From: a virus
Reading direction: 5' to 3' (one strand)
Virus record (IMG/VR): IMGVR_UViG_3300027801_000067
Span: 1-36,816 of that record
Length of the DNA stretch: 36,816 nt
The notes under the pieces are model-generated. The model had not been told where the DNA came from, did no database searches, and saw only the letters and a list, made by a program, of their open reading frames with translations. This document shows, piece by piece, positions 1 to 36,816 of the stretch. The position numbers and the translations under genes are program-made. The first letter of the stretch is position 1, and each line of letters starts with the position of its first letter.

Positions 1-187
1 CAGCAAAACCCTGATCTAGCAGTATAGAAATTACGTTATCTACTGGAGACTGTTGTGCTGGAGGTGCATTTTGTGAAGGTGGAGGGTAGTAATAATTCTG
101 GTCGAAATTTGGAGGTTCTGCTATTGCCACTATACTTACTAAGAGTAAGCTAATAGCAACTAAACTAAGGCTAATCGTCTTTATCAT
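1..187 (-). CDS. Small exported protein with signal peptide (truncated by window edge)
   Basis: The frame opens at the ATG at 187-185 and runs off the left edge, giving 62 residues without a stop. A Shine-Dalgarno sequence (AGGAGAAG) lies about 7 bases upstream, which supports this start. The N-terminus is a textbook Sec signal peptide: MIKT, then a hydrophobic core of about 18 residues (ISLSLVAISLLLVSIVA), then an AIA-type cleavage site before EPPNF at about residue 24. The mature part is rich in Pro, Gln, Asn and Tyr (YYYPPPSQNAPPAQQ). It has no lipobox cysteine, so an Rz1-like spanin lipoprotein is not supported by what is visible. It overlaps the upstream gene by 17 bases. By T7 synteny the area after the tail fibre genes holds lysis and terminase genes, so a lysis or envelope role is possible but only inferred. 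I do not recognise the family. Confidence 0.7.
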   Translation of the reverse strand, partial: MIKTISLSLVAISLLLVSIVAIAEPPNFDQNYYYPPPSQNAPPAQQSPVDNVISILLDQGFA

Positions 188-359
188 TATTTTCTTCTCC
201 TATATAAAAGTATTCTGGATCTAGTAATTGAACTGTTTTAGTATTTATAGGATTAGGTAAAGTCCATGTAACCTTATCTATTTGTGCTTCATTAGGAAGA
301 TTAAAGTCTGGAGTAAAATCAACTTCTAAACCAGACTCTAACTTTAGGTTTATTTTCAT
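171..359 (-). CDS. Hypothetical 62-residue acidic protein
   Basis: Complete small frame with ATG at 359 and a weak upstream GGA (CCGGAATTGC before the ATG). The protein begins MKINLKLESGLEVDFTPDF and ends in an acidic tail (EENNDKDD). It has no membrane segment, signal peptide or cysteine. Its 3' end overlaps the signal-peptide gene by 17 bases in another frame, which suggests translational coupling. I do not recognise it. Its position directly after the tail adhesin, on the transcribed strand and in a tight overlap, argues that it is real. Confidence 0.6.
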   Translation of the reverse strand: MKINLKLESGLEVDFTPDFNLPNEAQIDKVTWTLPNPINTKTVQLLDPEYFYIGEENNDKDD

Positions 360-424
360 TGCAATTCCGGAGTTGTACTTCTAGATTTCATGGTTGTATC
401 TGACCAAAATGTTACCACTTTTTG

Positions 425-471
425 TGACTACCCAACTGACTACCCAACTGACTACCCAACTGATTACCCAG
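425..471. repeat. 12-bp tandem repeat, about 3.9 copies
   Basis: TGACTACCCAAC is repeated exactly at 425-436, 437-448 and 449-460, followed by a degenerate partial copy (TGATTACCCAG) at 461-471. Read on the transcribed minus strand the period is four codons (Leu-Gly-Ser-Gln). The frame stays open and is continuous with the frame of the adhesin gene that ends at 535. Confidence 0.95.
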
Positions 472-480
472 TAGTTTGTG

Positions 481-519
481 GTCGAATATTTCGACTTCAA
501 AGCAGTCAAAACTTTTGAC
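481..519. other. Two back-to-back perfect dyads after the adhesin gene
   Basis: GTCGAATATTTCGAC (481-495; 6-bp arms, 3-base loop) and GTCAAAACTTTTGAC (505-519; 7-bp arms around one base, so a smaller real stem) lie 24 bp apart centre to centre. They share the pattern GTC-R-AA...TT-Y-GAC. On the minus strand they lie 15-55 bases after the adhesin stop codon. Neither is followed by a run of T, so an ordinary intrinsic terminator is doubtful. RNA processing signals, a factor-dependent terminator or paired operators remain possible. Confidence 0.6.
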
Positions 520-534
520 CAGTTCAATCGGACC

Positions 535-2637
535 TTATACTGCGTATCTGATTACTACGATTCCTGAACCACCTGCTCCACTAGAGTGTCCTGCTTCGCC
601 ATTCGCCCCACTAGCACCTCCACCACTTCCAGTATTAGCTACACCCGCTCCTCCTGTAGAACTGTACGAGCCTCCTGCTCCTCCAAGAGTTACTCCACCT
701 ACTGTTCCTCCTTCACGCCCTCCTGACTGTGGCATGTATTGTGAAGCACCTCCACCTGCTGCATAACCTTGTGCCACACCAGTACGATAAGCATTAGTAG
801 CACCATCACCACCTGCACCTCCATCTGCATTTGCTCCTGCTTCACCAGCACCACCTTTGCCACCGCCTCCACCTCCTGTAGTGCCATCACCCTCATTCGC
901 AGAACCAGTACCACCAGCAGACCCTTGACCTGATGTACCAGCCTGTCCTGAGTCGTCGTACGCGTAGCCTCCACCACCTGACCCAACTGCATTGCCGTTT
1001 GCATCTGTTGTTCGGGGAGAAGAGTTATTATATGCTCCCCCACCTCCACCTCCAAAGGCAGTACCACCAGAAATAATGGATACACTTGATGCATATCCAG
1101 ATAGTCCAGAATGACCATTCCACTGACTTTCACTCGCCGCCCCAGCGCCAACTGTAATAGTATATCCTTGATTAGTCACAGCAACTCCAGTTTTTTCTAG
1201 CATACCTCCTGCTCCACCTCCACCAGACCAATAAGTTCTGCCTCCAGAACCGCCACCACCAATGATTAGCATATCAACATTGAAAGCAGATGCAGGAGTA
1301 AATGTTCCACCAGTTAAAAATGTGTGAACCCTGTAACCAGAATAAGTTGTTATGGTTCCACCAGTTCCAGTAGGAACTGCCGCCAGTATTATATTAAATA
1401 ATCTTGGAGAGCTTTGTGCCTCTGCATCCGTTGCATTAACAGTAAAATTATATGTTGCCTGACTACCACTCATGGTTCCTGTAATATCACCAGTAGATGT
1501 ACTCATACTTAAACCAGTAGGTAATGCACCAGATATTATTGCATAAGAGGTTGCATTCGTTGCGGCTAGGTCTATTGTAGAGATTGTTTGAGCGAAAGTA
1601 TTTAAAACATTTCCAGAGGCAGTTGTCCATGCTGGTAAAGCACTATAGTCAACATTAATACTTGCCGACAAACCAGATGTATTAGTTACTACCAGACCAT
1701 CAACCTTAGTTCCTGCTGTCTTTGCAGGAGTACCTGTGACAGTAATCTGAGTTGAACTATCCCTTGTTACTGTACTTGGAGCAGTCCCATCAATAGTAAC
1801 AGTTGCGCCAGTTGAGAAATTTGTTCCTGTTATTACAAGGGTTTGTGTATTAAAGGTTAATGATACTGTTGCACTTGCAGTAGCAGTCGGTGTTATAACA
1901 AAAGAGGTAGTACCTGAAACTGACTCAACAGTAGTATTAAATGATAAAACCGCAGAGGCATTTGTTGCAGTTGCATTTGCAGAAAGTTCAAAAGATGTAT
2001 CAGTTATAATTGATAAAATAGTTGCTCTAGAAGGGACTCCTGTAAATTCGGATACTGTCATTCCAACTACAAGTCCAGTAGTAGATGCGGCTGTGACTGT
2101 TGCATCAGTATTAGTAAGACCACAAGTAAGATTATTAACAGGAGCAGAAATCCCTGTTCCCTTAACTACCTGCCCTACTGATGGCATAGTAGACCCAGGT
2201 ACTAATACTGTAGTGCTACTTTGAGTAGTACAACTAAGATTAAATTCACCTACAGTATCTAAACTAGTATCATCGCCCGGATAATTAAGTGAGGCAACTG
2301 TAGGAGTAGGTACTATTGAAGACCATCCCAAAGAGCCAAACTGTTGCAAAATGCCAAGAGTGGAATTGAAAATTATCATACCGACAACTGCTGTGACAGA
2401 AGCATTAGTTCCTCCAACCTCTCCAGGCCTGTTTGCCGTTGTAACAGAAGGAATCCCTATATGAGAACCAGTAAAAGTAGGACTAGCATTTGGTGCTAAA
2501 GGGAATCCTCCAGCAGTAGAATTATCATGGACTACAATAGTATCCTTATCGGTATCTACTGTTACTTCTCCTTCTGCTCCTGTAAAAGAACTATGTTGTA
2601 CAGTAGTTCCTCGTCTTATTTGTAATAATTTAGCCAT
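535..2637 (-). CDS. Glycine-rich tail adhesin / receptor-binding protein candidate
   Basis: A 700-residue modular tail protein. Residues 1-45 (MAKLLQIRRGTT..., AEGEVTVDTDKDTIVVHD) form an N-terminal segment common in marine phage tail proteins. Residues about 133-236 hold one partial and one full copy of the short beta module shared with two other tail genes here. Residues about 265-331 look like an IPT/TIG Ig-like fold (LVITGTNFSTGATVTIDG). Residues about 333-418 look like a putative Ig (He_PIG) domain (SGALPTGLSMSTSTGDITG). Residues about 456-700 are extremely glycine-rich with GGGG blocks and end in GSGIVVIRYAV, as in phage glycine-rich adhesin domains. The start has AAGGAT 7 bases upstream, and the AAGGAT overlaps the stop codon of the preceding fibre gene. 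Receptor binding is inferred from architecture and position. The reading frame stays open for 40 codons after the TAA. Confidence 0.85.
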   Translation of the reverse strand: MAKLLQIRRGTTVQHSSFTGAEGEVTVDTDKDTIVVHDNSTAGGFPLAPNASPTFTGSHIGIPSVTTANRPGEVGGTNASVTAVVGMIIFNSTLGILQQFGSLGWSSIVPTPTVASLNYPGDDTSLDTVGEFNLSCTTQSSTTVLVPGSTMPSVGQVVKGTGISAPVNNLTCGLTNTDATVTAASTTGLVVGMTVSEFTGVPSRATILSIITDTSFELSANATATNASAVLSFNTTVESVSGTTSFVITPTATASATVSLTFNTQTLVITGTNFSTGATVTIDGTAPSTVTRDSSTQITVTGTPAKTAGTKVDGLVVTNTSGLSASINVDYSALPAWTTASGNVLNTFAQTISTIDLAATNATSYAIISGALPTGLSMSTSTGDITGTMSGSQATYNFTVNATDAEAQSSPRLFNIILAAVPTGTGGTITTYSGYRVHTFLTGGTFTPASAFNVDMLIIGGGGSGGRTYWSGGGGAGGMLEKTGVAVTNQGYTITVGAGAASESQWNGHSGLSGYASSVSIISGGTAFGGGGGGAYNNSSPRTTDANGNAVGSGGGGYAYDDSGQAGTSGQGSAGGTGSANEGDGTTGGGGGGKGGAGEAGANADGGAGGDGATNAYRTGVAQGYAAGGGASQYMPQSGGREGGTVGGVTLGGAGGSYSSTGGAGVANTGSGGGASGANGEAGHSSGAGGSGIVVIRYAV
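1930..2250 (-). repeat. Shared beta module, copies in the adhesin gene
   Basis: Residues 171-236 of the adhesin (TDATVTAASTTGLVVGMTVS, then SFELSANATATNASAVLSFN) match the pattern GMxVxGxGIPxxTxIxxI...LSANA...LTF seen in tail tubular protein B and the tail fibre. Residues 130-170 (STTVLVPGSTMPSVGQVVKG, then TGIS) look like the first half of a second, truncated copy. Confidence 0.7.
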
Positions 2638-2646
2638 TGTATATCC

Positions 2647-5328
2647 TTATGGTAGTGTTCCAAAATCTAATTGAAGGTTGTTACCGCTAATAGTTCCTAC
2701 TTCGGTAAAATTATAATTGTTTGCATCTAATGCTCCTCCTAATTCTGGAGCTGTATCGTTTGCTAGAGAAGACAATCCAGTAGTTATTGCGGCAAATGCT
2801 GATCCAGTATGATACTTAATTACATTAGTACTTGTATCATACCATAAATCACCTGCAGTTGGAGTAGGTGAGGTAGGTGCAGTTCCAGATATTACATATT
2901 CATTTGCATATCTATTTACATTTCCAATACTATCTGCAACTGTTTCTATATCATCAATAACACCTGAAGCTCCTAATAAATCCATGTCAGTAATAACTGC
3001 TGGAATACCTAATAAAGCCATATCTGCTACAGCATCAACTGTACCTAATCGCTCAATTTCTGTCGCTTTACCAGCAACAACACCAATATCAACTGCATCT
3101 TCTGCAACAGCAGTAACATCTGCACCATTAGTTCCTAATCCAGCAACAATAGTTACATTACCATCAATATCAGCAACTTTAGTAACATTTGCGACTATAT
3201 CTGCTACCAATTTAATATTTCCTGTTGATGCATGGGCCATAGCAGAAGTTCCAAGTAAGGCTATACTACCTGTAGTTGCAGTTGCCATTGGAGCAGTACC
3301 TAATCGCTCAATTTCATCTTCTAAAGCGGCAACTTTCCCAATTTCATTTGTTACACTACTTGTGGTAACAGCAGTAGCTATTGAACCTAAATCTTCCTGA
3401 TAAATTATATTTCCTGCAACTATATTAATAGCATCTATATCACCTTGATTCGGTGTAGCTTGTTGCCAAAGTGAAGTAGTGGCATTATAAACATTCAATT
3501 CATTAGTATTTGTATTGAAATAAAGATCACCAGCATCAAGATTTGGTAATGGAAGATCAGCATTAGCGGCTATCCGATAACGATTAGCAAAGTCATTAAC
3601 AGTAGTTATATTATTTGCTACTGTATTAACTTGTGTTAAATTAGTATTTGTACCACTCTGAGTTGCAGTTCCATCATATCCTGCACCAAGTTTAGCAAGA
3701 TTACCTGTAGTAGCATGAGCCATTCCAGCAGTACCAAGTAAACCTATCTCTGTATCTACATCTGCAACTTTAGTTACATCTCCAGTTGTAATATTAGCAA
3801 CTTTAGTCACATCACCAGTAGTTATATCCGCTACTTTACTAACATCACCAGTTGTGATAATAGCTACTTTACTTATATCTCCTGCTGTAATATTTGCTAC
3901 TGTAGTAACATCTGCACCAGCAGTACCTATACCAGCAACAGTAGAAATATCAACTCCAGCAGTACCAAGAACAGCTAATTGTCCTATTTCAGTATCTATG
4001 GCGGCTACTTTACCAATATCTACTGCATCTGCTACTGCCGCATTAATATTTGTTTGTTCTGCACTTGAAGGAGTAAGGTTTTTCCAAGTAGCAGAACTTA
4101 TATCATAAACCTTCAATACATCATCTGTAGTATTAAAGTATAAAGCTCCATCTGCTAATGCGACCCCATCGTTATCTAATGTAGGGCCATCTTTAGTCCC
4201 ATTAAAAGTTCCATATATACCATGTCCAGTAAATGTAAGAGCTACAGTAGAAGAAGCACTAACTGCCGCCATATTGTCTGATATAACTATTGCAGTTCCA
4301 TCTATTGAAATAACATTAGGTACTGGAGAAGTTTCAATTCCTGCACCAACAACAATCTGTCCTACCTTTATATTTGTATTAGCTGATACTGTTATAGTAG
4401 AAGAATTTTTTGTCCATTGACCTGTAGGTGTAGGATTAGTACCTTGAGTCGCAGTATCTAACATTGATCCAAGATATTTATCATTAAATGCATCATACAT
4501 TACTGCTACAGCATCAGCAGAAGCGTTTGCAGAGGTTTCACTTAGTGCCGCATTTGCCGCATATTGCTTTGCACTAAAAAGACCTCCTGAAACTGCTGTT
4601 GTATCAGTAGTAGCCCAGTCTTTTGCTGATCCTACTGCTACAGTTGTTCCGATAGCATATTCTTTAGCTGAATATTCTGATCCATCAGTTTGAGCTACAT
4701 TATCAGTATAAGTATTTACTACAGCATTTACTTTTGTAGCCCAATCCGCAGTCTCTAATTTATAGTCCTCAGTATCTTCTTTGTATGCAATTGTAGCTAC
4801 TTCTGTTGCAGTTAATTGTCCAAAGTTTACTGCATCATTATCTGCAACTCCATCTGCAACATCTTTAATAACTTTACTATTTGCATCATATTTACCATCT
4901 ACATCTTCTCCAATAGAGAGTAAAGCAATGTCAATCGCTTCCTGAGCTACATGAATAGTTTGATTTGTACTGTTATCTAGGTCCTGTTCTCGTATAACAC
5001 TTCCTGGAGCAAACTCAACTGAAGTAGTAGATCTATTTGAAAGTCTTCGGATAACTACCGATTTATCAGCATCTACATTTGAAACTAAAGTTATTTTAGT
5101 AGGCTCTGTTAAACTATCTACATAGAAACCATGTGCTGTAGGAGACATACCAGATGCAGAAGATGCGGAATTGGCAGTACCATCTCCTACTAATACTGTA
5201 CCATCAGCAATGACCTCTAAAATTTCACCATTATCGGAATTAAATGTAGACTTTACCAGCACATATTCTGCATTTCCTGTACGAGGTAAAGTGTCGTAAC
5301 TAAATGGTCCTCGTCTAGATTCTGGCAT
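2647..5328 (-). CDS. Tail fibre, T7 gp17 type
   Basis: An 893-residue tail fibre. Residues about 1-170 match the T7 gp17 N-terminal tail-attachment domain (RRLSNRSTTSVEFAPGSVIR, then EQDLDN, HVAQEAID, GKYDANSKVIKDV, DAVNFGQL). The shaft, about residues 175-290, is Ala/Ser-rich like the T7 coiled-coil shaft. Residues about 302-369 are an inserted copy of the shared beta module. Residues about 430-530 and 660-800 contain short repeats (TTGDVTKVA and relatives). Three copies of a DLYFNT-T--LNVY-like motif occur near 395, 601 and 827. The C-terminus (PELGGALDANNYNF...) is not a T7-type receptor tip. The start has AAGGAAA upstream. As in T7, it follows the gp16-like gene. Host recognition probably involves this fibre together with the adhesin downstream. 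Confidence 0.92.
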   Translation of the reverse strand: MPESRRGPFSYDTLPRTGNAEYVLVKSTFNSDNGEILEVIADGTVLVGDGTANSASSASGMSPTAHGFYVDSLTEPTKITLVSNVDADKSVVIRRLSNRSTTSVEFAPGSVIREQDLDNSTNQTIHVAQEAIDIALLSIGEDVDGKYDANSKVIKDVADGVADNDAVNFGQLTATEVATIAYKEDTEDYKLETADWATKVNAVVNTYTDNVAQTDGSEYSAKEYAIGTTVAVGSAKDWATTDTTAVSGGLFSAKQYAANAALSETSANASADAVAVMYDAFNDKYLGSMLDTATQGTNPTPTGQWTKNSSTITVSANTNIKVGQIVVGAGIETSPVPNVISIDGTAIVISDNMAAVSASSTVALTFTGHGIYGTFNGTKDGPTLDNDGVALADGALYFNTTDDVLKVYDISSATWKNLTPSSAEQTNINAAVADAVDIGKVAAIDTEIGQLAVLGTAGVDISTVAGIGTAGADVTTVANITAGDISKVAIITTGDVSKVADITTGDVTKVANITTGDVTKVADVDTEIGLLGTAGMAHATTGNLAKLGAGYDGTATQSGTNTNLTQVNTVANNITTVNDFANRYRIAANADLPLPNLDAGDLYFNTNTNELNVYNATTSLWQQATPNQGDIDAINIVAGNIIYQEDLGSIATAVTTSSVTNEIGKVAALEDEIERLGTAPMATATTGSIALLGTSAMAHASTGNIKLVADIVANVTKVADIDGNVTIVAGLGTNGADVTAVAEDAVDIGVVAGKATEIERLGTVDAVADMALLGIPAVITDMDLLGASGVIDDIETVADSIGNVNRYANEYVISGTAPTSPTPTAGDLWYDTSTNVIKYHTGSAFAAITTGLSSLANDTAPELGGALDANNYNFTEVGTISGNNLQLDFGTLP
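3739..4011 (-). repeat. 11-residue tandem repeats in the fibre shaft
   Basis: Residues about 440-530 of the fibre contain consecutive 11-residue units: ITAGDISKVAI, ITTGDVSKVAD, ITTGDVTKVAN, ITTGDVTKVAD. This gives a degenerate 33-bp period in the DNA, with synonymous changes between copies. A related, more degenerate series (DIVANVTKVADIDGNVTIVA) lies at residues about 700-800. Such repeats are typical of trimeric beta-structured shafts. Confidence 0.85.
4222..4425 (-). repeat. Shared beta module, copy in the tail fibre gene
   Basis: Fibre residues 302-369 (STITVSANTNIKVGQIVVGA, then GIE; later IVISDNMAAVSASSTVALTF) follow the same pattern as the modules in tail tubular protein B and the adhesin. 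It interrupts the fibre shaft between the Ala-rich segment and the first LYFNT motif. Confidence 0.7.
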
Positions 5329-5330
5329 GA

Positions 5331-8300
5331 TTAATTTCCTTTTATTAAGTCTACTTGATTTTGAAGAGCAATATCTCTTGATAGTTGTATGTTATTTGGA
5401 TGTCCTAACATTAGTTTAAAAGCTGCTTCCTGATGTGTTTTTAAAATATCTTCTACTGTTTCTTTCATAATTCTTTTCTTTATAATCCATCTTGGATGAT
5501 TCATCATTCCTGTATCTAATTGATGAATTAAATCTTTCCATTTCTGACCTTTAAAGAATTGATGATTTAATTCTCCATTTTCAACTGCCCAAACAAACTT
5601 CTGTTCTGCAGAAAGATGTATTTTTTCTTTGCTTGCTGTTCCTGAATTATTTTTATTAGGAATTTTCCACCTTCTAGGATCATCATAAACAATACCTAAT
5701 CCAGTAATAAGATCAATAGTTTCTGAACGAACCGCTTCTTTAGGATACCACGGAAGAGCAAGAAGTTTAATACCTCTTTCTAGTTTATTTCTTGCAGTAT
5801 TAGGAAGATTCTTTAGCATACCTCCTCCAGGACCAACTAATGCAAATATCTTCTGTCCAACTTTAGGATATTCTACATTTGTTACATCCATAATTCTAAG
5901 ATTCTCAGCTGCATCTCTAAGAGCATCTGCAATCATTATTAATTCATACCACTTAGCTCCTTTTTTTGTACTAAATAAATTCTTTCTTTTTGCTCTTCGT
6001 TCTCTAATATCTGATGTACCTAATCCAACACTCAAAGATATATTTTCTTCTTCAGTAACATCATCTATAAAGAAATCGCTATCATCTTCAGAAAAAGTCT
6101 TGAATGTTCCTTGATCTGTAGTTTTATGAACACCTTTTCTAGCTGCTGAATAGAAAGAATTTACTGGATTTAGGAACTCTGTAAGAAAAGATGAAACTTC
6201 TTTTGATACACTTCCTGTTCCTACAGGAGAAAATCCTACAGGTAAATTATGAAGAAGATCTTTTATTCCTTGTGCCATTGGAATATCTAGTATCCAATTT
6301 CCAAAAGCATATCCAGTTTTCATTCTAATTTCTTTTATTAATTCTACTTCATCCTCATCAAAGTTCCCAATCATATTACCATCGACATCCATATATTTTA
6401 GATTCAATGCTTCGTCCATTTGTGAGTTATAAGAACCAATAATTGCTCCTAAAACAAGAGGAGCTTTTTGTATATCTAATCTAGCTAGTGGAAATGAAGT
6501 TAGTTTTCCAGTATTATGATCTTTTAGTAGTATCTCTGGACCTTGTAATCCTCTTACTTGTCTCATGAATCTTTGCTTAGGATCTCCTGCATCAATACCC
6601 TCCATGTATAATGTAGAGTCAGATACTTGTTTAGTTGTAGCTTCAATAGATTCTGCAGAAGGTAGAATTGTTCCACCACCAGGAGGACCATCATTAAGAG
6701 ATTCTCTTTCACCAGTCCAAGAACCTACTAACTGACTCACATCAAGAATATATTCATACCCTTGTTCTGCTACTTTAGATCCTAGTCCATATCCTATACC
6801 AAGCATCATAGTACCAGTTCCAAATTTTGCTACTGTCTCCTGTCTAAAAGCTTCATCAGTAGCCCAAAGTTCTCTTTGTTTTTTAGAAAGTCCAACTCTA
6901 GGTATTACTAATGGTCCTCTTTCCCATACTGATTCTTTGAAAATATTACTCATCGTTCTCATGAAAGATGCTTTACTAGTCAAGTATGTTGTAGCAATAT
7001 TTCCTGCTACTGAAACGGCTTTCTGAGCAATGTTTCCATCATGACCACCCCAATCAAAGGTTTTATTTTTTCCTTTTTCTAAACCTCGTACTAGAACTCC
7101 AGGTTTCTTTTGCATTAATCCTTGCTCTGCAATTAGAGCTGCTTTCTGTGCAATGTCTTCAGGAAGATTATTAAATACTTGGATATAGCGTTGCTGTATT
7201 CTTTTTGCCATCTCACCTTTAGAAATATTCTTTCCTTTTGCTAGGTTTCTTTCTATTGATTCGGCTCTAAGAACACTAAGTCTGTGCATCTCTCCTCGTT
7301 CAATAATATTTCTATAGAATGCATCCTGTGCTACAAGTCCTCTTCCAGCAGCAGAGTTTACTAATCCTGCAGTATTAGCAAGAAGTCTCATATATGCTCC
7401 AGCTTGAGACTTCATAATACCACTATCTGCTCCAAAGAAATCTATGAACATTTTCTCATTAATTCCACTTCCAATTTCCCATTCATCTTTACCAATGGTC
7501 ATCCTTACACCGCTACCTTGTTTCACAAATTGATCAGATAGTTCATGAGTATTCCTAGATACAGAAGAAGAATCCAGAGTTTTAAATCCTTTTACTGCAG
7601 CTGCTATGGCTCCTCTTTCCATTTTAAAATGTCCTCTACCTACAAATACTTCCAACAAAGCTTGTGTTCTTCCGAACATCTGTGCATTAGCAGCCGTAAA
7701 AGACATCCCTTCTCCTGTGCCAAATAATGCATTTGATGCTCTACCTACAAAAGGTACATCTTTTACATGCTTATTAAGTTTTTTACCTATTGCATTTAGA
7801 CCTGCAGCAGCATAAGTTTCTACTCCATTCTGCGCTCCCCACCAGAGGATTCCTAAAGAAGCAGAGGCTTGTGTCATTACATTACTTAATAATCCATTAA
7901 CAGCAGTTTGCTTTGCTCCCTCAAAAATATGGTACTGAGAACTGTGCCTAGTTAATTGATTTTTTAACTGTAGTGGATCTGTTGCTTCTCCTATATTTTT
8001 TGCGATTACTGCTAAAGTTGATCGTCCATCTAAGCCAGAATCCTTAGCTCCTGCAATTACATTATCAAGTACATGTTCAGGAGCAGCTAAAATAGCTCTT
8101 CGATTCTGAAGAGTACGAGCAATATTTCCTGCAACTTTTATATCTGTTTCCATTACACCTAAAAACTTGTAGATATCTAGATAATACTCTACAAATTCTG
8201 CATTTGTTGGATCAACTCCAGATTCAATAATATCATGTAATTTCTTAGCAGAAGTAACAAAGTGTTCTGACTCTTCAAATAAGTACTGTCTTAGGGCTGC

Positions 8301-10457
8301 AGCTTGTGCAGGAGTGGCATCAGTTGATAGTCCAAATGATTTAAACCATGCAGCTTTATTCTCTTCTCCTACCCATTCAGTAATCTCTTGGTTTACTCTT
8401 TGTGCATCCTTCTGGATTTGTGCATTAGTTCTTTTAGTTTTTTTAGTAGTTGATTCTATCATAACAGCTGCTTGATTTATAGCTGATTTAATATCATCAC
8501 GAGAACTAAATCTATTAACATTAAAGATCTTTTGAGTACTATTATGAAAGTCTACACTCGCTGGATCAGAAACTATACTGTTAATTAGTTTTTCTTTTTC
8601 ACCTTTTTTAAATCGTGTATTAACTAAAGAACTTTTAACTTTAATAATGGGTGTCATCTTCCCATTTTTATCTATCTTAAAGCCTCTTTTAGCTAAATCC
8701 TTTTTAAACTTAATTGCTTCTTTACCAGTAAGCAAAGTCTCAATTTGTTTTTTAGCTTCTGCTTTAACTTTTTGGACATTCTCTAACTTAGTAGGAGCTT
8801 CAGCATTAGGATCTTTTAAAGATACTACTTTTCCATCTGCATCAACAACTTCAGTAAGTCTATCTTTTTCAGATTTAGGAAAGAATTGTTCTACTTTTGT
8901 CCAGAAATTAGATCCAACTTGATAAGCTTCAGTAGCTACAGGTCTTCCAAGATTAAACAAAGATCTAAACATAAGACCAAAAGCAGGTAGAGTTGCACCC
9001 ATTCCTAATCCTTCAAAAGCTCCATTTGTAAAACTTTTAAATCTTTTCATAGCTTCAGAGTCACTAGGAGCGCCCACAATCCATTTTGTTATTGCATCAT
9101 CTGCTCCCAAGTCATGTAAGAAAGTAAACATCTCATTTTCTTTACTTACAAAAGTTGGGTTTCCTAGAGCTTCTTTTGCTCCCATTACCATTGCAGGATC
9201 TTTAGATGCAGATACTACTTTACTAGCTAACTTAGCTCCTCCTGAAAGAGCTACTCCTTCTGCTGCTGTAGTATAACCAGTTATAGCAGCTCCTACTTGT
9301 GGTAACCATTTCTTCATGAATTGGCTTGTCCAACCAAGCATTTTTCCACCTAGATAGATGGATGATCCAACTTGTGCAAAGGGTTCTACAACCATACCAG
9401 TAAAAGTCTCAGGCGCTGGATCTTTTTTTAATCCCCAACCAGATAAACTAAATACCTTTTGAGCAAAAGCTTCTGCTTCTAGATCTGATGCAGCTCCTAT
9501 TTTAGCTATTTGGCTAATAGGCTCTGACATAAGGATTTCTCCTACAGACAGTATACCTTGTACTGCATCATAACCAATACGATTAGCTACATGACCTAAA
9601 TCATCTATAGCATTTATTACAGACTTACCAGATTCTAATGCTATCCATTGTGCGGTATCTACTGCACCTATCGGACCTTTGTATAATAGTGGTCTATTTA
9701 TATCATTTATTTTATCTCTTAAATAAGCTTTTATTACGGCAGCTCCAGGAGTAGATTTTTCAACAGGAAATCTTTTCTCAAGTTCTATTAAAAGATTTGT
9801 TTCTTCTAATCCTGCTCGTCTATCATCAAGATAAGGATTGATTATTTTTTTATTTCCATGATGATCTTCCTTAATTGTCTGTGGTTTAATGGCTTTATCA
9901 TAAGTTTTACCAACTTCCAAACCTTGAAAGTATCCACCATTAGAATCAAAATCTCCTAGCTTATTCTCTATTTCATTAATTAATCCTAATGCTCTATCTT
10001 CACTATCTTCAGAAGAAGCCACATCAGTTAAATAATCTAATATATGTCGATACTTCTCAGTTGCTTCACTCATTAGTAAAGCAGGAGTTTGAGGTGTCTC
10101 AGGACCTACAGGAGGAGCTTTTTTTTGTTCTAGCTTTGGTTCTTTACTTTTACTTATCTGGTCACTAAAATTCTTAGACCATGCTGTAGCATCAGCTTCA
10201 TTTTCAAATTCCAGAAAATCATCATTTTCATTAGCTAATCTCTGAGCATCTAGAGGACCATACTCTATAGGTACACCTTCCTCATTATGTCTTACTGAAG
10301 GGTATAGACGATGTTTTCCATCTACTTCGCTAGACATAGTATGAGCTTTACCAGCAGTAGGATGTTCATTAGAAGTAGGATCTTTAGCCATCTTCATCCA
10401 ATCAAAATCCTGAAATCCTCTCATAGGATCTTTTAGTTGTTCTTCTACTTCACTCAT
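5331..10457 (-). CDS. Internal virion protein, T7 gp16-like (enlarged)
   Basis: A 1708-residue protein in the position of T7 gp16 (1318 residues), between the gp15-like and gp17-like genes. In T7 this ejection protein forms part of the internal core and is injected into the cell envelope to make the DNA channel. Glycine- and alanine-rich hydrophobic stretches that could contact membrane lie near residues 365-375, 480-500 and about 860-890 (ASLGILWWGAQNGVETYAAA). The rest is largely helical and charged. The N-terminus (TMSSEVDGKHRLYPSVRHNE) resembles a segment common at the start of phage internal proteins. I see no recognisable N-terminal lytic transglycosylase motif such as T7 gp16 carries. 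The start is 3 bases after the upstream stop codon and has only a weak Shine-Dalgarno, so coupled translation is likely. Function rests on position, size and composition. Confidence 0.82.
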   Translation of the reverse strand: MSEVEEQLKDPMRGFQDFDWMKMAKDPTSNEHPTAGKAHTMSSEVDGKHRLYPSVRHNEEGVPIEYGPLDAQRLANENDDFLEFENEADATAWSKNFSDQISKSKEPKLEQKKAPPVGPETPQTPALLMSEATEKYRHILDYLTDVASSEDSEDRALGLINEIENKLGDFDSNGGYFQGLEVGKTYDKAIKPQTIKEDHHGNKKIINPYLDDRRAGLEETNLLIELEKRFPVEKSTPGAAVIKAYLRDKINDINRPLLYKGPIGAVDTAQWIALESGKSVINAIDDLGHVANRIGYDAVQGILSVGEILMSEPISQIAKIGAASDLEAEAFAQKVFSLSGWGLKKDPAPETFTGMVVEPFAQVGSSIYLGGKMLGWTSQFMKKWLPQVGAAITGYTTAAEGVALSGGAKLASKVVSASKDPAMVMGAKEALGNPTFVSKENEMFTFLHDLGADDAITKWIVGAPSDSEAMKRFKSFTNGAFEGLGMGATLPAFGLMFRSLFNLGRPVATEAYQVGSNFWTKVEQFFPKSEKDRLTEVVDADGKVVSLKDPNAEAPTKLENVQKVKAEAKKQIETLLTGKEAIKFKKDLAKRGFKIDKNGKMTPIIKVKSSLVNTRFKKGEKEKLINSIVSDPASVDFHNSTQKIFNVNRFSSRDDIKSAINQAAVMIESTTKKTKRTNAQIQKDAQRVNQEITEWVGEENKAAWFKSFGLSTDATPAQAAALRQYLFEESEHFVTSAKKLHDIIESGVDPTNAEFVEYYLDIYKFLGVMETDIKVAGNIARTLQNRRAILAAPEHVLDNVIAGAKDSGLDGRSTLAVIAKNIGEATDPLQLKNQLTRHSSQYHIFEGAKQTAVNGLLSNVMTQASASLGILWWGAQNGVETYAAAGLNAIGKKLNKHVKDVPFVGRASNALFGTGEGMSFTAANAQMFGRTQALLEVFVGRGHFKMERGAIAAAVKGFKTLDSSSVSRNTHELSDQFVKQGSGVRMTIGKDEWEIGSGINEKMFIDFFGADSGIMKSQAGAYMRLLANTAGLVNSAAGRGLVAQDAFYRNIIERGEMHRLSVLRAESIERNLAKGKNISKGEMAKRIQQRYIQVFNNLPEDIAQKAALIAEQGLMQKKPGVLVRGLEKGKNKTFDWGGHDGNIAQKAVSVAGNIATTYLTSKASFMRTMSNIFKESVWERGPLVIPRVGLSKKQRELWATDEAFRQETVAKFGTGTMMLGIGYGLGSKVAEQGYEYILDVSQLVGSWTGERESLNDGPPGGGTILPSAESIEATTKQVSDSTLYMEGIDAGDPKQRFMRQVRGLQGPEILLKDHNTGKLTSFPLARLDIQKAPLVLGAIIGSYNSQMDEALNLKYMDVDGNMIGNFDEDEVELIKEIRMKTGYAFGNWILDIPMAQGIKDLLHNLPVGFSPVGTGSVSKEVSSFLTEFLNPVNSFYSAARKGVHKTTDQGTFKTFSEDDSDFFIDDVTEEENISLSVGLGTSDIRERRAKRKNLFSTKKGAKWYELIMIADALRDAAENLRIMDVTNVEYPKVGQKIFALVGPGGGMLKNLPNTARNKLERGIKLLALPWYPKEAVRSETIDLITGLGIVYDDPRRWKIPNKNNSGTASKEKIHLSAEQKFVWAVENGELNHQFFKGQKWKDLIHQLDTGMMNHPRWIIKKRIMKETVEDILKTHQEAAFKLMLGHPNNIQLSRDIALQNQVDLIKGN

Positions 10458-10460
10458 ACT

Positions 10461-13400
10461 TTACGAACCATAATTTATTGTAATTAAAGAATTATTTGAC
10501 CAGTTACCACCTTTAGAATACTTAAATACTGGCTTCCCATCAGCATCTCTTGGAGGACCTTTCTTATTACCTCCTTGTCCTTGTTCTTGTTCTTGACTTA
10601 CTTTAGGTTTTAGAGGATTATTTTTATTCTGTGGCATAACATCACCTGCTGATTGAAGATTCTGTAACATAGTACTTTTAAATTTTTTTAATCTTCCACT
10701 AAAAGTTTCTGTACCATCTTCACTTGGTGGTCCACCTCCTAGTGGATGATCGTCACTAGGTGTAATCAACATATTAGATACTTGCTGTGCAAACTCTAAT
10801 CCATTATCATCAAAGCATGTACCATCACCAGCTTTTGTTCCTTCACTACAATCAACAACCATCATATCTTTCATTCCATCCTCTCTTTTTAACATATAAG
10901 GCTTCTTAAACTTAGATACATTATTATTAAATTGTGTTCCAAAATAAGTTCTAATATCATTCCTTAAAACACTACCTTCTCCAAGAGGTAATCCAACAAG
11001 AGGACTACCAGTTTCAGAAACTGATCCTGTAAATATAGAATTAATAATTTGTAACGCTTCAGTTTTAGGCTCAAATCCTTTAGGAGCATCTGGTACTTCA
11101 GAGTTTATTTGATTTTTAAAATATCTAAAATCTTCTGTAGCAAATTCTTTGCCTCCAGGAGGAGTTCCTGTATAATTACTCATAAGCCATGTATGTGCCT
11201 CATCAATCAATCTATTTTTTTCTGCAGGTCCTACTGCATTTCTAATTCCCTTTAGTCTATGTTCTGCTAAACCTAGAAATGCCATGTCAGTTTTTGGAGG
11301 AGGGTCTGTACTTTTTTGATCGTGTTCTTCTTTAGCAACTCTTGCTCGTAGTTTTAACTGGTCTTGAACAGCAGCAGTATGGATAGAAGGATTAGAAACT
11401 TTACCATCTTTATCTATAAATTCACCAGATACTCCTAAACTATCCATAAAGGAATTGTAATCTTCTAAGGTAAAATTCTCTTCTAATGCAAAGACATCCT
11501 CATAAGTTTGTTCTGTTTTTGTTTCTCTGTCTTTTAAAGAATTTACACTATTTTCATGATTAGTTTCGTTTTTTGCTATGATCTCATCATTTGTCTGTAA
11601 GCCAGATAGCTCAGTATATGTATCATCCATTTCTTTCTGATAATTTGTCTTATCTGGATCTTCAGCCATTAAAGCTTGAAACTCAGTATTTTGTACTACT
11701 TCTTTTCTATATTCTAGTAGGCTCGTCATTGCTGTAGAAGCACTATTTTTTATCTTAGGATCTTTTGCAGCTTTTACAAAATCAGTAAGCTTATCACGCA
11801 CCACAGTCATTGAAGAACGGACTTTTTTTCTTACAATCATATCTTCTTCAAGTGCTAAATCTATCTCTTCTTTAGTCTTGTTTTTATCTCCATAAGCATC
11901 CAGGATAGCACTCATTCTAGTTCTGGTAGGTTCATGCTTGATAGCATCAACCCTCGTGGTAAATCCTTCAAGTTCCTCTTTAGTAGGATTAAATTCCATG
12001 TTACGCAACTCCGTTCTCATTGTTGCTTCGTGATCTCCTGCTGTCTTTATCTCTTCTTTTTCTTGTGTTTCTCTTATAACTCCTTGTAATTCTTTTTGGA
12101 AAGCACCTTGATCTTCTGCGCCAACAGTTGAACCATCTTCAAATATTTTATTGGTTTCTATATACGATGTCATATCATCACTAGTCTTTATCTTATTGAA
12201 TAGTGTTCTATGATTAACTATAGCTCTCTGACTAGTTTCTTTCTTTCTCTCTTTAGCAATTTCTTTAGTTACTTTTGCATTTCCTGAATCAATTTCAAGA
12301 ATACGTTTAGTTTGAAATTTGAGTATGTTTTTTCTAGCTTCAAAACCTAAAGATTTATTATTTTTAAGTTCTTTTTTTACTGCTTCCTTTAAAGCTTCGA
12401 CAGTTGTAAGTTGAGCTATTTTACTTTCAAATTTTAATCCAGTTTCTATTCCTTTATCATCTGTTTCTTTATCTCTAAATGCTCTTGTCTTGTCCTGAAA
12501 TATTTCCATATCCCTTGCAGAAGGATTCTTTATCAGTTTAAATTGTTTCTCAGCATCCTCAAAACTTTGATCACCATCATTTACAGCACCAATTAAGTCC
12601 ATAACTTTTCCAGTTGTAGCTGCAGCAGTTTTACCACCTGAGATTGCTCCTAATTCCTTTAGCATGGTAGTTTTATGTGTTACCCATGATGCCATATCTG
12701 GCTGGATCATTCCTTTTTCTGGAACCATATCTATAATACCTTGTGCTATCTCACATCTATCTGCATCTCCGGTTCTGCAATCATTTATTGCATTTCCAAG
12801 TCTAGTTTGTAATCCACCTAGATTCTTAGTTGAGTCATTTTTCTCTTCCTTTGACCAGCTTTTACTATTATCAATTTGGTATTTGATTCGTTTACTTTGA
12901 GCTTCTAAAACTTTTAATTTTCCTACTTTCATCCATGAAGGATCATTACTTTGAAGAACTTTTTCCTGTTCTTTTCCAACATCGGGTATAGACTTAAAGT
13001 CTTTACTGGCTGTTTTAGTATAGTTAGGTAAAATATCTGCTTCTTCAGAACCTTCTGGAGGTATATAAGATTCAGAATTAATATCAATACTTTTAGCCAT
13101 TGAACTTAATTGAGTCATAGATGAATGAAATTCACTAGGCTTAATATCACTTTTTCGTAATAAAAGTTGTACCTGTAAAAGTTTAAAGTCATCTTTAGAA
13201 GGTGGATTCCCATTATCAATAGCAAATTTTACTGCTGCTATTTCATTCAAAGCTTTATTATTTAATTTTATGTCTACTTTTGCTCCTGCTTTTTCTGCAT
13301 CATCTTTAGCTTTTCGTTCCCTATTCTGTAAAACTGTTTTAGCAGCTCTTGCTTCTTTAAAATACTCTTGAAATTTTTTACCCATACCTTTTCCTCTATC

Positions 13401-14411
13401 CGCTAACTGATTATAGGCGGTCGGACTCTCAATCATTTTTAAGGAGTTAAAAATTTCATCAGTAGAGCTTCCATTTGGATCTATTAATGAATACTGAACT
13501 TGTTCAGTCATGTGTTCTAAGACAGCAGTTGTAACTTGTGTGCCAGGTATAAGATCACCTTTTTTCCCTTGAACATCAAACTTCAATCCTTTCCATCCAC
13601 TTACTCTAGCATCAAAATCTCCAATAGTTTTTGGTACTCCCTTAGCATTAAATGAACCAACTACACGATTAGATATAAATACATCCTGTTGTTCTCTTAC
13701 ATGCTCTCTATGCTTTTTTGCGACATGATCTTCTAATTGAGTATAGCTTACTCCTTTTCCATCAGCAGTTACTTCTCCTAAATGTTTAAGTCTAGAGAAA
13801 TTCTCAAGATGTCTTTTCTCTTTATAATTTTGAAGTTGTACTCCAGCAAACTGAATAAAATCCCTTTTAGCTTCGTCTTCAGGATCAAGTCCATCCCATT
13901 CCTCAAAAAGTTGAGCAGTAATACTTTCGGCATTTTCATTAATGTACGCTTGTTCCTCATCTACTTTCTCTTTAGTATATAGTTTTTCGTATTCTTTTCT
14001 AAGACCTGCATTTGCGTGTTCTAAGTTTTTTTTATCTCCAGCAGCGGGTGACCATGATGGATTATACTCAGCAATTTCTGATCCACCACTAGCACTAAAC
14101 AGACTTTTAGCATCTGTTTTATTTTTAAAATCTTGTTCAGCTTTAGCTTTTTTTAGCTCGGCAGCAGCTACTCTCTTCTTAGCTTCCTCTTCTCCCTTTT
14201 GAAGAGTCATCATTTTTCCTCCAGCTTCTGCCCACCTCATTAATCCATTAGCAATTTCACCAGCATTAATGCCTCCCATACCTCCTGCAGAATTAAGATC
14301 TGATTGTCTGATACCAGTTTCATAATTCATTTTGGCAACTCCTCCTGATCTTGCTGAATTAGCTATATCAAGACCCATTGTAGAAGTTTGAACTCCATCG
14401 TTATATGCCAT
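10461..14411 (-). CDS. Internal virion protein, T7 gp15-like (enlarged)
   Basis: A 1316-residue protein in the T7 gp15 position (747 residues in T7), between the gp14-like and gp16-like genes. It is hydrophilic, very rich in Lys and Glu, and predicted by eye to be mostly helical with coiled-coil stretches (for example residues about 80-120, EEEAKKRVAAAELKKAKAEQ). There is no membrane segment. The C-terminal part contains a Gly/Pro-rich linker (EQEQGQGGNKKGPPRDADGK). The ATG overlaps the stop codon of the upstream gene by one base (TAATG). It has the strongest Shine-Dalgarno in the window (GGAGGTGA, spacing about 7). It would be a core/ejection protein that lines the DNA channel with the gp16-like protein. 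Assignment is by synteny and character, not by a motif. Confidence 0.8.
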   Translation of the reverse strand: MAYNDGVQTSTMGLDIANSARSGGVAKMNYETGIRQSDLNSAGGMGGINAGEIANGLMRWAEAGGKMMTLQKGEEEAKKRVAAAELKKAKAEQDFKNKTDAKSLFSASGGSEIAEYNPSWSPAAGDKKNLEHANAGLRKEYEKLYTKEKVDEEQAYINENAESITAQLFEEWDGLDPEDEAKRDFIQFAGVQLQNYKEKRHLENFSRLKHLGEVTADGKGVSYTQLEDHVAKKHREHVREQQDVFISNRVVGSFNAKGVPKTIGDFDARVSGWKGLKFDVQGKKGDLIPGTQVTTAVLEHMTEQVQYSLIDPNGSSTDEIFNSLKMIESPTAYNQLADRGKGMGKKFQEYFKEARAAKTVLQNRERKAKDDAEKAGAKVDIKLNNKALNEIAAVKFAIDNGNPPSKDDFKLLQVQLLLRKSDIKPSEFHSSMTQLSSMAKSIDINSESYIPPEGSEEADILPNYTKTASKDFKSIPDVGKEQEKVLQSNDPSWMKVGKLKVLEAQSKRIKYQIDNSKSWSKEEKNDSTKNLGGLQTRLGNAINDCRTGDADRCEIAQGIIDMVPEKGMIQPDMASWVTHKTTMLKELGAISGGKTAAATTGKVMDLIGAVNDGDQSFEDAEKQFKLIKNPSARDMEIFQDKTRAFRDKETDDKGIETGLKFESKIAQLTTVEALKEAVKKELKNNKSLGFEARKNILKFQTKRILEIDSGNAKVTKEIAKERKKETSQRAIVNHRTLFNKIKTSDDMTSYIETNKIFEDGSTVGAEDQGAFQKELQGVIRETQEKEEIKTAGDHEATMRTELRNMEFNPTKEELEGFTTRVDAIKHEPTRTRMSAILDAYGDKNKTKEEIDLALEEDMIVRKKVRSSMTVVRDKLTDFVKAAKDPKIKNSASTAMTSLLEYRKEVVQNTEFQALMAEDPDKTNYQKEMDDTYTELSGLQTNDEIIAKNETNHENSVNSLKDRETKTEQTYEDVFALEENFTLEDYNSFMDSLGVSGEFIDKDGKVSNPSIHTAAVQDQLKLRARVAKEEHDQKSTDPPPKTDMAFLGLAEHRLKGIRNAVGPAEKNRLIDEAHTWLMSNYTGTPPGGKEFATEDFRYFKNQINSEVPDAPKGFEPKTEALQIINSIFTGSVSETGSPLVGLPLGEGSVLRNDIRTYFGTQFNNNVSKFKKPYMLKREDGMKDMMVVDCSEGTKAGDGTCFDDNGLEFAQQVSNMLITPSDDHPLGGGPPSEDGTETFSGRLKKFKSTMLQNLQSAGDVMPQNKNNPLKPKVSQEQEQGQGGNKKGPPRDADGKPVFKYSKGGNWSNNSLITINYGS

Positions 14412-14950
14412 TAGAACTCACCTCCCATTTGGGAGTCAAATGATTGTGATTTCATATATGCTTCTCCCATACTAAACACTAATCCCATAGGGCCTGGACC
14501 TGATTGGTAAGAAGATCCAGCTATTTGAGCATTAGCATCTAACCAAGCCATTTCCATTCCTTGTGTAATTTCTCTATCTTTGTAGGATAGTTGAAGGTTT
14601 TTAGTATCCATATCCTTTAGAAACGAGTTCTCTCCTTGAAGAACTTGTCCTAGACCTCTTGCTTTAAGAGCATCCGTACTTTGTCCTGATGGACCTGCTA
14701 AGGCTGCTATAGATCCAGATACTCTTAGTTCCTTTAGTCTATTCTGGAGCATAGCATCAGCTTTAATGTCCCTATTCTTAACACGCATGATATTAATATC
14801 AGCAAATGACTGTCTTGCCTGAGACATCTTCATCTTATACTGACTCTTAATAGCTAAATCTTTTCTATACTTTAATGCATTAGCAGCAGAAGCGGCAGCA
14901 TTACCTGCTTGATGCTTCATTAATGCACCAGCACCCTGCATTATCATCAT
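14411..14950 (-). CDS. Internal virion protein, T7 gp14-like
   Basis: A 179-residue Ala/Gln/Met-rich helical protein in the position of T7 gp14 (196 residues), the ejection protein that sits in the outer membrane. N-terminal residues about 1-30 (GAGALMKHQAGNAAASAANA) are small and amphipathic. Residues about 75-100 (LRVSGSIAALAGPSGQSTDA) resemble the SGTALALAASSG-like segment of T7-type gp14 proteins. Several Met codons open the gene (MMIM), and none has a strong Shine-Dalgarno, so the exact start is uncertain by a few residues. The gene ends in a one-base overlap with the gp15-like gene. Confidence 0.8.
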   Translation of the reverse strand: MMIMQGAGALMKHQAGNAAASAANALKYRKDLAIKSQYKMKMSQARQSFADINIMRVKNRDIKADAMLQNRLKELRVSGSIAALAGPSGQSTDALKARGLGQVLQGENSFLKDMDTKNLQLSYKDREITQGMEMAWLDANAQIAGSSYQSGPGPMGLVFSMGEAYMKSQSFDSQMGGEF

Positions 14951-14964
14951 TGCTGTAAAAGGTT

Positions 14965-15453
14965 CTATGCTACCTCCAATTCGTTATATTTTTCAAATTT
15001 AATAAAAGGAATCTGTAAAAATCCGTACTTAATTTTATCTGTGAATGTAAAGTTTAAATGTTTTAACCAAGTTATAGATTCTTTATTCCTTTCGTCTACA
15101 TAATTATACATAGAAGGATAAGTTTCTCCCATGTGATCTATCCAAGATCTACTACTTTTTAAAAAGCTTTTTCTATTCTTCTGTTTCCAAGAATCAAAGT
15201 GTTTAGTCCGTAAAAACCACGGAGTACCTACTCCATTTGGTTCTCCTCCTACTCCTCCTATACCTAAAAGTTCTTCTTTATCAAAATAACATACTAATTG
15301 GTAACTAGTCATTATAGAAGAAAGTATAGCAGTTTTAGGGCTTAATCCTGATGTTGCATAAACCTCATCTATATCTACTTGACACATATTATTAGCTAAA
15401 ATATCTACATATTCTGCCTCAAAAGGCTTTGTAAATTCTTTGTAACTATACAT
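14965..15453 (-). CDS. T7 gp13-like virion assembly protein (GNAT-like fold)
   Basis: A 162-residue protein in the T7 gp13 position (138 residues). The C-terminal half aligns with T7 gp13: the segment YPSMYNYVDERNKESITWLK and then HLNFTF corresponds to the T7 segment containing LWNYVWVGNTSHIRFLKTIG. That pattern is typical of acetyltransferase-like folds. T7 gp13 is needed for correct head morphogenesis and internal core assembly. The start codon is the ATG next to the preceding tail gene's stop. No strong Shine-Dalgarno is visible, so coupling to the upstream gene is likely. Enzymatic activity should not be assumed. Confidence 0.82.
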   Translation of the reverse strand: MYSYKEFTKPFEAEYVDILANNMCQVDIDEVYATSGLSPKTAILSSIMTSYQLVCYFDKEELLGIGGVGGEPNGVGTPWFLRTKHFDSWKQKNRKSFLKSSRSWIDHMGETYPSMYNYVDERNKESITWLKHLNFTFTDKIKYGFLQIPFIKFEKYNELEVA

Positions 15454-15454
15454 T

Positions 15455-18400
15455 TTATGCTACTCGTTGATTCCTTTTGTGTAGAAAGCCTTCCCATTCT
15501 GCTGACATGAACGCACACGGCAAGTACTCATCATTTTCTAATATAATGTTACAGTTAGAACTGTTTGTCATGACGGAGCTTTTGAAGGTTCCGGAGAGTA
15601 GTTTGTATTCTCCAAAAGAAGATGTATTAGTTATCATTCCTGAGAAGTTCTTAGAATAGTTTGTTCTAGGAGTAGAAGATATAGTTACTCCTGCATTAAA
15701 AGTTAAAGTAATAGTAGAATCACTTAGTAACGCATTAGCAGAAAGCTCAAGTAAAGTAGTGGAACCTCCTGTTATAGAAAGAATTGTTGTTCCTGAAGGA
15801 ATTCCTCTTCCTGATACTGGCATTCCTGCTACAAGATCATTGGTATCTGATACTGTTACTGTTGCATCTGAGATTGTTAAAGTACAAGATTCTAAACTTA
15901 TTACATTAGGATCAGGAATTAATATGGTTCCTGGAGTTACATTAACTTTTATATTAAAGAAACCAGTTCTATTGTAAAGTAAGTTAATATTTCTAATCTG
16001 TAATTTAGCAGTAGCTACTGGAAGTTGACTCTCTTTATGAATAAACCTAGAGAACTCATATTCAAAGGTGTAAGGAGTTCCTGCATATACTACGTTAGTA
16101 GAATGAGCAGCTAAGTATTCATTTACCAAAGTTTGAGTTGCGGATGCAGAACTTCCACTTATTTTTCTAGAGTTATCTGTAACATAGACCATGTCGCTAG
16201 GAATATCTGCAAAGTATGGAAGGTGAGCAGCTACATTATTTCCATTTACTAACTTAACTCTCCTATCCAAAAGTACTGCAGTATCATCTTCCATTACTGC
16301 TTCTGAAGAATCTAAGCTTAGGTTAATGTCTTCTAGGTACAGACCTTCAACAGTAGTTCCATTGGATTCATACCTCTTCACAAGTAACTTCAGAGTTGAT
16401 CCTAAGAATGCACAGTTTAGGATGTCTCCAGTAAATGTCCAATGACTCCAAGAGTTCTGAAGTTTATCTGCTCCTTCCCAGAAGTTCTTATAAATATAAA
16501 CTCTTTTAAGATCATCATCAGATAAAACTGCTACCATATCATTGGTAGAACTTACAACCATTGTGGTAATATTACCTTTGATGTACTGTGGTACATGAGA
16601 AGTAATATCTGTTGCATCATTAGTATCTGCAGAACCAGTATCTACAAAGTATTCTCTTACTCCTGAATACTCTCCACGTTTAAAAGGAAAGTAAACAAAC
16701 TTACCAGAAGAAACAGGAGGAGCTTTATTAGTAGATTCAAACTGAGTAACAACATCTACGGATACTGAGTTAGGAGTAAAAGCATTTTGAGAGTTTAAAT
16801 TGAACTGTTGAAAATCTGAGAAGAGTAATAAACCTTGATTAAAGGCAGCAGCATGTCTGAGAATAGAAACTTCATTATTAGATACTGTAATGTCAACAGG
16901 ATTACTATCCAAGAAAGTCATTACAGAAATAGAAAGGAAATTATAGAAGTTTCCTGCTACCGAAAAGATTATATTTTCATCACTTAAAACACCAAAACGA
17001 TTCTTATGAAAAGTAACATCATTTATCTTTCCTCCTGTAAATGATGGAAAAGGATTAGTATCATCATCTCCTGCTTTTCGACTAGACCATCCAAACCTAG
17101 CTGGAGCGCCATAACTTGCTGGAAGCTCTTTTACAGGTTCATAAAGAAAGTATTTATTTTTATCAACTGTATTATCATATAATCTAATTAAACGATGAGG
17201 CATTGTAAAGGTATCAAAACCCAAAGTCTGTCCAGGACCTAAAGATTCTTTCCAGACATCATCTGTTGAATTATATTTTACATAAAAGTCATCAGCAGAA
17301 GCATCTGAATTACCAACTATTTTAACTACATAATTATTAGGAGCGCCTACTGCAGGAAGGTTGGTAAAATTTGTAGTAGTTTTTGTAAAACCTACTAATG
17401 CTCCTCCAGCTTTTGAATCAGAAACTTTAATAGTGAAAGCTTCTTTACATTGAATTTTGATTACAGAAGTTCCTGATTCTTGTGTAAATGCAAACTTATT
17501 ACTGCTTGCAGCGACAATAGCATCTAATCCATCATAGTAAGTATCTCCTTCGTATCCTGCACCTGAAGATTTACCTCCTTCATCTCTTCCTGCTGTAGGA
17601 AGCCAACCTCCAAAACCTTCTACTGCAACTGCAGGAGTGGTAACAGTAAAATCATCCCATCCTTCAGCAACAAGAGTAGTACCACTACTATATATGCTAC
17701 CGCTAGGACCTGCTCCAGTACATTCTCCCCTTCCACCTTTTAGAATTTTAGCAATTCTTGCAGCGGAAGTATAACTTTGATTAGCTCCTGCGGCAGAAGA
17801 AGGAGTTTGAAACCCAACTTTGTAAGGTCCACCACCAGCAGTTATTGTTAAAGATACCATATACTTACTGGAATAATCTCCTGACTTTACAAAAAGCAAT
17901 CCTTCATGAGTATATGCTCCAGTAATTAATCCTGATCCTGTTGCTGATGTAGGTACAAGAGCATCTGTCCATCCTCCAGTTACACCTTCTCCTGAAACTT
18001 TACCATTTGTAGTGGCTTTATTTACTATAGTTTCTTTATTAATAAGAAAGGTTGTATCGGCTACTGTGGTTGCTATTATATTTTCTTTGACTGTAGGAGT
18101 CTCTAGGTAAACTAAATTTGCACTAGTTATATTATTTGTAGTTGTGGTAGGCCAATTACTTACATCTGCGGTAGGTGCAGATTTAACAGGCATAGCACCA
18201 CCATCTTTATCATAAATCTCAAGAGTCTTAACTGCTCCAGAAGTCCTACTGAGAACCATTGTATATTCTTCATCAGCATCTCTACGAATACTATGAATAA
18301 ATGTATCATTCTCTGCAGTAGTAGATAGTCTTGATTGATGTTCAGTTCCAGGTCGTTTCTCTAGACCTCTTGCCACAGAACTCAGACCATTGATCTGTCT

Positions 18401-18487
18401 TTCTGCTTGGGTAGGCAATCTAATTTCAGCAGGTTGCTGAGAAATACCATTAATTAAATTTGGTATAGGACTAGAAATTAAAGCCAT
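15455..18487 (-). CDS. Tail tubular protein B, T7 gp12 homologue
   Basis: A 1010-residue nozzle protein. The N-terminus (MALISSPIPNLINGISQQPA) and the following GLEKRPGTEH match T7 gp12 (MALISQSIKNLKGGISQQPD, GLQKRPP). Other family features include residues about 485-560 (FHKNRFGVLSDENIIFS, DSNPVDITVSNNEVSILRHA, LLFSDFQQF). The protein is longer than T7 gp12 (794 residues). Part of the excess is an inserted beta module at residues 867-933, also found in the fibre and the adhesin. It forms the lower tail with gp11 and is the attachment site for fibres. Only two bases separate it from the tail tubular A gene. No strong Shine-Dalgarno is visible, so coupled translation is probable. Confidence 0.95.
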   Translation of the reverse strand: MALISSPIPNLINGISQQPAEIRLPTQAERQINGLSSVARGLEKRPGTEHQSRLSTTAENDTFIHSIRRDADEEYTMVLSRTSGAVKTLEIYDKDGGAMPVKSAPTADVSNWPTTTTNNITSANLVYLETPTVKENIIATTVADTTFLINKETIVNKATTNGKVSGEGVTGGWTDALVPTSATGSGLITGAYTHEGLLFVKSGDYSSKYMVSLTITAGGGPYKVGFQTPSSAAGANQSYTSAARIAKILKGGRGECTGAGPSGSIYSSGTTLVAEGWDDFTVTTPAVAVEGFGGWLPTAGRDEGGKSSGAGYEGDTYYDGLDAIVAASSNKFAFTQESGTSVIKIQCKEAFTIKVSDSKAGGALVGFTKTTTNFTNLPAVGAPNNYVVKIVGNSDASADDFYVKYNSTDDVWKESLGPGQTLGFDTFTMPHRLIRLYDNTVDKNKYFLYEPVKELPASYGAPARFGWSSRKAGDDDTNPFPSFTGGKINDVTFHKNRFGVLSDENIIFSVAGNFYNFLSISVMTFLDSNPVDITVSNNEVSILRHAAAFNQGLLLFSDFQQFNLNSQNAFTPNSVSVDVVTQFESTNKAPPVSSGKFVYFPFKRGEYSGVREYFVDTGSADTNDATDITSHVPQYIKGNITTMVVSSTNDMVAVLSDDDLKRVYIYKNFWEGADKLQNSWSHWTFTGDILNCAFLGSTLKLLVKRYESNGTTVEGLYLEDINLSLDSSEAVMEDDTAVLLDRRVKLVNGNNVAAHLPYFADIPSDMVYVTDNSRKISGSSASATQTLVNEYLAAHSTNVVYAGTPYTFEYEFSRFIHKESQLPVATAKLQIRNINLLYNRTGFFNIKVNVTPGTILIPDPNVISLESCTLTISDATVTVSDTNDLVAGMPVSGRGIPSGTTILSITGGSTTLLELSANALLSDSTITLTFNAGVTISSTPRTNYSKNFSGMITNTSSFGEYKLLSGTFKSSVMTNSSNCNIILENDEYLPCAFMSAEWEGFLHKRNQRVA
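15689..15889 (-). repeat. Shared beta module, copy in tail tubular protein B
   Basis: Residues 867-933 of tail tubular protein B (DATVTVSDTNDLVAGMPVSG, RGIPSGTTILSI, LELSANALLSDSTITLTF) give the clearest copy of the module. It lies near the C-terminus of the nozzle protein, before the conserved terminal segment ending FMSAEWEGFLHKRNQRVA. T7 gp12 has nothing comparable that I recall. Confidence 0.75.
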
Positions 18488-18489
18488 AA

Positions 18490-19119
18490 TTAGGAATATA
18501 ATCTTCGTTGTGAATCAAGTACACTTACAGGAGCGCCTGAACCTCTATCTAAGGCAGCAAATGTGTCATAGTTATCAAAAATATTAAAGTCGGCAGCTTG
18601 AGAATCTGCATCTCTAAGAGCAAGTAAAGCTGTTTGCTCATCTTTATATTGTAGCTGTGTCATCTCGCTAGAACCAATAGTATTTTCTTGGAACTTTCTT
18701 CCTGCTCTTAATGTAATGTAATTTCGGGCATACTCAGGAATCTTTTCAAAATCAAAGAAGTATACAATATTAACTTTTACCGCAGCATCAAAATCAAAAG
18801 TATTTTTAGTTCGATCATATAATCTACCATCACGTTCAATAATATCTGAATTGTAGTCTCTTTTTAAACTTAGGGTATCTACTTGGAGAGTATTGGAAGG
18901 AAGTGAAATACTTTTTTCGTTATTCGGAGTTAGTTCATATCTTAGATCAGTATTAAAAGACCATCCTAAAGATTGCACTTCACGAGAAATGGATTCTAGA
19001 ACTATTTCAGCTACTTCTGCTTCCTGAAGACCAGAGTTTAAAGTATTTACTGGAGCTTCTCCTATACCAATAAGCATAGAATTGATAGCATTTAATCTAG
19101 TAGTTTTAGAAACAGCCAT
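18490..19119 (-). CDS. Tail tubular protein A, T7 gp11 homologue
   Basis: A 209-residue gatekeeper/adaptor protein (T7 gp11, 196 residues). The N-terminus (RLNAINSMLIGIGEAPVNTL) and the segment EIVLESISREVQSLGWSFNT are characteristic of the family. FEKIPEYARNYITLRAGRKF is a second conserved block. It joins the portal ring to the gp12 nozzle. The ATG at 19119 follows an AT-rich leader without a convincing Shine-Dalgarno. The gene is separated from the capsid gene by 117 bases that contain terminator-like hairpins, as in T7, where the T-phi terminator sits between genes 10 and 11. Confidence 0.94.
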   Translation of the reverse strand: MAVSKTTRLNAINSMLIGIGEAPVNTLNSGLQEAEVAEIVLESISREVQSLGWSFNTDLRYELTPNNEKSISLPSNTLQVDTLSLKRDYNSDIIERDGRLYDRTKNTFDFDAAVKVNIVYFFDFEKIPEYARNYITLRAGRKFQENTIGSSEMTQLQYKDEQTALLALRDADSQAADFNIFDNYDTFAALDRGSGAPVSVLDSQRRLYS

Positions 19120-19151
19120 AAAGTTTTATTTGGGGATATTTGTGTGAGGGT

Positions 19152-19188
19152 GTAGAGGAGTTATGGAGAACTCTTATATCTCCTCTAC
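19152..19188 (-). other. 9-bp inverted repeat after the capsid gene
   Basis: GTAGAGGAG (19152-19160) and CTCCTCTAC (19180-19188) form a perfect 9-bp stem around 19 bases. The loop region offers an alternative small stem (GAGTT/AACTC). It lies directly downstream, in the direction of transcription, of the 19194-19225 hairpin, and is not followed by a T run. It may strengthen termination or protect the capsid mRNA 3' end. Confidence 0.6.
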
Positions 19189-19193
19189 GAAAA

Positions 19194-19225
19194 TGGGGTA
19201 CGGCAAGAGGATTAACCATACCCCA
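19194..19225 (-). terminator. Likely intrinsic terminator after the capsid gene
   Basis: On the minus strand TGGGGTA (19225-19219) pairs with TACCCCA (19200-19194): a GC-rich 7-bp stem with an 18-base loop, followed directly by TTTTC. It starts 11 bases after the capsid stop codon. T7 has its single late terminator (T-phi) at the same place, between genes 10 and 11, so position and structure agree. The long loop and short T run suggest partial termination, which would give more capsid than tail mRNA. Confidence 0.7.
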
Positions 19226-19236
19226 CAAAGAGGTTA

Positions 19237-20373
19237 TTATGCTATAGGTGCAGAAAGTAACACGCTCATTGCTGGACGTAATACGTTATGACCCATTGCA
19301 TATTTAGAAACAATCATTGTTCCTTGACGATTGACCATATAATCTGTCTCAACCGAAAGATCCAATAATTTAACAGTTGCTACTGCATCTTTGTTCATGA
19401 CAATAGCACGAACTTTCTCGCCTTCACCACCATAAGCGGCTCCAGCAGGAAGATCATACACAGTTGTCCTGTTAGATTCTGTAGCACCTAAAGGACGATC
19501 TGCAGATGGAACTGTACCAGTACGAGTACCACCTGAGCCAGTCATAGCCCAAAGGTTAGTAGCCCAAGCTGAGGAACCACCAGATCCAAGATGAGGAGTT
19601 CTAACTACTGGAATACCTGCAATAGTTGGAAGATTCACATCCTTAACTGAGCCACTTCCACCTACATCCTGATTAAAGAGATGTAAATTAGCAGTAGTTT
19701 CTCCGTTAGTCTGGGATTTAAACATGTGATAGTAGATATCTGTAGCACAGACAACTACTAAATCATCAAGAGGCGCTCCTGCAGTTTCCAGAATACGCTT
19801 TGCTTCGATGACTGCTTCCATGAAATACATGGATTTTACAGACTGAGCGCAAGTTCCGATTACCACATTGGCAGAGAAATCCTCATCAGTCCACGCTACA
19901 TTCTCTTGAACAAGAGCTGCAACTGCGGCTGCTGAAGTTGATAGACCAGCTTTAATAGCCATTCTGAGGACGTTTTTATCCGCAGCATAGGCTAATCCAT
20001 AAGCAGCTTCTGAAGAATAGACTGAACGTATGTCATATTGAGACATCGCTTCATCAATATTAGGGATGAATTGATTCACAATTAAGAGATCGTCAATACT
20101 AACTACTCTTTCAGTTTGCTTAGCTGTTACGTTCGGTACGATTTCAGCTCCAGGTGTATGATACCCTGCGGTACGATGTTTACCTGTCATAATGAACTGT
20201 GCCGATTTACCCTTCTTAATATTTCGGGTTCTCGTATAGTTCATCATTACATTTTTGGTCTGAAATGCGGTCATTACTTCGCCAGCATACAGCTTTAGGA
20301 ATAATTGCCTAGAACTGGTAGAGGCAGAAGCATCAACTAGACCGGACCTTAGACCTGTATAATTTTGTGCCAT
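19237..20373 (-). CDS. Major capsid protein, T7 gp10 homologue
   Basis: A 378-residue HK97-fold capsid protein of the T7 gp10A type (345 residues in T7). Recognisable blocks are LFLKLYAGEVMTAFQTKNVM, GKSAQFIMTGKHRTAGYHTP, DDLLIVNQFIPNIDEAMSQY and YAADKNVLRMAIKAG near the N-terminal half, with ETDYMVNRQGTMIVSKYAMG near the C-terminus. I see no gp10B-like frameshift extension: the gene ends in a clean stop followed by hairpins. The ATG at 20373 is preceded by an A/T-only leader (AATTAAAATTAAAT) without a Shine-Dalgarno. That is unusual for a gene that must be highly expressed. Confidence 0.95.
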   Translation of the reverse strand: MAQNYTGLRSGLVDASASTSSRQLFLKLYAGEVMTAFQTKNVMMNYTRTRNIKKGKSAQFIMTGKHRTAGYHTPGAEIVPNVTAKQTERVVSIDDLLIVNQFIPNIDEAMSQYDIRSVYSSEAAYGLAYAADKNVLRMAIKAGLSTSAAAVAALVQENVAWTDEDFSANVVIGTCAQSVKSMYFMEAVIEAKRILETAGAPLDDLVVVCATDIYYHMFKSQTNGETTANLHLFNQDVGGSGSVKDVNLPTIAGIPVVRTPHLGSGGSSAWATNLWAMTGSGGTRTGTVPSADRPLGATESNRTTVYDLPAGAAYGGEGEKVRAIVMNKDAVATVKLLDLSVETDYMVNRQGTMIVSKYAMGHNVLRPAMSVLLSAPIA

Positions 20374-20510
20374 ATTTAATTTTAATTGAGATTAAAGATT
20401 ACTAGTTTTAAACTAGCATGAGTTAAAGTTACGGCTTTATCTTCATCGTTCCCAATTAAAGTTATCCTCCTCAGAGGGCATTAATTTTGTTCGTATGTTT
20501 TACTTCCGTA
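20374..20510 (-). other. Scaffold-capsid intergenic leader with palindrome
   Basis: This 137-base gap holds the palindrome CTAGTTTTAAACTAG (20402-20416) and a long A/T-rich leader before the capsid ATG. On the minus strand a GAGGAGG sequence (about 20466-20472) is followed by a 28-codon open frame (20465-20382, ...KAVTLTHASLKLVIFN...) that has no ATG, GTG or TTG start, and by a 12-codon ATG frame in another phase. I could not find a copy of the proposed phage promoter here, although T7 has its strongest promoter at this place. Confidence 0.5.
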
Positions 20511-21305
20511 TTACATAAGGTTAGAAGATTCTAGTTTCCTAGTTACTTCTTCCCTATAAGCAGGATCAGTATTGTATTTAGGATTTCGCATTGCTTCAGA
20601 CATTTGCGCTAATGAACTAAAAGCTTCTGTTCCAGATCCACCAGTTGATCCCTGCATTAAGTTAGGCGAACTTCCGTTTGCCACTTGGTATTGAGCATTA
20701 AGAGATTTAATAACAAATAAACTTTCGTCTACTGTGCCATGTTCTAGTGCAGAATTAAATACACCTATCTCTTTTTCAGTAAGAGATTTACCTGCCCATT
20801 CAAGTATTGAATTATATTGTTCTTTTCCTCCTACAGAACTATAAGCCATATCAGCTACCTGATCTGAAATAGCATTCTGTCCTTCTATCCATGAAGATAC
20901 CATCTCAGGACTCATGCCTTTTCCATTGAGTTCTTTAAATGAGGCTTCTGAAAGGGTATCGTTTTCTAAATATTCCTTATAGTATTTATCAAAATCTAAT
21001 CCTTGTTCTGTTACTGCTTCTTTTGCATCTTGTAAAGTGGGATGAGGAGTCTGCGGAGGTTTTGTACCCTCATCGCTGTTCGTCACAGACTCCGAACCTC
21101 CTAATTTTGTTTCTAATTCATGATAGGCTTTCGCCATATCTTCAGGACTTTCAAATTTATCTGGAAGCCATGAAGGTTGTTCATCATCTCGTTCTACGGC
21201 TCCTGCTTCTTCTGCAAGTTGAACCATAGCTTGCTCATGCTCTTGCGTTCCTTCTGGAGGCGGTGGAGCATCTTCATGTGTACTTACTTGTTGAAATTCT
21301 GCCAT
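20511..21305 (-). CDS. Capsid scaffold protein, T7 gp9 homologue
   Basis: A 264-residue acidic protein located between portal and capsid genes, as in T7 (gp9, 307 residues). It is rich in Glu, Asp, Ser and Pro, with a proline-rich N-terminus (DAPPPPEGTQEHEQ) followed by PSWLPDKFESPEDMAKAYHE, a block common to podophage scaffold proteins. The C-terminus (NPKYNTDPAYREEVTRKLES) is the likely coat-binding helix region, also typical. GAGGAG lies 9 bases before the ATG. Scaffold proteins guide procapsid assembly and leave before DNA packaging. Confidence 0.93.
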   Translation of the reverse strand: MAEFQQVSTHEDAPPPPEGTQEHEQAMVQLAEEAGAVERDDEQPSWLPDKFESPEDMAKAYHELETKLGGSESVTNSDEGTKPPQTPHPTLQDAKEAVTEQGLDFDKYYKEYLENDTLSEASFKELNGKGMSPEMVSSWIEGQNAISDQVADMAYSSVGGKEQYNSILEWAGKSLTEKEIGVFNSALEHGTVDESLFVIKSLNAQYQVANGSSPNLMQGSTGGSGTEAFSSLAQMSEAMRNPKYNTDPAYREEVTRKLESSNLM

Positions 21306-21326
21306 TGTGAGTCTCCTCTTATGTTA

Positions 21327-22937
21327 TTAGTTAGCCATTTCTGGAGGTGGTGGTTGCATTTGATCACCCATACCTTTAACCATTTCGGGTGTGGCTTTCT
21401 CTGCCATTTTACCTATCATTTGTTGGTTCATTGCAGCAGCTTGTTGATCTTGAGCAGCTTTCATCTCTAACATTTTCTCTTCTTCAGTCTTCACTAGTCC
21501 TTCAGTATCAATACCAAGAGAACCTGCAAGACGAGTAATATAATCAGAAACATTAATTTCCCTTAGTACTTCTGGACCAAGTGGTGCTAGTTGCTGTAAA
21601 AACATTCCTAATTTATTCAAATCTTCTCCTCTTCCAAGAGCTTCTACTCCTGTAATAATAAGAGGTTTTAATCCTTCTTCTGGAAGTTTAGGAATCTTCT
21701 TTTCTTTCTGCATCTTATTCATTAAGAGTTCTACCAAAGGTAACTGGAACTCCTGAGAAAGAACAGCATAAACTCCACCTAAAGCTATCTCTAATTCCTG
21801 ATGTGCTATTCTTATTTCTTCTGCAGTAACACGCTCAGCATCCCTTCGGATAGAAGAGTTCATAAGGAACACTCTGGATAACCTAGTTTGTAATACTTGT
21901 ATTGTGTTCATAGCTACACCAAAGTCCTGAGACTTACCAAGCTGAAGAGAAGATACATCATTATCATCTCCTGTTACTATAGCTCCATTAGGAGACTCTG
22001 CTAAAGTCTTAACTCTTGTAGTGCCATTAGGTCTAACAAGGAATAATACTTTTGCAGCGGCTGCTGAACCTTCTACAATAGACTGAGTTAATGACTCAAG
22101 AGACTTTAGATCTCCTAAGTACTCTTCTACATATCCTCGTCCATAGTCTTCTCCATCCATTGATGTAAACCTAAGAGCAATATAAGGACATTTATTTTTA
22201 GGATAAGAACCTTCTGATCCTGGAACAGTTTTTCCTTCTAACTCTTGATGTATTTTCCAGTTACTTCCTGTCCATTGAACACAAGTAAATAAGTCATGGT
22301 TTTTATATACTTCTTCTGATTCAGGATCAGAGAGTATATCTTTAGCACGTTCAGGAAGAGACAAAGAAGAAAGGGATTCTTTAGTGATAATCTTTAGGAC
22401 ATTACCCATTGAGTCTCGTTTAACAACATAACGATCTAAACGAAATACTCTTATCTGTTCTTTAGGAGGTAGGTATACAAGAACATTTCCTGTAACAATA
22501 AGTTGTTTAAGTGCTTCAGAAATAGGAACTCTTAGTCCACGGACTTCAATTTCCTGCATTACTAAACGCTCAATCTTAGCTAAAGCTTTCTCAGCTTCAG
22601 ATCTCTGTTCAGCTAACAGACCTTCAAGTTCTGCATCATCTACTACTAGTCTAAAGAAGGGTGCATTAGGAGGAAGTAAAGACATGAGAAGCTTAGCGCT
22701 TAAATTGTTTACGCCTTCTGCTCCTACGGATTGGAATGGGGTAGTAATTTGTGAGGAACTTTCAAAACTTTCTTGAGGTAAGAGAGTAGGTATAGTAAAT
22801 AAAGAAGCTTCTCTACCTCTCCTAAGATAGTTGTCTCTATCCTGAGAGTACTTAGAGTATTCAGATTTTACTGGGTACTCCTCAGTATAATCATCAGAAG
22901 CTTCTATAGTAATTCTACTTTCTTTTTTATATTTCAT
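21327..22937 (-). CDS. Portal (head-tail connector) protein, T7 gp8 homologue
   Basis: A 536-residue portal, the same length as T7 gp8. Diagnostic segments are FQSVGAEGVNNLSAKLLMSL with LPPNAPFFRL after it, VTGNVLVYLPP, YGRGYVEEYLGDLKSLESLT and AERVTAEEIRIAHQELEIAL. A Gln/Met-rich C-terminal tail (DQQAAAMNQQMIGKMAEKAT...QPPPPEMAN) follows the conserved domain. Twelve subunits form the packaging vertex and the site where the tail is attached. No clear Shine-Dalgarno precedes the ATG, and the ATG overlaps the stop codon of the upstream gene, so translation is probably coupled. Confidence 0.95.
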   Translation of the reverse strand: MKYKKESRITIEASDDYTEEYPVKSEYSKYSQDRDNYLRRGREASLFTIPTLLPQESFESSSQITTPFQSVGAEGVNNLSAKLLMSLLPPNAPFFRLVVDDAELEGLLAEQRSEAEKALAKIERLVMQEIEVRGLRVPISEALKQLIVTGNVLVYLPPKEQIRVFRLDRYVVKRDSMGNVLKIITKESLSSLSLPERAKDILSDPESEEVYKNHDLFTCVQWTGSNWKIHQELEGKTVPGSEGSYPKNKCPYIALRFTSMDGEDYGRGYVEEYLGDLKSLESLTQSIVEGSAAAAKVLFLVRPNGTTRVKTLAESPNGAIVTGDDNDVSSLQLGKSQDFGVAMNTIQVLQTRLSRVFLMNSSIRRDAERVTAEEIRIAHQELEIALGGVYAVLSQEFQLPLVELLMNKMQKEKKIPKLPEEGLKPLIITGVEALGRGEDLNKLGMFLQQLAPLGPEVLREINVSDYITRLAGSLGIDTEGLVKTEEEKMLEMKAAQDQQAAAMNQQMIGKMAEKATPEMVKGMGDQMQPPPPEMAN

Positions 22938-23494
22938 CAGCTAATTTTTAAAGAGGATCTTGATCGTTGCTGTCCTTTATTTGTTCCTAGTTCTGCTGCG
23001 CTTTGTTTATCTTTTCCTCCTGCAGTTTTCTCATTCTTTACTACAACATCAGATGGCTTTTGAGAACCATACAAAAACTCAGATAATTTATTTCCTAGAT
23101 AACCCATAAATGAGAGTCCTGTATTTACTCCTGCATTTATTTCTCCTCCAACATGAGAAAGGCCACTAGTAATATCACCCATTGTTCCTCCTTGACCTGT
23201 TCCAAATTGGTTTAAGTTTGGTTGATCAAGAGGATTAACAGAAGAAGTGGCAGGATTCAGATCTATATTTTCTAAGTTTTGTCCTAATGTTCCATCACCT
23301 AAATTTATATCAGAAGTTCTAGGATCAAGATCAATATCGGGTATGGTAATTACTGGTGGCTTCCAAGTCGGCATACTAACATTAGGCCAGCATAGAGCAA
23401 GTTCTCCTTCATACTCAAATGATTTTTCAGATTCTTTAACTAGTTCATTTTTTTCGTCATCCCAAGTATAATTAACTTCAGTATAAATTTTCAT
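22937..23494 (-). CDS. Conserved virion-associated protein upstream of portal
   Basis: A 185-residue protein in the region of T7 genes 6.7/7.3. The N-terminus (MKIYTEVNYTWDDEKNELVK, then ESEKSFEYEGELALC) is a block I associate with marine T7-like phages at this position. The centre is rich in Asp, Asn, Gly and Pro (DIDLDPRTSDINLGDGTLG) and looks disordered. A hydrophobic segment (GLSFMGYLGNKLSEFLYG) sits near residue 130, and the C-terminus is basic (QQRSRSSLKIS). It may be a tail or head assembly protein like T7 gp7.3, but this rests on position. Its ATG overlaps the preceding small gene's TGA (ATGA). Confidence 0.75.
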   Translation of the reverse strand: MKIYTEVNYTWDDEKNELVKESEKSFEYEGELALCWPNVSMPTWKPPVITIPDIDLDPRTSDINLGDGTLGQNLENIDLNPATSSVNPLDQPNLNQFGTGQGGTMGDITSGLSHVGGEINAGVNTGLSFMGYLGNKLSEFLYGSQKPSDVVVKNEKTAGGKDKQSAAELGTNKGQQRSRSSLKIS

Positions 23495-23637
23495 TCTGGC
23501 CTATTAATTCTAAGGTTCATCCTTCTGGTTGAAGGTTTATTCACTTTAAAGGTAGGGTCTTGAGAAGTAATAGGTTCTCCTGATTTAGCTTCTGTTTTTA
23601 CAGGTTCTACATTAGGCATCGACTGAGGTTGATTCAT
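23491..23637 (-). CDS. Hypothetical 48-residue protein
   Basis: The frame begins MNQPQSMPNVEPVKTEAKSG and ends KPSTRRMNLRINRPE. It fills the gap between two credible genes, overlaps the upstream gene by 26 bases and shares ATGA with the downstream gene, which fits phage gene packing. The basic C-terminus (RRMNLRIN) resembles the basic tail of the next gene's product. No good Shine-Dalgarno is seen for M1 or M7, so the start is uncertain. Function is unknown. A small virion protein like T7 gp6.7 is one possibility. Confidence 0.6.
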   Translation of the reverse strand: MNQPQSMPNVEPVKTEAKSGEPITSQDPTFKVNKPSTRRMNLRINRPE

Positions 23638-23815
23638 ACACATCGTCTATACTCTCTTTATAAGTAGCTTCAATAACATTGATTACTTCTTGTTGACCTT
23701 GAAGAAATCTAATTCCTTCAATAGTTGTTGAGTTATTTCTCGGTAATTCATTAGGAAAGGTTTTTTTTAACCAGACCAATAAATCTTCAGAAATATTATA
23801 AGCTCCAATCATCAT
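23612..23815 (-). CDS. Hypothetical 67-residue protein, first gene of late block
   Basis: A small soluble acidic protein (MMIGAYNISEDLLVWLKKTF...) without cysteines or membrane segments. AAAGG lies about 8 bases before the ATG pair, either of which could be used. It is the first gene after the proposed phage promoter copy at 23824-23848 and therefore opens the structural transcription unit. The N-terminal half (SEDLLVWLKKTFPNELP) looks helical and the central motif TIEGIRFLQGQQEVINVIEA amphipathic. I recall similar short proteins upstream of portal genes in marine podophages but cannot name a function. Confidence 0.7.
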   Translation of the reverse strand: MMIGAYNISEDLLVWLKKTFPNELPRNNSTTIEGIRFLQGQQEVINVIEATYKESIDDVYESTSVDA

Positions 23816-23823
23816 AATAATAA

Positions 23824-23848
23824 CCTTTCTATCCTAGAGTAGGTAATA
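23824..23848 (-). promoter_or_regulatory. Putative phage RNA polymerase promoter, late block
   Basis: On the minus strand the sequence contains TTACCTACTCTAGG (23846-23833) followed by ATAGAAAGG. The 14-base core is identical to the one at 32294-32281, and GAAAGG follows in both. It sits in the gap between the reductase and the first late gene, oriented with transcription. The core contains the inverted repeat CCTA-CTC-TAGG, and the CTCTAGG part resembles the CACTATAGGG initiation region of T7-family promoters. Assignment is by recurrence and position. Confidence 0.7.
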
Positions 23849-23878
23849 TGTGTATACTAAATCAAAAGCATACACATA
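23847..23878. other. 9-bp inverted repeat abutting the late promoter
   Basis: TATGTGTAT (23847-23855) and ATACACATA (23870-23878) are perfect inverted copies around a 14-base spacer, immediately upstream of the promoter core in the direction of transcription. The stem is AT-rich with no following T run. It could be a weak reductase-transcript terminator, an RNA processing hairpin or a protein-binding dyad. Confidence 0.6.
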
Positions 23879-23892
23879 AGTATCTGTATTTA

Positions 23893-25824
23893 CTATACTA
23901 TCTCACATGCTCCCCCTGAGCAAGCAAGCTCCTGTGAAGACACAGTATAATCATCACTTTCATACTCAGAAAGCTTAGTCCAATCAAGAACAGGCATCTT
24001 TTTAAGGAGTGCCTTGTACTCTTTTTGAGTACAGTCCTGATAAGGTGCTTGCTTATAAATGTGGTCAGAATAAGGTAGAAAAGAAACTCCTGAGATTGAA
24101 TCGAAGTTTTTATAGACAAAGGCTCCTACTTCTAACCATTCATCTTCTTTTACTGATATAGTTTGACTAACTTTATGTTCTGTAAATGCTTCGGTGTATA
24201 CTGTATGTAGCACAAGCTGATCGATAGCTCCTAAAGAGTCTCTACATAAAGCATTTTCTGGAGACTTCATTGGAAAAGAAAATACTGTTCCTGTCTCTGG
24301 CTTAACTACATCCTTCTCAAATGGAACTCCTTGTTTAATCATAAACTTTGTTATAGGATCTTTGTTGTCTCCTCTAACTGTACGGACATAATAAGGACTA
24401 TGCCTAGTATGTATTCCCGATGCTGAATTAACTAACTGACTAACTGTGCCACTTGGTTTGATTGCAGTAATAGCAGCTGAAGGATTGATACCAATCTGAT
24501 CTGACATCCATTGATTCTGACCTTTAGCTACAGCTTTAAGAGCTTCTAACTTTTCAAAAAGACTTTCAATATCTCCTAAAGATAGTAAGTTATGTCCATT
24601 GGTAAGTTTGTTATCCATAATACCAGTAAGGGAAACACCAAGTAACCTTTCTTCTTCACAGTTTGTTTTCCACTTATTTGAAACATATCTAAAGTTTGTC
24701 AGCGTTGACTGCCAAGTACCTAGAACAGTTGCTAACCTAATCTTTCTCTGTATATCTTCCCAAGTATCCTCACTCCTTACAACTGCTTCAGTAAGGTTAC
24801 AGAACTCTCTAGGTCTAAGGATAATTTCAGAACAAGGATTGGTTCCAAAGTCATCCTGAAGTTCCCTACGTTTACCTAGTTTTTCTGTATGTTTCTTAGC
24901 ATTTGCAGAAGAGAAGATACCACGCTCACCACTCTTAGACATATACAAACTTCTCCACTCTTTTAGGAAAGTTCCGATGTCTGGTTTGGTGTGATAGTTT
25001 GCAGAGTTATTAGCTAAGTACCTCTGAGCATTCTCATAACCAAACTCACCAGATTTACAGGTTCGTAGTTCATCATCACCTAGATCTGAAAGAGATAACA
25101 ATGCACTCCTTCTTACTCCTCCAACTACTATACACTCTGCAACTTTACAGACTATATCATGACATTCTAGAGGACGAAGTTTTCGACCACAAGAACCTTG
25201 AAACTTTTCTATTGTAAAATTAAACAAAGCTTCCAAAGGTTCAGGTCCTGATGCTCTTCCTCCAAAGGTTTTAAGTACTACTCCTGCAGCTCTAACTGCT
25301 GACATATCCCAACTAGGAATTAGACCAGTACAGAGAAGAGAAATCAGTTCCCTATAAGCTTTAGCCCATCCAAGTTTAGAGTCTCTAACTTTTATGATTG
25401 TATCAGTAGGATATAATATATCAGGAATAGAAGGTAACTGCAGAGTATGCTTAGATTCTACAGAGAAACCTACTCCTGTTCCATTCATGAGGACATATAA
25501 AATCTCATCAAAAGCTTTCATAGAATCTATAGGAGTATAAGCACAGTTATAACCAGCTATATTTTCTTTCTTTAGGGCAGGTCCTGCGGTCATTAAGCAT
25601 CTCATTGAGGGCATAATTTGTAAGGAAAGTACCGCTTCTTCCAGTTCCATCCTAAGCTTCTTAGGAATTTCGTAAGAAAAATTTTCCTGTAAATGTTCCT
25701 CAAAGAATTTAAAGTATCTAGCAACTGTTTCTTCCCATGTTTCTCTTCTTCCTTTTTCAGGAACCCATCTGGAATAACGACTCAGATGTATATACTCTTG
25801 ATACTGGCTTGGTAATTTATTCAT
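23893..25824 (-). CDS. nrdJ: Class II (adenosylcobalamin-dependent) ribonucleotide reductase
   Basis: A 643-residue monomeric class II reductase of the Lactobacillus leichmannii RTPR type (739 residues), which converts ribonucleotides to deoxyribonucleotides using vitamin B12 coenzyme. The N-terminal LSRYSRWVPEKGRRETWEE is typical. C94 (GYNCAYTP) and C342 (FCNLTE) are the expected redox pair, and C331 in NPCSE with E333 is the thiyl-radical site. ITAIKPSGTVSQLVNSASGI is the phosphate-binding region. The C-terminal CSGGAC (C635, C640) is the swinging-tail thiol pair that re-reduces the active site. The protein is about 100 residues shorter than RTPR but all catalytic residues are present. The start is chosen by AGAGG upstream, and the ATG overlaps the preceding stop by 8 bases (ATGAATAA). 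It supplies dNTPs for phage replication and requires host-provided cobalamin. Confidence 0.95.
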   Translation of the reverse strand: MNKLPSQYQEYIHLSRYSRWVPEKGRRETWEETVARYFKFFEEHLQENFSYEIPKKLRMELEEAVLSLQIMPSMRCLMTAGPALKKENIAGYNCAYTPIDSMKAFDEILYVLMNGTGVGFSVESKHTLQLPSIPDILYPTDTIIKVRDSKLGWAKAYRELISLLCTGLIPSWDMSAVRAAGVVLKTFGGRASGPEPLEALFNFTIEKFQGSCGRKLRPLECHDIVCKVAECIVVGGVRRSALLSLSDLGDDELRTCKSGEFGYENAQRYLANNSANYHTKPDIGTFLKEWRSLYMSKSGERGIFSSANAKKHTEKLGKRRELQDDFGTNPCSEIILRPREFCNLTEAVVRSEDTWEDIQRKIRLATVLGTWQSTLTNFRYVSNKWKTNCEEERLLGVSLTGIMDNKLTNGHNLLSLGDIESLFEKLEALKAVAKGQNQWMSDQIGINPSAAITAIKPSGTVSQLVNSASGIHTRHSPYYVRTVRGDNKDPITKFMIKQGVPFEKDVVKPETGTVFSFPMKSPENALCRDSLGAIDQLVLHTVYTEAFTEHKVSQTISVKEDEWLEVGAFVYKNFDSISGVSFLPYSDHIYKQAPYQDCTQKEYKALLKKMPVLDWTKLSEYESDDYTVSSQELACSGGACEIV

Positions 25825-26383
25825 TTTTCATCCTCTCTTTTTCAATTAGTTTTTCTAAATAAGTTTGAGCTTTTAACAAGTCGTTAAGTCCACCTTTGAA
25901 TTGATAACGAGATACATACTTGATGATGTTTCCTTCTATAAAATCTAACTCGTTAGCTGTAATATAATCAAGAGGCGTTATACCTAATCCTTGATAGTGC
26001 TTTGGTTTAGTTATCTGTTCTTCTTTAGTTTGAAGATCAGCTACATCCTTTAATCCTGGAGGTAATGTACTTTTAGGATCATTCCTAAATGCATAACCTA
26101 ATGGATCTCTGGTCATTTCTTTTACATGTGTATCTACCTGATCACCTATAGATACATAGGATTGAGTCTGTGCATCCCATTGTTGAACAGGCTTGACAAC
26201 ATCTACTAGAGATTGAACCCTTGGAGAGTTTCGCAGAATATTTTTAATATTATTCTGATCATCTCTTCCAAACCCTTCGTTAGCTAAGGGATGCTTTAAA
26301 CTAGAGTCAACGTAGTCTCTCCATTGTTTATTTTGTTTCTGAGATTTCTTTCTTTCTATCTCATCTAGATCATAATTACTCAT
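25817..26383 (-). CDS. DUF3310 protein, T7 gp1.7 nucleotide-kinase-like C-terminus
   Basis: A 188-residue protein. I place the start at the ATG at 26383 (MSNYDLDEIERKK), because GGAGG lies 5 bases before it. The upstream in-frame ATG at 26395 overlaps that GGAGG itself. The C-terminal 65 residues match DUF3310: KPKHYQGLGITPLDYI, ELDFIEGNIIKYVSRYQFKG, then GLNDLLKAQTYLEKLI. This domain occurs in T7 gp1.7, which acts as a nucleotide kinase on dGMP and dTMP. The N-terminal 120 residues are polar and not recognised. The position directly before the reductase supports a nucleotide-metabolism role, but the catalytic activity is inferred from T7. Confidence 0.85.
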   Translation of the reverse strand: MSNYDLDEIERKKSQKQNKQWRDYVDSSLKHPLANEGFGRDDQNNIKNILRNSPRVQSLVDVVKPVQQWDAQTQSYVSIGDQVDTHVKEMTRDPLGYAFRNDPKSTLPPGLKDVADLQTKEEQITKPKHYQGLGITPLDYITANELDFIEGNIIKYVSRYQFKGGLNDLLKAQTYLEKLIEKERMKNE

Positions 26384-26552
26384 CGAAACCTCCATTATAA
26401 TCTCTCATGAAAGTATCAAAATCATCTGCCAAATCATCAGGATCAGGCTCATTTTCTATGTCCCATTTTAAATGTGCTTCTAAAACTTTTCCGGTTAGAG
26501 TAACCATTTTTCCCCACTTTCTTTCGTAAGCTCCTCCATCATAGTTAGACAT
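26376..26552 (-). CDS. Hypothetical 58-residue acidic protein
   Basis: A longer frame opens at 26627, but GGAG 5 bases before the ATG at 26552 marks the likely start, giving MSNYDGGAYERKWGKMVTLT. The protein ends with a strongly acidic segment (DIENEPDPDDLADDFDTFMR). It overlaps the exonuclease gene by 8 bases (ATGTCTAA) and the next gene by 8 bases (ATGAGTAA). Its first residues (MSNYD..-YERK) resemble those of the next gene product (MSNYDLDEIERKK). Function is unknown. Confidence 0.7.
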   Translation of the reverse strand: MSNYDGGAYERKWGKMVTLTGKVLEAHLKWDIENEPDPDDLADDFDTFMRDYNGGFDE

Positions 26553-27303
26553 GTGGACTCCATAGTTTAACTTCTTCGGTTTGCTTATTGTACTCACACT
26601 TCCTGAGTATCCTTGCCATACGAGCATTCAAGATAGCATCTTTTTCTTTTAGTCCTGCTTTCTCATACCTAGTTACTACAGTTTTCCAGAGGTCTTCTCC
26701 TTTTGTAGTAGCAGATCTTAATAACTTTTCTGCTGTTACTTTACCTACACTAGGACAACCCTTATAGTTATCAACTGTATCTCCTGTTAAAGTTTGAGCA
26801 AAGAAATTAAAGTCAGCTTCTTTTTCCGATAAAGTATATAACTCCTTAGTCTTTAGATTCCAATGTAATCCTGGAATAGTTAGGAGATCTTTATCTTCAC
26901 TTACAATGACATAATCATTTGTTAAACTATCAGTAGTACCAATGATTCCTATTACATCATCAGCTTCTAAGTTTGTAATTTGTTTGAAGGTATATTTATC
27001 CTTACAGTATTCTAATGCTCCTGTAAAACATAAAGGTTTTCTTCCTCCTCTTCGGTTAGCTTTATACTCAGGATTAATTTCTTTCCGATAGTTCTTTTTG
27101 TCAGAGAAACAAAGGATACTTCTATCAGCTTTCATCTCTTCAACTATTAGACTAACTTGATCGTCAATTATAATCTTTACTTTCTGAAGATCAGACCATA
27201 ATATCCATTGATCGTTACCCCAATTCACTTCTTCTTCTGCTACTCTACACGCTTTATAAAGTATGATGTCTGCATCTATTACTGCTACTCTTTCTTTTTT
27301 CAT
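26545..27303 (-). CDS. 5'-3' exonuclease, T7 gp6 homologue
   Basis: A 252-residue member of the PIN/FEN 5' nuclease superfamily, like T7 gp6, which removes RNA primers and degrades host DNA. Metal-binding acidic residues are visible: D10 and D12 (VIDADIILY), E113/D115/D116 (NLEADDVIGI), D137/D139 (SEDKDLL), and D175/D178 in GDTVDNYKGCPSVGKVTAEK, which leads into the helix-hairpin-helix DNA-binding motif. NPEYKANRRGGRKP is the conserved arch/substrate region. AGAGGAAAT precedes the ATG. It lies downstream of the polymerase and the PD-(D/E)XK nuclease, the usual T7 order apart from the inserted nuclease. Confidence 0.94.
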   Translation of the reverse strand: MKKERVAVIDADIILYKACRVAEEEVNWGNDQWILWSDLQKVKIIIDDQVSLIVEEMKADRSILCFSDKKNYRKEINPEYKANRRGGRKPLCFTGALEYCKDKYTFKQITNLEADDVIGIIGTTDSLTNDYVIVSEDKDLLTIPGLHWNLKTKELYTLSEKEADFNFFAQTLTGDTVDNYKGCPSVGKVTAEKLLRSATTKGEDLWKTVVTRYEKAGLKEKDAILNARMARILRKCEYNKQTEEVKLWSPHV

Positions 27304-27311
27304 ATTTCCTC

Positions 27312-27857
27312 TTATAGTTGTGGTGGATTATTAAAAGTTTCAGGATCAGTTAGATCGTAAGAATAATTTTCATAATCTTTAATTATTACAGTCTTACTAT
27401 ACTTTATTGCAGAGTAAGGAATAATGTATATTTTTAGAAACTTTACTATAAATAAAAATTCAAAATCATTTTCACCATAAGAAAACATTTCTCTATTACT
27501 ATTAATACCTTTTGAGTTATGTCTTCTTCGTTTTAAATAAATAGAATCTTTTTTTTCTGTTGCTTTAACTTGAATTGGAATCCATTTATTATCGTGGTGA
27601 ATTACAAAATCACAGCTACTACTAGGATTACATGGCTCAAAGATATCATACTCCCATCTATGTAGTAGGTAACGCACAAGATCTTCTCCTGCTAACCCTA
27701 TAGTTTGATTAGTTCTTCCTACTTTGGATAGTGGATTAATGGGTTTCTGCCCAAGTTGTTCCGATTGAGTACTCTCCTGAGAGTGGTATTCTGAGTCCCA
27801 ATCCAATCCCTGTAGTGGTAATTGCCTCGACACATAGTCTACCGATTTCTTCTGCAT
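27312..27857 (-). CDS. PD-(D/E)XK nuclease overlapping DNA polymerase gene
   Basis: A 181-residue protein. Its core from residue 52 (TIGLAGEDLVRYLLHRWEYD, SSSCDFVIHHDNKWIPIQVK) shows the PD-(D/E)XK pattern: E58, D83, and Q96-V-K98, where Q replaces the usual E/D of ExK. Then come the strand FLFIVKF and KIYIIP. This layout fits the Pfam PD-(D/E)XK endonuclease group that includes intron-type homing enzymes such as I-Ssp6803I. The ATG at 27857 has AAGGAGAAC directly upstream, so the first 41 codons overlap the 3' end of the DNA polymerase gene by 122 bases in a different frame. No alternative ATG precedes the nuclease core. It may be a free-standing homing endonuclease, or a repair/recombination or host-DNA nuclease. 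T7 has no equivalent here. Confidence 0.82.
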   Translation of the reverse strand: MQKKSVDYVSRQLPLQGLDWDSEYHSQESTQSEQLGQKPINPLSKVGRTNQTIGLAGEDLVRYLLHRWEYDIFEPCNPSSSCDFVIHHDNKWIPIQVKATEKKDSIYLKRRRHNSKGINSNREMFSYGENDFEFLFIVKFLKIYIIPYSAIKYSKTVIIKDYENYSYDLTDPETFNNPPQL

Positions 27858-29469
27858 AGTTCTCCTTTACTGTTAGTTGTACTTCATCATGAACAAACGC
27901 AACCTGAGAATAATCTTCACCACGTTTGAACCCTTTTTGATCAAGTAGTGAATGCATTTCCACTACCCATTGCTTACAAATAATAGCTCCTGCAGATTGT
28001 AGGAGTGTATTCAGAGCTGCATGTTTAGATCTAACTGGTACTCGTCTTCCGTCTAATCCTATGATAGATCCTTGTGCTTCAGCTTTCTTTTGTACCTTAG
28101 TCCTGAGTTGTTTAAGGGCTGGAAGTTGAGAGAGAAATTTCTTCTTTAATATCTTTCCTTCTTTCTGTCCCTTACCAACAATTTCCCCAATCTTTTGATC
28201 TCCTGCACCATACAGAAAACCATAAATGAAGGTCTTCGCTTGATCCCTCGTAGCCAAACCAGCTGCCTCTTGGTTGACAGTATGTATATCCTCCTCCAAC
28301 AATTTCTTACCATATATACCATCATCATAGTGCGCCAAATAATGAGATAAACACCGCAACTCAAGCCCAGAGACATCAATCCCCAATAGTTTCTGTCCTC
28401 TATTCGGAACAAATAAAGACCTGCAGTCTTTCCCATAGGGTGCATTTGTATTTGGAACCTGAGCGAGGTTCGGATTTGAGTGAGATGCCCTAGAAGTCGA
28501 TGCTCCCATCGTGTTGACTCTGCCATGTAACCTCCCATGTTTCACTAGTTTTAGCCATGCTTGATCCCCTTCAGCAAGTTGACCAATGCGTTTATTTAAC
28601 ATCAAGTATTCAGACATTAGCTTTGCTTCTGGATACTCTAACTTTTTGAGAATACTCTCATCAACTTTAGCTTCACCTGATGGAGTGAAGTCTCTCGGTT
28701 TCCAACCTCTAAGTTCCTTGAGTCGTTTTGCAATGTGTTGTCTTGAGTTAGGATTGAATTCAATAATCTTAACCTTAGAATAGAGTTCATTCCTCCGTAG
28801 TCCCTCGTTAATAAGCCACGAGCCAAATACATTTCGGAGTTTCTCTCCGAGTTCTTCTCTTCTTGCTGCCAGCTTATGATATAATTCAACAGCTTTTTCT
28901 TCATTAAATGCAAATCCATTTTTCTCCTGTTGGTTACAAATTTCAGCTATGTTATGTTCCAATCGTATACTATTTTCACTTGGTAAATGGAGCCTTAAAT
29001 TTTTCCATAAAATATGCGTTAGTTCCACATCATTAATACAGTAATCAACCATCTCCTGAGAAAACTCTTTGAAATCAGAATTTTTACCAAAGGTTCCCTT
29101 GTTATGATTCAGTCTGTATCCCCATGCTGCTAAAGAATGTGATCCCCAAAACTTAGGTTCCAATATTTTAACTGCAGAATCTTCACTCCTCAGATCTGAA
29201 TGAATTAATCGAGACAAAATAAGAGTATCTGTAACCTGTTCTACAGGAATCACAAGACCATATAGTCTCCTCAGAACTTCCAAGTCAAATCCTAAGACAT
29301 TATGACCTACTATATGATTAGCTTTTAGTACAACTAAAGCTTTCTCAATCTGTTCTTTTGAAATAGCAACTTCTACTCCAAAATGTTGACTCTTCATTAC
29401 TATACAATGAACCTTAGTGACTGTATCTAAGAGTCCATCGGTTTCTATGTCTAGTATTATATTCTCCAT
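27736..29469 (-). CDS. Family A DNA polymerase, T7 gp5 homologue lacking thioredoxin-binding insert
   Basis: A 577-residue replicative polymerase with an active-site-intact 3'-5' exonuclease: D7/E9 (LDIETDG), D62 (HNVLGFDLE), Y143/D147 (DYCINDVE). Polymerase motifs follow: A at D365 (GIDVSGLELR), B at K412/Y416/Y420 (RDQAKTFIYGFLYGAG) and C at H527-D528-E529 (AFVHDEVQL). The C-terminus GTTWAETH matches the T7 end (PNWAICH). T7 gp5 has 704 residues. The stretch between SWLINEG (217-223) and EFNPNSRQHI (237-246) is about 13 residues, whereas T7 has about 75 there, its thioredoxin-binding domain. The ATG overlaps the helicase stop by one base, with GGAGGATTTCTA upstream. The last 122 bases are shared with the nuclease gene. 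Confidence 0.96.
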   Translation of the reverse strand: MENIILDIETDGLLDTVTKVHCIVMKSQHFGVEVAISKEQIEKALVVLKANHIVGHNVLGFDLEVLRRLYGLVIPVEQVTDTLILSRLIHSDLRSEDSAVKILEPKFWGSHSLAAWGYRLNHNKGTFGKNSDFKEFSQEMVDYCINDVELTHILWKNLRLHLPSENSIRLEHNIAEICNQQEKNGFAFNEEKAVELYHKLAARREELGEKLRNVFGSWLINEGLRRNELYSKVKIIEFNPNSRQHIAKRLKELRGWKPRDFTPSGEAKVDESILKKLEYPEAKLMSEYLMLNKRIGQLAEGDQAWLKLVKHGRLHGRVNTMGASTSRASHSNPNLAQVPNTNAPYGKDCRSLFVPNRGQKLLGIDVSGLELRCLSHYLAHYDDGIYGKKLLEEDIHTVNQEAAGLATRDQAKTFIYGFLYGAGDQKIGEIVGKGQKEGKILKKKFLSQLPALKQLRTKVQKKAEAQGSIIGLDGRRVPVRSKHAALNTLLQSAGAIICKQWVVEMHSLLDQKGFKRGEDYSQVAFVHDEVQLTVKENYAEEIGRLCVEAITTTGIGLGLRIPLSGEYSIGTTWAETH

Positions 29470-31097
29470 TAGAAATCCTCCTTATTCTCCTTTTCAAATC
29501 CATAAGATTTAGCTTCATCAGGTGATGCAGTAACTACCATTCTTCCAGTTTCTTTAGAATAATGTAGAGTATCTGCAACTCCAGTTTCTCCTGTCCATCG
29601 GTTTTTCAGAACTCTGATAGTTGTAAGATCTGGATTTTCTTCGTCTTGCTGGTTTCTCTCACATCCAATTACTATGTCAGAGAGTTGAGCGATCCCATGA
29701 GAACCTCTTAACTGGTTCAAGGTAGTCCTGACTCCTTCTTCATGACCTTTATCTCCTGCAGGTCTTCGTAAGTGAGATACGAGAATCAGAGAGCATTGAA
29801 CTTCTTCCACTAAAGAACGTAGTTTAGTCATTACAAAGTCTAACATACGCCTTTCATCTCCACCTTCTAATCCTGAGAGAACTATGGTCAAGTGATCTAA
29901 GATAATGTGACTACAACCTACTCCTTTTACAAGATATCGTATCTTATTGAACAGATGGTTTATCTCCATACTTCCCCAATGATCATAAAGAAACAAATTT
30001 CCTGTACCTAGTACATTATCAAATGCATTCTTTAATTCTTCTGGAGTATGCTCTACACTCTGGAGATGAATAGGTTTATTTAGGTGAAGTCCCATAAATC
30101 CAAGTGCAGTCCTCTTAGTGTTCTCCTCAAGTGCAAGGTATCCAACTTTCTGATCTAAAAGCATTAAGGAATAAGCTATTTCTCTGCAGACCTGACTCTT
30201 ACCTACTCCTGAACCTGCTGTGATCGTAACTATCTCACCTTTACGGATACCCTGAGTCATGTTATTCAATCCATTAAAAGGGTATGGCATCGAGTCTGTT
30301 TCTACTGTAGTACTCACCAGATCCCATAGGTCTTTTGCATCTATGATACCATCAGGTCTATAACTCTTAGCGTTCCAGATCTGATTGATAATTTCTGCAC
30401 CTCTTCCTGCTTGGATCATTTCATTTGGATCTTTCAAAGGCAGAGTAGCAATCTTGACTTTTCCTGGAGAAAACAACTGAACGCAATCATCCACAGCTTT
30501 TTGACCTGCATCATCCTGATCGAACATCAATATAACGGACTCAAAATTTTCTAGGTATTCTAAGTCGTTCTGAAGAGCTTTCCTTGCTCCTGCAGCTCCA
30601 GTTGGGATGGATACTACAGGCCACTTGTTTCCTTGTGCCTGTGAGACTGAGAGAGCATCCAGTTCACCTTCACAAATGGTGATCATCTTCCCTTTTTCCC
30701 AAAGATGTTTTCCGTAGAGTCCTGCTTCCTTAGTATCTCCAATGAATAGAAATTCTTTGTTAGGAAACCTGAGTTTCTGAGCTACTACATGTCCATCCTT
30801 TTTGTAATTGGCAATCTGGACTTTTTTACCTTTGAATTCGCCAACTTGGTATGACCACTTACTTACAGTAGCTTTAGTTAAGCCACGCTTGTTGAGTGGT
30901 TCTGATTCTCCTTTAATGAAATCCATACTATATTTCTCCTCTTGTTTAATGTTCTCCTTAATATCTCCTTGTTGTCTATATCCACAACTAGGAGTAAAGC
31001 ACCAACCATGACCATCGTCATAGATAGCTAGGTTATCTGCTGAACCGCATCTAGGACAAGGTGCATGGGTTACACATACTGATTCTTGTTCTCCCAT
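29469..31097 (-). CDS. Primase-helicase, T7 gp4 homologue
   Basis: A 542-residue bifunctional protein. Its zinc-binding domain is C14-x2-C17...C33-x4-C38 (CPRCGS, WCFTPSC), which recognises primer sites. The TOPRIM primase core has E143-G-E145 (CEGELDAL) and D193-x-D195 (MFDQDDAGQ). The RecA-like helicase domain has Walker A GSGVGKS (about 295-301), catalytic E324/E325 (LALEEN), Walker B (HIILDH, D401), motif H3/H4 elements (LILVSHLRRP, QLRGSHGIAQLSD) and the arginine finger region (LKNRWTGETG). The C-terminus is acidic (EKENKEDF), as in T7 gp4, where the tail contacts the polymerase. AGAGGATT precedes the ATG. A second, strong start at Met58 probably yields a helicase-only form. Confidence 0.96.
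   Translation of the reverse strand: MGEQESVCVTHAPCPRCGSADNLAIYDDGHGWCFTPSCGYRQQGDIKENIKQEEKYSMDFIKGESEPLNKRGLTKATVSKWSYQVGEFKGKKVQIANYKKDGHVVAQKLRFPNKEFLFIGDTKEAGLYGKHLWEKGKMITICEGELDALSVSQAQGNKWPVVSIPTGAAGARKALQNDLEYLENFESVILMFDQDDAGQKAVDDCVQLFSPGKVKIATLPLKDPNEMIQAGRGAEIINQIWNAKSYRPDGIIDAKDLWDLVSTTVETDSMPYPFNGLNNMTQGIRKGEIVTITAGSGVGKSQVCREIAYSLMLLDQKVGYLALEENTKRTALGFMGLHLNKPIHLQSVEHTPEELKNAFDNVLGTGNLFLYDHWGSMEINHLFNKIRYLVKGVGCSHIILDHLTIVLSGLEGGDERRMLDFVMTKLRSLVEEVQCSLILVSHLRRPAGDKGHEEGVRTTLNQLRGSHGIAQLSDIVIGCERNQQDEENPDLTTIRVLKNRWTGETGVADTLHYSKETGRMVVTASPDEAKSYGFEKENKEDF
30924..30941 (-). promoter_or_regulatory. Internal ribosome binding site and start for helicase-only form (4B-like)
   Basis: Inside the primase-helicase gene GAGGAG (30941-30936) lies 9 bases before the in-frame ATG of Met58 (30926-30924). 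Translation from here would give a 485-residue product without the zinc domain. T7 gene 4 makes exactly such a pair: 4A, and 4B started at Met64. The position after the zinc domain and the strong Shine-Dalgarno support the same arrangement. Confidence 0.7.
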
Positions 31098-31103
31098 AAT
31101 CCT

Positions 31104-31475
31104 CTATTTCTCATGTATCCATGAATTAGGTATTATTGATTCGGCATATAAGAAATTGTACTTTATACACCATTCCTCACAGGTGAATCTTCCTCCTTGA
31201 ACTTTACTTCTTAGTCTTTGGAATACAAATCTAATATCTAGTTCAGGATGTTGAGCTTTGATGAGTTTATGCTTTCGCTGGTCATCAGCTTTAAACCATC
31301 CCTTGACTTCAATTAGGATTCCGTTAGGAAGCAGAAAATCAGGTTGATACTTCTTTGGGACTGAATACCCTATACGGCTCAGTTTTGGTTCAAAAGTAAA
31401 CCTAACTCTCTGCTTTTCTAGTTGGTCTGCAACTAGTCCTTCTAAATCAGATCTATAACGATTAAAAATCGTCAT
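31104..31475 (-). CDS. Endonuclease I (Holliday-junction resolvase), T7 gp3 homologue
   Basis: A 123-residue protein that aligns along most of its length with T7 gp3 (149 residues), which cuts branched DNA and degrades host DNA. Shared blocks: YRSDLEGLVADQLE, QPDFLLPNGILIEVKGWF, DDQRKHKLIKAQHPELDIRF, IIPNSWI. The expected catalytic residues are present: E12, D46, E56 and K58 (T7 E20, D55, E65, K67). The start overlaps the upstream SSB gene by 14 bases, with only a weak GGA ahead of it, so coupled translation is likely. Confidence 0.96.
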   Translation of the reverse strand: MTIFNRYRSDLEGLVADQLEKQRVRFTFEPKLSRIGYSVPKKYQPDFLLPNGILIEVKGWFKADDQRKHKLIKAQHPELDIRFVFQRLRSKVQGGRFTCEEWCIKYNFLYAESIIPNSWIHEK

Positions 31476-32028
31476 TATCCGTTTCAGTTACTTCTTCAGT
31501 TGAAGAAACAAAAGGATTATCTGCAGGTTCTTCAGCTACAAATCCCTCTTCTTTTCCAAAGGCAGAAGTCTCGTTCTCATACTCTACTAACTCAATGACT
31601 TGAACGGCATTGAAATACATAGTAACACCGCTTTTACCATTAACAGTATATGGAACTGGAGAATAGGAAACCTTAACAGTTGATCCCCAGCCGATATCCA
31701 CATTACATGGCTTCATTTGAGAATCTACAACCATGATCTTAACATCATGAGCTTCACCATTTCTTCCTTTGATGGAAGCTTTCTGCTTGAATTTGAAGAG
31801 GATATCATCTCCATCTTCTTTGTAAGGAATATATTCAGATGGTTTTGCACCTGAAGATTTAACTTCTTCTGCAATCCAATCATCAATATTTCCCATCCAA
31901 GACTTTGCTTCCTTAGATTTAGCTGGAAGAAGCAGGTTAATCTGAAACACATCATATTCAGGATGTGGACTTTTAATATTTACCCATTTGCATTTCGCAG
32001 CTGGACTTACTAGTTTGGCAGTTGCCAT
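31462..32028 (-). CDS. Single-stranded DNA-binding protein, T7 gp2.5 homologue
   Basis: A 188-residue SSB. The OB-fold core has ILFKFKQKASIKGRNGEAHD, VKIMVVDSQMKP and GWGSTVKVSYSPVPYTVN, which line up with T7 gp2.5 (TFKFKCYASF, LVVVDSKGK, GGGSKLKVKYSLVPYKWN). The C-terminal tail is acidic and ends in phenylalanine (EEVTETDNDDF), as in T7, where the terminal Phe is needed for contact with polymerase and helicase. AAGGAGAAC lies 4 bases before the ATG. It coats single strands at the fork and promotes annealing. It is the second gene after the proposed phage promoter at 32269-32296. Confidence 0.95.
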   Translation of the reverse strand: MATAKLVSPAAKCKWVNIKSPHPEYDVFQINLLLPAKSKEAKSWMGNIDDWIAEEVKSSGAKPSEYIPYKEDGDDILFKFKQKASIKGRNGEAHDVKIMVVDSQMKPCNVDIGWGSTVKVSYSPVPYTVNGKSGVTMYFNAVQVIELVEYENETSAFGKEEGFVAEEPADNPFVSSTEEVTETDNDDF

Positions 32029-32050
32029 ATTGTTCTCCTTCTATTATATA

Positions 32051-32263
32051 TTATGATTGATACTCAGAGAATTCATTTAAAATCTCTCGTTGAATAGGAT
32101 CTAATCCATCATCATATTCTTCTTCTGTTGTTTCCTCCTTCTTAAAATTGTTTATAAGATATTCTGGATCTATTCCAGAATTATTAAGTTCTATATAGAT
32201 ATCTACAGGTAGAGATTCTCCTGATTTTAATATCTCTATAGCTTGATATTCAAGTTGTTCCAT
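32051..32263 (-). CDS. Hypothetical 70-residue acidic protein
   Basis: A small acidic protein (MEQLEYQAIEILKSGESLPV...; EETTEEEYDDGLDPIQREIL) with no cysteine, membrane segment or known motif. It is the first gene behind the proposed phage promoter, with AAGGAAATT directly before the ATG, and is followed by the SSB gene. In T7 the equivalent interval holds small middle genes, among them the host RNA polymerase inhibitor gp2. A regulatory role here would be guesswork, since I see no sequence similarity to gp2. Confidence 0.7.
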   Translation of the reverse strand: MEQLEYQAIEILKSGESLPVDIYIELNNSGIDPEYLINNFKKEETTEEEYDDGLDPIQREILNEFSEYQS

Positions 32264-32268
32264 AATTT

Positions 32269-32296
32269 CCTTTCATTATACCTAGAGTAGGTAAAA
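32269..32296 (-). promoter_or_regulatory. Putative phage RNA polymerase promoter, middle genes
   Basis: On the minus strand TTACCTACTCTAGG (32294-32281) is followed by TATAATGAAAGG, 7 bases before the ATG of the next gene. It begins 9 bases after the RNA polymerase stop codon and lies behind the terminator embedded in that gene. The 14-base core is identical to the copy at 23846-23833. TATAAT inside it could also serve as a host -10 box, but no matching -35 box is evident. Confidence 0.7.
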
Positions 32297-32303
32297 AGAA
32301 TTT

Positions 32304-34748
32304 TTAACAGAAAAAGTACTGTGAATTCAGTACTTCATAAATATTAAGATTACCTTGCTTAGGAGGTTCAGGAACTTCATCCAAAACTTCCAAAGCTGCT
32401 TTCCGAAAATCATTGAGGACATCATTCTTAGAATAGATATCTACAAATGCTTCTCGTAAAAGTCTTGCAAGCTTAGGAGTATTATGAGCATGAGTTCCAT
32501 AGCTGTCATGAATCATGGCATAAGAACTAATCTCCTCCTTATTACAAAGATGCACAGTCAGAGTCAATGCTGAGGCATCCAGAGAGTGTACAAAGTTAGG
32601 TGCAGATCCATTAACCGATCTATGTACATCTATCTTCTTTCCATCTTCCTCATATATCACAGGCTTCAGAAGTTTACCATCAATGGTAGTTGTAATCTGT
32701 CTCCATTTGAATGCCTTGTAATGTTGATATATACAGAGTCCTGTAGGAGTCCACCAGATAACAGGATATCCCTTCTTAGAAAGCTCAGAACTTACATCTC
32801 TAATCCAATTCATAGCTTTTCTAGCAGAAACTACAACTTCTCCTATAGCATTCCAGACTAAACCAGTAATCCAGTTAGTGTATTTGATCATGTGTTCATC
32901 ATCACCCAAAGGAAAAACAAAACCTTTCCTGAGTTGATCAGTTACATATTCTTCTACATAAACCATAGCAGAGAACCTCGTTCCACCATACGGAACAACC
33001 ATTACAGGTCTTTTAGTCATCTTACGATTTATCAATCCAGATTCTAGCCACTTCTTAGCCATTGGATCATCTAAATCAGCAAGCTTGGTACATTCCCGAA
33101 TGACTACATCAGCAACCTCCTGATATATGTCTTGAGGAATGTCTGTTTTAGTGAGATTTGTTCCTTTACCTCCTATAGGACATCTCAACATAGCTGAATA
33201 GTGTTGTAAACCATTGTTAGAGCCATCTAAAGCTATCGGGAGATGACTTACATACCCTAAGCCTTTTCTTTTCAATGTAGCCCATTCTAAGCAGAATGCA
33301 AAGAACAACCAAGCATCATCAAATTTAGTCCACCAATCATAATTCAGACCAAGTTCTGCAGATTTGATGATATGTTCCTCATTATCCAGAACCCATTTGA
33401 TTCTTTCTGCAAAGGAAACTTTATCTACTCCAGCACAATTAGCACCATGAATTGCAAGCCAATCTTTTTGCTCCTCATTCTCAATAGGAAGTCCTTCTCC
33501 AAAAGTGAGTAAAGATTTTGCTGGTTCAGTACCTTGTGGAGTTAAAAAACTACTTACTGTATATTTTCTTCCTCTAAAATCTGCTTGATAAGGAAAATAA
33601 ATTTGATCAAAATCCTTAAATTTTTCTGCAAGATTGAGAGTCCTCATGAACTGGAGGATTTGAGATTTTCTCCTTATGTTTTCTTCATATACTCTTGTAG
33701 CGTTTCCTTTCCATTTTTTAAATTTAATTTTAGTTTCTTCATCCATATCCTGTTTTTTCAGGTCTTTTGGGATTCCACTTGGAGGTAGAGCTAATTCACC
33801 ACGATGAGGCATTCCTCCTATTACTCTTTCCTGTTCCCATGCTTCCTTCATAACAGTTAGGACTTTGGAATTAACTTTCCATCTGGTTTCCTGAAGTGAA
33901 TTTACACATTCAAATTCTATCTCCATTTTATGATAAGGTAACTCAGACTTTACATTCTTATGAGTCTCCTTAATAAATGGTAGGCGATGAGATAAATATC
34001 CTCCATTACTAGGATTAGTCCACTTCTTAGGCGTAGTGACCATAGGAAGATAAGCAGGAGAAAAAAGCTCTCCTTTTCTCATTATGTCCTCAATCATATC
34101 TAAAGTGGCCTGAGTAGGAACAAGAGTATAGGAATTATACTTTTTTCCTGAAGCTCTTGAAGAACCTAATTTAATTAAACCTGTAGATCTAATTATCAAA
34201 TCTATCATAAGCTGACCAACCTGAGTCCTTTCTATTTTAGACCAAACAGGTGCTTCTTCTCCCATTCGATAGGAAGCAGATCTAATTAATCCATACCTTC
34301 GGTAATGTCTAGATGCAGAAATCTTTCCAATTTTTTTAACTAATATTTGGAAATAATTCTTATCTGATTGTTCCCAAAGATTAAACCTTACCTGATCAGA
34401 CAAAGCTTGACCTATCTGGTGAGAAAGATTCATGAGTTTTTGGGAATTAGAGATACCATCCATTATTGCCCTAAGTGAAATAAAAGCTGCTACATCGTTG
34501 TCCAGCATTGCTAGGAAAGGACTTGATGCTTTCATTCTTCCTGGTTTTGAAACCTCCTCATTTATGTAAGTGTGAATAGCTTTACTTAGAACTACAACTG
34601 TTTTCTTCATGAGTAAGATGCCGTGTAAGGTAATGGATTCTGTACCTTTCTTCTTGGCTTCTCTTACTTGCTTCTGGAACTTCTCAATTCCAGTATAAAC
34701 CATTTCTTCTTCTAAAGATTTTTGAATCTCAAAAATGTTTCCTTCCAT
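32304..34748 (-). CDS. Single-subunit DNA-directed RNA polymerase, T7 gp1 homologue
   Basis: An 814-residue phage RNA polymerase (T7: 883) that takes over transcription from the host enzyme. Catalytic residues are intact: D508 (LPIALDGSNNGLQHYSAMLR), K579 and Y587 (MTKRPVMVVPYGG), and H747-D748 (YAMIHDSYGT). The region before APNFVHS (about residues 684-708) corresponds to the T7 specificity loop that reads the promoter. YFPYQADFRGRKYTVSSFLT is another family hallmark. The C-terminus NLNIYEVLNSQYFFC parallels T7 NLNLRDILESDFAFA. GAGGAG lies just before the ATG, which directly follows the stop codon of the membrane miniprotein. The last ten codons also form an intrinsic terminator. Confidence 0.97.
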   Translation of the reverse strand: MEGNIFEIQKSLEEEMVYTGIEKFQKQVREAKKKGTESITLHGILLMKKTVVVLSKAIHTYINEEVSKPGRMKASSPFLAMLDNDVAAFISLRAIMDGISNSQKLMNLSHQIGQALSDQVRFNLWEQSDKNYFQILVKKIGKISASRHYRRYGLIRSASYRMGEEAPVWSKIERTQVGQLMIDLIIRSTGLIKLGSSRASGKKYNSYTLVPTQATLDMIEDIMRKGELFSPAYLPMVTTPKKWTNPSNGGYLSHRLPFIKETHKNVKSELPYHKMEIEFECVNSLQETRWKVNSKVLTVMKEAWEQERVIGGMPHRGELALPPSGIPKDLKKQDMDEETKIKFKKWKGNATRVYEENIRRKSQILQFMRTLNLAEKFKDFDQIYFPYQADFRGRKYTVSSFLTPQGTEPAKSLLTFGEGLPIENEEQKDWLAIHGANCAGVDKVSFAERIKWVLDNEEHIIKSAELGLNYDWWTKFDDAWLFFAFCLEWATLKRKGLGYVSHLPIALDGSNNGLQHYSAMLRCPIGGKGTNLTKTDIPQDIYQEVADVVIRECTKLADLDDPMAKKWLESGLINRKMTKRPVMVVPYGGTRFSAMVYVEEYVTDQLRKGFVFPLGDDEHMIKYTNWITGLVWNAIGEVVVSARKAMNWIRDVSSELSKKGYPVIWWTPTGLCIYQHYKAFKWRQITTTIDGKLLKPVIYEEDGKKIDVHRSVNGSAPNFVHSLDASALTLTVHLCNKEEISSYAMIHDSYGTHAHNTPKLARLLREAFVDIYSKNDVLNDFRKAALEVLDEVPEPPKQGNLNIYEVLNSQYFFC
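32311..32333 (-). terminator. Intrinsic terminator inside the RNA polymerase 3' end
   Basis: On the minus strand GTACTG-AATTCA-CAGTAC (32333-32316) is a perfect 6-bp stem with a 6-base loop, followed directly by TTTTTCTG. The hairpin and T run encode the last residues VLNSQYFFC of the RNA polymerase. It would stop host-polymerase (early) transcription at the end of the early region, just before the phage promoter. T7 has its early terminator slightly further downstream, after gene 1.3. Confidence 0.72.
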
Positions 34749-34901
34749 TTAGAACTCCTCTTGTTTTATTGTTATAGAATTACCTTTCATTATATTATAA
34801 AATATAACGATAAGCATTACAAGAATTCCTGATAAAAATCCAAATCCAAAGATAGTAAAATATACTAATAGATCTGGAAGTATTAAGAACCATCTACCCA
34901 T
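34749..34901 (-). CDS. 50-residue single-pass membrane miniprotein
   Basis: The frame starts at the ATG at 34901, inside the methyltransferase 3' end (19-base overlap), and its TAA touches the RNA polymerase ATG with no gap. The protein is MGRWFLILPD, then an almost unbroken hydrophobic run (LLVYFTIFGFGFLSGILVML, IVIFYNI), then a short polar tail (MKGNSITIKQEEF). One long transmembrane helix is likely. The Shine-Dalgarno is weak (AGGT about 9 bases upstream). Its last codons carry the GAGGAG that serves the RNA polymerase gene, so it may also act as a coupling cistron. Possible roles include superinfection exclusion or host envelope modification, but I do not recognise it. Confidence 0.65.
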   Translation of the reverse strand: MGRWFLILPDLLVYFTIFGFGFLSGILVMLIVIFYNIMKGNSITIKQEEF

Positions 34902-36022
34902 AAGCGTTTACCTATTGCTTCAATTACTGGTAAAGTCACGCTATTACCAGCCATTTTAAAGAGTTGACTATCTGATATGCCTAATTCCTTTCCCTTCTCA
35001 TACAGAGAGTCTGGCGCACCCTGAAGCCTAAAGAATTCTAAGGGTGTGAGCCTTCGTAGTACCTTTCCATCAAATATAGATTGCTCTATACTTTTTCTTG
35101 TGGTCAGGGTTCCTACGATAGGCTCCTTTTTTGGAACAATTACTTTTCCCCTTCTTGGAGAAAAATCTTTTCCAGTTTTTGCTTTGTGTTCTTTCCTAAT
35201 ATTCTTAGCTTCATCTGATCTTATTTCAGTAAGAACAAAAGGTTGTCTGTTACCTCCAGAACATGAGTTTATAGTAGGTGATATTCCTTCATCAGAATAA
35301 ACTCTATCATTTGAATGCTTAGGTTTATTGAGTTGAAGAATTGTCATTCCACTATGGTTTCCTCCTGTGTGTCCTCCTGCACTTATTGTTCTAGCAATTG
35401 CGGTTTTTGCTGACTCCGACTTGCAAGAGTTCTCGTTAGTTTCTCCCATGAGAGGAAATACTTTGGGTCTGGATTTGTTTCTAAGATATCCGATAACGAA
35501 GACTCGTTCTCTGTTTTGTGGAACTCCGAAATTCTTGCTGTTAACAGTTTGCCATTCTGCATCGTACCCCAATTCTGAAAGCCTGTTGAGCATGGAACTA
35601 AAAACTTCTCCTTTCCATTTGCCAGACGATAGAACTCCTTTGACTTGTTCAAGAAAAAGAATGCGAGGTTTTTTAACTTGTATGATTTTGCAAAAGTGTA
35701 TAAACAAGTCACCGCCACATTTGGTTTGATTAAAGGGATCTTCTTTCCTTTTTCCAGCGATACTGAACGCAGGACAGGGTAGACCTGCACAGGCAATGTC
35801 GAAATCTGGCAAGATACTTGGGTCTTCTGCAATTTTTCTGATGTCTCCATAGTTTTTGCTCTCATAATTTCCTCTATTAGTATAGTTATCGATTAAGGCG
35901 AACTCTTCAGCCAGCCAATTACTCCATTTATCTACTTCTGCATGACCTACTTGTTTATGTCCTGCTTGTCTCATACCTAGTCCAAACAGGTCTAAACCAC
36001 TTGCGAATGAAAAGAATTTCAT
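34883..36022 (-). CDS. C5-cytosine DNA methyltransferase (Dcm-like)
   Basis: A 379-residue enzyme with the C5-methyltransferase motif order: I (FSFASGLDLFGLGM, residues 4-17), IV with the catalytic cysteine C83 (AGLPCPAFSIAG), VI (ILFLEQVKGV, where E125 is the base-binding Glu), VIII (QNRERVFVIGY), a target-recognition region about 185-340, IX (RRLTPLEFFRLQGAPDSL) and X (GNSVTLPVIEAIGKRL). It methylates cytosine at carbon 5 in a sequence I cannot predict, most likely to shield phage DNA from host restriction. Motif VI reads EQV where most members have ENV. No partner endonuclease gene is adjacent. AAGGAGAAC lies 5 bases before the ATG and also encodes the end of the zinc-ribbon gene. Confidence 0.95.
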   Translation of the reverse strand: MKFFSFASGLDLFGLGMRQAGHKQVGHAEVDKWSNWLAEEFALIDNYTNRGNYESKNYGDIRKIAEDPSILPDFDIACAGLPCPAFSIAGKRKEDPFNQTKCGGDLFIHFCKIIQVKKPRILFLEQVKGVLSSGKWKGEVFSSMLNRLSELGYDAEWQTVNSKNFGVPQNRERVFVIGYLRNKSRPKVFPLMGETNENSCKSESAKTAIARTISAGGHTGGNHSGMTILQLNKPKHSNDRVYSDEGISPTINSCSGGNRQPFVLTEIRSDEAKNIRKEHKAKTGKDFSPRRGKVIVPKKEPIVGTLTTRKSIEQSIFDGKVLRRLTPLEFFRLQGAPDSLYEKGKELGISDSQLFKMAGNSVTLPVIEAIGKRLWVDGS

Positions 36023-36023
36023 A

Positions 36024-36242
36024 TTAGTTCTCCTTCTTTTTCAGGTTAGCTTGATGACTACAATGAGGACATCCCCAATTAGTCTTACTATTTATAAGAC
36101 TGTTCTGTTCAGTAGTAGCATAACTCCACCAGTTGCTACATCTACCACAAGTGAAATGGTAAATTCGTTCAGTTGTATATTCATGATTTTTTACAGGCGG
36201 TTTCCAATCAGGATTCCATTCATATTCCATTTCCTCTTCCAT
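36024..36242 (-). CDS. Zinc-ribbon miniprotein, 72 residues
   Basis: Two CxxC pairs (FTCGRCSNWW and WGCPHCSHQA) about 26 residues apart form a probable zinc ribbon. The N-terminus is acidic with Trp and Pro (EEEMEYEWNPDWKPPVKNHE). AAGGAGAAC before the ATG at 36242 supports that start over Met5. The gene ends one base before the methyltransferase ATG. Small zinc-ribbon proteins of this type in early phage regions could bind DNA, RNA or a host protein. No specific function can be assigned. Confidence 0.8.
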   Translation of the reverse strand: MEEEMEYEWNPDWKPPVKNHEYTTERIYHFTCGRCSNWWSYATTEQNSLINSKTNWGCPHCSHQANLKKKEN

Positions 36243-36253
36243 TTTAGTTCTCC

Positions 36254-36751
36254 TTATTTAAACCATTCAGGTTGTTGAGTGTTTTTCCACTTACACATAT
36301 AAGCTTTTTCCACATTATAATAATTTCGATACGCTTGAACTGTATCGTTAATTCTTTCATCTCCCCAATTAACTTTACAATGATCTGGCATACATTGTGG
36401 AGGTGCTGAAAAGAAATCTAGTTTCATTTTATCTGGTGTATACTTTAGATACATTTTGAGTGTTGCGTCTGTTAAATGTGTTTTATTGTAACGCTTCTCA
36501 TACTCTTCACATAAATAGTAGAATAAATTATACAACCAATGGTAGTGCCTTGCATTGGCACGAGTCCAGATAGAACTTGGATGATTCTTATGTGTACTTT
36601 TGTAGAAGACATCCGAACACTTATCACCAGCCATCTCACGCTGGCACGTGGAAAGTAACTGTGCCGACTCTAGAATCATTTTGACAACGTGCTTATCACA
36701 ATGATACTCTGCACAAGTTTTTGGGTCAGTATCTAAGAAAAATATATTCAT
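36254..36751 (-). CDS. Conserved marine-phage protein of unknown function
   Basis: I place the start at the ATG at 36751 (MNIFFLDTDPKTCAEYHCDK), because GGAG lies 7 bases before it. The in-frame ATG at 36763 has no Shine-Dalgarno and lies upstream of that GGAG. The 165-residue protein carries the block DTDPKTCAEYHCDKHVVKMI, then LESAQLLSTCQ, followed by HPSSIWTRANARHYHWLYNL, EYEKRYNKTHL and QAYRNYYNVEKAYMCKWKNT with PEWF at the end. I associate this pattern with hypothetical proteins of cyanophages and other marine phages. The clustered His, Cys, Asp and Lys residues suggest an enzyme or metal site. It lies 25 bases behind the tRNA. Confidence 0.82.
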   Translation of the reverse strand: MNIFFLDTDPKTCAEYHCDKHVVKMILESAQLLSTCQREMAGDKCSDVFYKSTHKNHPSSIWTRANARHYHWLYNLFYYLCEEYEKRYNKTHLTDATLKMYLKYTPDKMKLDFFSAPPQCMPDHCKVNWGDERINDTVQAYRNYYNVEKAYMCKWKNTQQPEWFK

Positions 36752-36776
36752 TTTGTTCTCCATTTAAGTTTAAGTT

Positions 36777-36816
36777 TGGTGAGGAAGGTAGGATTTGCAC
36801 CTACTGTGTCATTCGA
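36777..36816 (-). tRNA. tRNA, 3' part only (possibly Leu-type with long variable arm)
   Basis: On the minus strand the end of the window shows a T arm GTAGG-TGCAAAT-CCTAC (36804-36788), an acceptor 3' strand CTTCCTC, a discriminator A and an encoded CCA (36779-36777). The preceding TC-GAAT-GACACA could be the loop and 3' side of a long variable arm, and the discriminator A would suit a leucine tRNA, but the anticodon lies outside the window. T-loop position 55 is G instead of the near-universal T. It may be a phage-carried tRNA or a tRNA-derived attachment site. Confidence 0.75.

Follow-up and report, generated by a model that had tools for sequence, protein, structure and literature searches.

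The window analyzed here, the whole 36,816-nt stretch of viral DNA in IMG/VR record IMGVR_UViG_3300027801_000067, carries a nuclease gene whose start is nested in the DNA polymerase gene and whose product is probably (we estimate roughly 0.6, from sequence comparisons and structural models) a free-standing homing-type PD-(D/E)XK endonuclease of the T7 gp5.3/I-Ssp6803I type, fixed beside its probable target gene. Such an assignment would give a concrete, testable identity to a long-uncharacterized slot of T7-like phages (gene 5.3) and connect it with an uncommon family of homing endonucleases. It would also describe a homing-type gene that overlaps its probable target and persists throughout a clade of marine phages. 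The relevant features of the window are:

26545–27303, minus strand: T7 gp6-type exonuclease gene, which borders the slot downstream (phrog_107, E 2.7e-63)
27312–27857, minus strand: PD-(D/E)XK nuclease gene, 181 aa, T7 gene 5.3 homologue with its start nested in the polymerase gene (PF11645, phrog_5018, fold match to I-Ssp6803I)
27315–27734, minus strand: nuclease residues 42–181, predicted PD-(D/E)XK fold from about residue 46, the segment swapped between phages (AlphaFold2, Foldseek, allele comparisons)
27564–27572, minus strand: Gln96-Val-Lys98, putative QxK catalytic motif, Q and K invariant (alignment and PDB profile match)
27609–27611, minus strand: Asp83, invariant, putative metal ligand (alignment of relatives)
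27684–27686, minus strand: Glu58, invariant, putative active-site residue in helix 1 (alignment of relatives)
27736–27857, minus strand: dual-coding overlap of 122 nt, nuclease residues 1–41, predicted disordered (ORF coordinates, starts in relatives, AlphaFold2)
27862–27867, minus strand: Shine-Dalgarno sequence AAGGAG, spelled as polymerase Lys-Glu codons (sequence and codon bias across relatives)
27736–29469, minus strand: gene of the family-A DNA polymerase, 577 aa, within which the nuclease starts; inferred target gene (PF00476, E 3.4e-47)

The polymerase and nuclease ORFs have positions 27736–27857 in common, exactly the 122-nt overlap with the polymerase 3′ end reported in the initial annotation. 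The nuclease is read in the +1 frame relative to the polymerase, whose C-terminus is matched through the last position of the PF00476 profile. The strong start signal that the same annotation had placed inside the polymerase gene is likewise seen: AAGGAG lies four bases ahead of the ATG at 27855–27857, and its codons are favored at this place in relatives. Three in-frame starts precede the nuclease domain (ATG at −121, GTG at −97, and TTG at −70, relative to the polymerase stop), and because all three lie inside the polymerase gene, a nested start is required unless the ribosome shifts from the polymerase into the nuclease frame, for which we found no evidence. We infer that ribosomes initiate on the nuclease independently, at a binding site within the polymerase gene.

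The ATG at −121 was present in all 25 distinct relatives (window included) with 73–100% polymerase identity, and nested starts were also found at −115 in a sampled group with 60–62% polymerase identity and at −121 or −127 in a group with 55–56%. A separate scan of marine loci, many of them on the same contigs as the 25-relative comparison set, found the polymerase directly upstream and a nested start at −121, −115, or −127 in 71 of 71 cases. Loci L141 and L152 were considered as exceptions and rejected, their ORFs having the usual nested starts; in L141 the polymerase frame is split near residue 310 (2290–2347), by sequencing error or a true frameshift. Since every analyzable IMG/VR relative has the nested start, even those with polymerase identity as low as about 55%, it is old and not a recent insertion. 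The polymerase codons that form the Shine-Dalgarno sequence are GAG in 21 of 25 and AAG in 18 of 25 relatives, as compared with about one third each polymerase-wide, and no relative carrying the full nuclease gene has a broken copy. Openness of the +1 frame by itself is weak evidence for the overlap: the frame stays open by chance in about 9% of synonymous redraws per genome, and about 31% of windows elsewhere in the polymerase are open in it. Synonymous constraint in the overlap was mild (0.283 vs. 0.373 codon differences), so we do not claim strong selection on the N-terminal 41 residues.

The window protein matched the T7 gp5.3 family phrog_5018 over residues 51–157 (E 3.5e-12), sufficient for membership, and PF11645 (PDDEXK_5) at E 3.1e-5 with 24.5 bits, against a gathering cutoff of 26.1 bits that its homologues in T7 (42.1), L075 (47.8), MN05 (31.9), and a Klebsiella phage (41.4) all exceed. 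T7 gp5.3 itself gave E 1.1e-10 with PF11645 and 1.5e-46 with phrog_5018. The initial annotation had called the protein a PD-(D/E)XK nuclease with a QxK variant and suggested structure prediction as a check. An AlphaFold2 model built from an 18-sequence alignment (pLDDT 72.8 on average and >80 over most of the domain) confidently predicts a PD-(D/E)XK domain at residues 46–181 and disorder at residues 1–44 (pLDDT mostly <50). The best four Foldseek matches in the PDB were chains of the homing endonuclease I-Ssp6803I (E 6.8e-7, probability 1.00), and a profile search of PDB sequences likewise ranked 2ost_A first (E 4.6e-4, VQVK aligned); a single-sequence search of the same sequences gave no match. 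The leading Foldseek matches (I-Ssp6803I, RecU, Hjc, and EcoRV) all belong to the PD-(D/E)XK superfamily, and the predicted fold, with D83 and Q96-x-K98 invariant, fits the superfamily pattern of a restriction-like core that carries an acidic residue and [DEQ]xK on neighboring strands. Both sequence and fold similarity, including the Q-x-K variant, thus point to an I-Ssp6803I-like homing endonuclease, in support of the earlier call. All 18 diverged relatives compared, the most distant at about 32% identity, keep E58, D83, Q96, and K98, and the Q-V-K motif recurs in the T7, Klebsiella, Kuravirus, Bruynoghevirus, and PJNS034 homologues. Given its predicted disorder, the mild synonymous constraint, and its absence from the T7 homologue, the N-terminal extension looks like an overprinted tail and not a functional domain. 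NCBIfam profiles gave no match for the nuclease, PADLOC gave weak, local hits to PDC-S01 profiles, and T7 gp5.3, used as the query against bacterial and archaeal genome contigs, turned up no relative.

T7 had been said to have no nuclease at this position. This is incorrect, as gp5.3, a member of the same family (PF11645, phrog_5018), occupies the same slot. In T7, Kayfunavirus, a Klebsiella Molineuxvirinae phage, Kuravirus (whose neighboring gene we identified as a family-A polymerase), PJNS034, and Bruynoghevirus, the inspected homologues lie directly after the polymerase gene. Comparison of T7 with Serratia phage Pila, whose flanks are 95.5% identical, showed gene 5.3 to be cleanly missing from Pila, with insertion limits running from the polymerase stop to the gene 5.5 ribosome-binding site, and the SFPH2 copy is in the same way cleanly missing from CHRF_30116.2. 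Among relatives of T7 and Kayfunavirus the slot is empty, holds an HNH gene (T3, ST21, and Sal_R1S), or holds a PD-(D/E)XK gene; in relatives at about 42–48% polymerase identity it holds an EndoVII/HNH gene, a phrog_13596 protein, a small unrelated protein, or a PD-(D/E)XK gene. Within the window's clade, no relative lacked the nuclease gene wherever the slot was readable, and no empty slot was found. The comparison of polymerase loci with and without the gene, proposed as a way to find a sharp insertion boundary, therefore gave clean insertions in the T7/Pila and SFPH2/CHRF_30116.2 pairs and no empty site in the window's own clade; the optional character of a free-standing homing gene, missing from close relatives, is seen for the T7 and Kayfunavirus homologues only.

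Other occupants of the slot were also recorded. In pelagiphages HTVC031P, HTVC025P, and HTVC109P it is taken by an uncharacterized phrog_13596 protein (L008 5715–6083, L009 5751–6128, and L010 5686–6078), whose E-x-K…TGN pattern could mark another PD-(D/E)XK nuclease. In two marine Autographiviridae (L007 5700–6212 and L012 5703–6176), EndoVII/HNH-type endonuclease genes in the same slot overlap the polymerase end by 29 nt.

The nuclease gene moves between phages independently of its flanking genes, as is expected of free-standing homing. L042 and L043 are 100% identical in their ssb, endonuclease I, helicase, and polymerase proteins and only 57% identical in the nuclease domain, although the L043 contig ends shortly past the difference and is the sole source of that allele. 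Counted from the polymerase stop, the difference lies within about +58 to +345, its limits falling in conserved stretches within the gene, and synonymous divergence (dS) is 0.009 in the polymerase vs. 0.93 in the nuclease. The window and L002/L014 share 98% identity in helicase, 98% in polymerase, and 96% in exonuclease and 64% in the nuclease domain; L038 and L041 share 98, 95, and 59% in polymerase, exonuclease, and nuclease, respectively. The L037/L038 vs. L039/L041 and window vs. L002 contrasts each rest on several contigs, all contigs being metagenomic. The reverse pattern was also found: L004 and L019 are 93% identical in nuclease but 83% in polymerase (dS 0.11 and 0.83, respectively), and L020 and L023 carry near-identical nucleases in diverged backgrounds. 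Simple fast evolution of the nuclease was considered and rejected, because dS and dN both jump in swapped pairs and the opposite pattern occurs as well. AU tests on nuclease data rejected the polymerase groupings (p 0.02 to 1.7e-8) and those on polymerase data rejected the nuclease groupings (p 0.003 to below 1e-50), values that are optimistic in that the clades were picked after the trees were seen. The tree tests thus indicate that the nuclease did not share common descent with the polymerase. Close same-allele pairs gave dN/dS of 0.03–0.27, like the polymerase. Pairs such as L042/L043, the same throughout the sequenced stretch except for the nuclease, offer natural near-isogenic material for studying the role of the nuclease in phage competition.

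The window and L002 also diverge sharply at 26033–26539 (orf83 and the N-terminal half of a DUF3310 protein), a second site of exchange within a stretch that is otherwise about 94% identical. Because recombination also occurs there, exchange alone is no proof of homing. Elsewhere in the window, a gene at 23893–25824 (minus strand) resembles a class II ribonucleotide reductase by a B12-dependent insertion domain match, with weak Pfam scores only. A DNA methyltransferase gene at 34883–36022 (minus strand) adjoins the phage RNA polymerase gene; it occurs in some but not all relatives and is split into two ORFs in the L025 record.

A nuclease of I-Ssp6803I type that sits next to the polymerase gene in unrelated phages, can be missing in one phage group, and is swapped between members of another has the look expected of a free-standing homing endonuclease. 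If so, the nuclease would be resident in the slot between the polymerase and exonuclease genes with its own ribosome-binding site inside the polymerase gene, its first 41 residues being an unstructured by-product of polymerase codons read in another frame and the residues from about 46 on folding, as predicted, into the nuclease. During co-infection with a related phage, the enzyme may break a specific site in or beside the 3′ end of the rival's polymerase gene or its nuclease allele. Donor-templated repair would then copy the nuclease segment across, so that the gene spreads (homing) and competing alleles replace one another. The overlap would tie the nuclease gene to the essential end of the polymerase and make clean loss hard, and competition may now be between alleles. 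A homing endonuclease had been proposed in the initial annotation, and the I-Ssp6803I match, polymerase adjacency, and gene mobility all favor it; against it, the classical empty recipient is absent from the window's clade. This absence and the long nested start are departures from textbook homing. In a further reading, which we hold to be doubtful, a homing-type locus fixed at the end of an essential gene would be kept by competition in which each allele attacks other-allele genomes at the polymerase–nuclease junction, with alleles and not presence or absence turning over. Only a few polymerase bases differ between L042 and L043, so self-protection by an altered polymerase target would depend on a change at one or two sites, unless the target is somewhere else.

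The main rival is a former homing endonuclease, now domesticated for exclusion or DNA degradation and kept for the damage it does to rival phage or host DNA; its alleles would be swapped by routine homologous recombination within conserved flanks, and their diversity would be due to selection, without biased homing. That the gene is fixed, intact in every clade member, and under purifying selection also fits a useful resident function, and the L042/L043 swap limits in conserved stretches and the nearby orf83/DUF3310 divergence are what ordinary recombination would leave. We nevertheless consider this unlikely, though to be taken seriously, as T7 gene 5.3 is an optional insertion whose deletion T7 tolerates (PMC12153263) and the family keeps to the polymerase-adjacent slot in unrelated phages, as homing with a target gene predicts. 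The same dispensability weighs against a replication or repair nuclease, e.g., a Holliday-junction resolvase acting together with the neighboring polymerase and exonuclease. Co-location with replication genes and weaker fold matches to Hjc and RecU are in its favor, but I-Ssp6803I is clearly the better match by fold and profile; the window has a separate T7 endonuclease I-type gene (31104–31475; phrog_945, E 9.3e-40), and allele swapping would be odd for a housekeeping enzyme, making this role improbable. It is very improbable that the nuclease forms a restriction-like pair with the phage's own methyltransferase (phrog_116, E 7.4e-72), which would spare modified phage DNA while unmodified DNA is cut: 8 of 15 examined nuclease-bearing records, six of them 40–48 kb contigs of the marine clade, had no methyltransferase match and one more had a weak match only, so that the constant partner of a restriction-modification system is lacking.

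Homing, as the preferred reading, has its closest precedents in four sets of nucleases. The T7 gene 5.3 protein shares with the window nuclease its family, the slot after the DNA polymerase, and the Q-V-K motif. It differs in length (118 aa, without the N-terminal extension), in starting 15 nt past the polymerase stop codon instead of 122 nt inside the polymerase gene, and in being missing from close relatives where the window gene is fixed in its clade. I-Ssp6803I (PDB 2OST), the PD-(D/E)XK homing endonuclease encoded by the group I intron in Synechocystis tRNA-fMet (PMC1995217), is the best fold and profile match in the PDB and has the D…QVK and Y..DFD stretches in common with the window protein at 17% identity in structural alignment. 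It is intron-encoded with a tRNA target, whereas the window gene is free-standing, with no group I intron found there by Rfam. Free-standing homing endonucleases are defined, with F-CphI as an example, in PMC6083498, and PMC10448857 and PMC3428280 note homing nucleases of T3 and T7-like phages that lie next to or within the polymerase gene; the T3 gene in the polymerase-adjacent slot is annotated as an HNH endonuclease. Free-standing or collaborative homing in T3 and T7-like phages shares with the window a nuclease gene between two conserved genes, next to its probable target, but the T3/T7-like and F-CphI enzymes are of HNH and EndoVII-like families, whereas the window's is a PD-(D/E)XK enzyme with no intron and no empty allele in its clade. 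Nuclease genes of the T5orf172 and HNH families also mark borders of genetic exchange between phages (PMC10448857); the window's gene, although of the PD-(D/E)XK superfamily and overlapping the polymerase, resembles them in being a nuclease locus at sharp exchange borders with turnover of alleles.
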